From: Candidatus Zixiibacteriota bacterium
Lineage (GTDB): Bacteria > Zixibacteria > MSB-5A5 > GN15 > JACZUZ01
Direction: 5' to 3'
Assembly (NCBI GenBank): GCA_024280835.1
Contig: JAJRPJ010000012.1
Coordinates: 310,001-374,000 of the forward strand
Length of the DNA: 64,000 nucleotides
Shown: positions 1-64,000 of the stretch, in pieces
How positions within the stretch are numbered: position 1 is the first letter of the stretch
Layout of the letters: every line of letters starts with the position of its first letter
Translations under genes and position numbers: made by a program
The notes under the pieces: generated by a model
The model's database searches: none
The model's input: only the letters and a program-made list of their open reading frames with translations
Told to the model about the DNA's origin: nothing

Positions 1-513
1 AATTAGTGGGTCAACGTCATAGACACCTATTCGCAACTGCCCCTGCCCAGCAAACTCCACCTCAATCGCATCACGCATTTTCTTTATCAGAAGTTCCATC
101 TTGATGGTTTCCAGAGCCAAACGCGGATTCGACGAGCGTATACGCTGCGCCTCTTCTTCAATCTTCGGATTCTGGTCAAGACGCATCTCACGAATCAATC
201 TGCTAATAACTTTCGACGACATAATCTCATTGGTCATCGCAGCCAATTGCCTACGACGATCTTCAGAAGTCATTCGCCTTGAACCGCTCTGCGCTACCAA
301 ACCACTAAGCGGCTTAATAAGTGAGGGATTATTATTGTAACTCATAATCGTCGTAGAATAGTAGGCTGGCTCCAACAAAAACGAACCGCCAATAGCCGCG
401 CTCAATGTCAAGACAAATGGCACAATTATGTACCACTTGCGCCTGCTAAGCGCCGCCAAAACATCGCGTAAATCGACTGTGGCTTGTTCACTATTGTTAG
501 ATACTGTAGACAT
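1..513 (-). CDS. Wzz-family polysaccharide chain-length determinant/co-polymerase, N-terminal part
   Basis: The gene is cut by the left window edge; 171 codons are visible from an ATG at 513. Residues about 14-50 match the start of a Wzz domain: a short cytoplasmic stretch (VDLRDVLAALSRRKW) and then one membrane segment at about 27-48. After that comes the usual periplasmic start, with helical, charged residues (EDRRRQLAAMTNEIMSS). Wzz/PCP proteins set the length of O-antigen or exopolysaccharide chains and often work with a Wza-type outer-membrane exporter, which is the next gene upstream. The second membrane segment and any tyrosine-kinase domain would lie outside the window, so a PCP-2 kinase fusion cannot be excluded. 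Confidence 0.8.
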   Translation of the reverse strand, partial: MSTVSNNSEQATVDLRDVLAALSRRKWYIIVPFVLTLSAAIGGSFLLEPAYYSTTIMSYNNNPSLIKPLSGLVAQSGSRRMTSEDRRRQLAAMTNEIMSSKVISRLIREMRLDQNPKIEEEAQRIRSSNPRLALETIKMELLIKKMRDAIEVEFAGQGQLRIGVYDVDPLI

Positions 514-661
514 ATTCTCGTATGAAACCCTCAAAAAATATTACTGACACTTTCATTGATTGAGCTTAACTAAACACCCCAAAAAAGGCGCGCACTCTCT
601 CCCAATCCCTACCTACTTGTTATCGACAAATCTCACCAGATACCGACATACACCCGTCTTT

Positions 662-1711
662 CTAGCGAAGCAATAGAAACATCGAGGTTATTCCACTAGC
701 TAAAGCAATAAAATCCCGTGCGCGACCCAACCCCAAGAACCCACGACCTCTTGCCGGCAAAACAATCGTATCCTCTGGACGAATCAAATAGCGCGCGGGC
801 TGTCCTGTCTTGGTATATTTATCTATATCAATAATAATTACCTGCGAATACTCGCCGTCCTTGCTAACCACACGCACCTTCCTCAAATCTGCGCCACTCG
901 TTGGGCCACCGGCTAGAGCAATTGCATCTAGTAAATCTATGTTCGGCTCAAGAGAATGAGTACCAGGCGTGTTAACCTCACCGATTATATAATAGAGATT
1001 CTTTAATCCAATATTACCACTGATCCTTGGCCGAAGAACTCCACCAAATGTCCTCAGAAGCTCTATCGTATCACCAGAGCGTATTGTCGGCAACTTATTT
1101 ACCTCACCCCGTGAAATCATCCCCGAAACGTCGACAATTTCGACTTTCCCCTGCTTCTCACCACCACGAATAATTCGCACCCGGGTAAGATCACCAACAT
1201 CCGTGGCGCCTCCAGCTTCATTTATCAATGCCCACAGGTCTGGTATACTTTCGAAAGTATACTTGCCAGGATCTTGAACCTCGCCAAAAACAAACACCTT
1301 ACGGCTATTGTAATTCACAACACGCAATGTCGCTTGGGAAATTTGTGGATTAATTCGTGATATCCGCCTGACGATTTCCTTTTCTAACTCAAACTCAGAC
1401 AAACCAGCGGCCTGCAATTCGCCAATAATATCAATTGCGATTTTCCCATCGTCACGAACACGTACTTGCGCATTCAGCGTCGGATCTTGCCAAAAACGGA
1501 TTTCCAGCACATCCTCAGGTCCAATCTGATAAGGCTTGGCCGACAATCCAGACGACAATGCCAAAACCCCAAGAAAGCCTGCTACTAAACACAGACTATA
1601 CTGTCTTAGTCGAATTAACAATCGAGCATTCAAGCCCAACCTCTTTTGAACAGCGCCTCTCTTAGAAACATCTCTCATCGAAAGACCAGTTTGTATTACA
1701 TCAGAAAACAT
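662..1711 (-). CDS. Wza-like polysaccharide export protein (Poly_export + SLBB)
   Basis: This is a secreted outer-membrane polysaccharide exporter. After a basic stretch and a hydrophobic signal segment ending near LSSGLSAKPY comes the Poly_export domain (starting YQIGPEDVLEIRFWQDP), with the typical VRVRDDGKIAIDIIGEL strand. Two SLBB-type repeats follow, visible as VFVFGEVQDPGKY and YYIIGEVNTPGTHSLEP, each with a downstream LLDAIALAGG/LWALINEAGG motif. No clear lipobox Cys is seen. I chose the ATG at 1711 because GGAGAA lies 9 nt upstream; an ATG at 1729 would add six residues and has no good ribosome site. It lies between the diguanylate cyclase and the Wzz-like gene, consistent with one exopolysaccharide export unit. 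Confidence 0.85.
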   Translation of the reverse strand: MFSDVIQTGLSMRDVSKRGAVQKRLGLNARLLIRLRQYSLCLVAGFLGVLALSSGLSAKPYQIGPEDVLEIRFWQDPTLNAQVRVRDDGKIAIDIIGELQAAGLSEFELEKEIVRRISRINPQISQATLRVVNYNSRKVFVFGEVQDPGKYTFESIPDLWALINEAGGATDVGDLTRVRIIRGGEKQGKVEIVDVSGMISRGEVNKLPTIRSGDTIELLRTFGGVLRPRISGNIGLKNLYYIIGEVNTPGTHSLEPNIDLLDAIALAGGPTSGADLRKVRVVSKDGEYSQVIIIDIDKYTKTGQPARYLIRPEDTIVLPARGRGFLGLGRARDFIALASGITSMFLLLR

Positions 1712-2010
1712 TTTTAGCAATTCTCCCATTTGTTCTCATACACGCAGATGACCAGTAGGTTCAATCTACTCTCTAAACTCCAACATCATCCGCCCAAATT
1801 CTCAGAGGCAATAACAACTCAATAAGTACCTTTTGCAACCCCGCAGGAAACCACCAAATTCGCTCACAGCGATAACAATAGCCAGTGGTCTCCAAATTGA
1901 AGTCCAGCACAAGTCTAACACCGTAACAATATCTCTGTAAAGGATTAAACCGCTAATCAGCAAGGAATCTCAAAGCCCCCTAGGCAAGAAACGGACCTTC
2001 TCCGCAACCT

Positions 2011-3090
2011 CTAAGTGGGCTTTTGCAGTCCAACCTCCGACTCGCTGGGAGCCATAAAGTAGCATTGATTCCGTCCTTTGCGTTTGGCCAAAAGCATAGC
2101 TCTATCCGCCTCATCAAAAAGCCCCTCCGGTGACAATCTCCCAAGAACCGATAAAGCCCCACCAATCGAAACTGTCAAATCGATACCAGTAGCTGAAGCG
2201 GAGCGTTCACGAATCAATTCCTGCCAACGATTCATCGTCCCCAGAATTGTCGCTTCACTGGCGTCAGGCAGTATAATACACAACTCATCCCCACCATAAC
2301 GGCAAGCAATATCAACCGCGCGGACATGCTCAAGAATCAGCTTCGAAAGAAACTTAAGAGCCTGATCGCCCTGTAAATGGCCTCGCGTATCATTGATTTC
2401 TTTGAAATGATCAATATCCATTATCAACACTCCAACAGAACGGCTAAAACGTTTACTGCGCTCAACCTCCTCGCTGAGACGGGCCTGCAAATAGGCCACA
2501 TTGTACAGCCCAGTCAGAGTATCTCGATTCGCCAACCGCTTGTAATGTTGAATTCGCTTTAGATTCAAAACATAAGAGCGTGTCAGATTTTCCACCGAAT
2601 CCAGCTTAGCCTCTGGTTTGGAATATGAGTCTGATTCGGTATCCGACTTGAACTCCAATCGAGAGTCGGCGCTCGTCCCCTGCCAACAAAACCTCACAGA
2701 CAAATCCTGATCTATCCAAATCAAGCGGCTAGAAGTAGCCTTGGAGTTCCCCGCAGCTATGCCATCTGCAGTAGCCTTTTGAGATTTCTCCACGGTAAAC
2801 TGCGGCAACTCAAAGCCAAACTCAGATTCAACCTTATGAGCCAAATCATTGAGTAGCGGTGTAATCTCCTCGTGCACCAACAAACTCGAAACAGCTAATT
2901 CATCAGAGTCATTATCGACTCTCGTCTCACCATCTAGTTTGGCCTGCGAAGAGATTGCTCCATTGCGTATCTGGAAGAGCCGAATAACAGCCAATAGCAA
3001 CAACAAAGCTAAGGCCGCAGTCACTGCGCTATGGTAGTCGGTTAGGAACATATCTTTTTTGCTATGATTACTACAGAAGGTTTCTTCCAA
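2011..3090 (-). CDS. membrane-anchored GGDEF diguanylate cyclase
   Basis: It is predicted to make cyclic di-GMP from GTP at the inner membrane. One membrane segment lies at about residues 21-37, followed by a region of about 130 residues with no recognised domain and then a GGDEF domain from about 185. The domain opens with DTLTGLYN (190-197), has the metal-binding DIDHFKEIND region and the active-site GGDEL at 266-270. RAVD at 257-260 sits five residues before GGDEL and fits the product-inhibition I-site, so the enzyme looks active and feedback-controlled. The reading frame opens at TTG (3090), just after an in-frame stop; ATG at 3051 is the alternative, and neither has a strong ribosome site. 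It follows the STAS gene by 25 bp and precedes the Wza-like gene, so c-di-GMP control of exopolysaccharide is a reasonable inference. Confidence 0.88.
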   Translation of the reverse strand: MEETFCSNHSKKDMFLTDYHSAVTAALALLLLLAVIRLFQIRNGAISSQAKLDGETRVDNDSDELAVSSLLVHEEITPLLNDLAHKVESEFGFELPQFTVEKSQKATADGIAAGNSKATSSRLIWIDQDLSVRFCWQGTSADSRLEFKSDTESDSYSKPEAKLDSVENLTRSYVLNLKRIQHYKRLANRDTLTGLYNVAYLQARLSEEVERSKRFSRSVGVLIMDIDHFKEINDTRGHLQGDQALKFLSKLILEHVRAVDIACRYGGDELCIILPDASEATILGTMNRWQELIRERSASATGIDLTVSIGGALSVLGRLSPEGLFDEADRAMLLAKRKGRNQCYFMAPSESEVGLQKPT

Positions 3091-3115
3091 GACAGCTCAA
3101 TTCGCCATCCCACAA

Positions 3116-3964
3116 TTAACTTGACGAACGCCGCTGATTTTGCCGCCGCGACAATTTGAATCGGGACCGCTTTGAAAGCAGACCCTCTTTCCAAAGAGCC
3201 CTAAATACCCACCACCAACCAAAATTCACGTTTGCTCTTTCACTATCAATACCTGTACTATCGAAACTCGAAGATCCACGAGTCTCTTGAAGAGCAAAAC
3301 TCAACTCGCCAATTGTTGCAAATGGATCTTCAACAATCAAAACCACCAACTTCTCATTGGGAGTTTTCGCTGAAGTTTGTGCCGCAGTTGAGGATTTTGA
3401 CTGTGAGAACTTTGCCCCAGAGAACTCAGATTGCGCTTGCCCAACTGTCGAAGCGCCGACCTGTGAACTCGTCGATTCGAACCGAGAACTACGCGAATCA
3501 CCACCCTGTTCTTTCGGAGCATCCACACCAATAGCCGCCAACTCGTCAAGTCCACCATTTGAAGTTTGCGCTGGAACTTTGGGGCCTCCCTCCAAATCTG
3601 GCATATCGACCTCAAAACTTCTCGTCGCTTGAGAGGCGCTCTCAAAACTATTCAGAATAGTATCAAACTCCAAAAGCTCAAATATTTCGCGGACATTAGG
3701 AATCATACCCGAAAGACGCAAGTCTCCAGAGTGCTCCCGAGCCTCTTTCAAATGCGAAATAAAAACACCCCACCCAGCCGACGAAATATAATCAACACCA
3801 GCCAAATCCATGACTATCCGATGCTGGTCACGACCTATCAGTCCCTCAATCGCCCGCTCAACTTCTTTGGAAGTGATCGTATCAACAATACCATCAACCC
3901 GCACAGTCGAAACAGAACTATCAGCGTCAATTATCGAAACTCGTATGTTTTCTGTCTGGCTCAT
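3116..3964 (-). CDS. STAS-domain protein (anti-anti-sigma type) with long C-terminal extension
   Basis: Residues about 8-110 form a STAS domain of the RsbV/SpoIIAA type. The segment DYISSAGWG (58-66) aligns with the D-S-S/T-G-L-G phosphorylation loop, so Ser62 is the likely phospho-acceptor; the usual Asp before it is Ser here. The domain is followed by about 170 residues that are Ser/Gln-rich and look disordered. These contain a short hydrophobic stretch (LVVLIVEDPFATIGELS) and end in a basic Arg/Lys/Ser tail. I do not recognise this extension; ordinary RsbV proteins stop at about 110 residues. The neighbour upstream encodes a kinase-phosphatase fusion that would be its natural partner. Known STAS partners of this kind control sigma factors or, in SypA, exopolysaccharide output. 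Confidence 0.82.
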   Translation of the reverse strand: MSQTENIRVSIIDADSSVSTVRVDGIVDTITSKEVERAIEGLIGRDQHRIVMDLAGVDYISSAGWGVFISHLKEAREHSGDLRLSGMIPNVREIFELLEFDTILNSFESASQATRSFEVDMPDLEGGPKVPAQTSNGGLDELAAIGVDAPKEQGGDSRSSRFESTSSQVGASTVGQAQSEFSGAKFSQSKSSTAAQTSAKTPNEKLVVLIVEDPFATIGELSFALQETRGSSSFDSTGIDSERANVNFGWWWVFRALWKEGLLSKRSRFKLSRRQNQRRSSS

Positions 3965-4215
3965 AAACCCTATATATTATATCAAATCCAAAACTTCAAA
4001 GACATCTTCCCAACAATTAGAACATCCCCTAATCACTGGTTTCCATCGTTACCCCAGCCGCAGACTCGCGCTTGATTTCACAGTCTGGCCGCCCCTGAAT
4101 ATCACCCGAAACAGCCTCAAGTACAAGTGAAACTTCAGCGCCCATTGCAGCGCCATACCCAAGAAATAGAGCGGTCAATTTCAATCATGAAATGAGGTGG
4201 GGTGAATAAATTCCT

Positions 4216-4230
4216 TCCCGAGAATCGGGA
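4216..4230. other. short hairpin in the gap before the STAS gene
   Basis: TCCCGA and TCGGGA flank a three-base loop in the 297-bp gap between the kinase-phosphatase gene and the STAS gene. It is not followed by a T-run in either direction, so it is at most a weak terminator or an mRNA processing/stability structure. I see no open reading frame worth calling in this gap. Confidence 0.3.
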
Positions 4231-4260
4231 GGATTAATAATATCTGTATAAACGTCTCAC

Positions 4261-6225
4261 TTAGGCAGACTTGCCAATCAACACCGTCATATCGTCGTCC
4301 TGACGCTCATCACCACGAAAAGAATCAAGCCGCTCCACAAGCGTTTCAATAATCTGGTTGGAGCTGGCCCCACCACTTGCAGTGGCAACCGCCTCAAGAA
4401 TCGACATCAATCCGTCTGGACCCAAACGCTCCCCTGAATCATTGACCAAATCACTTAGACCATCGGTATAGACACAAAGGAAATCACCTTCGTCCAAAAC
4501 AATACGTCTTTCTTCATGAGCTCTACCAGTAGTCAGCCCAGCGGTAAGAGCGCCAACACCAAGCGGCGCCCCTTTGGGGTTAATCAAGACAAAGTCAGAA
4601 TCGACTCTTCGATAATGAATCAACGGATTATGACCAGCGCTGGCAAAACTGAATTCACGACTGTTGGTATCATAAACAGCCAAACCAACAGTCACAAAAA
4701 CTCCATCAGGAATATCCAAAGTAATATGCTCTTCTATCTTGCTGAGTATCGTCGCTGGTGAACTCTCACCTGGAGCCTTGAAACGCACAACCGTCCGCAA
4801 AACAGACATCACCAGCGACGCAGGAACGCCCTTACCAGAGACATCAGCAACAATCAAACAATAACGACCAGAACCAATCTCAAAGACATCATATAAATCG
4901 CCCCCCAAGTGAGATGCAGGACGATAGAAAAACCCAAGATCCAATCCAGGAATAACTGGAATGCGCTTAGGCATCAAAGTCTTCTGAATCTGACCAGCGA
5001 TTTCATATTCTTTGTCGATCTTTTCAGTCGCCGCGCGTTTAGAACTATCCCGACGAATCCGTGTCATCATCTCATTGAGAGCTCGCGAGATAACAAAAAA
5101 CTCCTCGGCCCCCTCAACTGGCAACTCGCCCGCCTCGCCGCCTTTACTAAAGCTCTCCACTTGTTCAGTAATTGCAATAATCGGACGCACAAAATAATTC
5201 GACAAGAGATAGATCCCTGCGATACCCAGCAACAACTCCAAAAATATCAGCACAAAAGTCTCAGTTCGTGCAGCCGCAATCTCTTCAGCAACACTCTCAG
5301 AACTAAACTCGATTATCACTTCGCCAAGTCTACGGCCTTGACTGAGTATTGGTGTTCGCAAATAACTCATACGGACATTATCTGCAAAAAACTCTCTAAC
5401 ATTTGAGCCAGCGTCACTCACTGGTTGCAAGTTTGCAGGCGGCGTATACTGTTTCCGCAACAATTTGATATCGCGCGAATCCGCTAAAATCATTCCCGAA
5501 AGATCAACTAGTGTCACGCGCGCCAAATCGGTCGACTGAGAACTAAGGCTAAATGCCAACTCATCAAATTCCACATAAGTGCGCCCGTTAAGAATATACC
5601 GACCTGCCAAAGACGCCGCAGACTCGGTCAGCGAACTCATACTTTCAACTTGCTGGCGCTTAATGCCCGAAATCATTCGTGATTCAATAAAGTAATAAGA
5701 ACTCGCGACAATCATCAAAACAATCAAGCCCGTCACAAGTGAAAAACGCGCCCGCAAACTCATCGCCCGCCATTTGAGCGGATTCATCCGCGCAAACCTA
5801 CTCGGCGTACGTTTCGTCAAACGTAATTCATTGTAATCCTCGCCGACAATATACTGCACATCGTCCATCAGCTTCTCGATCATCATCTGACCCAGACCAC
5901 CCTTGCGAGAGGTCTCAACCAAACGTGACAATGGCACATCGCGTTTGGCTTCAGGAAAATAAGGTCGACCATTATCAGTCAGTGAGATAATCACCCGACT
6001 CGGATATGTCACAATCTTCAATTGAATCAAACCAGAAGTCGTCACATAGGCATGACGAATAATATTCGTCACCGCCTCCTCAAGAGCCAAACAAAATTTC
6101 TCAACATCTCGCGAATCAAGACGTGACTCTTCAAGCGCCTGCCGAGTGACAGCGCGCATCGTCTCCAGCGAGGCTATCTCGGCTGGGAATTCTGATTTGG
6201 TCTCTTTGATTGCTTTACTAAACAT
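4261..6225 (-). CDS. membrane partner-switch protein: RsbW-type kinase + sensor + HAMP + SpoIIE/RsbU-type phosphatase
   Basis: The order of domains is unusual. Residues about 1-140 are an HATPase_c_2 serine-kinase domain (N-box EEAVTNIIRHA at 49-59, DNGRP at 84-88, GLGQMMI at 110-116). Residues about 160-180 are a membrane helix, about 181-323 a probable periplasmic sensor of no recognised family, and about 324-345 a second helix. A HAMP-like linker follows, and about 420-654 is a PP2C-type phosphatase of the SpoIIE family. Metal-binding acidic residues are visible in GGDLYD (441-446), DVSGKG (461-466), YTDG (586-589) and DDDMTV (643-648). Both catalytic halves look intact, so one protein could phosphorylate and dephosphorylate the STAS protein encoded just downstream, according to a periplasmic signal. 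The start ATG at 6225 gives a complete kinase domain. Confidence 0.9.
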   Translation of the reverse strand: MFSKAIKETKSEFPAEIASLETMRAVTRQALEESRLDSRDVEKFCLALEEAVTNIIRHAYVTTSGLIQLKIVTYPSRVIISLTDNGRPYFPEAKRDVPLSRLVETSRKGGLGQMMIEKLMDDVQYIVGEDYNELRLTKRTPSRFARMNPLKWRAMSLRARFSLVTGLIVLMIVASSYYFIESRMISGIKRQQVESMSSLTESAASLAGRYILNGRTYVEFDELAFSLSSQSTDLARVTLVDLSGMILADSRDIKLLRKQYTPPANLQPVSDAGSNVREFFADNVRMSYLRTPILSQGRRLGEVIIEFSSESVAEEIAAARTETFVLIFLELLLGIAGIYLLSNYFVRPIIAITEQVESFSKGGEAGELPVEGAEEFFVISRALNEMMTRIRRDSSKRAATEKIDKEYEIAGQIQKTLMPKRIPVIPGLDLGFFYRPASHLGGDLYDVFEIGSGRYCLIVADVSGKGVPASLVMSVLRTVVRFKAPGESSPATILSKIEEHITLDIPDGVFVTVGLAVYDTNSREFSFASAGHNPLIHYRRVDSDFVLINPKGAPLGVGALTAGLTTGRAHEERRIVLDEGDFLCVYTDGLSDLVNDSGERLGPDGLMSILEAVATASGGASSNQIIETLVERLDSFRGDERQDDDMTVLIGKSA

Positions 6226-6340
6226 TGCTTTGTTAGATATTCTCTTGCTTTGCTAAATACAGTTTCGTCAATTACTATTTCTATCAATTTACAATAAGTC
6301 CTTTTCAATCACAAAGAACACAAAAACAATCCCACCGCCA

Positions 6341-8248
6341 CTACTTATCCAGACCACCAGAAAGACGCAATTCAACTTGCTCGATATTGCGCAACAATTC
6401 CGAATTATGAGGATACTTAACAAGCAACTCGCCAAACAACTCCAACGCCTGCTCCAGTTTACCCTCACGCACCAAGGTCAAAGCCTGCGACATTTTCGCC
6501 CAATCCTCAGCATTATCCGACAATGCCCGAATACTCTCATCAGGTGAAATCGAACTCAAAATCCGCTCAAGTAACCCTTGAGCCGCAGTATTAGTTGAAT
6601 CGATAACTAATGCGCGCTCGACATAGACCTTAGCCTCGGAATACAACTCATTATCAAGTTTACGACCAGCCCTGCTCAACAAATCTGAAACCTTCAACTT
6701 AGAACCCATCGACTTCAGTGCCCCACGAATCTGCGCATCATGCGGAAACTCCCGCAATAACTCACTGTAAACATCCAGAGCCGTAACAAAATCACCAGCC
6801 GAACGAGCCTTCTTGGCTTTATCTTTTTGCGACACCTGCCATTGGTCACGATCATCAATTATACGACCAATTGCGCTTTGCACATCAGGACTATCAGGAT
6901 CCTCAGAGCGCGCCTTGTCCAAAACCCTTAGCGCCGAAACAAAACGCTTCTCTGCTCGCAATTCCTCAGCGAGTCCAACTGCAAGTTGCGAAGCCAACTC
7001 AGCAAGTGAGAGCGAATCCAATCCCGCGCTTTCAACAATCGCCAATGAGTCCGCCAAAGCCAACTCTCGAAGCTGATTCTCGATACTCAATATATGCGTT
7101 GCCGCCTCGGAGGCCTGTCCATCCAATGACTGCGATAATTGGAAATACACCAGAGCCGAATCCAAACTTCCGGCTGTCTCAAACTCAACAGCGGAATCAT
7201 ACGAATCCCGAGCGCGTTTATATCTATCTGCGCTCGCAAACTCTTCACCAAAAGTCTCTCTCTCGACCTGACGACGGCTAGCGCGCTCCTTCGCTGTCGA
7301 ACCAAACAACAAACTAAAACCAAATAAATGCGTGTCACCAATATCGCTAAGAACTCGGAACCCATAATCTATACGCACAACATCAAAAACAAACCCAGCC
7401 CCAAAAGTCGCCGAGCCGTCATCAACTCCCCCGCGAAGCGCCAAACGATTGTAAAGCAAAGCCTCAGCCCCAAATCGTCCAATCGCGCTACGATTCTCAA
7501 CCAGCTCAACTTCAGCCGAAACAGTCGCACGCAATTGACTAGATAGCCCCACCGAATCCAGCGCCAATCCAAATTGCGTCGAAACCAATTGATTCTCACC
7601 AGTGGCGCCGACATTAATATCCGATGAGACAACATCACGAATAACAACTCCAGCGCGTAGATAATCTTTGCGAGCGCCAAAACCCAAATCCAAACCAAAG
7701 CCATAATCCTGACTACCAAATAACGACTCATAAAGCGCCTTGCCCGTGATTCCAAAACTGAAATACTTACCAACAGAACGCGCATAGCTCAAATTCGCCA
7801 GCGAAGTCGAGTAGCCAATTTGCTGTGGCGAGACAACCCAATTGTTAACCGCCGAAAAATCATCAAGCCCCAGACGAGTAAACGAAACTCCCAAAGCCCC
7901 AAGATTATCAAAATTGTGCCCCCAAGAGGCAGAATTGATTTCAGTGTCCTGAAAGAATCGCGCATGAGTCGCGTTGAACGCCTGACGGTCAAGACGCGCA
8001 AGCCAAGCGGGATTCCAAAATGTTGCATCAGCGTCATTGGCCAAGGAGACATAAGCCCCGCCCATAGACAGCGCCCGAACACCAAATCCTTGAGAGAGAA
8101 CATTACGCCCACCCGAAGCTCCAACGCCAGCCAAACAATCAGAGCTATTGAAACTAACAGCGCCAAGCGCCAGCATAACCGTCAACGCAACTCTCAACAC
8201 AACCATTCGCCGACACTGCCTCAAATTTCTGCTCAATCGATATCTCAT
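6341..8248 (-). CDS. PorV/PorQ-like outer-membrane barrel with C-terminal TPR region
   Basis: An N-terminal signal sequence ends near residue 40. The mature part begins with the signature of the PorV/UPF0164 barrel family (FGVRALSMGGAYVSLANDAD and FWNPAWLA) and continues as alternating beta-strand sequence to about residue 330. Residues about 340-635 are helical, with tetratricopeptide-like repeats (for example ALDVYSELLREFPHDAQI and ALELFGELLVKYPHNSEL). PorV-type proteins act in type IX secretion in Bacteroidota, where they escort cargo with C-terminal sorting domains. Here the ATG overlaps the stop of the giant secreted protein upstream (ATGA at 8245-8248), so the two are translationally coupled. 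The fused TPR part is not typical of PorV, and whether this organism has a type IX system cannot be seen in this window. Confidence 0.72.
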   Translation of the reverse strand: MRYRLSRNLRQCRRMVVLRVALTVMLALGAVSFNSSDCLAGVGASGGRNVLSQGFGVRALSMGGAYVSLANDADATFWNPAWLARLDRQAFNATHARFFQDTEINSASWGHNFDNLGALGVSFTRLGLDDFSAVNNWVVSPQQIGYSTSLANLSYARSVGKYFSFGITGKALYESLFGSQDYGFGLDLGFGARKDYLRAGVVIRDVVSSDINVGATGENQLVSTQFGLALDSVGLSSQLRATVSAEVELVENRSAIGRFGAEALLYNRLALRGGVDDGSATFGAGFVFDVVRIDYGFRVLSDIGDTHLFGFSLLFGSTAKERASRRQVERETFGEEFASADRYKRARDSYDSAVEFETAGSLDSALVYFQLSQSLDGQASEAATHILSIENQLRELALADSLAIVESAGLDSLSLAELASQLAVGLAEELRAEKRFVSALRVLDKARSEDPDSPDVQSAIGRIIDDRDQWQVSQKDKAKKARSAGDFVTALDVYSELLREFPHDAQIRGALKSMGSKLKVSDLLSRAGRKLDNELYSEAKVYVERALVIDSTNTAAQGLLERILSSISPDESIRALSDNAEDWAKMSQALTLVREGKLEQALELFGELLVKYPHNSELLRNIEQVELRLSGGLDK

Positions 8249-11200
8249 TTAAGAACCGCCTGTTTGAGATATGCTTTTTCACCAGTGCCCAAATTCGTCA
8301 GAACAACTACATAAACGCCATCACGCACAATCTCGCCCTGACCATTGCGACCATCCCATGCAGGCGTCTGAACTCCAGCGGCTCCAAATTGAGAACCAGA
8401 GTCAAAATTGTAGCGCCGCACAAGTTGGCCAGTCAGTGTATAGATCGCAAGCTCAATATCACTGTCGACACTAAGCGTATACGAATACTGTGTCGAACTA
8501 ATCTCAGGATTAAACGGATTATTCTGCGGCTGGAAAGACTCAACAAACGCAGCAGCGGTCAATATATATTCGCTAGACTCAAACGGCGGAGCGCCAACTG
8601 GCGCTTGCACCGCGAGCCGCGCCCCCTCGCGCGGTCCGCTAACGACATTAATTTCAATTCCATCGAGTGGCGCTCTTAGTGTAAATTTGCGCACATTACT
8701 CTTAGCCACAAACTGCGCCTCAAATCGATAAGTGACACTCTCACCGACAGGCAAATTATTCTTTGTAATATCCATCAGCAATGAATCACCAGAAACATGA
8801 AACAGCGCCACAGCCTTACCCTGATTATCAAACAACGCCGACCGATCAAGATTGATAACCGCACTCGGAGAGATTCTCTGGCCATCAAGACCACGGAAAA
8901 CAGCGACTATCCGCTCGACTTCGACATCGGCGCTCATCAGCGCAGAACTATTACTAATTTCCACAGCAAACATTTCACGCCGCTCACCAAAAACAATCGC
9001 CGTACTATCACCAGCGGTAATATTGGCATTAACCAGCAACTCGCGTTCAACCGCCGAAACAGTTTCTCCAAATGACGAACCCGCTGGCATAGTAAACTCA
9101 ACTGCCTGTGCAGTGTTCAACTCCTGAGGCTCATCCAAGATAGCTACAATCACCACCACCGAACCAGCGTTCGATGGCGCTCCAAGATTAACAGGCGCTC
9201 CGAAATCACGCACCTCAACAATCGTAGTCAAATCCAAACCAGCGCCCTTAGCGGTAATCAAAACACTGCCGCCTGAGACAACCGCTTCACCAGCATTCTC
9301 TAGACTCAAATGCAAAATCAGATCGTCACCAACTTCAATAACCCTTTGCAATCCAGCGCCATCCTCAAGATCAAGCTCAGCCACCAGTGTCAGCAATGCC
9401 GAACTCTGGACAGTCAACTGGACCTGCCTCTCAGATTCAGCTCTAAAAGCACCTGAAGTCACACTAACAGAAACATCTTCAAAGCCAGGCAACAGTCCAG
9501 CAATATATGGAATAGCAACTTCTATGGTATCGTGAGCAGCCAGAGTTCTAACATTTACAGCCGTCCCACCCAAACCCACCTGCACACCAACAATCTCGAA
9601 CTGCGCATTATTAACCAAACGCGCAATAATATTAAACTCCTGTCCAACACTCACAAACGGAAAGTTAGGAGCATCAGAGCCAAGCTCCACCAAATCAATT
9701 TGATTAAGCGGCCCAATCCGAAAAACATCAGCCCCAAGATCAAGTGTATCATTGCGCCTACTACCTTGCTCAGACACAGAAATCAAATAACGCACCCCCC
9801 AATTCGTCTCAGCAAACCGCAACGGCAACAACATTGGCGCAGAAGTTTCAATCAATCCAGTTGCCTCTGAATAACTAGCCGACACTTCAATAATCTCTGG
9901 GCCGCTATACAACTCAAGGTCTACTGCAAACACCGATGACTCATCAAAAACACCTTCAAACCCAACATTCAAACTAAACTCCACTGAGTCACCAGGACCA
10001 GCGAAACGCGGCGAAAAATCCTCAGCTCCAGCCACCAACCGAGCAGGCTCAACCAAATACAATTGCGAACTGGAGCTAGCAGTATCCTCAAACTCAAAAA
10101 CCCCATCGCTCAACCGCGCAACAACCTGCATATCATACAATCCGGCGTCTATCGAAGATGGGATCGGCGAAATCTGCGTCAGCAAAGTATCAACCCCTGT
10201 TGCCCCAACTAATGAACCGCCAACATACATTCCCCAATATTGTCCAAACTCAAACGACTCATTCTCAGCGTCAACCAAGAACAAACTCCCACCCAACACG
10301 AGCTGAACAGGGTATGGACTACTAAAACCAAATCCTCTAAAAAGAGAGTAACTTGAACGCAACAGCAACGAATCGACTTTAGGAGTCAGAATAATATGTT
10401 CATCTATATAATCTATTACTAACTGCGAATAAGTGACGAATTGACAACCTCCATCAGTGGATGTTTGCGAGATATATGTCCCAAAACCCGAAATCGACAA
10501 TGTGTCCTCAGACAATGCTGAACCAGCGCTACGAGTCATAAACTCTGGGAGTTCAAAGTCTCCAAAAACAGCTAGTGCGTCCTTCAAAACAACACGATTG
10601 CCATCAGGCAAAATCACAACCAACGAGTCTATCATCACATTGGGAATATTGATGGGCCTAAAACGAAAACGTGTAGTAACTTTCTTGTCAGTTGGCAAAA
10701 CAGCCGTCAACCGACCACCGCTGGTAATCGAAGTCATTATCCCTCCCAACGTCAACTGACGCGACGGACTAACAACAGAACCAACAGAAGCGCCAACTTC
10801 CACATCACCAAACAACCCACCAAAACGCACATCGTAAGCCGCCAAATCCAAAACACCATCGGAGTCAAAAGCAGTCACAGGTATCAAAACCGGAGCCACA
10901 TAACCATCAGAAACAGAAAGCTGAAGCAAACTATCATCACCGCCAAAGTTTCCTTTAGGATTCTCAAACTGATCAAAAGCCCGAACAATTCCGACACCGC
11001 AAATCGGCGAACCCACAAATTGCTCACGATCAATCTCAAGCTCCAAACGCGCCAAAACCCCAGCCACAACTGTAATCAAGCCGCTAGTATCTGCAGCTAA
11101 ATCCGACGAAACTGTAACCCGTCCCACGCCAACCTTAGTAGCCAACAAATTCCCTGGAGTCACAACACCCAGCGAATCACTCTCTAGCGTCAAACTCCAA

Positions 11201-11892
11201 TTCAAAGCCGAATCAGAAACAGCATTTCCATACTGATCTACAGAATTAGCGCTAAACTCCAACAAGTCTCCAGCAGTCGCTACAATATTTGCCACAGGAG
11301 TCAGTGAAACCGAAGCGGCAACATCAGGCGCCAAAATAACCTCACTCGTAAACGAAGGCCCCGCCAAAACCACAAAATCAATGTCCGACATAAACACGGT
11401 CGCCGCATAAGCCCCTGCAGTAGTGGGTAGAGTCACACCACTAATATCAATAATCCCACCCTGCCCAGCTTTTGGCGCAAAAAATGTACGCCGAAAAGTA
11501 AAAATCACGGTGTGGTCAATTATTTCAACAGCTTGAATTTCAGGATCAGGCGCAGGAGAGTCATCACTAAATGTCGCGCTAACGGCAGAGCCAAACCCAA
11601 ACGCATCAGGGAAAGTCACACCTACACGATAATCAAACGGGAATTCCAAATCGGGAGTGGTAAAACGCACCTGCAATTGAGTCGGCAGGCCTACAACCGT
11701 AGCCGACGAGAAAAGTTCAACATTCTCTAGAGCCACAGGTGTGCTATCAGCGCTGAACCTGAGATTATCCGGAATAGTATCAGCGCCGACACTCGACGCC
11801 GACCCAAATAATGATAAGGACAGAAGTAGTGACAAATAGATACATACTTGCCGAAATACATCGTCAGAATTATTTCGTTTATACGCCAACAA
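8245..11892 (-). CDS. giant secreted Ig-rich protein with FlgD-Ig/type-IX-like C-terminal domain
   Basis: This is a 1215-residue protein with an N-terminal signal (hydrophobic LSLLLSLSLFGSASSVGA, about 19-36). Nearly all of the rest is beta-rich and looks like repeated Ig-like modules; one near residues 200-275 resembles an invasin/Big-type repeat (SVDQYGNAVSDSALNWS). The C-terminus (about 1130-1215) contains NNPFNPE, then SYTLSVDSDIELAIYTLTG and WDGRNGQGEIVRDGVYVVVL, the FlgD-Ig-like fold often found at the end of surface proteins in FCB-group bacteria. Its role is probably surface or extracellular structure; no enzyme motif is seen. The first in-frame start is TTG at 11892, with a second TTG directly after it; no ATG is available near the signal peptide. 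Its stop overlaps the start of the PorV-like gene. Confidence 0.75.
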   Translation of the reverse strand: MLAYKRNNSDDVFRQVCIYLSLLLSLSLFGSASSVGADTIPDNLRFSADSTPVALENVELFSSATVVGLPTQLQVRFTTPDLEFPFDYRVGVTFPDAFGFGSAVSATFSDDSPAPDPEIQAVEIIDHTVIFTFRRTFFAPKAGQGGIIDISGVTLPTTAGAYAATVFMSDIDFVVLAGPSFTSEVILAPDVAASVSLTPVANIVATAGDLLEFSANSVDQYGNAVSDSALNWSLTLESDSLGVVTPGNLLATKVGVGRVTVSSDLAADTSGLITVVAGVLARLELEIDREQFVGSPICGVGIVRAFDQFENPKGNFGGDDSLLQLSVSDGYVAPVLIPVTAFDSDGVLDLAAYDVRFGGLFGDVEVGASVGSVVSPSRQLTLGGIMTSITSGGRLTAVLPTDKKVTTRFRFRPINIPNVMIDSLVVILPDGNRVVLKDALAVFGDFELPEFMTRSAGSALSEDTLSISGFGTYISQTSTDGGCQFVTYSQLVIDYIDEHIILTPKVDSLLLRSSYSLFRGFGFSSPYPVQLVLGGSLFLVDAENESFEFGQYWGMYVGGSLVGATGVDTLLTQISPIPSSIDAGLYDMQVVARLSDGVFEFEDTASSSSQLYLVEPARLVAGAEDFSPRFAGPGDSVEFSLNVGFEGVFDESSVFAVDLELYSGPEIIEVSASYSEATGLIETSAPMLLPLRFAETNWGVRYLISVSEQGSRRNDTLDLGADVFRIGPLNQIDLVELGSDAPNFPFVSVGQEFNIIARLVNNAQFEIVGVQVGLGGTAVNVRTLAAHDTIEVAIPYIAGLLPGFEDVSVSVTSGAFRAESERQVQLTVQSSALLTLVAELDLEDGAGLQRVIEVGDDLILHLSLENAGEAVVSGGSVLITAKGAGLDLTTIVEVRDFGAPVNLGAPSNAGSVVVIVAILDEPQELNTAQAVEFTMPAGSSFGETVSAVERELLVNANITAGDSTAIVFGERREMFAVEISNSSALMSADVEVERIVAVFRGLDGQRISPSAVINLDRSALFDNQGKAVALFHVSGDSLLMDITKNNLPVGESVTYRFEAQFVAKSNVRKFTLRAPLDGIEINVVSGPREGARLAVQAPVGAPPFESSEYILTAAAFVESFQPQNNPFNPEISSTQYSYTLSVDSDIELAIYTLTGQLVRRYNFDSGSQFGAAGVQTPAWDGRNGQGEIVRDGVYVVVLTNLGTGEKAYLKQAVLK

Positions 11893-12078
11893 CGTCCCAC
11901 TATCTTTCTATGTTGACAACTATTACAATTACAAAATACGGAAGAGTCTGGTCGGTAAGTACGGCGACCAAAGACGAAAATACATCAGAACGCCCATCAA
12001 GGCAAGCATGTCAGGAGATTATATTTCTGGAAAAATTATATTGCTGGATAATTACAAGAAGAACTGGACAAACAGGAG

Positions 12079-12960
12079 CTACTTAGCCGCTCGCCTCTCG
12101 GCAATTGCCACAGTATTTGACAACAACATCGCAATCGTCATCGGCCCCACCCCACCTGGAACAGGCGTAATAAACGAAGCGACTTTCTCCGCGCTAGCAA
12201 AATCAACATCACCCGTCAAACGATATCCTCGCTTTCGCGAAAAATCATCCACACGGTTAACCCCCACATCAATCACCACGGCGCCAGGCTTCAAAAACTC
12301 CGCAGTGATAAACTCCGCCCGCCCAATCGCCGCCACCAAAATATCAGCCCGACGACAAACAGCTTCAATCTCACGCGTCCGCGAATGACACAAAGTCACT
12401 GTCGCATTACCCATCTCCGACTTTTGCGATAACAAAGCCGCAATCGGCTTGCCGACAATATTCGACCGCCCAACCACCACGACCTCTTTGCCAGAAGTTT
12501 CAACTCCAGCAAATTTGAGCAATTCTATTATCCCAGCTGGCGTACAAGGACGCGGAGCTGCCAAGCCCAACGACAAAGCCCCAACATTAAAAGGGTGAAA
12601 ACCATCGACATCCTTAGCAGGGTCGATTCGCAATGTCACCGCCATTTCATCAAGCCCCTCTGGCAATGGCGACTGGACAAGAATACCATCAATTTTTGGA
12701 TTGGAATTCAGTTCGTCAACAAGCGACAACAACTCAGACTGCGTGCAAGACTCTTCTTTGCGAATAATCTCAGAATAAATCCCAACTTCCGCGCAGGCCT
12801 TCTCTTTGGCGCGAACATAAGTCCGCGAAGCTGGATCATCACCAATCAGCACAGCCGCTAATCCAGGCGTGACACCCTTAGCCCCAAGCGCCTCAACACG
12901 ACTCGCCACAGAACTTCGAATCTCAGCAGCGCACTGTTTTCCATCAATGATTTGCGCCAT
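12079..12960 (-). CDS. folD: FolD, methylenetetrahydrofolate dehydrogenase/cyclohydrolase
   Basis: This cytoplasmic bifunctional enzyme of one-carbon metabolism interconverts 5,10-methylene-THF, 5,10-methenyl-THF and 10-formyl-THF using NADP. Its 293 residues are a normal length. The catalytic YVRAK motif is at 48-52 (Lys52), the substrate-loop signature [11 protein letters not shown] is at about 94-104, and the nucleotide-binding stretch [14 protein letters not shown] is intact, as is the C-terminal [11 protein letters not shown] motif. It starts at ATG 12960, about 25 bp after the ymdB stop, and is probably the last gene of the rny-ymdB-folD group. Confidence 0.96.
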
Positions 12961-12984
12961 TAATGTCTTTCCTAATCAACAAAA

Positions 12985-13878
12985 CTAAATAGAGTCATTC
13001 AAATTATCAGGATTAAACGCTACCTGAAAACGCTCAATAGATTGAGCTTTACCATCATACCGATTAATTTTCAAAATCACACCACAAGCCTTAACATCCT
13101 CGCTAGCGCAAGTAAACTTCTTAGGCAAACCTGTCATAAAACGGCCAACAGCCGCTTCAAAACGCATCCCTAGTGCCGAATCATGAGGCCCTGTCATACC
13201 CGCATCCCCAATATAAGCCGTCCCTGCGGCGCTGACTTTCTCATCAGCTGTCTGCACATGCGTATGGGTTCCCAAAACAGCCGTCACTCGCCCATCAAGA
13301 TAATGCGCAATCGCTTGCTTCTCAGATGAAGCCTCAGCGTGAAAATCAACTATGACAATATCTGTTTCGCGCTCCAACATACTCAATTCACCATCAGCGG
13401 TGCGAAACGGACAATCCAGCGACATATTCATAAATGTCCGACCCATCAAATTAAGCACAGCAACTTTACAGTCAGGCAATTGAAAAACATAAGAACCACT
13501 ACCAGGCGCGCTAGACGGATAATTAGCAGGACGCAACAAACGTCTTTCCTGCCGGATATAATCCTGAATATCCATCCTATCCCAAATATGATTGCCCGAA
13601 GTTTGCACATCGACACCATACTTAAATATCTTACGTGACATTTCAGGTGTCACACCAAATCCACCAGCCGCATTTTCAACATTAGCAATCACCATATCAG
13701 CCTGATGCTCCTCGCGCATCGTGCGCACCAATTGCGAAAGCGCCTGTCGCCCTGGCTGACCAACACAGTCAGCAAAAAATAAAATCGTCAGCGTTGAATT
13801 ATCAGCGCCCTTCGAATTATCATTGTTCGCTGACTGTTCATCGCCAGCGTCCTGAGTTTGAATATCCTGATTTTCCAC
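12985..13878 (-). CDS. ymdB: YmdB-family metallophosphoesterase
   Basis: This belongs to the YmdB/TIGR00282 calcineurin-like phosphodiesterase family, which in Bacillus hydrolyses 2',3'-cyclic nucleotides and affects biofilm versus motility choices. Metal-ligand motifs are visible: FFADCVG (Asp37), NVENAAGG (about 66-73), SGNHIWD (about 94-100), VDFHAEASSEK and GTHTHVQTADE. The first 28 residues are hydrophilic (Asn/Gln/Asp-rich) and extra; most family members begin directly at the first strand. The start is GTG at 13878, touching the TAA of rny, so translation is probably coupled. rny-ymdB adjacency is conserved in many bacteria. Confidence 0.92.
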   Translation of the reverse strand: MENQDIQTQDAGDEQSANNDNSKGADNSTLTILFFADCVGQPGRQALSQLVRTMREEHQADMVIANVENAAGGFGVTPEMSRKIFKYGVDVQTSGNHIWDRMDIQDYIRQERRLLRPANYPSSAPGSGSYVFQLPDCKVAVLNLMGRTFMNMSLDCPFRTADGELSMLERETDIVIVDFHAEASSEKQAIAHYLDGRVTAVLGTHTHVQTADEKVSAAGTAYIGDAGMTGPHDSALGMRFEAAVGRFMTGLPKKFTCASEDVKACGVILKINRYDGKAQSIERFQVAFNPDNLNDSI

Positions 13879-15456
13879 TTAGCGCGCATACTCCGTTGTC
13901 CGAGATTCACGAATAACCGTCACCTTAATCTGCCCTGGATACTCCAACTGCGATTCAATCTTAGCAGCGATATCAGCAGCCAATATACTCGCCGCCAAAT
14001 CATCAGTCTGCGAGTTTTCGACAATCACACGAATCTCACGACCCGCCTGAATTGCATAAGCCTTAGAAACTCCCTTGAATGAATCCGCCAGCTCCTCAAG
14101 CCTCTGCAAGCGCTTAATGTAATTCTCCAGCGGCTCACGACGAGCGCCGGGACGAGCCCCAGAAATTGCATCAGCGGCCTGCACCAAAACAGGATAGGGC
14201 GTCTCTTGCGGAACATCATTGTGATGCGACGCGCAAGCATTGACCACAATCGGAGATTCATTATACCGCTCAACAAACTCAGCGCCCAGCTCAGTGTGCG
14301 TGCCCTCAGTCTCGCGATCGATAGCCTTACCAATATCGTGCATAAGTCCACAGCGTTTGCCAAGCACAGGATCAAGCCCCAGCATCTTAGCCATCAAACC
14401 ACACATCATCGCAACTTCTTTCGAGTGAGCCAAAACATTCTGCCCATAAGAAGTTCGGTAATGCAATTTACCTAGTAGTTTTACAACTTCAGAGTGAACA
14501 CCATGGATACCCAATTCAAAACAGGCCTGCTCACCAGCCTCACGAACAATAGTGTCCATCTCTTTGGTAGATTTCTCAACAACTTCTTCAATACGTGTCG
14601 GATGAATTCGACCATCGCTCACCAACTTCGACATCGACAAACGCGCAATCTCCCGACGCACTGGATCAAACCCCGAAAGCAAAATCGCCTCTGGAGTATC
14701 ATCAACAATCACATCCACACCAGTTAGAGTTTCAAAGGTGCGAATATTACGTCCCTCGCGACCAATGATCCGGCCCTTCATTTCATCACTCGGCAAATTG
14801 ACCACTGTCACCACAGCATCAACTGTCGTATCGGCCGCAGAACGATAAATCGCTCCCAGAACAATCTCTCTAGCTTCTTTCTCAGCGTCGCGCTCAGCCT
14901 GCTCGCGAATTTCCTTAGCCGCCTGAGCGGCTTCCATCCGAACTTGGTCAATCAAATTCGTATGCAACTCACGCTTGGCCTCCTCTTGAGTCAAACCAGC
15001 AATTTTCTCCAAACGCTGATTCTGCTCTTGCAGCAAAGCCTCAACTTCTTTTTCTCTGATCTCAATACCACGCTGACGTGTCAAATAGTCAGATTCAATA
15101 CTCTTAAGCTCGCTCTCTTTCTTGCCAATCAAATCGACCCTGCGATTAACCTCAGAGTCCTTATCTTTGGCATTCTTGAGAACATCGTCCGCTTGAGCGC
15201 GGCGCTCCAAAACCTCTTTTTCAATTACAGACTTCTGCTTATACCACTTTTCTTTCTCATTAAGAACAGCTTCTTTTTTGAGAATCTCCGCTTCCTTTTT
15301 AGCGTCTTTAACAATTCGCTCAGCGGCTTCATTAGCATTGGTAATTTTATTAGCCCCGATACTGCGCGAAACCATCCATCCAAGGAATCCACCCAATACT
15401 ATTGCCGCAATTGCGGCAATAATCATTATCGGTATTGTCATTTCTATTGAAGACAT
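13879..15456 (-). CDS. rny: ribonuclease Y
   Basis: This is a membrane-anchored endoribonuclease that starts mRNA decay. There is one N-terminal membrane helix (about 7-28), a long charged coiled coil (about 35-200), a KH RNA-binding domain (GRIIGREGRNIRTFE, about 215-280) and an HD domain with the MHDIGKA metal motif, then the conserved C-terminal domain. The total of 525 residues is typical. I place the start at ATG 15456 because GGGAG lies 6 nt upstream; a TTG one codon earlier would be too close to that site. The zapA-rny-ymdB order fits known neighbourhoods. Confidence 0.96.
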   Translation of the reverse strand: MSSIEMTIPIMIIAAIAAIVLGGFLGWMVSRSIGANKITNANEAAERIVKDAKKEAEILKKEAVLNEKEKWYKQKSVIEKEVLERRAQADDVLKNAKDKDSEVNRRVDLIGKKESELKSIESDYLTRQRGIEIREKEVEALLQEQNQRLEKIAGLTQEEAKRELHTNLIDQVRMEAAQAAKEIREQAERDAEKEAREIVLGAIYRSAADTTVDAVVTVVNLPSDEMKGRIIGREGRNIRTFETLTGVDVIVDDTPEAILLSGFDPVRREIARLSMSKLVSDGRIHPTRIEEVVEKSTKEMDTIVREAGEQACFELGIHGVHSEVVKLLGKLHYRTSYGQNVLAHSKEVAMMCGLMAKMLGLDPVLGKRCGLMHDIGKAIDRETEGTHTELGAEFVERYNESPIVVNACASHHNDVPQETPYPVLVQAADAISGARPGARREPLENYIKRLQRLEELADSFKGVSKAYAIQAGREIRVIVENSQTDDLAASILAADIAAKIESQLEYPGQIKVTVIRESRTTEYAR

Positions 15457-15625
15457 CAATCACTCCCGGGCATACACCCTTTAATAGGTCAAGAACTCTA
15501 TCTAACGTAGCTTAAACAGAAAATGAGCGAGGCGATTTGATGTTTTGAGAATCGAAACGAGGATTGCGAAGCGCTACTTCAAACCAATCTGACGGTCAAA
15601 GAAAATACCAATACCGAAAGACTGA

Positions 15626-15961
15626 TCAAGCAGACTCCATCTTGGGAAGAGACTTTTCCAGCCTTAAAAGGATTGTTTGAGTCCGTTTTTCAAAATCTGC
15701 AGGAGTAGACTTACCGCCCTTGTCAGTGGATGAACTAAGAAGTTCACTGGCAATATTAAGCGCAGCTAACACTGCAACATCACTATGCGCGGCAGCAGAA
15801 GAAGACTCTGCCACACGGCGCATGACTGCATCGACATACTCAGCAGTGCGTAACAATGCCTCGCGATCTGCCTCACATCTCAACGGATACTCACGGCCAA
15901 AAATCTTGACTACCTCAGTAGTCCCATCGGCCTCACATTTTAATCTGGCGTCGTTTTCCAA
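15626..15961 (-). CDS. zapA: cell division protein ZapA
   Basis: This is a short protein of 111 residues that binds FtsZ and promotes Z-ring bundling. The domain is clear: VVKIFGREYPLRCEADREAL, then a helix with YVDAVMRRVAES and DVAVLAALNIASELL. The start is TTG at 15961 with AGGA 6 nt upstream, and no in-frame ATG lies nearby. Its leader (about 165 nt) holds a candidate structured RNA. A 165-bp gap follows to rny, in which I see no gene. Confidence 0.88.
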   Translation of the reverse strand: MENDARLKCEADGTTEVVKIFGREYPLRCEADREALLRTAEYVDAVMRRVAESSSAAAHSDVAVLAALNIASELLSSSTDKGGKSTPADFEKRTQTILLRLEKSLPKMESA

Positions 15962-15969
15962 CGTGTTCC

Positions 15970-16128
15970 TAATTCCAATTCATGCTCGCAAACAGGATTT
16001 CTTTGTGATTCACTCACAACTCTAAACCAGCGCCAGCGGAAAGCCCCACTAAAATAAGAGCCTAATCCACATTTCGGGCTGTAGTCCCTGCAAGAAAGCC
16101 AAAATCGCTTGCTTACTAACTCAAGCTA
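15970..16128 (-). ncRNA. candidate structured RNA, possibly 6S RNA (ssrS), upstream of zapA
   Basis: No ORF fits in 15962-16301. A TTGACA/GATACT promoter points into the region, and the predicted transcript has paired ends: GCAAGC plus GATTT near the 5' side can pair with AAATC plus GTTTGC near the 3' side. A small perfect hairpin (TTGTGA/TCACAA) lies on the 3' side of the internal region, and an imperfect apical stem joins CAG..GGA..AGCCC to GGGCT..TCC..CTG. A long rod with a central bubble and a 3'-side hairpin is the 6S RNA plan, and 6S genes are known next to zapA. Ends are approximate; it could simply be the zapA leader. Confidence 0.4.
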
Positions 16129-16134
16129 TTACAG

Positions 16135-16162
16135 AGTATCAAATTACAGGGGCCGATGTCAA
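16135..16162 (-). promoter_or_regulatory. sigma-70-type promoter upstream of the zapA leader
   Basis: A perfect -35 TTGACA (16162-16157) is followed after 16 bp by GATACT (16140-16135). The same 16-bp spacing is seen at two other good promoters in this window (tRNA-Val and rplM). Transcription would start near 16128, about 165 nt before zapA. Confidence 0.5.
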
Positions 16163-16301
16163 GCCAAAAACCAGTAACAATTTGTAACAATTGGAGGCAA
16201 TCTACCCTAATAACCAAAGTCAGAAAGTTAGTCAGAAAGCAAATCCGAAAGCAATTGTGTTGCAGATAAGGAGAATAATAGAAAACTTGAGGTAACAATC
16301 A

Positions 16302-16544
16302 CTATAAGCTGTTTAATGAGTCCACTTTGCGGAGAATTGAACGAATCTTATCGCGGACTTGTGAGGCGCGAGTACGCTCATCGAGATGAACTTGATTCAA
16401 TTCACGACGATAATCACGGAGTTTTTCAGCAATATCTTGGTTTTCGGTCTGCAGACGTTCGTTTTCAACCGTTAACTGCTCGATATGCTCGATAGCGCGG
16501 TTAACCTTATCCTCAAGTCGTTTTAGATAATCTGTTTGCGTCAT
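16302..16544 (-). CDS. small coiled-coil protein, ZapB-like
   Basis: This is an 80-residue protein that is almost entirely one heptad-rich helix (YLKRLEDKVNRAIEHIEQL, then VENERLQTENQDIAEKL), as expected for a ZapB-type division factor that links ZapA and the Z ring. The position between pheT and zapA supports this. I prefer ATG 16544; a TTG at 16571 would add nine residues that fall inside the AT-rich repeat region. Sequence alone cannot separate ZapB from other short coiled coils. Confidence 0.6.
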   Translation of the reverse strand: MTQTDYLKRLEDKVNRAIEHIEQLTVENERLQTENQDIAEKLRDYRRELNQVHLDERTRASQVRDKIRSILRKVDSLNSL

Positions 16545-16554
16545 TTCTTCGAAT

Positions 16555-16593
16555 CCAATAAACAATTCCAATAAACAATTTCAATAAACAATA
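16555..16593. repeat. 13-bp tandem repeat, 3 copies
   Basis: The unit CCAATAAACAATT is repeated twice exactly and a third time with two changes, directly upstream of the zapB-like ATG in the pheT-zapB gap. Confidence 0.9.
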
Positions 16594-16620
16594 TCGTGGA
16601 GAGATTCCTCAGCGGCAAAA

Positions 16621-16700
16621 ACAAAGCGATTTGAAACAATACGATTTGAAACAATACGATTTGAAACAATACGATTTGAAACAATACGATTTGAAACAAA
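16621..16700. repeat. 15-bp tandem repeat, 5 copies
   Basis: Four exact copies of ACAATACGATTTGAA (16636-16695) are preceded by one copy with two changes (16621-16635) and followed by a partial unit. The repeat fills most of the gap between pheT and the zapB-like gene. There are no spacers, so it is not a CRISPR. Confidence 0.95.
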
Positions 16701-16715
16701 TCAGAACTCAGGAGA

Positions 16716-19151
16716 TTACTTCTCGCGTATCTCAGCCTTAAACTCTTGCTTAAGATACACAATAATTTTCTGTTGTAAACCATCTACTTGCGAAGATTCA
16801 AGACTTTTCTTTGCAGAGCGGTATCTAATCGAAATCGCCACCGATTTCTTGCCCTCAGGGACCTGCTTACCTCGGAATAAGTCAAAAACTTGAACGCGCT
16901 CGACTAATTCTCCACCAACTTTCTTAACACCCTCAAGCATTTTCCCAACCAAAGTAGACTCATTCAAAACTAAAGACAAATCACGATCCGCCGCAGGAAA
17001 CTTTGAAAGAGTCTGATAATTCTTCTCGCGCTGAATAAACCCAGTCAAAGCCGCAACATCCAACTCGAACAAAGAAACAGACTGTTTAATATCAAAACGC
17101 TTCAAAATAGCCGAATCAACATTACCAATCCGCCCAATTTCTTTTCCAGTCCTATCCTGCAAAACAAATCCCTGCCCCCGTTGAAAAACAGGTAGCTTTT
17201 CAGGAGAAATCAGAATCTTGGCCAAACGACCTTGAGCGCGAAGCGCCTCAATCGCCCCCTTGAGAACATAGAAATCCAAAGCGCTCCGACTAGAACGCCA
17301 ATCAGGCTGATTCTGACCAGTCACCAAAACTCCCAAACAAGGACGCTCATGATCTGCAGAAATCACATTCGGAAACGCCTGGCTCTTATCACCAATTCCA
17401 GCTCCATAAACATTACCCAATTCAAACAGCCTTAAATCAGTAGTCTGATGAGTCACATTTACACGTGCCGCATTCAATAGCGAATAAGCCAAAGAATTAC
17501 GCATCGAGCCAAACTCATCAGAAATCGGATTAGCAACTTCAATCTGCGGCTTCTCAGGATCAATCAATTCTAGCAAACGACCATCTGCCAACCCCGAACC
17601 ACAAATCTCATTAAAGCCTATACCGAGTAATGTCTGCCTCAGTGTCACAACCAAATCGTCTTGCTTTTCAACCGCCTCAGACTTGCGATTATCTGTCGCA
17701 GCGAGATAGCCTTTGGTCGTCGGAATATTGTCAAAACCAATAATCCGAGTCACCTCTTCGATTAAATCAATCTCACGAGTAATATCTGGCCTGAAAGTCG
17801 GAACAGTCACAACCAAGGCCTCACCGGAATCACTCCGCGTGACTCCCATTTCAAGACCAACTAGAATCTCTTCTATTCTCTCACTCTCAACCTTAACACC
17901 CATAATTTGGTGACAGCGCGCAGGCCGTAACTCAACTTTCAGAGGCTCAATTGACTTAGGATAATTGTCCACCACACCAGCCAGAGGACTACCGCCAGCC
18001 ACCTCAACCAATAACTGCGCCGCACGATTAATCGCCGTCACAGTCAAGTTTGGATCAACCCCACGCTCAAAACGAGCCGAAGAATCAGTCGAAAGCCCCA
18101 ACTTACGGCGTGACTTACGAATCAATGACGCATCAAAATAGGCCGCCTCAAGCAAAATATCTTTTGTCGCATTAGTAACTGAGCTATGCAAACCACCCAT
18201 AACCCCACCTGCAGCCAGTGACTCGCTACCATTGGTAATCATCAAGACAGATTCGTCAACCTCGCGCTCAACTTCATCAAGAGTCACAAACTTCTCTTTG
18301 CTCTTAGCTCTCTTAATCACAACTTTACCAGAGGCAAATTGAGCCAAATCAAAAGCATGTAAAGGCTCGCCAAATTCCAACATCACATAGTTAGTGACAT
18401 CAACAACATTGTTGATACTCGTCTGACCTGATGCCGCAAGTTTATCGCGTAACCATTTGGGCGATGGCCCAATCTTAACATTCTTAACTATGCGCGCAGT
18501 ATATCGCGGACAAAACTCAGCGTCCTCAATAATAACTTCAATACTGTCCGATGTCTTCTCTTGCTCTTCGGTAAGACTCACTTCTGGACGACGCATCTCA
18601 CAACCAGCCAACGCCGCAACATCTCGCGCAATTCCAATCGCGCTCATTGAATCAGGACGATTCGGCGTCAATTCAAACTCGAGCATATAGTCGTTCAAGC
18701 CATAAATACTCGACAAAGGAGCGCCAACCTCTAGGCCATCAGCCAAAACAATAATTCCCTCATGCTCATCAGAGAGCCCAAGCTCGCGCTCAGAAAGAAT
18801 CATCCCTTCGGACTCAATCCCAAACATCTTGCGACGTGAAATCTTCATCCCATCAGGCATAACCGCGCCAACCAAGGCCACAGCCACAAGTTGCCCAGCG
18901 GCAACATTCGGAGCGCCACAAATAATATTCAAGCTCTGCTCGCCAACATTAACAGTCGCATGTCTCAAATGGTCAGATTCTTCAATAGGCCCACAAGTCT
19001 CAACCTTGCCAACCACCATCTTGGCAAAACCCGCCGATAAATCAATCACCGTCTCGCAAGCAGTACCCGCTAATGTCAAACGGTCCGCCATTTCATCGGC
19101 AGACCAATCAACTGGCGCGATTTCACGCACCCAATTATACGAAATCTTCAT
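16716..19151 (-). CDS. pheT: phenylalanine-tRNA ligase beta subunit
   Basis: This is the large subunit of the alpha2-beta2 enzyme that charges tRNA-Phe. Its 811 residues are the usual length for the bacterial long form. Visible parts in order are an OB-fold tRNA-binding domain (about 40-150), the B3/B4 editing domain, the B5 DNA-binding-like domain (PARCHQIMGVKVESERIEEIL), the catalytic-like core (DLRLFELGNVYG) and the C-terminal anticodon-binding FDX-ACB domain ending near QEFKAEIREK. It starts 33 bp after the pheS stop, so the two are co-transcribed. Confidence 0.97.
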   Translation of the reverse strand: MKISYNWVREIAPVDWSADEMADRLTLAGTACETVIDLSAGFAKMVVGKVETCGPIEESDHLRHATVNVGEQSLNIICGAPNVAAGQLVAVALVGAVMPDGMKISRRKMFGIESEGMILSERELGLSDEHEGIIVLADGLEVGAPLSSIYGLNDYMLEFELTPNRPDSMSAIGIARDVAALAGCEMRRPEVSLTEEQEKTSDSIEVIIEDAEFCPRYTARIVKNVKIGPSPKWLRDKLAASGQTSINNVVDVTNYVMLEFGEPLHAFDLAQFASGKVVIKRAKSKEKFVTLDEVEREVDESVLMITNGSESLAAGGVMGGLHSSVTNATKDILLEAAYFDASLIRKSRRKLGLSTDSSARFERGVDPNLTVTAINRAAQLLVEVAGGSPLAGVVDNYPKSIEPLKVELRPARCHQIMGVKVESERIEEILVGLEMGVTRSDSGEALVVTVPTFRPDITREIDLIEEVTRIIGFDNIPTTKGYLAATDNRKSEAVEKQDDLVVTLRQTLLGIGFNEICGSGLADGRLLELIDPEKPQIEVANPISDEFGSMRNSLAYSLLNAARVNVTHQTTDLRLFELGNVYGAGIGDKSQAFPNVISADHERPCLGVLVTGQNQPDWRSSRSALDFYVLKGAIEALRAQGRLAKILISPEKLPVFQRGQGFVLQDRTGKEIGRIGNVDSAILKRFDIKQSVSLFELDVAALTGFIQREKNYQTLSKFPAADRDLSLVLNESTLVGKMLEGVKKVGGELVERVQVFDLFRGKQVPEGKKSVAISIRYRSAKKSLESSQVDGLQQKIIVYLKQEFKAEIREK

Positions 19152-19184
19152 AGGAAATCTTTTTTTTGTTATCTAACTCGCAAT

Positions 19185-20210
19185 TTAGAACTGACGCAAG
19201 AAACGCAAATCGTTTTCATAGAAAAGTCGAATATCGGTTATCCGATGCTTAAGCATCGCAATCCGCTCAACACCCATACCAAAAGCATAACCACTCAAAA
19301 CCTCAGGGTCATAACCCACAGCTTTCATCACATTAGGATCTATCATACCACAACCAAGAATCTCAAGCCAACCATCATACTTGCAAATCGAGCAGCCTTT
19401 GCCCGCACATAACAAACACGACATATCCACCTCAGCCGATGGCTCAGTAAATGGAAAAAAGCTCGGCCTAAACCGTAGCTCAATATCCTCAGCAAAATAT
19501 TCCTGACAAAACGCCAGCAACACCCCTTTGAGATCTCCAAGTGTCACATTAGGCCCAACCTGAAAACCCTCAACCTGATGAAAAACACAATACGCCCGAC
19601 TAGAAACCGCCTCATGACGAAACACCTTCCCGGGCGCAACAATCTTCACAGGCGGAGTGCGTTTCTCAAACTCACGAACCTGCACATTCGAAGTATGCGT
19701 CCGCAACAGCAATCCTTCAGGTAATCCATTAGCTTCCCGCAGATAAAAAGTATCCTGCATATCACGAGCAGGATGATCAGGTGGGAAATTCAACGAACCA
19801 AAATTATAATTATCCGACTCTACCTCAGGACCATTAGCCACCAAGAAACCCTTGCTGGAAAATATCTCGGCAATATCAGCCATCGTCCGCACAAGCAAAT
19901 GCGGACGTCCAACAGATATCGGTGTGCCAGGCAGTGTAAAATCAAAGTCAGCGCTAGAGCTTGATTCGAAACTCTCAAGCCTCTCATTAACTTGCTGCTC
20001 AAGTGACACACGCGCCTTATTAGCCGCAGCGCCAACTGGCTTGCGTTCCTCTGGCGCCAAATCCTTGACACCTTTTAAAATCGCAGGCAACTCACCCTTA
20101 CGACCCAAAAAGCGGACCTTAACCTGTTCAACATCTGCAGCCGAGGATGCGCTCTGTAACTCGGCGCTAGCCTTCGAAAGCAATTCTTCTATTTGAGATA
20201 AAACCGACAT
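19185..20210 (-). CDS. pheS: phenylalanine-tRNA ligase alpha subunit
   Basis: This is the catalytic subunit of phenylalanyl-tRNA synthetase, 341 residues as usual. A short N-terminal coiled coil (about 1-90) precedes the class II core. Class II motif 2 (FRHEAVSSRAYCVFHQVEGF) and motif 3 (GYAFGMGVERIAMLKH) are visible, with a CLLCAGKGCSICKYDGWLEI segment before the end. ATG 20210 is preceded by a GGGA-type site. A 207-bp gap separates it from rplT; no T-box or leader peptide is evident there. Confidence 0.97.
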   Translation of the reverse strand: MSVLSQIEELLSKASAELQSASSAADVEQVKVRFLGRKGELPAILKGVKDLAPEERKPVGAAANKARVSLEQQVNERLESFESSSSADFDFTLPGTPISVGRPHLLVRTMADIAEIFSSKGFLVANGPEVESDNYNFGSLNFPPDHPARDMQDTFYLREANGLPEGLLLRTHTSNVQVREFEKRTPPVKIVAPGKVFRHEAVSSRAYCVFHQVEGFQVGPNVTLGDLKGVLLAFCQEYFAEDIELRFRPSFFPFTEPSAEVDMSCLLCAGKGCSICKYDGWLEILGCGMIDPNVMKAVGYDPEVLSGYAFGMGVERIAMLKHRITDIRLFYENDLRFLRQF

Positions 20211-20417
20211 TTTCCCACTTCAATCCTATACAGAAACATCGTTCAACAGGACATTACCACAACACGACACCGAAGAAACTTAAGCCCATGACAGTGATAT
20301 AACAACAATCACATAACAGCGATCGTCACAGAAACCGTCACAGAGCAAACCAGCTCCAACAAACCGACTAACTCACCAACATCTCCCAAACACTTCTCAA
20401 ACAATTGGGAAACTAAC

Positions 20418-20768
20418 TTATTCAGCTTTGGCCAGCGTCGCCAACTTTTCAAAAGCAGGCATATCAGTCGCAGCCATCTCAGCGAGAGTCTTACGATTCA
20501 AATCGATGTTTTGTGTTTTGAGACCGTGGATAAAGGTCGAGTAATTCATACCATACAATTTGGCCGCGGCAGAAATTCGAACAATCCATAAAGCGCGAAA
20601 CGTGCGTTTTTTGTTCTTTCTGTCCCGATAGGCATAGACCATACCCTTTTGAACAGTTTCTACGGCAGTTCTGTACAGTTTTGCACGACCGCCGAAGTTT
20701 CCTTTGGCCTTTTTGAGGATCTTTTTGTGACGACGATGAGCCGCCACATTATTCATAGCTCTTGGCAT
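20418..20768 (-). CDS. rplT: 50S ribosomal protein L20
   Basis: This 116-residue large-subunit assembly protein binds 23S rRNA. The conserved N-terminus (RHKKILKKAKGNFGGRAKLY) and AYRDRKNKKRTFRALWI are intact. A GGAGAG site lies before ATG 20768. The 171-bp gap upstream (20769-20939) is unusually long for rpmI-rplT and contains GAGTCC/GGACTC arms around a T-rich loop, which could be part of an L20-type autoregulatory leader; I could not confirm a known class. Confidence 0.97.
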   Translation of the reverse strand: MPRAMNNVAAHRRHKKILKKAKGNFGGRAKLYRTAVETVQKGMVYAYRDRKNKKRTFRALWIVRISAAAKLYGMNYSTFIHGLKTQNIDLNRKTLAEMAATDMPAFEKLATLAKAE

Positions 20769-20939
20769 TCTTGTCTCTCCGTACTTTCTTGAATTTGAAG
20801 GTTAATAATCGAGTCCTAATTGCAAAAAAATGGACTCCTCATTTGGCCGAACACCGAGTACGGGGCTCCGATGTCTCGAACCAGTTACTGCTAATACAAT
20901 CACAAACTAATAAAATATCAAACTAACTAAGGCGCTAAA

Positions 20940-21134
20940 CTAATATGGCATCAAACGTGAAATCGCTGGATGATCCGCCTTACAAACCAATGTCGCTTGA
21001 CGCAAATGACGCTTACGCTTCGAGGACTTCTTATTAAGTATATGGCGCATATTCATGCTCCGACGCTTAATCTTACCACTCGCGGTTTTCTTAAACCGTT
21101 TCGCAGTAGCGCGATTTGTTTTAATCTTTGGCAT
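20940..21134 (-). CDS. rpmI: 50S ribosomal protein L35
   Basis: This is a 64-residue, very basic ribosomal protein with the family start [17 protein letters not shown] and the [14 protein letters not shown] core. It sits between infC and rplT, the standard infC-rpmI-rplT order. Confidence 0.96.
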
Positions 21135-21219
21135 TCTTCAACTACTTTCTATTTCAACTACTATATTATATACAAATAATAAAACTGTATCTACTTATTT
21201 CAGCAACAGAAACAATCGA

Positions 21220-21969
21220 CTATTCAGTCTCGGCTTTTGTCTCTGTATTTGTCTCAACGCTTGTCTCTGTGTCTACTGCAACGCTTGCATCTGCATCTGC
21301 ATCTGCTACAACGCTCGCATCTGCGCCTTCTGCAGAATCAACTTCCAAAGTAGCATTCGCCTTGGCCTTCGCCTCAGCCTTAGGATTCTTATACTTAGAC
21401 TGCTCTTTAGCCAGAACTTTTGCGGCGCGATCATCGGCGGCTTTCTTAACCAAAGATGCAAGCGGAGCCAGAACCATATTCATCCTGCGCCCTTCCTGCT
21501 TGGCGCCAATCTCAACTGTAGCCACCTCTTTCATATCCTCAACAACTCGCGCCAACAACTCACGGCCAAACTCTGTATGCGCCATCTCACGACCACGGAA
21601 CATTACAAATATCTTAACCTTGTTGCCTTCTTCAAGAAACTCACGGATATGCTTCGTCTTAAACTCATAGTCATGAGTGTCAACTTTCGGACGAAATCGC
21701 ATTTCCTTCAATTCCATCGAATGCTGCTTCTTACGCGCAGTCTTCTGCTTCTTGGCGGTCTCATACTTGAACCGACCGTAATCCATGATACGACAAACTG
21801 GCGGCCGGCTTGCGCTCGAAACCTCCACTAAATCTAAATCTGCCGTCCGGGCTCTCTCAAGAGCTTCGTTAATCGGAACGATTCCAATTTGCTCCCCTTC
21901 AGCGCCAACCAATCGCACAGGACTGATGCGGATGCGCTCGTTAATACGGGGTTCTCGTGGCCTAGCTAT
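21220..21969 (-). CDS. infC: translation initiation factor IF-3, ATA start codon, acidic C-terminal tail
   Basis: IF-3 binds the 30S subunit and checks start-codon/initiator-tRNA pairing. The frame reads from ATA at 21969: ARPREPRINERIRISPVRLV, which is the expected IF-3 N-terminus, then GAEGEQIGIVPINEALERA, the IF3-C core and MAHTEFGRELLARV. AGGAGG (21983-21978) lies 8 nt before the ATA. No ATG, GTG or TTG lies between the two; the next usable start, GTG 21918, would delete the conserved RINERI segment. Non-standard infC starts are known and allow IF-3 to repress its own translation. The last 50-60 residues are an Ala/Asp/Glu/Thr-rich tail not found in most IF-3 proteins. Confidence 0.93.
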   Translation of the reverse strand: MARPREPRINERIRISPVRLVGAEGEQIGIVPINEALERARTADLDLVEVSSASRPPVCRIMDYGRFKYETAKKQKTARKKQHSMELKEMRFRPKVDTHDYEFKTKHIREFLEEGNKVKIFVMFRGREMAHTEFGRELLARVVEDMKEVATVEIGAKQEGRRMNMVLAPLASLVKKAADDRAAKVLAKEQSKYKNPKAEAKAKANATLEVDSAEGADASVVADADADASVAVDTETSVETNTETKAETE

Positions 21970-21977
21970 GCTAAAAT

Positions 21978-21983
21978 CCTCCT
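21978..21983 (-). promoter_or_regulatory. ribosome binding site deciding the infC start
   Basis: A perfect AGGAGG is separated by 8 nt from the ATA start at 21969-21967. No other strong site serves the later GTG, so this site fixes the unusual start. Confidence 0.85.
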
Positions 21984-22105
21984 AAAATGAACTTCTAAAA
22001 AAAGCAATTACTGTCTTTCAGCAACTACCAAGAACAAACAACAATAAATAACAATAATCAAATGTCCACCAACCATTTCTGGCTAATAGCGGAATCTATT
22101 ACAAT

Positions 22106-24073
22106 CTAATCATTTAGTCCCTTAGATTCAATCTCTGAAACAAGTTTTTTAACCAACTCATCCACAGAAACAGCTCCTAAATCGCCACCTTCAGGGCCTG
22201 AACCCCTGTCAGGACCTCTATGACGCACCGAAACTTCATCATTTTCGGCCTCACGACCGCCAACAATCAACATATATGGGACTTTCGCCAACTCCGCCTC
22301 ACGAATCTTATGCCCAATCTTCTCAGACCTGTCATCCAGTGAACAACGAATACCAGCGGCTTTTAACCTTTTTACCACCGTAGCGGCAAAATCATTAACC
22401 TTATCAGTAATCGGCAGAACCTTGGCCTGCTCAGGAGCCAACCATAGCGGAAAATCTCCGCCAAAATGCTCCAGCAAAACCCCAAAGAATCGCTCAATAG
22501 AGCCGAGCAATGCCCGATGAATCATCATCGGACGCTTCTGCTCGCCATCGGAATCCACATAAGTCAGATTAAATCGCTCAGGCAATGAGAAATCGAATTG
22601 AATTGTCGAACATTGCCATTTCCGCCCAATCGCATCCTTGATATTAAGGTCGATTTTTGGACCATAAAAAGCCCCACCGCCCTCATCAACGCTATAAGGC
22701 AAACCCGACAAATCCAGAGCCTTGCGCAATCCATTCTCGGCGGCTTCCCAATCACTATCATCACCAATAGCCTTCTCTGGCTTGGTTGACAAACAAACTT
22801 CAAAATCAACAAATCCAAATGACCGCAGAATATGCAAGCAGAAATCGATAATCCAAACCAACTCCCCCTCCATGCTCTCTGGTGTCACAAAGTGATGCGC
22901 ATCATCCTGAGTAAATCCACGGACACGCATCAAACCATGCAAAACTCCTGGACGCTCATAACGGTAAACAGTGCCCAGCTCGGCCCAACGCAATGGCAAC
23001 TCGCGATAACTGTGTCGCTTGGCCTTATACATCATAATATGAAACGGACAATTCATCGGCTTAAGCTGATAATTCTGATTGTCCATATCCATCACTGGGA
23101 ACATCCCCTCACGATAGAAATCCGTGTGGCCAGACTTATCCCATAATTCCAAATGCGCCACATGCGGCGAGAAAACCAAATCATAATCGTTTTTCAAATG
23201 CTCTTCGCGCCAAAAATTTTCCATCTCATTGCGAACAACAGCGCCTCTAGGCAACCACAAAACTAATCCAGGGCCAACATCTTCAGACATCGTAAACAAC
23301 TCAAGACGTTTACCCAGCGTTCGATGGTCCCGCTTCTTAGCCTCTTCCATACGAGTCACAAACTCTTCAAGCATATTCTTCTTCGGATAAGAGACACCAT
23401 AAATACGCTGAAGCATTGTGTTCTTTTCATCGCCGCGCCAATAAGCGCCACTACTGGAAGTCAGCTTGTAGGCCTTAACCAAACCAGTGTTCGGAATATG
23501 CGGGCCACGGCAAAGATCTTTGAAACTAGACTGAGTATAAACCGAAACGACATCATCAAGAATCGTATTCTCCATCAAGTCCAATTTGTATGTCTCACCA
23601 GCGGACTCATACCAATCAATCACTTCCTGACGAGTCATCTCTTCGCGAGTATATTGTGCCTTCTCAGCGACAATCTTACCCATCGCCTTTTCAATCAGCT
23701 CAAGGTCTTCTGGCGAGAAAGGTTTCTCGGATTCAAAATCATAATAAAAGCCCTCGGCAATCGGCGGGCCAATCGCCAACTTGACATCTGGGAAAACCTC
23801 ACGCACAGCCTGAGCCATCAAATGCGAAGTCGAATGCCAAAATACTTCCTTGCCAGCATCATCTTTGAATGTCAAAATCTCAAGAGCCACATCCGAATCA
23901 ATCGGACGTGAAAGATCGCGCAATTCACCATCCACGCGCACAACCAAAGCCTCTTTCGCCAAACGTGGCGAAATTGACTTAGCAATGTCGAAGCCTGTCG
24001 AACCAGCCGCCACAGCCCTAACACTACCATCAGGCAATGTTATCTCAATTGTTTTTGCGCTACTTGTCTGCAT
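22106..24073 (-). CDS. thrS: threonine-tRNA ligase
   Basis: This cytoplasmic class II synthetase charges tRNA-Thr. Its 655 residues fit the bacterial full-length form: a TGS domain (about 1-65), the tRNA_SAD editing domain with HSTSHLMAQAV (about 79-89), and the catalytic core with MNCPFHIMMYK (zinc Cys) and RYERPGVLHGLMRVRGF. The C-terminal anticodon-binding domain (about 550-650) contains KIGHKIREAELAKVPYMLIVG. The start ATG 24073 follows a GTAGAGA stretch. It leads the thrS-infC-rpmI-rplT-pheST order. I see no T-box in the 270 bp upstream. Confidence 0.97.
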   Translation of the reverse strand: MQTSSAKTIEITLPDGSVRAVAAGSTGFDIAKSISPRLAKEALVVRVDGELRDLSRPIDSDVALEILTFKDDAGKEVFWHSTSHLMAQAVREVFPDVKLAIGPPIAEGFYYDFESEKPFSPEDLELIEKAMGKIVAEKAQYTREEMTRQEVIDWYESAGETYKLDLMENTILDDVVSVYTQSSFKDLCRGPHIPNTGLVKAYKLTSSSGAYWRGDEKNTMLQRIYGVSYPKKNMLEEFVTRMEEAKKRDHRTLGKRLELFTMSEDVGPGLVLWLPRGAVVRNEMENFWREEHLKNDYDLVFSPHVAHLELWDKSGHTDFYREGMFPVMDMDNQNYQLKPMNCPFHIMMYKAKRHSYRELPLRWAELGTVYRYERPGVLHGLMRVRGFTQDDAHHFVTPESMEGELVWIIDFCLHILRSFGFVDFEVCLSTKPEKAIGDDSDWEAAENGLRKALDLSGLPYSVDEGGGAFYGPKIDLNIKDAIGRKWQCSTIQFDFSLPERFNLTYVDSDGEQKRPMMIHRALLGSIERFFGVLLEHFGGDFPLWLAPEQAKVLPITDKVNDFAATVVKRLKAAGIRCSLDDRSEKIGHKIREAELAKVPYMLIVGGREAENDEVSVRHRGPDRGSGPEGGDLGAVSVDELVKKLVSEIESKGLND

Positions 24074-24344
24074 TCTCTACTTCAATTTTCTTCTTCAATA
24101 CTACAACTGCTAGAAATTCTTGATAGCCATAACTTCAGCTAGAAAACTAACTGTCAACCTACTATTGTTTTCGGCGAAAGATTGAGAAAACATAATCCCA
24201 GCAAAAAAATCTTGAACCATAAACCCCGCTGTAAACACCCAAGGTCATGAGATTCAAGTCTGTCGCAGTCAACAATTAAGCAGTCAACGCTGAAGTAGTA
24301 AGTTTGCCAGCAATATTTCAAGATAAACAATATTGTTCGCTAAA

Positions 24345-24421
<77 letters not shown>

Positions 24422-24538
24422 ATTATTGCAACTCTTACTTCCGTGACTTCAAGCCACTTTACTTACAGAATAGCACAATAATAAGAGCCACTCTCACGGC
24501 GCAAAAGACCACTAGAATATAGGTCGCCGCTGGCGCGC

Positions 24539-24566
24539 AGTATATTGCTTTTGTGTTGAATGTCAA
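24539..24566 (-). promoter_or_regulatory. sigma-70 promoter of tRNA-Val
   Basis: TTGACA (24566-24561) is followed by 16 bp and TATACT (24544-24539), pointing at tRNA-Val about 110 nt away. The rest of the 24422-24656 gap shows no gene. Confidence 0.72.
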
Positions 24567-24656
24567 GAGGTTAAATGATTTCAAGCGGAGCAAAACTAAT
24601 GAATTTCTTCAATAACGGGGATACCCAAAAGAACTCTCACCCGAGGCCTATAACTC

Positions 24657-25553
24657 CTAGGCCCCAGCCATCGACATGAATGTCTCGGCCTTAATATATT
24701 CGGCAACCAAACCATCGGATAACTCAGTAATTGTCTCATCGGTAATATCCAAATAGGTCAAGACTTTCGCAGACATTTCTGCCTGTGGGGCAACGCACAA
24801 CTCAGATGGAAAAGACTTGTTGGCAACATAATTGGCAACATTTACCATATAAGACATCGAGCCTTCTACAACGCTATCCTGTGGGTCGTGATGAAAAGCT
24901 ATAGCGTCCACCAGCCCATCAGAGAGATTCCAAAATTGCGCCAAAGCTCCACCGATTTGCTCATGCGAAAAACCCATCACTTCTATTTCAGCGCTAGACT
25001 CACTCTTACTCGGGTCATTCTCTAATATCTGATGAATAGCTACAAATTCGTCTTCCATAAAACAAGCGATAACCAACTTGCCTATGTCATGCAGCAAGCC
25101 AGCCGAGAAAATCGTATCGGCGTCTACCATGCCACGACTCCGAATACTCTTAGCCGCTAAACGCCCTGCCAGAGCTGTCGCCAATGAATGACGCCAGAAA
25201 CGCTCCTGAAATTCAGCATCAACTTTATTACCATTGAACATTCCCATCACCGATGCCGACAGCACAAGATTCTTAACAGCGTCGAATCCAATAATCATCA
25301 CAGCCTGCTTCACTGAATCAATCTCACGAGAGAGTCCATAAAACGCCGAGTTAGTCATCTTCAAAACCTTGGCCGACATCGAAGGATCTTCAGATAGAAT
25401 CTTGGCCACATCAGCTGCGGACGAAGACTCCTTGTTGATTGTCTTCTGAATCTGATTAAAGACAATTGGCGGAGTCGGCAAATTCTTAATACTGGAAACA
25501 ATCTGCTCAACACGGCTTTGCGCCTGCTTATCTCTGCATATTTCAACTGACAT
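24657..25553 (-). CDS. HDOD-domain signalling protein
   Basis: The 298 residues are an HDOD domain (about 15-215) with the family start IKNLPTPPIVFNQIQKTIN, the YGLSREIDSVKQAVMIIGF core and HDIGKLVIACF. HDOD proteins resemble HD phosphohydrolases but usually lack activity and act in chemotaxis, motility or c-di-GMP-linked signalling; here an HDIGK-like stretch is present. The gene starts after a tandem-repeat gap downstream of flgM, and the direction fits read-through from the flagellar genes, so a motility-related job is likely but not shown. Confidence 0.85.
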   Translation of the reverse strand: MSVEICRDKQAQSRVEQIVSSIKNLPTPPIVFNQIQKTINKESSSAADVAKILSEDPSMSAKVLKMTNSAFYGLSREIDSVKQAVMIIGFDAVKNLVLSASVMGMFNGNKVDAEFQERFWRHSLATALAGRLAAKSIRSRGMVDADTIFSAGLLHDIGKLVIACFMEDEFVAIHQILENDPSKSESSAEIEVMGFSHEQIGGALAQFWNLSDGLVDAIAFHHDPQDSVVEGSMSYMVNVANYVANKSFPSELCVAPQAEMSAKVLTYLDITDETITELSDGLVAEYIKAETFMSMAGA

Positions 25554-25578
25554 ATATGAAATGGCCCCTGAAGTAATA

Positions 25579-25670
25579 TTCTTTAGCGAAAATACTCTTT
25601 AGCGAAAATACTCTCTAACGAAAATACTCTTTAGCAACAACGCTCTCTAGCGAAGACACTCTTTACTGAG
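25579..25670. repeat. 16-bp degenerate tandem repeat, about 5.7 copies
   Basis: Units of the form CTCTTTAGCGAAAATA repeat with a 16-bp period across the gap between flgM and the HDOD gene. The first two or three copies are near-exact and later ones drift (TAACG, CAACAACG, GAAGACA). Confidence 0.9.
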
Positions 25671-25681
25671 TTGTCGTCACC

Positions 25682-26116
25682 TTACAGTCCTTCAATGATT
25701 CTTCTAGCAATTTCGTCTACGACATCCGCACGATCATAAAACCCGCCTTGGACACGTAACTTCGCAATCTCAACCATATCCTTACGGTCATCTTCCAAGT
25801 TTAGCTCAGAGACAGACTCAACAGTGTCACTAGCGGTACCAAATTGTTTTAACCGCTCATCAGCTTTGTTCTTTAATTCAGACATAGGCAGTAATCTATT
25901 GTGTGTTCGTCCCTGTTGAACCTTAGCGCTATAATCACCAGAGCTTGAAATCCCTACTGACTGTTTCGATGTCATTGACACATTTGTCAACGAAACCGTG
26001 TCACCCTGCGACGCTTTCTCAGCTTTTTCAGCTTTCTTTGCAACTGTTTCATTGGCGCCAGATGCCTTAGCTATCTGCTGCGCCGAGGCATTGACTCCTG
26101 TCGGTTCAATCTTCAT
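25682..26116 (-). CDS. flgM: FlgM-like anti-sigma-28 factor
   Basis: FlgM holds the flagellar sigma factor FliA inactive until the hook is complete and is then exported. The 144 residues have a disordered, polar N-terminal half and a C-terminal block matching FlgM: DDRKDMVEIAKLRVQGGFYDR followed by ADVVDEIARRII. It is longer than enteric FlgM (about 97) because of an N-terminal extension. Position after flgN in a flagellar operon supports the call. Confidence 0.8.
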   Translation of the reverse strand: MKIEPTGVNASAQQIAKASGANETVAKKAEKAEKASQGDTVSLTNVSMTSKQSVGISSSGDYSAKVQQGRTHNRLLPMSELKNKADERLKQFGTASDTVESVSELNLEDDRKDMVEIAKLRVQGGFYDRADVVDEIARRIIEGL

Positions 26117-26303
26117 GAAGGCCTCTATTCCTCAGTATCGACAATTCGCGAAATCCGTTTAAGCGCCTAGTACTAGCTATGTCCATTTTCTGTGATTCTG
26201 TGCTGATTCGATTCAGCGTCACAGGTTCAAGTATCAAAATTTGCACATGCCAACTGTTTCAAATCAATTATATCTTCAAATCAATAATAGCGACATCAAC
26301 CCG

Positions 26304-26756
26304 CTAACTACTGCTATCAATGAATAGTGAACTATCGGAACGATCTTGTAAATACGCCATAATCTTGCCCGAATTTTGCAACCCGTCAAGCTCCGAACGG
26401 ACTCTCCCATGACGCGAACGCAAATACTCTTCGTTCTCTCTAACAATCTTTATGTTCTTACTCACTAATGTCGTAATACCCGTCACCAGCTTGCGCACAC
26501 CAGGAGCCGAGGCCGCCAATGGAAACAGTTTTGGATTCTTGACCCGCATGAGAGGTATCCGCTCTTCAGACTTTTTCAATCGCTGATGACAGCGCTCAAT
26601 CTCGGCAAACAAGTCCAACAACTTGCCATCCTTCTCTATCCGTATCAAATCTCTCTGACGATCCAAAAGAATATAGAGAGATTGATAAAACGAATACTCC
26701 TCTTTAAGAGAAGACATCAAATCGCGCTCTAGTAATGTGATTTCATTATATTGCAT
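26304..26756 (-). CDS. flgN: FlgN-like flagellar chaperone
   Basis: This is a 150-residue all-helical protein (LLERDLMSSLKEEYSFYQSL, DRQRDLIRIEKDGKLLDL) with the length and pattern of FlgN, the cytoplasmic export chaperone for hook-filament junction proteins FlgK and FlgL. Sequence identity in this family is low, so the call leans on the fliS-flgN-flgM order. Confidence 0.7.
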   Translation of the reverse strand: MQYNEITLLERDLMSSLKEEYSFYQSLYILLDRQRDLIRIEKDGKLLDLFAEIERCHQRLKKSEERIPLMRVKNPKLFPLAASAPGVRKLVTGITTLVSKNIKIVRENEEYLRSRHGRVRSELDGLQNSGKIMAYLQDRSDSSLFIDSSS

Positions 26757-26880
26757 ATCTTAATCGTCTCACCATCATATATACAGTAGTTTGGTCCTAA
26801 AGCTTGGTCTCAAAGTTTGGTTTCAAAGATTCTTCGCATTCTCGCAAAGCAATCTCAATAACGTCACTGCCTAACAAAAA

Positions 26881-27255
26881 TTACCCATTGGCAATTTTGC
26901 CAGCTCCCTGCCAACCTGATCGTAGATTTTCCAAAATCTCGCGCAAATCAACCAAAGCCTCACCGTCACCACTAGCCTGCGCAACTTGCATTCGCTCAAT
27001 TAGAAAGACATACAAATGCCCAAGTTGCTCGGCTATCTCACCACCTCGCTCATTGTCCAAAGTCGTATAGAGATGTGTTACAAACTTACGCGCGCGATCA
27101 ATCTTCTCGCGGCCCAATTCACGGTTCCCTTGAAGAAAGGCAACTTCAGCCTCAGACAACGCCAAAATAGCCCCACCATATACCATAAGTAACAATTCAA
27201 CAGGTGACTTGCCGAGAGTCTCGGTCTTTTGATAGCTTCCTATGCCTCGATTCAT
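26881..27255 (-). CDS. fliS: FliS, flagellin export chaperone
   Basis: The 124 residues match FliS, which keeps flagellin unfolded before export: the N-terminal YQKTETLGKSPVELLLMVYGGAI, the helix with GREKIDRARKFVTHLYTTLD and the LGHLYVFLIERM segment are all in place. It follows fliD by 68 bp, the usual fliD-fliS order. Confidence 0.93.
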   Translation of the reverse strand: MNRGIGSYQKTETLGKSPVELLLMVYGGAILALSEAEVAFLQGNRELGREKIDRARKFVTHLYTTLDNERGGEIAEQLGHLYVFLIERMQVAQASGDGEALVDLREILENLRSGWQGAGKIANG

Positions 27256-27323
27256 ACCGAAATCAAACCTCCATTATTATTCTATTACAACAGCCATACT
27301 TAAACTTACAGGCTGCCGCTGAG

Positions 27324-29657
27324 TTATCTGCTAAAATTAGAACTCAAACTCGAAAGCTGGCCCGCCAAAAAACCACTCTGCGCATTCAATTGGCCCAGCA
27401 CCTGCTCCATTGCACGAAACTTCTCAACTAATCGCTTACGACGTAACACCAATCTCTCGTCGATACTCTTAACTTGCAAACGAAAATCTTCGACTTGATT
27501 GTTGAGCGCTTTAACACGCCTCGAAAGCGAACCATCAGCGCTGTCAACAATTCTAAACAGAGAATCTTTCAACTTCGAAGCAATTCCCTTGGTCAAAGTG
27601 ATAGTTCCTTCGGCTCCTGCGACTACATCCGCCGCTGAAAAAGCTATCCGCAATTTCAACCCATCAGTTGTTTTATTGTCAACTTTGCCAGTCAATATCT
27701 GTCCTGCGCCAGTGGCCTCTTCACCATTGATGGTACCAGCGACATTTATCCCCGCCACGGAATTTGCTCCACTCAAAGTAAACCCAAGCGCCACACCAGC
27801 AGTAGTCTCGCTAGCTTCAACAGCAATTGAAGCGCTGGACCCATAAGAACCAGTCGTCAAGACAATAGCCCCAGAGCCACCACTGGCCGTTGAGGAAACA
27901 TCAATAGAGAACTTGCCAATCTCCGAATCAGCGTCAATTTTCTTCTGAATTTCACGCACTATTTGGTCAAAACTGGTATATGTGCCTTGAGTAAGCAAAA
28001 TCGAATTCGACTTCTTGCCACTGACCGTGAAAACAAGCTTGTCATTGGTAGAGTCAATCACCAAAGCTGTAGTTGCAGGATCAGTAACCGAGGCGCCAGT
28101 CAATGTGCCTTTGGTGGCCGCCTGAGTTATATCGACTTCGTAACCAGTGCCCGCCCGACTATCATTGCCAGCTGTCAAGAAACTAATCTCTGTTCTATCG
28201 GAAGTAATGTCATCCCCAAATAGTATCTTCAAAGCCGAATTGTTATTCTTGACCGCATCATCAAAAAGTTTGCTATTAGCAATTCGTAACAAGCCTCGTG
28301 AATCAGAACGAATTCCGATTGTCGCCAGAGTATTAACTTTTTGCGCTAAATCTTTCACAATCCCCGTAGCGGAAGAACGAATCCGCTGCTGCATATTGCG
28401 TAACAATCCTTCACTAATCAGAATACCACTACTCCCTGTATCCTGATTGTATGAGAACTGCGAATCAATCAACTTCATCGCATCGTTGTAAGCCGAGATA
28501 AAACCGTTGACACTCTGCTTAACACCAGCAACATCACGTTCAGCATTAATTGTCACCGTGGCGCCAGCGGCTGTCACCTGCTTGGCTGTCAATTTCAGCC
28601 CAGGCAAAGCGCTATTAAACTCATTTGTGCTAGAGACAATCTCAATCGGCGCCCCACCACCAGCCGTAGATCCAATAGTTAGCTTGGCATCCGTCGGTTT
28701 CTGCAAGATTGGCGCAAAAGTCGAAACAGTAAATGTATCACCTGCCACCAAATCCCCTGCGCTAAATGAAACCTTCAACCCGTCAGAGCCAGCGCCAGCC
28801 AAAGCCACTTCAACATCTGCCTGCGTCACAATAATCGAACCAGAATTAGTCCCATCGGTGTAATTAAGTGTGATAACATCCGTGCCAACAACCAGCGGGC
28901 CACTGCCGGCGACTGTGAAGGTATAAGTCTTATTTTCGCTTCCCGTGTACGAGGCCGTTCCGCCGAGTGAAACTTGCGATGAGGCCGTGGCCGAAAAACC
29001 TGTTGTCTCAGGAACATCAAAACTCGAAGAAACAAAATCAGGAATCCCACCACCAGCAAGAGAGCTTTGAGTAACGATTTTGTTACTCAAGCCCGTTGTA
29101 TTGGCTGTCAAAATCAATCTAAATGCATTCTTATCTGTGCCATCATTAACTATCGAAGCGGTAACTCCAGCATCAGCGTCATTGATCGCATCACGCAGCC
29201 CATCGAGAGAATTGTTGTTAGCCGTCAGCGTTACAGTGGTAAAACTCGCCTCACCAACTGAAAATTGGAAAGTCCCAGTCCCCAAAGTGTTATCAGCGGG
29301 ATCGCTAAATCCTTGAGAAGCTAATTGCTGGTTACGCGCCAATTGCGTCACCCGCACATCAAATGTCCCTGGAACTGCGCCATCAGCGCCAACAACTTCC
29401 AAACTATCAGTATCCGACGACGAAATAGTCATCTTATCAAATGTCGAAGATTTCCCCAAAGCTCCCAACTGGGCTTGAACAGCCAAAAATCTAGCTTCAA
29501 TCGCCTTATAGGCCGAAACCATATTGGTTTTCTCAGCTTGACGTATCTCCAGCAGAGTCGCCGTACCTCTTTCGGCATTGATAATCGCTTCAACAATTGC
29601 GTTGGTATCCAACCCAGAGGCGATTCCAGTAATGCTATTTGCGCCTATTCCTTGCAT
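27324..29657 (-). CDS. fliD: FliD, flagellar filament cap
   Basis: FliD forms the cap that folds flagellin at the filament tip. The N-terminal FliD domain begins ANSITGIASGLDTNAIVEAI and the C-terminal domain ends with a coiled region (VKALNNQVEDFRLQVKSIDE, then LNAQSGFLAGQLSSL). The 777 residues exceed common FliD lengths (about 450-550). The extra length is in the Thr/Ser/Ala/Gly-rich middle, probably additional surface-exposed beta modules. A sigma-28 promoter lies 175 bp upstream. No flagellin gene is in the window. Confidence 0.93.
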   Translation of the reverse strand: MQGIGANSITGIASGLDTNAIVEAIINAERGTATLLEIRQAEKTNMVSAYKAIEARFLAVQAQLGALGKSSTFDKMTISSSDTDSLEVVGADGAVPGTFDVRVTQLARNQQLASQGFSDPADNTLGTGTFQFSVGEASFTTVTLTANNNSLDGLRDAINDADAGVTASIVNDGTDKNAFRLILTANTTGLSNKIVTQSSLAGGGIPDFVSSSFDVPETTGFSATASSQVSLGGTASYTGSENKTYTFTVAGSGPLVVGTDVITLNYTDGTNSGSIIVTQADVEVALAGAGSDGLKVSFSAGDLVAGDTFTVSTFAPILQKPTDAKLTIGSTAGGGAPIEIVSSTNEFNSALPGLKLTAKQVTAAGATVTINAERDVAGVKQSVNGFISAYNDAMKLIDSQFSYNQDTGSSGILISEGLLRNMQQRIRSSATGIVKDLAQKVNTLATIGIRSDSRGLLRIANSKLFDDAVKNNNSALKILFGDDITSDRTEISFLTAGNDSRAGTGYEVDITQAATKGTLTGASVTDPATTALVIDSTNDKLVFTVSGKKSNSILLTQGTYTSFDQIVREIQKKIDADSEIGKFSIDVSSTASGGSGAIVLTTGSYGSSASIAVEASETTAGVALGFTLSGANSVAGINVAGTINGEEATGAGQILTGKVDNKTTDGLKLRIAFSAADVVAGAEGTITLTKGIASKLKDSLFRIVDSADGSLSRRVKALNNQVEDFRLQVKSIDERLVLRRKRLVEKFRAMEQVLGQLNAQSGFLAGQLSSLSSNFSR

Positions 29658-29744
29658 AATTGACCTTCAATACATCAGCTTAACTGTTTATCTCACAATA
29701 AATTAACGTCGTGCTACCAAGAGAAGCTTCAAGCGAATCCCGCT

Positions 29745-29816
29745 TCAAGAAAGCTCTCTCGAAAACCCTACAGGAGCCGCAAAAGAACTCCCAAAGAAAT
29801 AGCGCAACTTTTGCAC
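29745..29816 (-). CDS. possible 23-codon leader ORF before fliD
   Basis: GTG at 29816 follows AGGAGGG by three bases and opens a 23-residue frame (starts MQKLRYFFGSS, ends SRELS) within the sigma-28 transcript leader. The Shine-Dalgarno is among the best in the window, though its spacing is short. It could be a real small protein, a leader peptide, or a remnant of a longer gene; I do not recognise the peptide. Confidence 0.35.
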   Translation of the reverse strand: MQKLRYFFGSSFAAPVGFSRELS

Positions 29817-29831
29817 AATCCCTCCTTTCTT

Positions 29832-29858
29832 GTATCGGCGTTTACTATAAGATATTTA
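29832..29858 (-). promoter_or_regulatory. sigma-28 (FliA) promoter for the fliD operon
   Basis: TAAA (29858-29855), exactly 15 bp, then GCCGATAC (29839-29832). The FliA consensus is TAAA-N15-GCCGATAA, so only the last base differs. It points at fliD. The rest of the 335-bp gap (29658-29992) holds the leader ORF and nothing else I can support. Confidence 0.78.
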
Positions 29859-29992
29859 GCAATAAGACATAGAGCTATGACCATAGCCCCATAGAGAAGA
29901 AAAGCAGGCAAACCACGAGCGACCTTAGATAGCCAAGAGGCGATTAAGGGAGTTGAGGGCTAGTCTCCTGTTACAATAAGTTAGCCAACGAA

Positions 29993-31174
29993 TTACTCAG
30001 AGACTAAATACTGCTTCAAATCGTCCCACCTACATTCTCTCAAATCGGCTTTGACAATCTCAAAACATTTTGTCTGTGTCAAACCTGCATCAAAAGTTTC
30101 GAAATCGAAATCCCTGATCCTATACTCAATGTCTTTTGGACTCTTAGCTAGGACAATCATTTTGCCTGATGGCCTGCTGTCCATCCAACGATAGAGCAAA
30201 CTGTTGATACCTCTGTCACGAAAACTGTACCCCATCACAATTATTAGTTGAGAGCGCTTCAATACTCTATCGAAGTTGGTCAACACTTCCCAGAAAATGC
30301 CTTGAGTATATTCTGTGAACTTGTTAGTAGTGCCTGTTAGGAACATTGGATTTCTTGTTTTCACAAACTCGAGAAACTCGCTTGGATCACCTCGGTATAT
30401 ATTTACATCTGGAAAGAATTTTACTCTTTGCGACTTCTGCACAAACCAATAAATAGAACCATGAAGATGTACGACTCTCGGCCTACCATCAGAATTTTCT
30501 AGCAAGCTTGGATCCCATACGTAATCTCCCGAGGAAGAAAGATGGAATCCATCTTCGTAATCAACCTTACGGTTGTCCAACAATTGTTCCACTAATCTAT
30601 CATGATTCAACGTAAAAACGCTGAGGTCATATTCGTCCACAGAATCGAATAGATCAGACACCACAGTTTTCATTTTTAGCTGTGGTTCGGTGGCCTTACG
30701 GCAAAGAGAACCACTTACAACAAATTCAATCACCTTCTTAATGGAATCACCACACCAAATCAGGTCGCTTAGACCCTGACCTTCAAATGGCGTCATGCTT
30801 AGATTCAAGTCCTTGGCAACTCTTCTCATGAGTTCTCGGAGCCAAGGATTCTCGTACTGCCCAGTTCGCATCAATGAAAGTTCGTGTACAATGTAGTAAA
30901 TCTGTTCATATGTTACTGGGCCACTCGCATTCATTGTGTTGTCTTTGTCGATTGTTGAAATAAGCTCGGCTAAAACCTTGCTGACTCCCCCCTTCGCACT
31001 TCTAACTCGTTGCGTATCTTCTTCAGGCAAGCCGTCTATGGGCACAAAAACCGATTCCGACGCTTGGTTCCTAAGCGCAGAAACAACTTTCTGAGTGATT
31101 TGAGCGGTGCTGTCGTACTCATAAATTTGAGAAGCTCCAGCTCCAAGTAGAAGTGTAATTTTCTTTTTTTTCAC
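29993..31174 (-). CDS. SIR2-like domain protein (possible NAD-consuming defence protein)
   Basis: The protein has the hallmarks of the SIR2-like (SIR2_2) families: the nucleotide-binding LLLGAGAS at the N-terminus, FTLNHDRLVEQ with the NAD-site Asn at about residue 190, VVHLHGSIYW with the candidate catalytic His at about 238, and IVMGYSFRD near 324-330. No second domain is obvious. Such proteins occur in anti-phage systems (Thoeris ThsA, DSR, SIR2-HerA), where NAD is destroyed on infection, but many are uncharacterised. I prefer GTG 31174 (GGGA 5 nt upstream); TTG 31195 would overlap the ispA stop as TTGA. It sits at the end of xseA-xseB-ispA without its own visible promoter, and no partner gene is next to it. 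Confidence 0.72.
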   Translation of the reverse strand: MKKKKITLLLGAGASQIYEYDSTAQITQKVVSALRNQASESVFVPIDGLPEEDTQRVRSAKGGVSKVLAELISTIDKDNTMNASGPVTYEQIYYIVHELSLMRTGQYENPWLRELMRRVAKDLNLSMTPFEGQGLSDLIWCGDSIKKVIEFVVSGSLCRKATEPQLKMKTVVSDLFDSVDEYDLSVFTLNHDRLVEQLLDNRKVDYEDGFHLSSSGDYVWDPSLLENSDGRPRVVHLHGSIYWFVQKSQRVKFFPDVNIYRGDPSEFLEFVKTRNPMFLTGTTNKFTEYTQGIFWEVLTNFDRVLKRSQLIIVMGYSFRDRGINSLLYRWMDSRPSGKMIVLAKSPKDIEYRIRDFDFETFDAGLTQTKCFEIVKADLRECRWDDLKQYLVSE

Positions 31175-31191
31175 AGCATTCCCGTAGTTTA

Positions 31192-32091
31192 TCAACTCTC
31201 ACGCTGAGAAATATACCGAGCCATCTCCGTCAATCTTCGCGTAGGGAATGAACAACCTTCGAGCGCCGCGATCGCTTCATCTATCAAAACCCCAGCAATA
31301 CGATGCGACTCATCCAAACCAACCGCCGCAGGATATGTCGCCTTACAATTCTTCTCATCAGAACCAACCTCTTTGCCCAGCTTATCCTGATCACCTTCAA
31401 TATCGAGAATGTCATCAACAATCTGAAAAGCCAAACCAAGCTTAGCCCCATAAACAGTCAGCGATTCCATACACTGATCCTTAGCGCCTGCCAGTATCCC
31501 ACCAAAACGCAATGAACAACGAATCAAAGCCGCAGTCTTCCTCGTATGAATAAATTCAATCTCATCAGCAGTCACTGCGCGACCTTCGGCCTCCATATCG
31601 GCAACCTGCCCGCCAATCATCCCCAGCGAACCCGTAGCAACCGCCAACTCATGTACCAACTCAATCTTGCCACTCCGCGCCGTCCACTGAAAAGCCAAGT
31701 CATGCAGCGCATCACCAGCTAACACCGCAATCCCCTCGTTGAACTTTTTATGCACCGTCGGCAAACCTCTCCGCAAATCATCATTGTCCATACAAGGCAA
31801 ATCATCATGAATCAGCGAATACGTATGCAACAACTCCAGCGCACACATCGGCGGCAAAGCCGCATCCAAATCCGTACCACCCAGCGCCTCATAAGCCGTC
31901 AAAGCCAAAATCGGACGCACACGTTGAGCGCGAGCTAGCGCCGAATAACGTATCGCCTCATGCAACTCACGAGGATGCTCACTAACTGACGGCAACAGTC
32001 GGTCAATTTCATCGTCGATGACCTGACGTTTCTCCGTCAAATACTCTTGAAAATCAATCTCTGGTTCGGCCAACTTAACACCCTCATTCAT
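31192..32091 (-). CDS. ispA: polyprenyl (farnesyl/geranylgeranyl) diphosphate synthase
   Basis: This enzyme condenses IPP with allylic diphosphates to make C15/C20 prenyl diphosphates. The first Asp-rich motif is DDLPCMDNDD and the second DDILD, with GKEVGSDEKNCKATYPA near the end. The first Asp motif has two extra residues, as in bacterial type II FPP synthases. The 299 residues are normal. The start overlaps xseB by 8 bp. xseA-xseB-ispA is a common order, and the product feeds UppS (41.5-42.3 kb) and the UbiA-type enzyme in this window. Confidence 0.94.
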   Translation of the reverse strand: MNEGVKLAEPEIDFQEYLTEKRQVIDDEIDRLLPSVSEHPRELHEAIRYSALARAQRVRPILALTAYEALGGTDLDAALPPMCALELLHTYSLIHDDLPCMDNDDLRRGLPTVHKKFNEGIAVLAGDALHDLAFQWTARSGKIELVHELAVATGSLGMIGGQVADMEAEGRAVTADEIEFIHTRKTAALIRCSLRFGGILAGAKDQCMESLTVYGAKLGLAFQIVDDILDIEGDQDKLGKEVGSDEKNCKATYPAAVGLDESHRIAGVLIDEAIAALEGCSFPTRRLTEMARYISQRES

Positions 32092-32341
32092 CGCTCTGGA
32101 AATCCTTCTCTACCATCTCGCCGTTTTCTTCAAGCAAAACCTTAATTTTCTTCTCGGCCTGCCCCAACTTTTCACGACAAAACTTTGCGTTCTGCATGCC
32201 CTCAGTATAAAGCCCAATCGCCGCATCAAGTGTCGGCTCACCCTCTTCAAGCTCTTCGCTAATTTGCCGCAAACGCCGCAATGAATCTTCGAAATTCATA
32301 TCCTTTGCAGCGCTATCTGCCTTAGTCTTTTTCGTAGCCAT
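32084..32341 (-). CDS. xseB: exodeoxyribonuclease VII small subunit
   Basis: The 85-residue protein has the XseB core (FEDSLRRLRQISEELEEGE, then TLDAAIGLYTEGMQNAKFC). Exonuclease VII trims single-stranded DNA ends together with XseA. ATG 32341 has AGGA 8 nt upstream and lies 11 nt after the xseA stop; the longer frame to 32368 lacks such a site. Confidence 0.93.
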   Translation of the reverse strand: MATKKTKADSAAKDMNFEDSLRRLRQISEELEEGEPTLDAAIGLYTEGMQNAKFCREKLGQAEKKIKVLLEENGEMVEKDFQSDE

Positions 32342-32351
32342 CTTCTCGTTC

Positions 32352-33635
32352 CTACTCGGCAGAGCCAAAGTGTCTCTCAGAAATAGAAATCACTTTAGTC
32401 CGCGCCAATCCTTTATCAAATATAACTTCGATTTCATCATCCTTGCGCAATTGTGCTGCATCACGAATCACATCGCCAGAGTCCAAACTCTCAACGACGC
32501 TTGCTCGCGCAACAGCATAACCACGCGAAAGCGTCTTCAGTGGAGAAAGTCCATCCAACCGCTGCGCCAACATTACCAGCGCATTCTGCTTGACCCGCAA
32601 ACTATTCACAGAAGCCAAAGCAAACCTCCGCGACTGATGATCCAATTCCTGCTCACGCCTCTGCACAATCTGATAAGGGTCCGCAAACACCCCGCGGCTC
32701 AAAAGCTCCGACAGTTCATCCCGACCATCAGCCACCAAACCCTGCAATGACTCAGCCATCTCATCGACAACATCCGCCACACCATCCCGCACCCGTGCCG
32801 CTTCCCAAGCCACAATCTCCGCCGCAGCGCTCGGGGTCGGAGCGCGATAATCCGACACAAAATCCGCCAGAGTCCAATCAATCTCATGACCCACCCCAGT
32901 CACAACTGGCTTTGCCGAACGCTCAATCGCCCGCACAACAGTCTCAGTGTTAAAACGCCACAAATCCTCAAGCGACCCACCACCGCGACCAGTAATTATC
33001 AAATCCACATCCGAGCGTGTATTGAAATAATCAATCCCTCTCTCAATCTCAAACTCCGCCCCCTTGCCCTGCACTGCCGCAGGATAAATAATCAACTTTT
33101 GCAAAGGATTGCGCCGTGTGAATACATTTATCATATCTCGAATAGCCGCGCTACTCGGCGACGTCACAATTCCAATTGTCAGTGGATAGGCAGGTAATCG
33201 TTGTTTGCGTTCATCAGAGAAAACACCCTCTGTCTCAAGTCGCTCATACAACTGCCGAAAAGCAACTTCCAACTCCCCAACACCCAGCGGCTCAATCCTG
33301 CGGATATTCAATTGATACTGTCCGCGTGGCTCATATAGCGCCAGCGACCCAAATGCCCGAATCTTCATCCCCGCTTCAAGCTTAAACTTCAAAGATGTAG
33401 CGTTAGCTTTCCACATCACCGCGCTAATCGTCGCGCCTGCATCTTTCAAAGAAAAATAATGATGCCCCGAAGGCCCATAGAGTTTGTAATTGGAAATCTC
33501 CCCCTCAACAATCACCTGAGAGAAATTATCCTCCAGCACACCCTTAATAATCCGAGTAATCTCACTAACACTAAAAACACGCGGTTCAGACCTGTCAAAC
33601 ATATCTGCTTCATTATGAGAATAAGAATCGTTCAT
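32352..33635 (-). CDS. xseA: exodeoxyribonuclease VII large subunit
   Basis: An N-terminal OB fold (VEGEISNYKLYGPSGHHYFSL) is followed by the catalytic domain with the signatures IGIVTSPSSAAIRD, IITGRGGGSLEDLW and GHEIDWTLADFVSDYRAPTPSAAAE, then a coiled region. The 427 residues are typical. I chose ATG 33635 over a TTG seven codons earlier because GGGG lies just before it. Confidence 0.95.
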   Translation of the reverse strand: MNDSYSHNEADMFDRSEPRVFSVSEITRIIKGVLEDNFSQVIVEGEISNYKLYGPSGHHYFSLKDAGATISAVMWKANATSLKFKLEAGMKIRAFGSLALYEPRGQYQLNIRRIEPLGVGELEVAFRQLYERLETEGVFSDERKQRLPAYPLTIGIVTSPSSAAIRDMINVFTRRNPLQKLIIYPAAVQGKGAEFEIERGIDYFNTRSDVDLIITGRGGGSLEDLWRFNTETVVRAIERSAKPVVTGVGHEIDWTLADFVSDYRAPTPSAAAEIVAWEAARVRDGVADVVDEMAESLQGLVADGRDELSELLSRGVFADPYQIVQRREQELDHQSRRFALASVNSLRVKQNALVMLAQRLDGLSPLKTLSRGYAVARASVVESLDSGDVIRDAAQLRKDDEIEVIFDKGLARTKVISISERHFGSAE

Positions 33636-33895
33636 AACCCCATAATACCCCCCCAATCACCCAACGGCAACCATTACTCCAGCAAATGTCATCACAACCA
33701 AACCACAACAATCCCCCACGATTCATAGAACCCAATAATGCGTTTAGATTTCATGGCGCCGTTGACAACAATATGTTATTCTTTGGTTTCTTAGGGCATC
33801 TTGCAGAGAACAAGCTACCGACTCCTGTAAAAGTCCTATTCAATGAAGCGTATCAAAACAGAACAGCTCTCTATTAGTGATTTTGGAGGACAGAT

Positions 33896-34537
33896 TTGAG
33901 GAAATACTTTGCCTTAGCGCTTTTGGCTAGTTGCCTACTGCTTAGTTCCTGCCTTTATGCTTGGAATTATCAAATGTTACCTAGTGAGAATTATGAACAA
34001 CCGGATCTTAAAGGCTGGATATTTATTCCAGATTTCCAACATACAAAGAACATAAAGCATGGTGATGACTCAGTGCTAGCCAGAGCGCAACATTTTGATG
34101 TTAGTTTAGAATTTGAATATCCCAACAAGAAGGAATCTCAAAAAATATATGATGTTGATGTTGAGAGAGTAAGTGTCAAATACTTCGATTTGGACGTAGT
34201 CAAGACTCTATCAGTTAGCAATAGTTATTATTATAGCTCGTGGGGAAGCGATGAGATGAAAAAGAAGATTCGTCTTATGGCAGACAACCCCACAAGCAAA
34301 AGTGATTTAGGTAGGCGAACTCTCTTCATTCCGCTAGAAGTGGATTCCGTCCTCCTTACATTTGATGCTGTACTGAGAGAAGGCAAATATGTTAAGAAGA
34401 TAAGTAAAAATCTCAAGTTAGAGATGGATAATGTCGTAGTCTTCGATAATGTAGAATCAATCATAGTTCCAATGTCTATGATATTACATAAGAAAACCAC
34501 AAAAGATGCCTATCTTGAATTATCTCAGGGTCATTGA
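33896..34537 (+). CDS. lipoprotein of unknown function, paralogue 1
   Basis: This is a 213-residue protein with a lipoprotein signal ending LLSSC (Cys19), then a mature domain without any family I recognise. Features shared with the next gene are YEQPDLKGW, FDLD, SVSNSYYYSS and GRRTLFIPLEVDSVLL; the two look about half identical over their length. The start is TTG at 33896 with GGAGGA five bases before it. It is on the plus strand, divergent from xseA, with AT-rich codon choice (many GAT, AAT, TTA). No classical promoter was found in the 260-bp upstream gap. Confidence 0.7.
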   Translation: MRKYFALALLASCLLLSSCLYAWNYQMLPSENYEQPDLKGWIFIPDFQHTKNIKHGDDSVLARAQHFDVSLEFEYPNKKESQKIYDVDVERVSVKYFDLDVVKTLSVSNSYYYSSWGSDEMKKKIRLMADNPTSKSDLGRRTLFIPLEVDSVLLTFDAVLREGKYVKKISKNLKLEMDNVVVFDNVESIIVPMSMILHKKTTKDAYLELSQGH

Positions 34538-34632
34538 CATCATTCTGATAGGGTTGCAAAAAACGGCACATTAAATCAAGTAACATAACAGCCAATACAT
34601 AACAATTATTCGCTGTTAATTGGAGAAATGAA

Positions 34633-35274
34633 TTGAAGAAATTTATTGCACTAGCGTTATTAGTGAGTAGTGTCGGACTCATTTCTTGTTCGTATATCTG
34701 GACTTACAATTTCTTACCTGACGAGAGTTATGAGCAGCCAGATCTAAAAGGATGGATACTTACTCCAGATATAGAAAACGTCGTGCGAGTAGGCCGTGGA
34801 GAAGACTCACTTCTTGCAAGAAAGCAAAGATTTGTATTTGATTTAGGGTTCGAACTTCCTAATAAGAAAAAGGTTGAAAATCTATATGACGTCACCGTTG
34901 AAGGAGCGAGCATCAGATTCTTTGACCTAGATATAGACAAAGCCCTATCTGTCAGTAATAGCTACTACTATAGCTCACCGAGCGACAAGGAGATGAATAA
35001 GTCAATTGATCTCGTTCCCGCTGACCCAGCATTCAAAACCAAGATAGGCAGGCGGACTCTATTTATTCCCTTGGAAGTGGATTCAGTGCTTCTAAGTTTT
35101 GACGCTGTGCTTAAACCAGGTAAATACACTAAGAAGATCAGTCAAGGTCTTAAGTTAATAATGGATAGCATCAGAGTCTACGAAAACATGAAACCCTTAC
35201 GAGTTCCTGTTTCTATGGTCTTATATAAGAAAAGTACCAAATCGGGTGTCATTGCGTTAATCCCAGATCACTAG
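34633..35274 (+). CDS. lipoprotein of unknown function, paralogue 2
   Basis: Same length (213) and architecture as the preceding gene: signal peptide ending LISC (Cys19), YEQPDLKGW at the same position, and the GRRTLFIPLEVDSVLL block. It also starts at TTG, with GGAG upstream. The pair is a tandem duplication separated by 95 bp. The conserved blocks and alternating hydrophobic pattern suggest a beta-rich envelope domain; function is unknown. Confidence 0.7.
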   Translation: MKKFIALALLVSSVGLISCSYIWTYNFLPDESYEQPDLKGWILTPDIENVVRVGRGEDSLLARKQRFVFDLGFELPNKKKVENLYDVTVEGASIRFFDLDIDKALSVSNSYYYSSPSDKEMNKSIDLVPADPAFKTKIGRRTLFIPLEVDSVLLSFDAVLKPGKYTKKISQGLKLIMDSIRVYENMKPLRVPVSMVLYKKSTKSGVIALIPDH

Positions 35275-35326
35275 CCAACAATCGGAAAAGGGTTGGAGGA
35301 ATTGACTTTTCAGTTATATTGATTGT

Positions 35327-36868
35327 ATGAGTAGACTACTAACATTTGCGGGTTTTTTCATTTTAACACTGAATTCAACCATTTTGGGCCAACCCTCCTC
35401 CAACTGGCCGATGTTCCAATATGACGCCCAGCACAGCGGCTACAACGACAAAGATATCATCACTCCTCCATTGCTCCTGCTGTGGTCTTCTCGCATCTGC
35501 CCAGAGTGCCCAGTTGAGCCTGTGTCAGTATATGAAGACTTTGTTCTTGCGGCTCATTCGAACTTAGGCAACATTATCGACTCACTGGGTCTTTTTTGTC
35601 TGAACATCAATTCTGGATCAAGAATATGGTCTCATCGATTCCTGAGATTTGATGACTTGCTTAATGTAGATCAACCGTCAATCCACGACAACCTTGTTTA
35701 TCACATGGAAAATATAGGCAACAGGAGTCGTATTGCAGCGTATGACATTTTTTCCGGAATAAATGTTAAGAACATTACCTATAGCGCTCAAAATGATGAT
35801 CAGTTGGGTTCTATAATTTACAACGACCATCTACTATTTCCTGCGGGCATAAGTAATGGCCTTGCGAATATTTTTCTGCCTACTGATTCAGTGTTGTGGT
35901 TCAAATCACTATACCAGAGCGACGACTGGTCTCCTTCTGTACACAAGGACACAGTCTACACTTGGCTAGGTGGTGGGCTTCAAGGTCATGATTTCTATAC
36001 TGGAGCTCAACTATGGTGGGTTCTGCCAAAATTAGGTCTCTCTGGCAGACTTGGAGACTCGTCTCTGCCAGCGCCAAGACGAACCCTTGCTTCTAGTTCT
36101 TTCACTAAAGAATCTCCTGCTGTAATCGACACTTCATTAATGGTAGCATACTTAACCGACTACGGTGAACTTTATGGAGTTGACCTCAGGACATTGGAAG
36201 TATTATGGGAATACAACGACAAGGCGAACAATTACAATGATAGCATAACAATCGTTTCGCCAGCTACTTATGGTGGCGTGGTTTATACTTATTTTGATAA
36301 GTTCTTTGTCGCATTGGACGGACTAAGCGGCGAAGTGCTCTGGAGGCATGAACTTGATACGGTTTCTGAGTTTCACCCAGTTATTGCCAATGGATATGTG
36401 TTCGCCAGCACTTTTAGGACGACTTATGCATTTGATATTGAGAGCCATGAAATGGTCTGGAGCTACCCTGTAAGTGGCTTTCTCTCCATCGCGAACAATC
36501 AACTTTTCGTAGCATCTTCTACAGGCGAGATTCATGCTTTCGGAAGACTGGTGACATCAACTGAACCAGAAGATAATGACAACTTGCCGCATAATTATTC
36601 CTTGAATCAGAATTATCCGAACCCATTTAATCCCTCAACAAACATTGAGTTTTCTATCCCGTCGAAGAGTGATGTCACTATCGATATTTATAATATTGCT
36701 GGACAAAAAGTAAGAACCTTAACAAGACAGCAACTCTCGGCTGGCAATTATGCAATAACGTGGGATTCAAGAGATGATCATGGAAATCTATTATCGACAG
36801 GCGTCTATATTTACAAATTAGTCGCAGGCGATGTGACCTTAAAGAAAAAAATGATCCTCCTTAAGTAG
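35327..36868 (+). CDS. secreted PQQ-like beta-propeller protein with FlgD-Ig/T9SS-like C-terminal domain
   Basis: A signal peptide (about 1-21, ending ILGQ) precedes a propeller of PQQ-like repeats (SNWPMFQYDAQHSGYN at the start; LWRHELDTV and MVWSYPVSG later). The last 90 residues are the classic FCB-type sorting/anchoring domain: NQNYPNPFNPSTNIEFSIP, IDIYNIAGQKVRTL, WDSRDDHGN, GVYIYKL. The protein should end up outside the cell or on its surface. ATG 35327 has no close Shine-Dalgarno; GGAGGA sits 28 bp upstream, with an in-frame stop in between. It may form one transcript with the two lipoproteins. Confidence 0.82.
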   Translation: MSRLLTFAGFFILTLNSTILGQPSSNWPMFQYDAQHSGYNDKDIITPPLLLLWSSRICPECPVEPVSVYEDFVLAAHSNLGNIIDSLGLFCLNINSGSRIWSHRFLRFDDLLNVDQPSIHDNLVYHMENIGNRSRIAAYDIFSGINVKNITYSAQNDDQLGSIIYNDHLLFPAGISNGLANIFLPTDSVLWFKSLYQSDDWSPSVHKDTVYTWLGGGLQGHDFYTGAQLWWVLPKLGLSGRLGDSSLPAPRRTLASSSFTKESPAVIDTSLMVAYLTDYGELYGVDLRTLEVLWEYNDKANNYNDSITIVSPATYGGVVYTYFDKFFVALDGLSGEVLWRHELDTVSEFHPVIANGYVFASTFRTTYAFDIESHEMVWSYPVSGFLSIANNQLFVASSTGEIHAFGRLVTSTEPEDNDNLPHNYSLNQNYPNPFNPSTNIEFSIPSKSDVTIDIYNIAGQKVRTLTRQQLSAGNYAITWDSRDDHGNLLSTGVYIYKLVAGDVTLKKKMILLK

Positions 36869-36931
36869 TTGTCTTCCAGTATCGTAGGCCGAAACCCTTA
36901 CAGTTTCGACTTCCCCGCTCCATCTCCCCAC

Positions 36932-36972
36932 AAAAAAAGGCAGGCAGCGCATGGATTGCTCCAAACACTGCC
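36932..36972 (-). terminator. possible terminator of uvrC
   Basis: On the minus strand GGCAGTG pairs with CGCTGCC (one G-T pair) and is followed after four bases by seven Ts. The loop is long (20 nt), so the call is weak. It lies between convergent genes. Confidence 0.35.
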
Positions 36973-36996
36973 CACCTCGACTCACAGGTACTTAAT

Positions 36997-38862
36997 TCAG
37001 GAGGTTGCGAGGTTGGCCTTAATCTGCTCGGCCAACATAGTTGATACACCTGTTGTCTCAGCAAGTTCCAAAACACTCGCCTCACGAATTTTCTTAACCG
37101 AACCAAACTTCTTCAAGAGCGCCACCCGCTTGGCTGGCCCAACCCCTGGCACCTTATCCAAATCAGATGTCAACGTTCGTTTCTTGCGAAGCTGACGATT
37201 ATACGTCACCCCAAAACGATGTGACTCATCACGAACCTGTTTCAAAAGCGCCAAAGCAGGCGAACCCTTCGGTACTGTCATCGGCTCCGAATACCCAGGG
37301 AAGAACACTTCTTCCAAACGCTTAGCCAAACCAATAATCACTTGGCCTTCAATCCCCAGCGCTTGCAATTCAGCGCAGGCCGCATTCAATTGTCCCTTAC
37401 CACCATCAACCACCACCAAATCAGGAAACTCTTTCTTCTCGTCCTTCAAACGAAAGAAATAACGCCCAACAATTTCACGTATCATCGCCACATCATTTTG
37501 ACCAGTGACACCTTTGATTTTGAACTTACGATATTCGCGCTTGAGCGGTTTGCCGTTCCGAAAATATGACATCGCCCCCACCGCTTCAGTCACCCCAGTA
37601 TTAGAAATATCAAAACAACAAATTGTTTTCGGAGCCTCTTTCAAAGACAACTCCTTCTGCAAAGAAGCCACCATCGGCGCAATCTTCTCACGATACCCAC
37701 GCTTCTGAACCAAAACCTCTCCAAGCAGCAAACGCGCATTAGATGCCGCCATCTCCACCACACGCAACTTCTCCCCTCTCTGGGGCCAAGTAACTCTAAC
37801 TTTCTTTCCTCGGGCAGAACTAAGCCAATCAGCAATCAATGCCTCATCAGCCAAAGCAAATGGCAAGTAAACCTCAGACGGCAAATTCGGCTGATGATTA
37901 TAATACTGACCAAGAAACTCACTCAAAACTTCTTCATTGGAAGCCAACTCACCAGGTTTAATCCGAATATCCTGACGACCAATCAAAGCTCCATCGCGAA
38001 CCTGCAAAACCACAGCCACAGCCTCGCGCTCATTCTCATCATGAGCAAAAGCAATTATATCCCGATCAACATTATCACCGCTGTCAACTTTCTGTCGCTC
38101 AGTAACTGACTTCAAACCAACAATCTGATCGCGAAGTGAAGCAGCCAACTCATACTCCGAACGCTCAGCAGCTTCGCTCATTTTGACTTCAAGATCACGC
38201 ACCAAACTCTGACTCTTCCCCGCCAAAAACAACAACAACGAATCCACCGACTCACGATAGTTCGCCTCAGATTGAAAATCCTCACAAGGTCCACCACAGC
38301 GACCAATCCGATAATCAAGACACACTTGATACGGCTTACCCTTTGGATGAGGAATCACAAGATCGCATGAACGTATCTTAAACAGGTTAGTAATAAACTT
38401 GATTGTCTTGCGCATTGAAGCCACCGAAGTGTAAGGCCCAAAATAACGCGCCTTATCGTTTTCAACTTTGCGCACAACCACAACTCGTGGAAACGCCTCT
38501 TGAACTGTCACCTTGATATACGGATAATGCTTATCATCCTTCAGTGCAATATTGTAACGCGGCTTATGTTCCTTGACCAAATTGGCCTCAAGAATCAAAG
38601 CCTCCATTTCTGAATCAGTGACAAACAATTCGAAATCATAAATCAAAGACATCAAACGAGCAGTCTTAGCCTCACGACTACGCGTCTTCTGAAAATAAGT
38701 CCGCACACGATTCTTCAGTGACTTAGCTTTACCAATGTAAATCACTTTGCCAAGCTTGTTCTTGAATAAATAAACACCAGGCCCCGAAGGCAGCGCTTTA
38801 AGTTTCTCGCGCAAATCCTCCTCGGCGGAATCGTGACTCTGATTGATTTTCGTGGAATCCAT
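36997..38862 (-). CDS. uvrC: UvrABC excinuclease subunit C
   Basis: UvrC makes both incisions in nucleotide excision repair. The 621 residues contain the N-terminal GIY-YIG nuclease (GVYLFKNKLGKVIYIGKAKS, about 29-48), a UVR motif (SEAAERSEYELAASLRDQI), the RNase H-like C-terminal nuclease (CFDISNTGVTEAVGAMSYF and DLVVVDGGKGQLNAA) and the final helix-hairpin-helix (DKVPGVGPAKRVALLKKFG). The four Cys of the linker region (RSCDLVIP, CLDYRIGRCGGPC) are also there. All key parts are complete. Confidence 0.97.
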   Translation of the reverse strand: MDSTKINQSHDSAEEDLREKLKALPSGPGVYLFKNKLGKVIYIGKAKSLKNRVRTYFQKTRSREAKTARLMSLIYDFELFVTDSEMEALILEANLVKEHKPRYNIALKDDKHYPYIKVTVQEAFPRVVVVRKVENDKARYFGPYTSVASMRKTIKFITNLFKIRSCDLVIPHPKGKPYQVCLDYRIGRCGGPCEDFQSEANYRESVDSLLLFLAGKSQSLVRDLEVKMSEAAERSEYELAASLRDQIVGLKSVTERQKVDSGDNVDRDIIAFAHDENEREAVAVVLQVRDGALIGRQDIRIKPGELASNEEVLSEFLGQYYNHQPNLPSEVYLPFALADEALIADWLSSARGKKVRVTWPQRGEKLRVVEMAASNARLLLGEVLVQKRGYREKIAPMVASLQKELSLKEAPKTICCFDISNTGVTEAVGAMSYFRNGKPLKREYRKFKIKGVTGQNDVAMIREIVGRYFFRLKDEKKEFPDLVVVDGGKGQLNAACAELQALGIEGQVIIGLAKRLEEVFFPGYSEPMTVPKGSPALALLKQVRDESHRFGVTYNRQLRKKRTLTSDLDKVPGVGPAKRVALLKKFGSVKKIREASVLELAETTGVSTMLAEQIKANLATS

Positions 38863-38891
38863 CGTGGTTGTGCGGCAGTGTTAGTAGGAAA

Positions 38892-39512
38892 TTACTTCTT
38901 GGATTTAGATTTTGATCTAGGCAAATCTGCGTGAACAACCCGCCTAGCGCTATGATAATACTTGCGCCAATATGAGCTGTCGAGCTTGTCAATCACCACA
39001 CCCCGACTAGAGGAAGCATGGATAAAACTATTGTCACCCACATATATCCCAACATGCGAAACCGTTTTGCCGCCAATTGCAAAAAACACCAAATCGCCAT
39101 ATTGAATATGACTACGACTAACCGCTAATCCAGACCTCGCCTGATCACGAGCCACTCGCGGCAATCGCAAACCCTCATGACGACGGAACACTTCAGACGT
39201 AAACCGACTACAATCAATTCCAACTTGGTATTTTGAAGTCCCCTGATAAGGAGTGCCAATATACTCCTGCAAAATCCGCCCAAACTTCTCAAGCTCAACT
39301 GTACTCCAATTCGACACCGCAAACGGCCCCGCCAATTTACCTGAGGTATTGCTTCCTGAGGTTTTCTTTCCCGAGGTCTTGTTCCGCTGCGTACGTCTCG
39401 GCTCTTGTGGACGACTCTCTTCTGGATAACTCTTCGCCACCCGCCTGCACGAAACAGAACCACCAAGAACAAACGCCAAAACTACAAACAATGTGATTCG
39501 TATTCTCATCAT
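38892..39512 (-). CDS. NlpC/P60 cell-wall hydrolase, probable lipoprotein
   Basis: The N-terminus is a signal peptide ending GGSVSC (Cys22; the -3 position is Ser rather than Leu, so lipidation is likely but not certain). A basic Ser/Thr/Lys-rich linker leads to an NlpC/P60 domain (about 75-190) with catalytic Cys101 in GIDCSRFTSEVF, His153 in VSHVGIYVGD and His165 in FIHASSSRGV. Such enzymes cut peptidoglycan peptide bonds. Two adjacent ATG codons start the frame. It lies 62 bp downstream of the UbiA-family gene. Confidence 0.88.
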   Translation of the reverse strand: MMRIRITLFVVLAFVLGGSVSCRRVAKSYPEESRPQEPRRTQRNKTSGKKTSGSNTSGKLAGPFAVSNWSTVELEKFGRILQEYIGTPYQGTSKYQVGIDCSRFTSEVFRRHEGLRLPRVARDQARSGLAVSRSHIQYGDLVFFAIGGKTVSHVGIYVGDNSFIHASSSRGVVIDKLDSSYWRKYYHSARRVVHADLPRSKSKSKK

Positions 39513-39573
39513 ATTTTTCTACATACTTCTCTTACAGTAAACTCTTCTTACCACAAATACTTTTCTCTTCTTC

Positions 39574-40569
39574 TCAGGCCAACTGTGGGTAAACAATTCC
39601 AAAGCGCCTCTTGTAATAAACACGAGTTAGTACCAACAGAGCAAGTAGAAAAACCCCATACATAGGATGCGCATAGCATTCAAACCCACTCAATACCAAT
39701 ATCGGCGCTTTCGCCGCCAACAGCACATGGGAGCTATCTCCAGAACGTAAAGCAAAAATGACTAAAACAACCGCCAACAGAGCAGTCAAATACAAAGCTG
39801 GAGATTCAGCCAAAGCCCCAAAGACTCCAGCGCCAACCAATGCTCCAAGCGCTCCTCTCAGAGCCGCTTTCCCTCCATAACTCACAGCCACAGTCCGCTT
39901 ACCAGACTCTTTATCTCCCAGATGATCTGGCACAGTCGTAATCAAATAAATCCCCGCAAAAGCCAGAGCAAGAGAAATCAAGACAAACATCTCCTCAGCG
40001 CCCACATCCTTGAACACCTCAAGAGCGCCTCTATCCTCAGCAACCACCGCCCACCAAACAATGACACTATACGGAACAGCATTCAAAAGCAGACCAGCCC
40101 AAGGCCGATCTTTACCACGCACAAATGGTGCAGAATAGAGAACACCCGCCAACAAGGCCGCTCCATATGGCGCAAGCAAAGAGACATGACTTGAGGCAAA
40201 AGACAAGGCCCCTACAGCCAAAACGACATACAACACCCAAGCGCCAGTGACACTCAAAGAAACAGGCGGCTCAAGAAATCCGAGCTTACCATTAATCTTA
40301 TCACCATCTCGATCATATATCTGATTGATAATATAACCGGCGGCAACCAACCCGCTCAGAAAAACCAAATTGACCAATTGGAAAGTTGAGAGTTCCCCAC
40401 CAACAAAGTGGACACCCAATAGACTTATTTCAGGGAAGCTAATATCGTAGAGGAAAAGAAAAACCGTCCAAACAGGAATCAAAAGTAATGGCCGGCAAAA
40501 AAACAGAAAATCAAGCGCTCGTATAAGACGCATAAGAAACTTCTTTCTGACGCTTTGTTCTAAAAACAT
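39574..40569 (-). CDS. UbiA-family prenyltransferase
   Basis: This is a polytopic membrane protein (about nine hydrophobic segments) with both Asp-rich motifs of the UbiA superfamily: NQIYDRDGDK (82-91) and DHLGDKESGK (about 216-225). The family transfers a prenyl chain to an aromatic or other acceptor, as in menaquinone, haem O or chlorophyll synthesis. The first motif (NxxxDxxxD) fits, but the substrate cannot be told from sequence. An ATG at codon 13 (MRLIRALDF) with GAAAGAAG upstream is an alternative start. Confidence 0.85.
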   Translation of the reverse strand: MFLEQSVRKKFLMRLIRALDFLFFCRPLLLIPVWTVFLFLYDISFPEISLLGVHFVGGELSTFQLVNLVFLSGLVAAGYIINQIYDRDGDKINGKLGFLEPPVSLSVTGAWVLYVVLAVGALSFASSHVSLLAPYGAALLAGVLYSAPFVRGKDRPWAGLLLNAVPYSVIVWWAVVAEDRGALEVFKDVGAEEMFVLISLALAFAGIYLITTVPDHLGDKESGKRTVAVSYGGKAALRGALGALVGAGVFGALAESPALYLTALLAVVLVIFALRSGDSSHVLLAAKAPILVLSGFECYAHPMYGVFLLALLVLTRVYYKRRFGIVYPQLA

Positions 40570-40596
40570 TTTTTTCGAAAGTTAAACTCAACAATC

Positions 40597-41457
40597 CTAC
40601 CATCTGGAGACAAGTATCAAATATCCATAGAGCGCTGGCGCCGCAAAAGCCAAGGAATCGAATCTATCAAGTATCCCACCATGCCCTGGAATAATCGCCG
40701 AAGAATCTTTTACTCCCACCGAACGTTTCCAAAGCGACTCGACCAAATCACCAAGTTGCCCAACCAGAGAAATCATCAGCGCAGCGCCAATCACTACCAA
40801 TGCCGACTCGCCAGATAACGCAAAACGCCACAAAAGCCAGCCAGCCAAAATCGCAAATAGCAAACCGCCCGTGAATCCCTCAACAGTTTTATTCGGCGAA
40901 ACAGTCGGAGCCAATTTTGTCTTACCAAAAGCCTGCCCAACCCACATCGCCGCAGTATCACAACTCCAAATCACCGCCAACAACGCCACAATCCAATAAA
41001 AACCATCGCCTGCTGAAACACCAGATGAGAACTCACGCACATGATACATAAACGGATACAACATCGAGACGTAGAACACCCCCCAACCCAATTCGGTCAA
41101 CTCACGAAAAAGAATTTGCGGAGATTCTTTGCCAAGCGCCTGTATCATTCCAATCAATAACAAAGAGGCGCCTAGCGACAAAAATGCTTCAAATATCCCA
41201 ACGTACAAATGCACCGCCGCCACAGTCACACTCAAGACCCAAACCAATACTCCCATCGGATTGCGCAAGCCCTGACGAGCGCCTTCCCCACGCCCACGAA
41301 ACACCACACTAATATATTCATAAGAGCCAAGCGCCGTCACTAACAGCAGAAACCCTTTAAGCCATGAACCACTTTGATAGCAAATCCAAACAATAATAGG
41401 AATCCCTATCAAAGCGACAGTAATACGTTGTATGAGATTCTTATTCATAGATATCAC
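40597..41457 (-). CDS. cdsA: phosphatidate cytidylyltransferase
   Basis: CdsA makes CDP-diacylglycerol, the precursor of membrane phospholipids. The protein is strongly hydrophobic with several membrane helices, and the C-terminal family signature is complete: GQLGDLVESLWKRSVGVKDS then IIPGHGGILDRFDS. The 286 residues are standard. It follows uppS by 26 bp, as in the conserved frr-uppS-cdsA cluster. Confidence 0.95.
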   Translation of the reverse strand: MISMNKNLIQRITVALIGIPIIVWICYQSGSWLKGFLLLVTALGSYEYISVVFRGRGEGARQGLRNPMGVLVWVLSVTVAAVHLYVGIFEAFLSLGASLLLIGMIQALGKESPQILFRELTELGWGVFYVSMLYPFMYHVREFSSGVSAGDGFYWIVALLAVIWSCDTAAMWVGQAFGKTKLAPTVSPNKTVEGFTGGLLFAILAGWLLWRFALSGESALVVIGAALMISLVGQLGDLVESLWKRSVGVKDSSAIIPGHGGILDRFDSLAFAAPALYGYLILVSRW

Positions 41458-41483
41458 AGGTAGCGCTAGCGCCCTCTAAAACT

Positions 41484-42251
41484 TTACGATCGAATTTTGC
41501 CAAAGCGACGTTCTCTTCCCAAATAATCTTCAACACCATCCAGAAACTCATCCTCACCAAAATCGGGCCAGAGAATATCAGTCATATATAATTCTGTATA
41601 ACTTGTTTGCCACAGCAGAAAATTAGAAAGCCGCAACTCACCAGAAGTGCGAATTAACAAATCAGGATCAGGCATCCCAGCGGTATAAAGATAACCCGCA
41701 AACTGTTCTTCATCTAGAGCATCAGCCTCGACCTTACCACTGACTACATCCCTGCAAAACGCCTTAACTGCATCGAGAATTTCAACTCGACCGCCATAAC
41801 TCAAAGCCAAATTCAGCGTCAAACCATCGTTGCCCGATGTCCGTCGAATTGCCTCTTGCAAAACCTTACGCCGAATAAATGGAATATCCTCAAAACGTCC
41901 AGTCACCACCAAACGCACATTGTTGCGAACAAGCTCGTCAGTCTCTTGCAAAGTCGAACGAGACAATAGTGACATCAAAGCCTCAACCTCTGCTTTAGGG
42001 CGATTCCAATTCTCTCGCGAAAAAGTATACAGCGTCAAATATTTGACACCCAACTCCGATGCCACACGCACCACACGTTTAACCGCCTCAACTCCCGCCT
42101 CATGACCATCTCTGCGTTCCAACCCACGCGCATGAGCCCAACGACCATTACCATCCATAATAATCGCCACATGTTCAGGAATCCGATCACCACCGACTCC
42201 CGATTTGATCTGAGCGATTCTCTCAATATGTTTTGTCTCAACTTCAAACAT
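41484..42251 (-). CDS. uppS: undecaprenyl diphosphate synthase
   Basis: This cis-prenyltransferase makes the C55 carrier lipid for peptidoglycan and surface polysaccharides. The active-site HVAIIMDGNGRWA (Asp33), YTFSRENWNRP and the C-terminal PDLLIRTSGELRLSNFLLWQ are intact. I prefer ATG 42251 (GGAAG 9 nt upstream). A GTG at 42269 would share one base with the TAG of the gene upstream and add six residues. Confidence 0.95.
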   Translation of the reverse strand: MFEVETKHIERIAQIKSGVGGDRIPEHVAIIMDGNGRWAHARGLERRDGHEAGVEAVKRVVRVASELGVKYLTLYTFSRENWNRPKAEVEALMSLLSRSTLQETDELVRNNVRLVVTGRFEDIPFIRRKVLQEAIRRTSGNDGLTLNLALSYGGRVEILDAVKAFCRDVVSGKVEADALDEEQFAGYLYTAGMPDPDLLIRTSGELRLSNFLLWQTSYTELYMTDILWPDFGEDEFLDGVEDYLGRERRFGKIRS

Positions 42252-42268
42252 CTCTAATGACTTCCACA

Positions 42269-43033
42269 CTACTGACTGGCAGCTACTGCCAGTCTCAGCT
42301 TGAGTAATACCGTTTCTCGAATTTCATACTGATTACCCCAAACCCCAATTACACTTATATGCTCAATAATTTTCTCAGGCAACAAATATCCATCGACGGT
42401 TGTATAAAACGTCTCACGAGAATAACGCGTAGCATTATCATCATCCCGTACCACCAACGCCTCATAACTCAAAACACCACTAGCTCTGTCCAAAGTAATA
42501 ACCCCACTAGCGCCAAATCGACTCAACCCACCATCGGAACTTTGAGAGTCATACGAAATTGCAATATCACCTTTCCCAGGGTCATTCGGAAACAAAGAAT
42601 ACTTGAAATCCCCATCCCATGTCGACTTAGCAACCAAAGCTGGTAAGCTCGGCTTATCTTCAAGAAACGAACTACGTAATATCTTCACCGAATCATGCGC
42701 TAATGTGTCTGCAAGAACCTCCGCATCTGGAGTAAAATAAGCTCGTACAATCGCGGTATCGATCTGCAATGTATCACCATCCGACTCCAAAGAAAATCTT
42801 CTCACTAGAACTGTAATTGTAAACGGATTCTCCTCGCTCCGAATATCACTCTTGTGAAACGCTTCACGAGCAGTGTCAATATAGTAGCGAACAAGCGCAT
42901 CGGTGTGACTCTCTTGTGCGAAAACAGTAGAAACGCTCAGAGACATTCCCAGAACAAACAGACCTACACACATTTTCCATATAACAGTGCGCATTCTCAA
43001 AAAATCGGTATTTTCAATTTGACTCTTATTCAT
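42269..43033 (-). CDS. secreted protein of unknown function
   Basis: This is a 254-residue protein with a signal peptide ending VSTVFAQES; an ATG at codon 14 would give a more ordinary signal length. The mature part is polar and beta-rich with no motif I can name; its C-terminal half (SYDSQSSDGGLSRFG, TLDRASGVLSYEALVV, YTTVDGYLLPEKIIEHISV) vaguely recalls LolA/outer-membrane lipoprotein-sorting folds, but this is a guess. It abuts uppS with essentially no gap and probably shares its transcript. Confidence 0.65.
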   Translation of the reverse strand: MNKSQIENTDFLRMRTVIWKMCVGLFVLGMSLSVSTVFAQESHTDALVRYYIDTAREAFHKSDIRSEENPFTITVLVRRFSLESDGDTLQIDTAIVRAYFTPDAEVLADTLAHDSVKILRSSFLEDKPSLPALVAKSTWDGDFKYSLFPNDPGKGDIAISYDSQSSDGGLSRFGASGVITLDRASGVLSYEALVVRDDDNATRYSRETFYTTVDGYLLPEKIIEHISVIGVWGNQYEIRETVLLKLRLAVAASQ

Positions 43034-43444
43034 AATCTCAATTATAACACAACAAAATCACTTATTGTTTTTGGTGCAAACAACCACTATCAATAATACC
43101 TCTATCATCACCCACAACAAGAGCGTCCGGCAAAGCCTTGCACTGCAACCTCTTATACCATCCAAGAACTTCTAAGTTTGAACAAAGTCTTTCAGCCCCG
43201 CGCAATATCAACTCCAGAACAACAAAGCTTTTATGAAGAAATTTTTATCTTGCGCGTCGCAATCTCGAATTATTAGTTATATTAACATAATAGCGGAGGT
43301 CTATTCTCTCCCACTACCAATTCTTAACACCTCATCTTGCCTTACTCCGAGATAGTCACCTAGAAAGTGGTCGAGCTTTAGCGACTCTCTTAACACCGTA
43401 CAATTATCAAGCGCCTGATAGCGCAGAAATACGTCGGGGGAATT
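43034..43444. other. divergent intergenic region
   Basis: These 411 bp lie between the divergent secreted-protein and CBS genes and should hold promoters for both. AT-rich stretches (for example 43268-43292) are present, but I could not fix a convincing -35/-10 pair. No ORF here looks real. Confidence 0.5.
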
Positions 43445-43894
43445 ATGAAAGTCAAAGATGTTTTGAGCGGCAAAAGCCAAGTGTCTGTCACCATTCATCC
43501 TGAGAAATCTCTCAGGGCGGCCATGGGCCTGATGATCGACAATCAAATCGGAGCGCTGCCCGTCTTGTGCGACGATGGTGGACTTGTCGGCATTATCACT
43601 GAGCGAGATTTGTTTCGCTATTGTTACCATAACAAAGGCCTAGATTCGGCGGCGGTCGTCGCAGACACAATGACACAAGAGTTAATCGTCGGCGTCCCTG
43701 ATGATGACATTGACTACATCGCTAGGATTATCACCAAGAACAGAATTCGCCACATTCCGATTGTCAAAGACGAACAGCTTGTCGGAATCATCTCAATCGG
43801 CGATGTTATCAAAGCGCGTCTCGAAGATGTCTCGGTTACTAACCGTTACTTGATGGAATACATCAACGGTGGGCCAGCTCTAGGACTATTCTAG
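43445..43894 (+). CDS. two-CBS-domain protein
   Basis: The 149 residues consist of a pair of CBS domains (about 9-60 and 74-130), with GALPVLCDDGGLVGIITERDL and RHIPIVKDEQLVGIISIGD. CBS pairs bind adenosine nucleotides and act as energy or ligand sensors; a stand-alone pair usually controls an unlinked partner. A GGGGG run lies 4 nt before the ATG. It is on the opposite strand to the frr and uppS genes it separates. Confidence 0.9.
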   Translation: MKVKDVLSGKSQVSVTIHPEKSLRAAMGLMIDNQIGALPVLCDDGGLVGIITERDLFRYCYHNKGLDSAAVVADTMTQELIVGVPDDDIDYIARIITKNRIRHIPIVKDEQLVGIISIGDVIKARLEDVSVTNRYLMEYINGGPALGLF

Positions 43895-43963
43895 TTCTTC
43901 ACTTGGATCGGCTACAAGCCAAACAAATCTCAACTGCTTCACCTTAACAACTACGGGTCGTCG

Positions 43964-44521
43964 CTAGACTGCCATGACCTCTTTTTCTTTGGAAGCAACC
44001 AAAGAATCCAAAGTAGTTGAGTGACGATCAGTTATATCTTGAATCTCATTCATCCCGTCATGCATCTGATCGCTAGTAATATCTTTGCTTTTTTCCTGCT
44101 TCTTCAAAACGTCATTGGCGTCACGGCGTATATTACGCAATGAAATCTTGCCATCCTCGGCAACCTTCTTGGCAAGCTTCACCAAATCGCGACGACGCTC
44201 CTCGTTGAGCGGCGGAACTGGCACACGAACTATATCACCCTCAACCTGTGGGTTAAGTCCCAACTCTTGTTTCTGAATAGCCTTGACGATTTCACCGACA
44301 AGTGACTTGTCCCATGGCTGCACAACCAAAGAGTGCGCATCAGGAACAGCAATCGACGCCACCTGACTCAACGGACTCATAGTCCCATACGAATCAACCT
44401 TCACAGTGTCCAACAAACTAGCTGTGGCCTTACCTGTGCGAATCGCCGATAATTCATGCTTGACAGATTCAACTGTCTTGTCCATGCGCAACTTACTTTC
44501 GGCTAAGATTTCGTTTTCCAT
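43964..44521 (-). CDS. frr: ribosome recycling factor
   Basis: RRF splits post-termination ribosomes with EF-G. The 185 residues begin MENEILAESKLRMDKTVES and include AIRTGKATASLLDTVKVDSYG, PWDKSLVGEIVKAI and PPLNEERRRDLVKLAKK, all family hallmarks. ATG 44521 has GGAGGG four bases upstream; a TTG four codons earlier starts inside that site and is not used. Confidence 0.97.
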   Translation of the reverse strand: MENEILAESKLRMDKTVESVKHELSAIRTGKATASLLDTVKVDSYGTMSPLSQVASIAVPDAHSLVVQPWDKSLVGEIVKAIQKQELGLNPQVEGDIVRVPVPPLNEERRRDLVKLAKKVAEDGKISLRNIRRDANDVLKKQEKSKDITSDQMHDGMNEIQDITDRHSTTLDSLVASKEKEVMAV

Positions 44522-44557
44522 CGAACCCTCCAATATATGCCAATAGTTATCCTAAGT

Positions 44558-44623
44558 ATCTTCTAAAAAAAGATCTTCTCAACAAACATCTTCCAAAGAA
44601 ATGTCTTCGGAGTAAATATCTCT
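44558..44623. repeat. 15-bp degenerate tandem repeat, about 4.4 copies
   Basis: Units like ATCTTCTAAAAAAAG, ATCTTCTCAACAAAC, ATCTTCCAAAGAAAT and GTCTTCGGAGTAAAT follow each other without spacing in the pyrH-frr gap. Similarity is in the first six to seven bases and the A-rich tail. Confidence 0.75.
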
Positions 44624-44630
44624 ACTAGTT

Positions 44631-45353
44631 CTACTTTTCACTCGTCACAAGCGTGCCGAGTTTCTCACCCTGAATCAAGCGTTTCAAATTCCCAACTTTC
44701 AAAATATTGAACACAAGAATCGGTGTCTCATTCTCTCGGGCAAGTGAAATAGCAGTAGCGTCCATAACCCGTAAATCATTCTTGAGAACGTCCATAAACG
44801 TCAGCGTCTCATACAAAACCGCATCATCATTCTTCTCAGGATCACTCGAATAAATGCCCTCAACCCGAGTGCCCTTGATTAGAACATCAGCTTCAATCTC
44901 AGCGGCGCGCAAAGAGGCCGCCGTATCTGTAGTAAAGAACGGATTACCCGTCCCTGCCACAAAAATCACCATCCGACCCTTTTCAAGATGTCGCACTGCG
45001 CGGCGCTTAATATAGCCCTCCGCCAATTCTTCCATCCCAAGCGCCGACATAACTCGCGTCGGAACATCCATTCCCTTAAATGCCGCCTGCAATGCCAGCC
45101 CGTTCATCACCGTCGCTAACATTCCCATCTGGTCGGCCGTAACTCTATCAATCCCATTCTTGGTCGCCGCCAACCCACGGAAAATATTACCGCCACCGAT
45201 AACAATAGCGACTTCCACACCTAAGTCACGAACTTCCTTAACCTGCTCGCAAATAGACTGAACAGTTAGTGGGTCAATATTGACACCGCGCTCACCAAGC
45301 AACGCCTCGCCTGATAACTTGAGCAAAACTCTCTTAAACTTGATTTTAGACAT
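44631..45353 (-). CDS. pyrH: UMP kinase
   Basis: The bacterial amino-acid-kinase-fold enzyme phosphorylates UMP to UDP. Conserved stretches are VLLKLSGEALLGERG, VAIVIGGGNIFRG, DQMGMLATVMNGLAL and GTGNPFFTTDTAA. The 240 residues are standard. It lies in the rpsB-tsf-pyrH-frr cluster. Confidence 0.97.
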   Translation of the reverse strand: MSKIKFKRVLLKLSGEALLGERGVNIDPLTVQSICEQVKEVRDLGVEVAIVIGGGNIFRGLAATKNGIDRVTADQMGMLATVMNGLALQAAFKGMDVPTRVMSALGMEELAEGYIKRRAVRHLEKGRMVIFVAGTGNPFFTTDTAASLRAAEIEADVLIKGTRVEGIYSSDPEKNDDAVLYETLTFMDVLKNDLRVMDATAISLARENETPILVFNILKVGNLKRLIQGEKLGTLVTSEK

Positions 45354-45445
45354 GGGCTCCGTCTGCAGTATGCGCTTCCCGAGAAGACTCTATGGGTTGA
45401 CTTGAGCGCCGCTACGGGACGCATGATTCGTAAGTATATATAGCA

Positions 45446-45473
45446 AGACCGGCTTGATATTTCAAGCCGGTCT
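45446..45473. terminator. strong hairpin between tsf and pyrH
   Basis: A perfect 12-bp stem, AGACCGGCTTGA with TCAAGCCGGTCT, and a 4-nt loop lies in the 196-bp gap. On the minus strand it is followed by TGCTATATATAC rather than a T-run, so it may be a weak terminator/attenuator or an mRNA end-stabilising structure between tsf and pyrH. Confidence 0.5.
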
Positions 45474-45549
45474 CGATGCTATTCACTAATAGCTTTTCGA
45501 CCATTCGCAAGAACCGCAAAGAGTCGAACTATTGTCTTCTCAGCAAGAA

Positions 45550-46434
45550 CTAGGAAGCTTCACCAAGAACATATCTGGAAAATCGGCTGACAGTAACTCC
45601 ATCACCAACCTCAGAAAATTTGCTCTCAAGCAATCCTCCAACCGTCGTATCAGGATCCTTAACAAACGGCTGCTCAAGTAAGCTCGCCTCACTACAAAAC
45701 TTGTCCACTTTGCCGCTGATAATCTTCTCGATAATCTTCTCAGGCTTGCCTTCGTTCAGCGCCTGCTGACGATAAATCTCACGCTCTTTTTCAATCACAG
45801 CCTCATCAAGATCAGCGCGACTAATCGCACGCGGACCAGTCGCCGCAACATGCATCGCCACATCCCGTGAAAGTGACTTGAAAGCATCAGAGCCAGCATC
45901 ATTGACGCTGCTAAACTCGACCATAACGCCCAATTTATCGCCGGCATGAACATAAGCCGCCAATGCGCCATTGGCGCCTGCTTCAAATTTTTCGACACGA
46001 CGCACAAGCATATTCTCACCTAATTTTGAGAATAGCTCCTTAAGCGCACTATCAACTGAAACTTCTGGCTTGCCCTTAAAAGGACGCGCCAAAAACTCAG
46101 CCACATCTTCAGGAGACTTCTCGGCGGCAACTTGCTCAGCCAAAACATTACAAAAGGCTATGAAATCATCGGTGCGGGCGACAAAGTCAGTCTCACAACC
46201 AACCTCAACAATCGCCCCACTCTTAGAATCAGAACTAACTAGAGTAGTAACTCTACCCTCTGTTGTCTCGCGGCTAACCTTACCTGCGGCCTTGGCAATG
46301 CCCTTTTCACGCAAATAATCTACCGCTTTATCGAAGTCACCATCGCACTCTACGAGGGCCTTCTTACAATCCATCATTCCGGCGCCAGAACGTTGACGAA
46401 GTTCCTTAACCATACTTGCTGTTACTTGAACCAT
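45550..46434 (-). CDS. tsf: elongation factor Ts
   Basis: EF-Ts is the nucleotide exchange factor for EF-Tu. The N-terminal UBA-like domain (VKELRQRSGAGMMDCKKAL) and the contact region VEVGCETDFVARTDDF are intact, and the second dimerisation half is present. The 294 residues are normal. Confidence 0.97.
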   Translation of the reverse strand: MVQVTASMVKELRQRSGAGMMDCKKALVECDGDFDKAVDYLREKGIAKAAGKVSRETTEGRVTTLVSSDSKSGAIVEVGCETDFVARTDDFIAFCNVLAEQVAAEKSPEDVAEFLARPFKGKPEVSVDSALKELFSKLGENMLVRRVEKFEAGANGALAAYVHAGDKLGVMVEFSSVNDAGSDAFKSLSRDVAMHVAATGPRAISRADLDEAVIEKEREIYRQQALNEGKPEKIIEKIISGKVDKFCSEASLLEQPFVKDPDTTVGGLLESKFSEVGDGVTVSRFSRYVLGEAS

Positions 46435-46581
46435 TATAAATATACTTTCTCAATAATCAATAATTTGTGTTACTCTCGGCTCTCGTAGCCTCCCAAAAAG
46501 GCCACCAGCCAACTCAAACAAATACAAGAGCAGTCAAAATCCACCCTCACCCACAATTCCTGCAGCCTGCTAGCTGGTAGC

Positions 46582-47346
46582 CTAAGCTTCACCGCCAGCA
46601 GATGCTGAAGTCGCAGCGGCTGAAAAATCACTAACTTCTTCGCCAGCCATCTCTTCAACACTAGTCTTATTCTGGGCGGCCAAAGCAGCGTCAACCAACT
46701 CATGCAAAATAACACGAATGGACTTAATCGCATCGTCATTAGCGGCAATCGGGAAATCAATCGGATCTGGATCAGCATTGGTATCCAAAATAGCGACGAT
46801 CGGGATTCCAAGACGGCGTCCTTCAGCCACTGCAATGCTCTCTTTTTTGGCGTCAACCACCAAAATCAAACCTGGCAGATGAGTCATCTCTTTAATACCA
46901 CCCAAAACTCTCTCGAGCTTCTGATATTCACGCTCTTTAAGTGAACGCTCTTTCTTGGTGAACTTATCAAGAGTGCCGTCCTCTTTCATTTGCTCAAACT
47001 CTTTGAGCTTCTTAATAGAACGCTTGATTGTGTCAAAATTGGTAAGCATACCACCCAACCAACGATGGGCAATATAGTACTGCCCAGCGCGCTGAGCTTC
47101 ATCTTTGATAACCTGAGAAGCCTGCTTCTTGGTGCCGACAAACAAAATCGAACGACCACGTTGCAAAACTTCAGTAATCTTACGCTTGGCCTCATCAATA
47201 GCCACCAACGTCTTCTTGAGATCAATAATGTAAATACCATTGCGCGCTGTAAAGATGAAAGGCTTCATCTTTGGATTCCAGCGGCGTTTCTGATGGCCAA
47301 AATGCACACCAGCTTCAAGCAGGACTTTGATCCTTGGATCAATCAT
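46582..47346 (-). CDS. rpsB: 30S ribosomal protein S2
   Basis: The S2 signatures LLEAGVHFGHQKRRWNPKM, FVGTKKQAS, RWLGGMLTNFDTI and PIVAILDTNADP are all visible. ATG 47346 has AGGTG six bases upstream; a GTG three codons earlier is less likely. The last 30 residues are Ala/Glu/Ser-rich, a common S2 tail. Confidence 0.97.
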   Translation of the reverse strand: MIDPRIKVLLEAGVHFGHQKRRWNPKMKPFIFTARNGIYIIDLKKTLVAIDEAKRKITEVLQRGRSILFVGTKKQASQVIKDEAQRAGQYYIAHRWLGGMLTNFDTIKRSIKKLKEFEQMKEDGTLDKFTKKERSLKEREYQKLERVLGGIKEMTHLPGLILVVDAKKESIAVAEGRRLGIPIVAILDTNADPDPIDFPIAANDDAIKSIRVILHELVDAALAAQNKTSVEEMAGEEVSDFSAAATSASAGGEA

Positions 47347-47592
47347 GTAGTACACCTAACGATTTGTGAAACGGTTTTTTCTTTGCTCTCTCAATCTTCC
47401 TCAGGCGGGACCCATGAACACTCGGAGAAAACAATTCGAGCATCGCTATGAGCACCTCCGCGCCAAGTCCTAAAAGAGCGCTTATTTGCCAAATCCACTT
47501 GCAAAAGAACAAAATGAATTCAGCTTACTTTATATATCGTCTCCAGCAACCCATCGCTGAGCTGCTGAAAAGAATATCAACACAAGTATCGA

Positions 47593-47985
47593 TTAACGCT
47601 TGGAGAACTGGAATTTCTTACGAGCCTTCGGTTGTCCGTATTTCTTACGCTCAACCTCACGCGCATCGCGTGTCAAGAACCCACCAGCCTTAAGCTTCGG
47701 ACGTAAATCAGGATCAATCATTATCAACCCACGTGACAAAGCCAATGCAATCGCCCCAGCTTGGCCAGAAAGACCACCACCATTGACGCTACATGTAATA
47801 TCCAATTTGCCCATGGTCTCGGTAACTTCCATTGGAAGCTGACTAAGATCCACCAGCACCTGACGTTTCAGGTATTGAATCGGCTCGTCACCATTGATAC
47901 TAAACGAACCCGAGCCAACCTTAATACGCGCACGGCATACCGCTTCTTTGCGGCGACCAGTTGCTTCGGCAGAAGTGTTACTCAT
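47593..47985 (-). CDS. rpsI: 30S ribosomal protein S9
   Basis: The 130-residue protein has the S9 core (ATGRRKEAVCRARIKVGSG, GGGLSGQAGAIALALSRGL) and the basic C-terminal arm ending KYGQPKARKKFQFSKR that reaches the ribosomal P site. It follows rplM by 55 bp. Confidence 0.97.
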   Translation of the reverse strand: MSNTSAEATGRRKEAVCRARIKVGSGSFSINGDEPIQYLKRQVLVDLSQLPMEVTETMGKLDITCSVNGGGLSGQAGAIALALSRGLIMIDPDLRPKLKAGGFLTRDAREVERKKYGQPKARKKFQFSKR

Positions 47986-48040
47986 ACTTAATTCTCGTCC
48001 TTTTTATCTACTAATGACAGCGCAATAATACAGCGTCTGC

Positions 48041-48514
48041 CTACTTACTATTCTTATATGTAAAGCTCAACGCCTCTGGCTGCTGAGCTGAATGAGGATG
48101 CTCCGTGCCAGCATAAACATGAAGCTTGCTGAACATCTTACGACCCAAACGAGTCTTAGGTAGCATTCCCTTAACCGCATGCTGGAAAATACGCTCAGGA
48201 TGTTTAACACGCATCTTATCGAGCGGAGTCGAATGCAATCCACCTGGGTAACCAGAATAACGGTAGTACCTAATGCTACTCTCTTTGGCCCCTGTGACTT
48301 TTACCTTTTCGGCATTGATAACCACAACATGATCACCAACATCCATATGTGGAGTATAAATCGGCTTGTTTTTGCCATGTAGAATATCAGCAACTTGGGT
48401 AGCCACACGTCCAAGAGTAACTCCCTCTAAGTCAACAATCCACCATTTGGCGCTATTGGAATCAACTTTCGGCAAAAACGTCTTGCCTGTATTTGTTACT
48501 GCGCTTGAACTCAT
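48041..48514 (-). CDS. rplM: 50S ribosomal protein L13
   Basis: L13 is an early 50S assembly protein. Motifs: WWIVDLEGVTLGRVATQVA, GDHVVVINAEKVKVTG and the AVKGMLPKTRLGRKMF signature. The 157 residues include an N-terminal extension of about 20. It has a strong promoter 147 bp upstream and a leader with a small hairpin (TTCTCC/GGAGAA) that could serve autoregulation. Confidence 0.97.
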   Translation of the reverse strand: MSSSAVTNTGKTFLPKVDSNSAKWWIVDLEGVTLGRVATQVADILHGKNKPIYTPHMDVGDHVVVINAEKVKVTGAKESSIRYYRYSGYPGGLHSTPLDKMRVKHPERIFQHAVKGMLPKTRLGRKMFSKLHVYAGTEHPHSAQQPEALSFTYKNSK

Positions 48515-48660
48515 AATATCTTATCCGGTAACCGCTTAAGTCGTTTCTTCTCCAAATCGGAGAACCTAATTTTCTTACTATCTTATCCCCATTTAAGGAG
48601 ACGTAAAAAAGAACATAATACAACAACCCCTCGACAGGTCACCCTATCTGAGGAACGCCA

Positions 48661-48688
48661 AATATATACGGAAATCTTTGACTGTCAA
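48661..48688 (-). promoter_or_regulatory. sigma-70 promoter of the rplM operon
   Basis: TTGACA (48688-48683), 16-bp spacer, TATATT (48666-48661). It drives rplM-rpsI and probably beyond. Confidence 0.72.
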
Positions 48689-48839
48689 GGGATTATTCAA
48701 ACCAGACAAACAAGAATGAAGTTTTTAACAAAATTTTCAGCATTTTTCGCCCACATCCTACCAAAACCGCATCCCAACAAGCAAACCAACACACAAATCT
48801 CAACAATTCAAACTCAACGATTCAAAGCGGTCCCGTAGG

Positions 48840-48864
48840 TCAAGTCCCCTTTTCAGGGACTTGA
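48840..48864. repeat. short perfect inverted repeat
   Basis: TCAAGTCCC and GGGACTTGA flank a 7-nt loop between the SprT-like gene and the rplM promoter. There is no T-run on either side, so it looks like a palindromic repeat unit rather than a terminator. The rest of the 438-bp gap holds the rplM promoter and leader. Confidence 0.6.
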
Positions 48865-48952
48865 CGCCTTACCAACAAGCGCCAGCCCCCAATCAACACA
48901 CCAGCCGCACAGCCACAAGACAAAAACAACAAAACCCTACCACACAAAACAC

Positions 48953-49660
48953 TTAACGGCACGCCTTAGCGGCAATAACAGCGCTATCAACCAAAGCCAA
49001 CTTATGCCGCCGATCAAAGCCCCCCCTTGAACACAATCCACAAGAAGTCTCGCGCAACCGCTTCTGCCTCGGATACTGAGTCCGGCAAGTTGGACATTGA
49101 TACAAATAACGCGGCGGACGCTTCAAATCAGGATGAAACTTCGCATGCACCGAAACACCCAACTCAGCCGCTTTAGCCTTAAAGCGCTTATCGTGCTTGA
49201 AATGAATCAAATGAATCATCTCATGCTTCAAAGTATCTTCGATCTCCTCACGAAAAATCTGATGATACCGCACACCAATCTTTATCCTCCGCCGAACTGG
49301 CTCACAAGACCCAGCCGCCAACATCCGCGTTGAATACTCAATACTCGCCGAAGGCAAGGCATTGTCAAAATGAATCGCATTATACAAATCAAACAAACGA
49401 TACAGCTCCGCAACATCAGGCAACTCACTAGGACTTACTGCCGGCTTCCGAACTGGCTGACTGACACGAGCCAGCGTTTGCGCTCTGACAGTCGGCGCCA
49501 CAATCAATGCCACAGCCGACGACTCTGAGTCTTGCGCAGACGACGGACGCGCCCACTGCATATGTTCAAACAGATCATAGTTAATCAACCGCGACAACGC
49601 CCCGAGCAGTCTCTGCTTACCGCCGCGCTTCAGTCGACCTGTCCTCTTCAAACCATTCAT
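48953..49660 (-). CDS. SprT-like zinc metallopeptidase
   Basis: The C-terminal half is an SprT-like domain: LYNAIHFDNALPSASIEYS, then the zinc motif HEMIHLIHFKHDKRF and a zinc ribbon (CPTCRTQYPRQKR, CGLC). Bacterial SprT-like proteins are poorly known; the eukaryotic relative Spartan cuts DNA-protein crosslinks. The N-terminal 80 residues are unrecognised and basic. The frame opens at TTG 49708; ATG 49660 is my preferred start, though neither has a strong ribosome site. It is followed by the rplM leader region. Confidence 0.82.
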   Translation of the reverse strand: MNGLKRTGRLKRGGKQRLLGALSRLINYDLFEHMQWARPSSAQDSESSAVALIVAPTVRAQTLARVSQPVRKPAVSPSELPDVAELYRLFDLYNAIHFDNALPSASIEYSTRMLAAGSCEPVRRRIKIGVRYHQIFREEIEDTLKHEMIHLIHFKHDKRFKAKAAELGVSVHAKFHPDLKRPPRYLYQCPTCRTQYPRQKRLRETSCGLCSRGGFDRRHKLALVDSAVIAAKACR

Positions 49661-49712
49661 ACCATAGTCCAATTCATCCTTACCAACTACATCGCAAATA
49701 TCCACCAATGTT

Positions 49713-49757
49713 GTGTCGGGTCTTGATTTTCGCTTTTTGAAAATTGTGACCCGACAC
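49713..49757. repeat. inverted repeat GTGTCGGGTC...GACCCGACAC
   Basis: Perfect 10-bp arms are separated by 25 AT-rich bases, between mtnA and the SprT-like gene. The left arm and flank (GTTGTGTCGGGTCTT) recur exactly inside the element at 61425-61569, so this is part of a dispersed repeat family. Confidence 0.75.
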
Positions 49758-49792
49758 TTCCCTCACAAAAAAGCAAGTCCCAAATCAAACAC

Positions 49793-50809
49793 CTACAACC
49801 CCCGACCACCAGCAGTCACACCCAAATCAGTAACAAAAGCGCTAATCAACTCACTCGGTGTAATATCAAAGGCTGGCGAATAAACCCTAACACCCTCAGG
49901 TGCAGTCCGCTTACCAAACCCACAAGTAACTTCTTCTGGAGAGCGCTCTTCAATAATCTTCTCAGGCAATCTCTCAAGCGTCCGATCAAAAGTAGTCTCT
50001 GGCGCCGCCACATAGAATGGAATCCCATGCGCCTCAGCCAAAACCGCTAAATTATATGTCCCAATCTTATTAGCGGTATCACCATTACTAGCAATCCTAT
50101 CAGCCCCAACAATCACAAAGTCAACCTGCCCACTCTTCATCAAAGTCCCAGCGACACTATCAACAATTAAAGTCACATCAATCCCCGCCTGCCCCAACTC
50201 CCAACAAGTCAAACGCGAACCCTGAAGCAATGGCCTCGTCTCGCAAGAAAACACCCGCTTCAACTTCCCCTGCTCATGAGCCACATACAAGACGCCAAGC
50301 GCCGTTCCAATCCCACCAGTAGCCAACGCTCCAGCATTACAAATAGTCAGCGCCGTAGCGCCCTGCCCAACCAACTCCGCTCCATTGACGCCAATAGCCT
50401 GACACATCATCTTATCACGCTCATGAACCTCACCAGCCGAATCAACCAGACGCGCAAACAACACATCATCAACATCAACACCCTCAACAATCACTCGCTG
50501 AATCTGCACAGCATAAGACAAATTAACCGCAGTCGGACGAGCCCCCTCAATTTCCTCAAGCGCTCGTCGAACAAAATCTTCTCGCTCATCAACAGACAGC
50601 AGCAAAGCTTCTTTAACAGCCAACGCCACCGCATAAGCCCCAGCAATCCCGATCGCAGGAGCCCCACGCACAGCCAGCGTCTTAATCGCCTCAATCACCG
50701 CCCGATAATCCTTCAATTCCAAATACAACAATTCCAACGGCAACCGCACCTGATCAACAATCCGCAAAGAACCATCAACCCACTCTATTGTTTTGGCAAT
50801 CGTATTCAC
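49793..50809 (-). CDS. mtnA: methylthioribose-1-phosphate isomerase
   Basis: MtnA converts MTR-1-P to MTRu-1-P in methionine salvage; it is an eIF2B-alpha-like fold. Motifs: AVRGAPAIGIAGAYAVALA, the catalytic Cys in TICNAGALATGG, SCETRPLLQGSRLTCWEL and the catalytic Asp in GADRIASNGDTANKIGTY. The 338 residues are typical. The start is GTG at 50809. No other salvage gene is adjacent. Confidence 0.95.
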   Translation of the reverse strand: MNTIAKTIEWVDGSLRIVDQVRLPLELLYLELKDYRAVIEAIKTLAVRGAPAIGIAGAYAVALAVKEALLLSVDEREDFVRRALEEIEGARPTAVNLSYAVQIQRVIVEGVDVDDVLFARLVDSAGEVHERDKMMCQAIGVNGAELVGQGATALTICNAGALATGGIGTALGVLYVAHEQGKLKRVFSCETRPLLQGSRLTCWELGQAGIDVTLIVDSVAGTLMKSGQVDFVIVGADRIASNGDTANKIGTYNLAVLAEAHGIPFYVAAPETTFDRTLERLPEKIIEERSPEEVTCGFGKRTAPEGVRVYSPAFDITPSELISAFVTDLGVTAGGRGL

Positions 50810-50855
50810 ACCCAGAGTATATCACCAACCCCACCCCAAAAACATCAAAAAACAC

Positions 50856-50942
50856 CGTAGTGGCGCCCCTTGGGGCGCATTCTCCCCACACAAACAAAAT
50901 CCTCAATCAATAAAAAAAGGCGCCCCAAGGGACGCCACTACG
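50856..50942. repeat. long inverted repeat with nested palindromes (terminator-like right arm)
   Basis: CGTAGTGGCGCCCCTTGGGG... (50856-50878) is matched in inverted form by 50919-50942 with one or two changes, with 40 bp between. Each arm is itself a GC-rich palindrome. On the minus strand the right arm (GGCGTCCC/GGGGCGCC) is followed by seven Ts, so it can act as the terminator of the acyl-CoA synthetase gene. Confidence 0.8.
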
Positions 50943-50977
50943 CGTAAAGCTAACCATTGGAAAATTATCGAACCAAC

Positions 50978-52687
50978 TTACTTATACAACCCACGCTTAA
51001 CCTTCCGCGATGAAGTCTTCTCAAACTCAACAGTCAAAACTTCCCACTCAACAACTCGCTTATAGTCCGCCATCCGCAAATTTGTCTCTTTAACAGCGAC
51101 AGTGACAAGTTCCTTAATCGGCTGACCATCAAGCGCAGCGCCTGCATGTTCTGCATGCAACTCACCAATCCGCTCCACATCAGGAAAAACCAAAGCACAA
51201 ACCCTCTCGCCTTGTTTCCCCTCAGTCGTACGCCCAACAATCAAAACTTCTGCAATATAGTCATGCTCCAAAAGCGCCAGCTCTATTTCTTCAGGATAAA
51301 TATTCTTACCACCAGCCGAGACAATCAGATTCTTAGCGCGCCCACAAATATACAGAAACCCGCCCTTAAACTTCCCCAAATCACCAGTGCAAAGCCAACC
51401 GTCACGAATCACATTCCGCGTCTGCTCCTCATCACCAAGATACCCAGGCGTCACAGAATCCCCACGAACCAGTATCTCACCAATTCCCTCAGCGTTCGGA
51501 TTCTCAATCTGAATATCAAGCCCCAAAAGTGGCGGCCCCACCGAACCAATCCGATTGGACTTAGGCAAATTAAAACTAATCACAGGCGAACATTCCGTCA
51601 TCCCATAACCCTGCAAAAAATCAAAACCCAATATCTTATAAAAATCCGCAATAGCAGGATCAAGCGGCGCCCCGCCAGAAACCATCATCCGCAATGTATT
51701 CATCCCCGCCTTAGCCCGCAGTGCTCCAAAAAGTTTCTTGCCTGGAACCAACCCAAACTTTCCAGCGCCTCTGCAAAAACCATACATAGTCTTAAACATC
51801 ACACGCTTCGACGTCGGAGCCTTCTCAATCCCACGTTTCATTCCCTTAACCATTTTCTCAAACAGCAATGGCACACCAATCAAAATAGTAATCTCATGCT
51901 TCCGCAAATCTTCAACCACCTGCACCGCCGCCAGCGAACGCGCATAATAAATCGTCGCCCCTGCAATCAATGGCGTCAAAAACCCAGTCGTACACTCATA
52001 AACATGCGAGAGCGGCAACAAAGACAAAAACCTATCACTCTGATTAAAATTAAGCCCCGCAAAAATCCCTTTCATATTCGCAAGCAAATTCCGATGAGTC
52101 AAAATCACCACCTTCGGAGTCCCTGTCGTCCCAGAAGTAAATATCAATGAAGCCGCCTGCGTCGGCTCAATAGAATCACAAAGATATTCCTCAGAGCCAT
52201 AAAGTGACTCAAGCTCCGTCACACCTGCCTCACTCGAAGAATCCATCAGAATAATCTTGACCTCAGGAAAACTCTCCGCCAGAATATCCTTAAGCGCGCC
52301 ATAGAATTTCTCAGAGACAATCAGCGCCTTAGGAGTCGAAACATTTAGTAACTTCCGATGCTCTTCAGGTTTCAACAAAATATCCAGCGGCACAACAGTC
52401 GCCCCAGCCGCCTGAATACCCAAATACCCAATCGCCCATTCAGGACGATTCAAAGACAACAAAGCCACACTGTCCCGTGGCCTAACGCCCATCTCCCGTA
52501 GCCCACCAGCAACCGTCCTAACACGCCGCGCCAGCTCACCATAGGAAAGCTCACCTCTCCCATCAGCTACCAGAGCCGCCCTCTCTGGCTGCCTCTTGGC
52601 CACATTGAGAAAAGATTCAGGCACAGCCCCCAAAAGCTCTGGCGGCGAAAATCTATCAAAACCTGTAATGTTCGCAGTAGTCTCCAT
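50978..52687 (-). CDS. AMP-dependent (long-chain) acyl-CoA synthetase
   Basis: This is an adenylate-forming enzyme that activates a carboxylic acid, most likely a fatty acid, with ATP and CoA. The P-loop-like motif LIFTSGTTGTPKVV, the A5 motif LQGYGMTECSPV, the A7 GDLGKF and the A8-A10 region (ICGRAKNLIVSAGGKNIYPEE) are all present. The 569 residues are usual for FadD-like enzymes; chain-length preference is unknown. It has its own terminator-like structure downstream and the terminator of the lipoprotein gene upstream. Confidence 0.9.
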   Translation of the reverse strand: METTANITGFDRFSPPELLGAVPESFLNVAKRQPERAALVADGRGELSYGELARRVRTVAGGLREMGVRPRDSVALLSLNRPEWAIGYLGIQAAGATVVPLDILLKPEEHRKLLNVSTPKALIVSEKFYGALKDILAESFPEVKIILMDSSSEAGVTELESLYGSEEYLCDSIEPTQAASLIFTSGTTGTPKVVILTHRNLLANMKGIFAGLNFNQSDRFLSLLPLSHVYECTTGFLTPLIAGATIYYARSLAAVQVVEDLRKHEITILIGVPLLFEKMVKGMKRGIEKAPTSKRVMFKTMYGFCRGAGKFGLVPGKKLFGALRAKAGMNTLRMMVSGGAPLDPAIADFYKILGFDFLQGYGMTECSPVISFNLPKSNRIGSVGPPLLGLDIQIENPNAEGIGEILVRGDSVTPGYLGDEEQTRNVIRDGWLCTGDLGKFKGGFLYICGRAKNLIVSAGGKNIYPEEIELALLEHDYIAEVLIVGRTTEGKQGERVCALVFPDVERIGELHAEHAGAALDGQPIKELVTVAVKETNLRMADYKRVVEWEVLTVEFEKTSSRKVKRGLYK

Positions 52688-52716
52688 GCTACAACAAGTA
52701 TACGAAATTGAATTCC

Positions 52717-52749
52717 AAAAAAAAAGCCGTCCCTGAAATCAGGGACGGC
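52717..52749 (-). terminator. intrinsic terminator of the Ig-domain lipoprotein gene
   Basis: On the minus strand GCCGTCCCTG, a 4-nt loop and CAGGGACGGC (perfect 10-bp stem) are followed by nine Ts. Confidence 0.95.
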
Positions 52750-52767
52750 TTCAAAAGATATGTTCAA

Positions 52768-52823
52768 GATTCTCGAAACAATCTTCTAGAAACAATCTTC
52801 TAGAAAAATATCTCTCAGAAACG
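52768..52823. repeat. 14-bp degenerate tandem repeat, 4 copies
   Basis: Copies GATTCTCGAAACA, ATCTTCTAGAAACA, ATCTTCTAGAAAAAT and ATCTCTCAGAAACG lie between the lipoprotein gene and its terminator. The unit resembles that of the pyrH-frr gap. Confidence 0.8.
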
Positions 52824-52875
52824 CTCTTTTGTGGCTCTCCAAAGAAGGAGGTGATACTTTTTTTAAGCGCTGATC

Positions 52876-55002
52876 TTAGTGAACAATCGCCACAGTCTTT
52901 GTCAGCTTCATTGAGTTACCCCGAGGATCAGTATCGGTAACAATAATGACCACTTCCTTAATCAGAGTATCTATTGGAGCGACAAACTGGAACCCAGGAG
53001 CCTCTCCATAGTTGTTGGATGACTGTGTGCCCGTTAGGATGCTACCACCAGAAGCCGAAGCCACCATAGTATGCGAACCCAAAGGATTGCCAAAACGATC
53101 CTGAACTGTAGCCAAGAACGGAACAGTCTGGCCACCGCTTACTGAACCAACCATATCAATTGTAGAATTCTTATTATAGCTATTGCCTGTCAAGAGGGTA
53201 CAAAGTTTCGTTTGCGCCCCGCCCTCCAAAAAGAAGTTCACAACATCAATAGCGCCAATACCGTCATCAATAGCTGCGCTCATGACGTAATCCTGTTTTA
53301 AAGCCCCGTCACGTTGAACAGTTCCTCTAGAAAAAGAAGAGGCGCATTGATTCTGCGACTTATCAACAACCACAGTGAGGAACCTCTCGGTATGCTCAAC
53401 TTCCAATCCATTAATAACAGGATTGGTATTGATATCATCCAAGTTCAAAGTGAAATTCGCTTTGCCCTCGCCATCAACCAGCAAACTATTGGGCCAACCA
53501 GAGGCAACAATAGTATTTACAAAACTTGAGTTGAAGAATGCCGCTGAATCTTTAACAGTCCCACCAGAAGTCTCGGCGATAACCCAAACAATACCATCTT
53601 TACCGGTTGTATTATATCCAGATATCCAGATTGTTCCGGCCACACCTTTATGATCACGCGTCGACACTTGATGCGCCATAACCTGACCTTCATCAGTTGT
53701 AAAGTACACAGCTGTAGAATCAGTCACAGGATTGTGATATACATCACGTACAACTGCGACAGCGCCAACTTCGAAATTCACTGAATTCCAATAACGAATA
53801 TTACAAGTATCAACACCAACTGTAATTTCCGCTGGAGGACCAGCATCGATAATAATCTGTGTCGCATTCGAAAGAACGGTATCCGCAGACGCGCGAATTC
53901 GCACAGTACCAGAAATCGTTCCCGAAGAAACCGGAACAGTCACCAAACCCTGTGAGTTCGTAATAGCGCTATAAGGGCCCCAACCAAGATTAGCCAAGTT
54001 CTCACCACCACCAGGACCATCTGTGATAACAAAAGTAACCGAGATACCTTCTGGAACAGGATTACCGTTAAGATCAAAACACCAAGCATTCAACTTAGTA
54101 GTCTCAAAACCACCAGTTTGCTTAACAGCCAAATGAATCGAATCAGCTTCAAGATAAATCGAATTAACAGCCGCATCTGGTGTTAGTTGAATCGAAGCTT
54201 CCATATCACCAGTAAATGCACCATCATCAACACTAGCATGAATGTAGACTGTCGAAGCGGTCGTACCCGAAGTGTAAGTCACCACAGCGGCTCCAGCGCC
54301 ACCAGCAACAGTCGCAGTAGCAGAGATTGTACCGTTAGCATCCCAAGTGCCATTGCCATTGACATCAAACACCAAAGAGTCAATACCACCCGACCAATAA
54401 TCATTACCATCAACATCCACAAACTTCTCTCCAGCAGCCAAGCGAATTACTGTTCCATCTGGAGCGGGATTGCTAAGAGCATCACGAACTGTAACAGTCA
54501 CAGTCGCGTTAGTAGCGCCATTCGCCAAAAGCAAAGAACTACTAACATTGATATCCACATTGCCACTACCTGAAGTCTGTGAGCTCTGGATAGTCACAGG
54601 TGTCGTACTAGCCGAGCCACCAGCGACTGATGCAGTGATTGTCGCAGAGCCAGTAGTCGTTGCGGTAAACACACTCGCAACAATACCGCTAGCGTCCGAT
54701 GTGTCAACAGCAGGGCTAAATGAACCTGCCGTTGAAGGTGTCACGCTAAATGTCACAACCTGATTGGCAGAGACAATACCACTAAGCATAACTGTTCCTT
54801 CAACAACCGTAGTAGCGCCATTAGTCACAGTGCCTGGCGAAGCCGACAACGAACTAACTTGCAAGCCGCCAGCGCTTAGGTCTCCACTTGTACCAGTACA
54901 ACCGTTTAAAGCTGAAAACCCAGCTAACAGTCCAATAACCGTAAGAGCCCTCAAGGCATTCGGACTAAGAATTGTGGAAAGAAATGATTTTTTGAAAGAC
55001 AT
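52876..55002 (-). CDS. large Ig-like (Big_1/invasin-type) lipoprotein
   Basis: This is a 708-residue protein with a lipoprotein signal ending ALNGC (Cys35). The mature part is a string of Ig-like beta domains; several start with the Big_1 pattern (TNATVTVTVRDALSNPAPDG, then NAWCFDLNGNPVPEGISV, then ATVQDRFGNPLGSHTMV). Asp/Asn-rich loops (DVDGNDYWSG, FDVNGNGTWDANG) could bind calcium. It is probably anchored in the outer membrane as an adhesin or spacer. AGGAG lies seven bases before the ATG. It has its own terminator and sits directly after the pilus operon. Confidence 0.82.
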   Translation of the reverse strand: MSFKKSFLSTILSPNALRALTVIGLLAGFSALNGCTGTSGDLSAGGLQVSSLSASPGTVTNGATTVVEGTVMLSGIVSANQVVTFSVTPSTAGSFSPAVDTSDASGIVASVFTATTTGSATITASVAGGSASTTPVTIQSSQTSGSGNVDINVSSSLLLANGATNATVTVTVRDALSNPAPDGTVIRLAAGEKFVDVDGNDYWSGGIDSLVFDVNGNGTWDANGTISATATVAGGAGAAVVTYTSGTTASTVYIHASVDDGAFTGDMEASIQLTPDAAVNSIYLEADSIHLAVKQTGGFETTKLNAWCFDLNGNPVPEGISVTFVITDGPGGGENLANLGWGPYSAITNSQGLVTVPVSSGTISGTVRIRASADTVLSNATQIIIDAGPPAEITVGVDTCNIRYWNSVNFEVGAVAVVRDVYHNPVTDSTAVYFTTDEGQVMAHQVSTRDHKGVAGTIWISGYNTTGKDGIVWVIAETSGGTVKDSAAFFNSSFVNTIVASGWPNSLLVDGEGKANFTLNLDDINTNPVINGLEVEHTERFLTVVVDKSQNQCASSFSRGTVQRDGALKQDYVMSAAIDDGIGAIDVVNFFLEGGAQTKLCTLLTGNSYNKNSTIDMVGSVSGGQTVPFLATVQDRFGNPLGSHTMVASASGGSILTGTQSSNNYGEAPGFQFVAPIDTLIKEVVIIVTDTDPRGNSMKLTKTVAIVH

Positions 55003-55090
55003 GCATTGCTCCTGTCTGTGAAAGTATAACGATGTTTATTTGTTGTTGTTCTAACCTGATTACTTTCGTCGGTATCTACTGGGAGCTGAA

Positions 55091-55107
55091 GTGTTGACAA
55101 TCAACAC
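55091..55107. promoter_or_regulatory. 17-bp palindrome upstream of the Ig lipoprotein, possible operator
   Basis: GTGTTGA-CAA-TCAACAC is a perfect 7-3-7 inverted repeat about 90 bp upstream of the lipoprotein start. Its size and position fit a repressor/activator site, but no family can be named. Confidence 0.35.
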
Positions 55108-55258
55108 AAACCACACCGAATCGCGCCAACGACAAACTGAATATGTTCTGTATCAGTTATCGGCAATTAGCTGCGGACTTTTACATCTCTTTCCTTTAAC
55201 ATCTTGTTCTTTTGGGAAAGGACTACATACCTAGGCAGACTACAGCCCACCAAGCGCC

Positions 55259-55296
55259 AAAAAAAAACTCCTGCGAGACAATCTCGCAGGAGTTTC
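55259..55296 (-). terminator. intrinsic terminator of the pil operon
   Basis: On the minus strand CTCCTGCGAGA, a 3-nt loop and TCTCGCAGGAG (perfect 11-bp stem) are followed by nine Ts, directly after pilQ. Confidence 0.95.
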
Positions 55297-55340
55297 AAAA
55301 TGAAATAGCCCCTTAACTCAACGCAGACAGTCAGCGCTGA

Positions 55341-56645
55341 TTACTCGTTCGACGCCAAGTCATCACGAACAATCGTCGGTGTCACCAAGATAATAAGGTC
55401 ACGAGACTCTTTAGCGGTCTTGGTGTACTTGAAGAGATTGCCCAAGATTGGAATGTCCTTAATAATCGGAATACCAACCTCCAACTCATTGGAATCTTCA
55501 GTCGTCAAACCACCGATAACCGCAGTCTGCCCGTCATGCACGATAATATTCGTATGAGCGTTATTTGTGCTGATAATCACACCAGCAGCTGAAATCTCAG
55601 CAAAACTACGCTCAGGATTCAACTCCATCAAAACCTTATCATCTGCTGTAATATGAGGTGTCACACGCAATATCGTTCCGACTTGCTCAAAAATTGTCGT
55701 CACATTACCAGAGCGATCAAACTGCTTAATCGGCACTTTCTGGCCCATTTGTATACGCGCTTCTTTGTTCTCAATCGTCGTAATTTCAGGATGAGCGACA
55801 ATCTTGCCCTTACCATCACTAACAATTGTCGAAATCAAAGCGTCAACTGTCCAAGAAGAATTGATGGCGCCAAATTTATAGCTCCCAAACTCATCTGTCA
55901 CTCTATCAGTGACACCCTTTGTCTGAGCCGAATTATTAAGGGCAGTTGAATTACTGGAACCATTGGTTGTGAAAGCCAGTTCAGTACCAAGCTCTAGCAA
56001 GTACTTTGAATTAACCTCAAGCAACTGCGTGGAAATCTTAATCTGACGAGGAGACTGATCCAACTCAGCAATAAAGCGCTCCATTTCCGGAATATTATCA
56101 GGCACATCCTGCAAGATGATTGAATTCGTACGAGGATCAGAGACAACCCTACCACGAATAGTCAACAGTCCCTCAACAGCTTTAACCACATCCCCCGAAG
56201 TCGAGTTATTTATGTGAATAATTCTGGTCACAAGCGGACTCAATGTCTGCTTAGTAAGTTTGTGCTTTTCAATATCGGTGATTTCAGTACGGTAAGTCTC
56301 CGCGGGAAGGACACGAATATAACCGCCCTCCTCATACACAATCGCTAAATCATAAGTACGACCTATGATTTCCAAACCCTGCTTCCAAGTCACGTTCTTA
56401 ACCGAAACAGTCACTGAACCTGTGACTTTTGGAGCCACAACCACATTGACATTGCCATAATCAGCCAGGAAATAAATAACTGTACGAATGTCTGCGCCCT
56501 GAAACTCCAACTTCTCAATCGGTGTACCTGGTTTCTGCTCTGATGCCGATTGCGCAAATACAGTTGTAGCGCAGGTCAGGCAAACCAACAGAGCCATTAC
56601 CCATTTAACAGAGCGTAGCCCATGATTCTTCTTCATCTTCAACAT
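55341..56645 (-). CDS. pilQ: PilQ-like type IV pilus secretin
   Basis: PilQ forms the outer-membrane channel for pili. After a signal peptide (ending TTVFAQ) there is an STN-like domain (about 45-115: DIRTVIYFLADYGNVNVVV), a secretin N1 domain (about 135-210: TRIIHINNSTSGDVVKAVEGL) and the secretin domain (VDALISTIVSDGKGKIVAHP, then GQTAVIGGLTTED and VGIPIIKDIPILGNLF). The 434 residues are short because the AMIN domains usually at the PilQ N-terminus are on the preceding protein here. Confidence 0.92.
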   Translation of the reverse strand: MLKMKKNHGLRSVKWVMALLVCLTCATTVFAQSASEQKPGTPIEKLEFQGADIRTVIYFLADYGNVNVVVAPKVTGSVTVSVKNVTWKQGLEIIGRTYDLAIVYEEGGYIRVLPAETYRTEITDIEKHKLTKQTLSPLVTRIIHINNSTSGDVVKAVEGLLTIRGRVVSDPRTNSIILQDVPDNIPEMERFIAELDQSPRQIKISTQLLEVNSKYLLELGTELAFTTNGSSNSTALNNSAQTKGVTDRVTDEFGSYKFGAINSSWTVDALISTIVSDGKGKIVAHPEITTIENKEARIQMGQKVPIKQFDRSGNVTTIFEQVGTILRVTPHITADDKVLMELNPERSFAEISAAGVIISTNNAHTNIIVHDGQTAVIGGLTTEDSNELEVGIPIIKDIPILGNLFKYTKTAKESRDLIILVTPTIVRDDLASNE

Positions 56646-56669
56646 ACTATCTTCTACCTTTCTGCGTTG

Positions 56670-58703
56670 TTATCCTTCAAGGGAGAGCGCAACTGTGCGA
56701 CTCCAGCCGTATTCAAATATTTGGAAGTATGCTTTTTTCTTGGTTATCTTTAGCACTGTTCCGCTGCGAACCTTATCACCTTTGGAGAGAATGTATCCTC
56801 TACCATCTATATCCTCAAAAAGCCCGCGTGTCTTTCCTTTGACATCACGCAAAATACCGACCATTGTCAAAGCCTCAACATTCGGCAACTCTTTCATCAT
56901 GAAATCTTTGTCACCGCCAGCCTCCACCAACAGAGTCCCAAATGGATCACGTGAACCATGGGTCTTATATTTGATAGTCAAACGCTTAGGAAACTCCGCA
57001 ACCAAAGTGCTTTTGAGTTTGATCTTACGTTGATCAATCGAGCGACGGAACTGCGCCTTATAGCGACGATCCTTATCAGTATCTTTGTACGTCTGCTGAC
57101 CTGGAGTCGCAGCATTGGCTGTTGTCGCAAACAATGAACTAGAGTTGTCAACTGCTTTCTTCTTCTCAGAAGCCTTAGCTGCTTTCTTGTCACTCTTCTT
57201 GCTGGCCAAAGTTGCTTTTGAGTTAGCCGTCTTCGCTAAACTCTTCTTGGCAACACTCTTCTTAGCAATACTCTTCTTCGAAGCGCTCTTCTTGGAAGCA
57301 TTGCTCTTGGAGATTCCGCTCTTAGAGACCGTGTTTTTCGAAACTTTACTCGGCGCTACACTAGCCAATTTGGCAGAGCTATTTGAGGCGCTCTTCTTAA
57401 CTGTCTTTGTCGTCTTAACAACCTTCTTAGCAGCCTTAGGCTTTTCAACCTTAGACGAACTCTTTGACGCCAGCGTTGACTTAGCTTTCGCAGTAATCTT
57501 AGCTGGAGCCTTCTTTACCATTCTCTTAGCAACACTTTTCTTGGCAACACTCTTCTTATCAACACTTGGAGTAGGCTTTGTCGCCGCCAAGACAGGAGCT
57601 TTTTTCTCAACTTTGGCTGAATTCTTTGTCGCTTTTACTTGCGACTTAGCCGCCGCTGGTTTCGAACTCGCTAATACCTGGCTGCTAGACTTTTGCGAAG
57701 AACTCTTCTTCACAGCCACCTTCTGAGTTGCAACCTTCGCAACTGACTTCTTGCTAACTTCAGCCTTAGCGATAACAGGCAATTTGACTTGCGGCTTCTG
57801 CGCCAACGAGCTCTTGACAGCAGGTTTGCTATCTGGCTTAGCAGTTGCTTTCTTCGCAACTGGTTTCTTTTCAATAACCGCTATAGACTTAGCCACTGGT
57901 TTTGAACTAGGCTTGGCAACAGTCTTTTTCACTGTCTTTACTACTGGCTTTGTCACTACCTTTGCCGCTGGCTCTACCTTTGCCACAAGCGGAGAGCTAA
58001 CTTTCACAATAGATTTGATAGCTGTCTCAGATTTCTTACTCTCAACCTTAGCAGCCGCAGATTTAGCAGGCTTAGGTTTGGACACTGTAGTAGCAATAGC
58101 AACTGGAGCCTTCACACTCTTCTTCGCCGCCTTGGCCTTAGCGTTCTTTTCAGCTACCCAGGAAGCGCTACTCCATGAATTAAAACGCTTGGCTTTGCGA
58201 TCTGTCACGAACAGATCAATATATTCTGGATTCTGCTCGACACGATAAAACGCCTCTTTACCCAAATCCAAAACAATTCGAGTAATCGGCTGCGGTTTCA
58301 CAGCAAACTGACTCGTACGAATCCTCTGGATCACCGAACTCGGCAATGAACGAAACGAATTCGCGCCAAGATTGTGATGAGCATTCAAACAATCCAAAAT
58401 GATTCTATATGGCCGACCGTTCTTCGGCGGCTCAATCTGATGCGTAAACTCTGTCATAGAGCCTGTATGGACACGCAAACGAACTCCACCGTCAGCATAG
58501 ATCAACTCAAGATTGGAGACTTTCGAAATCGGCCCAGCGCTAGTAGTCTTGGCAGAAACCTGCGAGGACAAACTCTTGGTCGCACTCTTGGTCACATCTG
58601 TCGAATTGTCAGACGCCAACACTCCGCTTCCGAGGAGGCAAAGAGATAACGTGAGAACTCCAACCCACTTCAGACTATCTGTAATATAGCTTCTCTTAAC
58701 CAT
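56670..58703 (-). CDS. AMIN + Lys/Ala/Ser-rich linker + PilP-like fusion protein
   Basis: The order is: signal peptide (about 1-30), an AMIN domain (about 55-165; LELIYADGGVRLRVH, TRIVLDLGKEAFYRVEQ), a very basic low-complexity region (about 180-540, repeats such as SVAKKS and KPVAK), and a PilP-like C-terminal domain (about 575-677; GSRDPFGTLLVEAGG, LTMVGILRDVKGKTRGLFED, GRGYILSKGDKVRSGTVLKI). AMIN normally belongs to PilQ and targets peptidoglycan or the septal/periplasmic wall; PilP is an inner-membrane lipoprotein that links PilNO to PilQ. No lipobox is seen. I start at ATG 58703 (GGAG seven bases upstream), overlapping pilO by 8 bp. The linker resembles histone-H1-like tails but should be periplasmic. 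Confidence 0.8.
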   Translation of the reverse strand: MVKRSYITDSLKWVGVLTLSLCLLGSGVLASDNSTDVTKSATKSLSSQVSAKTTSAGPISKVSNLELIYADGGVRLRVHTGSMTEFTHQIEPPKNGRPYRIILDCLNAHHNLGANSFRSLPSSVIQRIRTSQFAVKPQPITRIVLDLGKEAFYRVEQNPEYIDLFVTDRKAKRFNSWSSASWVAEKNAKAKAAKKSVKAPVAIATTVSKPKPAKSAAAKVESKKSETAIKSIVKVSSPLVAKVEPAAKVVTKPVVKTVKKTVAKPSSKPVAKSIAVIEKKPVAKKATAKPDSKPAVKSSLAQKPQVKLPVIAKAEVSKKSVAKVATQKVAVKKSSSQKSSSQVLASSKPAAAKSQVKATKNSAKVEKKAPVLAATKPTPSVDKKSVAKKSVAKRMVKKAPAKITAKAKSTLASKSSSKVEKPKAAKKVVKTTKTVKKSASNSSAKLASVAPSKVSKNTVSKSGISKSNASKKSASKKSIAKKSVAKKSLAKTANSKATLASKKSDKKAAKASEKKKAVDNSSSLFATTANAATPGQQTYKDTDKDRRYKAQFRRSIDQRKIKLKSTLVAEFPKRLTIKYKTHGSRDPFGTLLVEAGGDKDFMMKELPNVEALTMVGILRDVKGKTRGLFEDIDGRGYILSKGDKVRSGTVLKITKKKAYFQIFEYGWSRTVALSLEG

Positions 58704-59328
58704 TGTCATTCTCCATTGCAAACGCTAACTCTTTCAAACGTCCTTCAGGTCGTATGTAATAAATTGATAATTTGAACTTCGCTACAATAGTCTCTTGCTT
58801 CTCTTTGCCATCAGTTAGCAGAACTCTTGCATTGTGCCCGCCAACTAACGGAGATTTGATATTCATATCCGAGACATTTGTAATGAACGGGAAATTGGCA
58901 ATATAACTTATGAACTGCCCGAAATTATGATATGAACCTGTCAGCTCAAGATTGAACGAAACCTTATCATAAAAAGACGCAGTTTCGACCTTTTGAGAAT
59001 CAACAATCGTTATCTTCGATCCCGAAAGTGATGAAGCAGTATGCAACTGCACCAAGAATGAAGGAATCTGCTTAACTTCTGGCAGAAGCGCCTCAATTTC
59101 GTGGTAACGATTCAAAAGATCGCCATACTCTCTTTTCAAATCCTCAAGCGAACGAGCCTTGATTTCCACATTCTTCAATTTGGTCACCAGACGCTCACGC
59201 TCAACTATCTTATTGGCTATAATCGCCGCTTTTGGCGCAAAGACACGGGCGTTCCAGAAGTATCCTATAACAACCAGTGACAGAGCGATTAACGCAATCT
59301 TCTGTATTTTGGGGTCTTTGAAATCCAT
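58696..59328 (-). CDS. pilO: PilO, type IV pilus alignment protein
   Basis: The 210 residues have one N-terminal membrane helix (IALIALSLVVIGYFWNARV), a coiled coil (about 40-85) and the PilO ferredoxin-like domain (LPEVKQIPSFLVQLHTASSL, LELTGSYHNFGQFISYIANF). PilO pairs with PilN in the inner-membrane platform. A 113-bp gap lies between it and pilN. Confidence 0.9.
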   Translation of the reverse strand: MDFKDPKIQKIALIALSLVVIGYFWNARVFAPKAAIIANKIVERERLVTKLKNVEIKARSLEDLKREYGDLLNRYHEIEALLPEVKQIPSFLVQLHTASSLSGSKITIVDSQKVETASFYDKVSFNLELTGSYHNFGQFISYIANFPFITNVSDMNIKSPLVGGHNARVLLTDGKEKQETIVAKFKLSIYYIRPEGRLKELAFAMENDNG

Positions 59329-59441
59329 TGAGTCTATCCTGTGCCTATCCTGCGAGTTGTTCTATCTTTTTGACTTTAGCCCAAACAACATTCTTCTGAC
59401 TAACTGTCATGCTATATCTATAGGGTGGCGTAAACTTGCCG

Positions 59442-60131
59442 TTATTTTCTTGCTAAGAGCTTCATCTCTTTTTCGGCGGCCAACAATGTCCGTAATTGGT
59501 CATCTGAGAGATAATGCAAACGTCCCTGAATCTTGAAACTGTAAGCGCGCTTGTTCTCCAAAGCCAATTCCTTGGCATAAACCAAATCGACTTCATCAAA
59601 GAAATTCGAGCGCATCATTTTAATCATAAATGCTGCCAGAGCATTCAGTGTAAATGAATACCCCTCAATCTCGATAGGACGAATCGGCAAACCATCGACA
59701 GTAGTAGCTGAATCAGCTCCCTCAGGCTTGTCCACTCTAGCTCTTGATTTGCCAGGCGCCACCTCAGCAAACGAGGCCAACCAAACAAAGTCAGGAATTC
59801 TACGATTCATGTCTTCAAGAATTCTGACCCAAGAGCTTCTATGTCTATCTAGTCTTTCAACTGCCTGCATACGCTCGGCAATCTTCTGCTTCATATCCAT
59901 CAGGCCATCAACTAGCTGAATATCCTGACTCAATTGCACAGTTCGACGCTGCGCTTCTGTGATGTCGGCATTCAATTTTGAGATGTCACCATCCTGCTGG
60001 AATGAAACTCCAACCATCACCATTACAGCCACCGCAGCGACTCCAAAAGCTATCATTTCAACTTTACCGACTTTGAAGCGACCGTCTTGTTTGCGGTACC
60101 TCTTCGGCAGAAGATTTACTTGAACCATCAT
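59442..60131 (-). CDS. pilN: PilN, type IV pilus alignment protein
   Basis: The N-terminal VQVNLLPKRYR is the PilN segment that docks into PilM (consensus INLLPWR). A membrane helix (about 25-45), a coiled coil and a small alpha/beta domain follow. The start overlaps the pilM stop by 4 bp (ATGA), showing coupling. The 229 residues are close to the norm. Confidence 0.92.
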   Translation of the reverse strand: MMVQVNLLPKRYRKQDGRFKVGKVEMIAFGVAAVAVMVMVGVSFQQDGDISKLNADITEAQRRTVQLSQDIQLVDGLMDMKQKIAERMQAVERLDRHRSSWVRILEDMNRRIPDFVWLASFAEVAPGKSRARVDKPEGADSATTVDGLPIRPIEIEGYSFTLNALAAFMIKMMRSNFFDEVDLVYAKELALENKRAYSFKIQGRLHYLSDDQLRTLLAAEKEMKLLARK

Positions 60132-61186
60132 TTCTTCTTCTTAGCCTTTCTCATAGCCAGGCCAATCGGAACCGCCAACAGCGGAGCTATTTTCTCTGGC
60201 TGAAGATATTCAAACATCTCTGGGTCATATTCAATGTTGCGAAGTGGGTTGAATATTTCTATCGGTGTGGCTAATTTCGCCTGCACATGCTCGGCAAGAT
60301 AAGGCACCAAAGCGCCACCACCCGAAAGAACAATCCAGTCCACTTTCTTAGTCTTAGTTTGTGATTTGAACCAGGAAAAAGCCTGCTCTATCCCTGAAAT
60401 CAACTCATCAGCGCTGGAGATAATTGTCGCCTTCAGCATGTCCTGATCAATTGATTCGCCCAATTCGCCTTTGATAGCTTTTGTGGCTAACTCTGAATTG
60501 AGTCGAAATTCTTTTTGGATAGAATTAAAAATCTCTCGCACTCCCGATGAAACATCGCGAGTGGAATGCAGCTGACCATCCAGCAAATAACAAATATTTG
60601 TAACATCCTGACCAATATTGATAATCGCAGTAATACGCTCTGGGTCTACATCGTAATTGTATTCGTAGGCATTAAGAGTAGCGAATGCATCTATATCAAC
60701 CAGAACAGGCTTGAGATCACACTCTTCAATTAAATCAAGATAAGCGTCTAGAAATTCATTTCTAGCGGCAACCATCAAAACATCCATCTTCGTCTCATCT
60801 TGAGCGCCTTCACCGATGTGATAATCAAGTGTAACATCTTCAATATCAAACGGAGCGCGTTGCTCAGTCTCAAAGATAATCGCCTGCTCAGCTTCGGCTC
60901 CAGATTTCTTGTCAATTGTGAATTTATCGGTAATAATACCATGACCAGAAATAGCGACGTTGACTTCCTTGATCTTCGGATCAACTTGATCTATGAGCGC
61001 CTGGATATTGAAAATGACCGCATCACGATCACGTATCTCATCAGAGACTATCGCTTCTGCAGGCAGCTCACGCACTCCCATACCGGAAACAAAGTATCCA
61101 GTTTTTGTGTGTTCCAGCTTGATCAGCTTGATGGAATTCGCACCGATGTCGAGCCCAACCACTGACTTGTTCTTGCCTCCAAACAT
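60128..61186 (-). CDS. pilM: PilM, actin-like type IV pilus protein
   Basis: This is a cytoplasmic FtsA/actin-fold ATP-binding protein that binds PilN. It begins KSVVGLDIGANSIKLIKLE (phosphate-1 motif) and contains AIINIGQDVTNICYLLDG (phosphate-2) and DWIVLSGGGALVPYLAEHV (adenosine motif). Its 352 residues are typical. It is the first gene of the pil operon; a weak TTGCGC-N17-TATTCG lies upstream, which I do not consider firm. Confidence 0.94.
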   Translation of the reverse strand: MFGGKNKSVVGLDIGANSIKLIKLEHTKTGYFVSGMGVRELPAEAIVSDEIRDRDAVIFNIQALIDQVDPKIKEVNVAISGHGIITDKFTIDKKSGAEAEQAIIFETEQRAPFDIEDVTLDYHIGEGAQDETKMDVLMVAARNEFLDAYLDLIEECDLKPVLVDIDAFATLNAYEYNYDVDPERITAIINIGQDVTNICYLLDGQLHSTRDVSSGVREIFNSIQKEFRLNSELATKAIKGELGESIDQDMLKATIISSADELISGIEQAFSWFKSQTKTKKVDWIVLSGGGALVPYLAEHVQAKLATPIEIFNPLRNIEYDPEMFEYLQPEKIAPLLAVPIGLAMRKAKKKK

Positions 61187-61424
61187 CCATTACCCGATTC
61201 TATTAGAGTCCATGTTCAGCATACTTATTTTATCGACAATCACTTGCTTATGCTTAACCGAATATCGCTTATCTCGGTCTTGCGCAAAGGTTATCCCCGC
61301 TTGGGGATGGAATGTACTCTGAGAGTATCGGCAAGAGATGTGTACGCTTGAGCGCCAGAAGCTGTTGAGTTTTCTACAGTCTCACTGACTCCTGAGCAAC
61401 AATTGCACACCAGCAAGACCTAGG

Positions 61425-61569
61425 GGCTTGTTGATAAAGTCCCAATTGGTTGTGTCGGGTCTTTATTGGGAAAACGTCAGGTCACACCCACTGGGTGTCA
61501 GTGACACAACGGCAAGAAATGCCATTGCAACACCATACCCAACTAATTTAGTCGGTTTATCAACAGGCC
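61425..61569. mobile_element. MITE-like element with 14-bp terminal inverted repeats
   Basis: A 145-bp non-coding stretch begins GGCTTGTTGATAAA and ends with the inverse of GGCCTGTTGATAAA (13 of 14 match). Inside are an ACACCCA/TGGGTGT hairpin and the GTTGTGTCGGGTCTT 15-mer shared with 49711-49725. No transposase is encoded, so it would be mobilised in trans. No clear target-site duplication was seen. Confidence 0.6.
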
Positions 61570-61606
61570 GCTAGATACTAGCTATTAACTAACGATGTTT
61601 TCTTAT

Positions 61607-61644
61607 TGAAACAATAAACGCGTCATCAATAAATGATAACGCGT
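61607..61644 (-). terminator. hairpin with T-rich tail after the pseudopilin gene
   Basis: On the minus strand ACGCGTTATCA and TGATGACGCGT pair (one mismatch) around a 5-nt loop and are followed by TTTATTGTTTC. It may terminate the pseudopilin transcript 126 bp after its stop. Confidence 0.5.
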
Positions 61645-61676
61645 CAAAGATAAACTATATGTCATTGCCTAGCGCC

Positions 61677-61704
61677 ATTGCGAGGAGCGAAGCGACGCGG
61701 CAAT
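61677..61704. repeat. REP-like palindromic repeat
   Basis: ATTGC...GCAAT arms enclose GAGGAGCGAAGCGACGCG. This resembles a short GC-rich palindrome (ATTGCGAGGAGCG-AGCGACG-GCAAT) dispersed in many unrelated bacterial genomes. Confidence 0.65.
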
Positions 61705-61769
61705 CTCAACGCCAAAAGAAGGGCCAACAAAATATGGCCAATAAGATATTATAGCCAAGCTTACAAGCT

Positions 61770-62336
61770 CTAATAAGATTGCAAATCATCAAGACGCACA
61801 CGCCCTGTAGAGCTAAGCACACTTATCGTCGCATAGCTCGTCGCCGAACCAGCTTCCGAACCGTACGAAATCGGCGTGACACTACCTGACTCCGATGCCG
61901 AGCCATTTGAACTAAACAATACCGCCCCTGTGAATGTTGAAGTCAGCCCCCCGAACTCACCAGGAATTGTGTCAACACTAATAGTAGAGTCTCCACTCTG
62001 TAATGCCGCAGGAGTAGTCACTACTTTATCCTTAAACAGGGTAAATGTCCCAGCGCTGGCATCAAAATCCACACAATAATTAGCTTTCTCCGAAATCGCC
62101 AAAGAACGAGCCTGACGCAAGACTGAAACCATATCTCGCGCCGTACCACGAAATTCCATCTTTTCAATTTCGTGAGAGAAACGAGGTCCAGCCATCGCGG
62201 CAATAATACCCATAATCACAACTGACGACATCAACTCTATCAAAGTCACTCCACGTTGATTTCTCAAACGCAAAAACCGCGAGAAAAAACTCCTTCTAGG
62301 AGCTATTGGGATATCTGAATCGGATTTCTTTTGCAT
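61770..62336 (-). CDS. type IV/type II pseudopilin, GspH/FimT-like
   Basis: A basic leader precedes the prepilin peptidase site QRG-VTLIELM, with Glu at position 5 of the mature protein, and then the hydrophobic helix SSVVIMGIIAAMA. The GspH/FimT-like part follows (ARDMVSVLRQARSLAISEKAN), and the C-terminal half is beta-rich and Ser/Thr-rich. It is a minor pilin or pseudopilin, probably working with the pil operon just downstream. AAGG lies 8 nt before ATG 62336. Confidence 0.87.
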   Translation of the reverse strand: MQKKSDSDIPIAPRRSFFSRFLRLRNQRGVTLIELMSSVVIMGIIAAMAGPRFSHEIEKMEFRGTARDMVSVLRQARSLAISEKANYCVDFDASAGTFTLFKDKVVTTPAALQSGDSTISVDTIPGEFGGLTSTFTGAVLFSSNGSASESGSVTPISYGSEAGSATSYATISVLSSTGRVRLDDLQSY

Positions 62337-63094
62337 AAAGAGACCTTTCTATAAAGCTTCTATTGACACATATGTGTTTCAATTGTTTCCGCAGCCTGCT
62401 CTTCCGAGACTCTCCAACCAGTCTCTTCAATAAATCTCTCAAACTAAGCCGCCGACTATTGTTCAATCAAACGTTCGCAGAAACTGTGCCCTGAAGGGCA
62501 TTTACGCACACTTCAAGCAATTATTAGCTAACCGCATATGTTACACCAGCTTGCACAACCGTTAACACCGACAACTATCTGGTAGGTAACTCATCAATAG
62601 CCGAAATGAACTCCAGTTAGTCGACATCTATGGGCGCCAAGCCATACTTATGGCTCGCACACAACATTTTCGGGACTAATTCTGTTTCAACTCGCGACAT
62701 CCATGAATCAAAAATACCAGCTCAACTAATATTGACCGTTTAAAACATTGACGTGGGAATAATTCTCCTATGCGAACACCAATATATTCACTATACTATA
62801 GTGATGCGGCGAAGGAGCGAAAAGGCTTGCCACGACCACAACAACACTCACCGCGTCGAAAAATACCTCACTTGCAGTCACTTTCACTTCCCTCGCTTTG
62901 GAGCGCAAGAATAACCTCAGCAAGACGACAGTATAATAATACAGTGCGCTTGTATTTGACTCTGCCTTGAATGAATGCTGACACAACTGAACCAAGTCTT
63001 GCGAATATGAGTTAAACATCATGGACACAGCGCAAACAACTGTAACCCCAACAACAATTAAAATTGTATCACAATAAATCGGACTGGAACAAAC
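62337..63094. other. 758-bp divergent intergenic region
   Basis: No convincing gene lies here. It contains a short hairpin (TGCCCT/AGGGCA, about 62487-62502) and a 15-bp palindrome CACTATA-C-TATAGTG at 62789-62803, a possible operator for the protease gene. Short ORFs on both strands lack family features and ribosome sites. Confidence 0.55.
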
Positions 63095-64000
63095 ATGGAA
63101 GTCTTCAAAAAGGCATCACAGGCGCTGAATCTTTTCATGACCACCAGAGCTAACCTTCTATCTACAGTGTCACTAATAACACTGTCACTAATAGCTCTTA
63201 CCGCGTTGCTACTTTTCCCTGCGGGTATTAACGCCCAGAACTCCAATGCCAAAAACGGAAACGCTGCCCAAAGCAGCCGCCTCAGAGAGTTCACCACAAA
63301 ATATCTAACCTCCACACCAGTGATTCTCAGCAAATCCGAAGTAGTTGTCGCACCCAAAACACTTGATTACTTGGAAAGCCAAAACGCCACCAAGGGCTCG
63401 GCAAACTTCTGGGTCTTCTTCGCCGACAAAGGCTCCTCAGCCGCAACTACCTTAAGACGCGATCCAAAAGACTTTCCTGTTCTCACTAAGTCTCTCACTC
63501 GCCGCGCCAAAGTTGGCATGGACAAAATTGTCTTCGCAGACCTACCAGTCGAAATCGATTATATCAGCGCAATTGAATCTCTAGGCTCCTCAAATATTCG
63601 CACTTCACGTTGGCTCAACGCCGCCACCTTCTCAGTCAACTCTCAAAACAATCTAGCGCAATTACTAAATCAAATAGCCGCTTTACCGTTTGTCATTGAA
63701 ATCAAACCCGCGCTCACTTTTGTACGCAGCCCAGCCCCTTCCACAGTCGGCCCCGCACCCGAAGGATCCAATCCGCCCAGTGGCTCCTCTCTTTTCGGAG
63801 CCGAGGCGGCTCTAAACTATGGCACATCATTTCAGCAAATCTCTCAAATAAAAGCCGACATCGGACATCAGCGCGGTTACAAAGGCCAAGGCGTCACCAT
63901 CGCCATGCTCGATACTGGCTACCGCAAAAGCCATCAAGCCTTTGCCGCCGCCTTCAGTGAAGGCCGAGTCATCGCCGAATATGATTTCATCAACAATGAC
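63095..64000 (+). CDS. secreted subtilisin-like (S8) serine protease, N-terminal part
   Basis: Cut by the right window edge; 302 codons are visible from ATG 63095. There is a long n-region and then a signal-type hydrophobic segment (about 21-47, ending FPAGINAQ). A propeptide-like region of about 180 residues follows. The S8 domain begins at about residue 250 (IGHQRGYKGQGVTIAMLDTG), containing the catalytic Asp motif. The His and Ser motifs are beyond the edge. It is likely secreted or surface-exposed; a C-terminal sorting domain would fit the other secreted proteins but is not visible. Confidence 0.85.
   Translation, partial: MEVFKKASQALNLFMTTRANLLSTVSLITLSLIALTALLLFPAGINAQNSNAKNGNAAQSSRLREFTTKYLTSTPVILSKSEVVVAPKTLDYLESQNATKGSANFWVFFADKGSSAATTLRRDPKDFPVLTKSLTRRAKVGMDKIVFADLPVEIDYISAIESLGSSNIRTSRWLNAATFSVNSQNNLAQLLNQIAALPFVIEIKPALTFVRSPAPSTVGPAPEGSNPPSGSSLFGAEAALNYGTSFQQISQIKADIGHQRGYKGQGVTIAMLDTGYRKSHQAFAAAFSEGRVIAEYDFINND

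Follow-up and report, generated by a model that had tools for sequence, protein, structure and literature searches.

Why should a polysaccharide export locus encode a serine kinase and a phosphatase in a single membrane protein, next to a STAS protein and a diguanylate cyclase (DGC), and what would the STAS protein act on? The locus lies within the 64,000-nucleotide stretch of DNA analysed here (the window; contig C14, 310001-374000), part of a 3.3-Mb genome whose named close relatives are Candidatus Zixiibacteriota or Zixibacteria MAGs. On the minus strand, the genes run in the order FlgD_ig-containing protein, PorV/UPF0164-like barrel with TPRs, kinase-sensor-phosphatase fusion (hereafter the sensor), STAS, GGDEF, Wza-like and Wzz-like (Table 1). 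Past the window edge follow the rest of Wzz, a TPR protein, a BY-kinase and a DUF3473 polysaccharide deacetylase.

Gene content and active sites

A sequence-only reading of this DNA had described one membrane protein with an intact RsbW-type kinase, a sensor region with HAMP and an intact SpoIIE-type phosphatase, followed by a STAS Ser62, a GGDEF protein with an I-site and Wza- and Wzz-like genes. All of these are placed as it stated, and the motifs are conserved. Pfam assigns HATPase_c_2 to aa 13-138 (3e-23) and SpoIIE to aa 452-650 (6e-41) of the sensor, and hydropathy predicts two transmembrane segments, near aa 155-173 and 323-341, separated by an extracytoplasmic region of ~150 aa. The HAMP domain scores 9e-5 and 23.2 bits, just below the 25-bit cut-off, and lies well above it in relatives. 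No receiver domain was matched by Pfam between the kinase and PP2C domains of the fusion, and TM-HAMP occupies that place. Across 41 loci encoding the fusion, the kinase N-box (E50/N54), G1 (D84/G86) and G2 (G109-G112) residues, together with phosphatase residues G442-D443, D461, G464, D588-G589 and D644-D645, are at least 95% conserved; as far as these residues tell, both active sites are intact. The PDB sequence relatives of the fusion are Rv1364c, SiaA and RsbW, Rv1364c being the best match of the phosphatase domain.

Table 1. Features of the locus, in window coordinates
Feature	Position	Strand	Basis or remark
Wzz-like chain-length determinant, 5' part	1..513	-	gene start ~513, runs beyond window to C14:309014
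Wza-like polysaccharide export protein	662..1729	-	Pfam Poly_export + SLBB; NCBIfam
Block upstream of wza, GGTTTAATCCTTTACAG.GATA.TGTTACGGT.TTAG	1915..1951	-	conserved vs L044
Membrane-anchored GGDEF diguanylate cyclase, 359 aa, GGDEL	2011..3090	-	
I-site RAVD of diguanylate cyclase	2311..2322	-	
STAS-HTH protein, predicted switch, 282 aa	3116..3964	-	
C-terminal HTH-like domain, DPF..GWW..RSRF signature	3122..3361	-	profiles, conservation, AlphaFold2
STAS domain	3629..3919	-	Pfam; Foldseek to TM1442, SpoIIAA, RsbV
Ser62 codon, predicted phosphorylation site, invariant SSAG	3779..3781	-	sequence
20-bp block AAGTTTCACTTGTACTTGAG, sensor-STAS gap	4116..4137	-	imperfect dyad T(G/C)AAGT-N9-ACTTGA
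Predicted bifunctional sensor: RsbW-type kinase - TM - extracytoplasmic region - TM - HAMP - SpoIIE/PP2C phosphatase, 654 aa	4261..6225	-	
SpoIIE/PP2C phosphatase domain, metal-binding Asp residues intact	4276..4872	-	Pfam, conservation, Rv1364c, SiaA 6k4e
HAMP domain	5053..5208	-	Pfam, sub-cut-off here
TM1, extracytoplasmic sensor region, TM2	5203..5763	-	hydropathy
HATPase_c_2 serine-kinase domain, N-box/G1/G2 intact	5812..6189	-	Pfam, conservation, PDB RsbW 6m36
PorV/UPF0164-like outer-membrane barrel with TPRs	6341..8248	-	directly upstream of sensor in most examined loci

The STAS domain (PF01740, 7e-17) has TM1442 and SpoIIAA as PDB sequence relatives, and its S61-S62-A-G motif is invariant across the loci compared. 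From our own alignment, we take Ser62 to correspond to SpoIIAA Ser58 and RsbV Ser56. The GGDEF domain (9e-39) has many solved cyclases as PDB sequence relatives, and RxxD-X5-GG[DE]E[FL], which comprises the I-site and the core, is retained in 38 of 38 cyclases, with GGDEL in the window copy. An intact GHKL serine kinase, a PP2C phosphatase and a STAS protein with a conserved Ser, all genetically linked, constitute a partner-switching set in the broad sense, and the fusion presumably acts on the adjacent STAS protein.

The neighbouring genes are those of an XrtA/EpsH-type EPS locus. The DUF3473 deacetylase scores above the NCBIfam cut-off as an XrtA-system enzyme (322.6 vs 276 bits), and the export, chain-length and kinase proteins of the Wza/Wzz/BY-kinase set match XrtA/PEP-CTERM models, all three below cut-off. 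The genome has one exosortase, encoded elsewhere than this locus. With these neighbours, c-di-GMP and polysaccharide export are plausible outputs.

The STAS tail and its conservation

Is the STAS protein no more than a STAS domain? The sequence-only reading was right to place a STAS domain with Ser62 in the gene after the fusion, but overlooked a second conserved domain at aa ~202-281, with a size given as ~60 aa and the signature DPF..(T/S)I.E..L...GWW.(V/I)F.(I/L)L....L..(R/K)RSRF. In a survey of 133 genomes of the Zixibacteria phylum, this tail was detected in 106, in single copy in nearly all. It is fused to STAS in ~70 genomes; in ~35, mostly from one family, it has its own ORF (~100-120 aa) immediately 3' of STAS. 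Because the tail is kept so widely, as a fusion or as its own ORF, we rejected the possibility that it is a read-through artefact past STAS. Existence as a separate gene also means that physical switching by STAS is not obligatory, so that the tail may act in trans or play another role.

What might this domain do? The Pfam family HTH_Tnp_Tc3_2 matches 25 of 35 tail members, all below the curated cut-off (best 3.9e-6), HTH_24 matches five of the 35, also below its cut-off, and the window's own tail, searched alone, gave no Pfam score. Modelling of the full protein with AlphaFold2 produced four confident helices in the tail, with block-mean pLDDT of ~80-97 outside a loop insert, and the tail is basic, with a net charge of +2 to +13. 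A profile search of the PDB with the tail returned a sub-significant HTH match only; Foldseek gave no PDB fold match for it, and no solved STAS-wHTH matched it in sequence or fold. In deep-branching families, the sensor itself has a C-terminal extension that scored HTH_28, HTH_23 and HTH_32 in Pfam, and eight deep-branching loci carry a ParA-type ATPase gene at the sensor-gene end. The STAS tail aligns over its full length with the second HTH of this extension (hhalign probability 86.7%, P 4e-6). A profile built from the sensor extensions alone matches STAS tails (best 3e-5) and, reciprocally, the tail profile matches a sensor. By these profile comparisons, the C-terminal HTH of deep-branching sensors is homologous to the STAS tail. 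The tail resembles a transposase-type HTH, an assignment that is good but not certain, and probably binds DNA.

The survey found the sensor in 107 of the 133 genomes, with nearly full-length alignment throughout the phylum. Sensor and STAS tail co-occur in 102 genomes; they lie at most 6 kb apart in 80, and in 22 genomes both persist although unlinked or split between contigs. Comparison of 41 neighbourhoods (the window and 40 relatives) showed that the order PorV-sensor-STAS-DGC-Wza is retained in most. The conservation on which the sequence-only reading had staked its interpretation thus extends across the phylum. In three loci of one family (L145-L147), STAS-HTH lies apart, adjoining an NtrC-type regulator, and sensor, DGC and Wza remain joined. 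STAS and DGC are adjacent without the sensor in L148, L149, L151-L153, L155 and L156; Wza is absent from L149, where a DUF3473 polysaccharide deacetylase gene again follows. A tail-less STAS precedes DGC-Wza-Wzz in L159. Genetic linkage of the STAS gene to a GGDEF cyclase is shared with HsbA-HsbD. The genes folD, ymdB and rny are likewise syntenic in several loci.

What the switch may control

How might these parts work together? With about as much confidence as doubt, we propose a membrane-bound partner switch that serves an XrtA-type EPS locus, its STAS-HTH protein acting on the DGC and probably also on DNA. The extracytoplasmic and HAMP segment would tip the sensor towards either phosphorylating or dephosphorylating Ser62 of STAS-HTH, activities that we infer because the active sites are intact and the genes linked. 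The phosphorylation state of STAS would in turn govern binding and activation of the adjacent DGC, a prediction based on the behaviour of SiaC-SiaD and HsbA-HsbD. SiaC binds and directly activates SiaD, and phosphorylation of SiaC blocks binding (PMC8457831); phosphorylated HsbA binds the diguanylate cyclase HsbD (PMC5085249). As these two precedents are opposite in sign, we make no prediction on the active phospho-form. The HTH tail would probably bind DNA as well, most likely within its own operon, on the precedent of CapS, a STAS-wHTH repressor described in 2026 whose DNA binding is switched by the kinase CapK (PMC13373217). Jointly, the c-di-GMP and DNA arms would set polysaccharide synthesis and export, so that slime production may depend on a second messenger as well as on gene expression. 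The suggestion of the sequence-only reading that the output is polysaccharide directly rather than transcription is left unsupported by the conserved HTH-like domain on STAS and the HTH on deep-branching sensors.

The intergenic regions offer two elements for the DNA arm. The sister species has an identical copy of the 20-bp block from the sensor-STAS gap amid divergent DNA, and the block occurs once in the genome; this two-species comparison makes it a candidate operator or promoter element. The conserved block upstream of wza is a possible promoter. Intergenic dyad symmetry did not exceed that of shuffles across ~40 loci, the pairwise block of the two sister species being the sole find, and no c-di-GMP riboswitch or other Rfam RNA was detected in seven loci.

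A more specific version of the proposal is tentative. STAS-HTH might be a DNA-binding regulator unlike CapS: switched by Ser phosphorylation and derived from a transposase-type HTH, it would link an envelope sensor both to c-di-GMP and to EPS transcription. In deep-branching lineages, where the sensor itself has a homologous HTH and a ParA partner, sensor and substrate might vie for the same DNA at the membrane or bind it together.

Could the STAS protein act on the DGC alone, as in Sia and Hsb, with the tail used for docking, to proteins or to the membrane or nucleoid, and not for transcriptional control? No other pairing persists as well as STAS-DGC, which is found even where the sensor is missing and, in L159, with a tail-less STAS; among the NCBIfam matches are SiaA, over HAMP-PP2C, and SiaD, over stalk plus GGDEF, and fusion of the tail is dispensable in ~35 genomes. 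However, the tail is retained in 102 of 107 sensor-bearing genomes, is basic and finds its sequence matches among DNA-binding HTH families, and we consider a cyclase-only output rather unlikely. The opposite arrangement, in which STAS-HTH is the output as in CapS (PMC13373217) and the DGC only shares its operon and regulation, would account for the HTH tail and the conserved block in the sensor-STAS gap. It is improbable given that STAS-DGC adjacency survives operon break-ups and that tail-less STAS is still DGC-linked.

Why not a conventional sigma-factor switch, in which the RsbW domain binds an unlinked sigma factor that STAS only frees? The RsbW domain is intact and the genome has 11 sigma70-region-2 genes. 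None lies on the 402-kb contig, which agrees with the earlier remark that no sigma factor is nearby and leaves room only for an unlinked target. Such an anti-sigma factor would be membrane-tethered, its genes are linked to EPS and c-di-GMP genes, and further RsbW/STAS/PP2C sets are present elsewhere in the genome; we hold this explanation to be very improbable. A coincidental neighbourhood, produced by general operon drift and with no single mechanism, could draw on the synteny of folD, ymdB and rny in several loci, but it is scarcely credible when sensor and STAS-HTH co-occur in the 22 genomes where they are unlinked and a similar HTH is found on both.

Relation to known partner switches

A search of the literature found no paper describing this system. 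By analogy, the closest working counterparts of the partner switch proposed here are SiaABCD, HsbR/HsbA/HsbD and SypE/SypA. SiaABCD of P. aeruginosa (PMC7647112, PMC8457831) likewise has, within a locus that controls aggregation, a TM-HAMP-PP2C phosphatase together with a kinase, a GGDEF cyclase and a STAS-like substrate. Its kinase SiaB is separate and its substrate is a DUF1987 protein with Thr68, whereas here the kinase is fused and the substrate is a PF01740 STAS with Ser; it has no HTH tail and no fused kinase, and Wza/Wzz neighbours are not described for it. NCBIfam equivalog scores of our proteins are far under the cut-offs (SiaA, 54.8 vs 700 bits; SiaD, 129.9 vs 290 bits). In HsbR/HsbA/HsbD, also of P. 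aeruginosa (PMC5085249), a STAS protein that can be phosphorylated on Ser binds a diguanylate cyclase, as we predict here. The Hsb system is flagellar and receives its input from an HptB phosphorelay, in contrast to the fused two-TM sensor, STAS HTH tail and EPS locus of the present case.

The sequence-only reading had chosen SypE/SypA of Vibrio fischeri (PMC3610818, PMC4517449) as its model. The comparison stands insofar as an N-terminal serine kinase and a C-terminal PP2C flank the input, beside a STAS gene in a polysaccharide locus; SypE acts on the STAS protein SypA. However, SypE has a receiver as input rather than TM-HAMP, SypA is STAS-only, and the pair is described without a linked cyclase; the mechanism of SypA in biofilm control was described as unknown (PMC4517449). 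Sia and Hsb are the better analogues, since in both the STAS-type protein binds a diguanylate cyclase. In CapK/CapS (PMC13373217), an RsbW-like kinase phosphorylates a STAS protein that ends in a DNA-binding domain; the tail here is HTH-like by sequence and all-helical in the AlphaFold2 model, and had no PDB fold match. CapK is an ssDNA-activated HTH-STAS-GHKL protein encoded beside immune genes, an architecture not seen here; the CapS wHTH is MarR/ArsR-like, and the Cap system is without phosphatase, cyclase and EPS genes. Rv1364c-type proteins and RsbU/RsbW/RsbV have the same kinase, phosphatase and STAS modules, but their output is a sigma factor and their STAS, fused or separate, is without an HTH tail.

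Known partner switches lead to a sigma factor, to a diguanylate cyclase or, with CapS, straight to DNA. The module described here seems to join cyclase and DNA outputs behind a single bifunctional transmembrane sensor, phylum-wide, and places a similar HTH on both enzyme and substrate. Because the STAS protein of this polysaccharide locus has a visible effector domain, the targets of such STAS proteins become open to direct test. As the Syp, Sia and Cap systems are each matched only in part, we regard this module as a new form of partner switching that is a member of none of them.

Neighbors of the sensor gene

Immediately upstream of the gene for the kinase-phosphatase sensor lie the genes for a PorV/UPF0164-like barrel and a FlgD_ig protein, in a synteny maintained throughout the phylum Zixibacteria, and these two proteins may form part of the sensor input. 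In eight deep-branching loci (L072-L079) the final part of the sensor gene overlaps a ParA/MinD-type ATPase gene; the sensors of these loci are extended at the C-terminus by ~150 aa containing HTH_28-HTH_32, after which come another ~140 aa with no assigned function.

DNA upstream of wza

Between the window and the sister species, a ~37-bp block upstream of the Wza-like gene (window 1915-1951) has hardly changed, in contrast to its diverged flanks, and it contains TTTACA-N17-TTAGAC with promoter-like spacing. Separately, a GCCGATTTTATA-like element without an Rfam match recurs upstream of wza in the gaps between the diguanylate cyclase gene and wza of one family (L052-L057).

Partner-switch genes at other sites

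The STAS-HTH gene lies away from the polysaccharide locus in three loci of one family (L145-L147), where it directly follows a gene for an NtrC-type sigma54 response regulator. Two additional RsbW/STAS/PP2C sets are encoded in the genome containing the window (G000), one of which is compact, in the order STAS-RsbW-PP2C, with a response regulator gene after it.

Coordinates of the features
Feature	Location	Strand
PorV/UPF0164-like barrel with TPRs and large FlgD_ig-containing secreted protein	window 6341-11892	
ParA/MinD-type ATPase gene at the sensor gene, example locus	L072:9301-10086	-
Relocated STAS-HTH/NtrC-type regulator region	L145:3298-5475	
Additional RsbW/STAS/PP2C sets (L042, L041)	G000 C14:89778-91211 and C10:16801-20371
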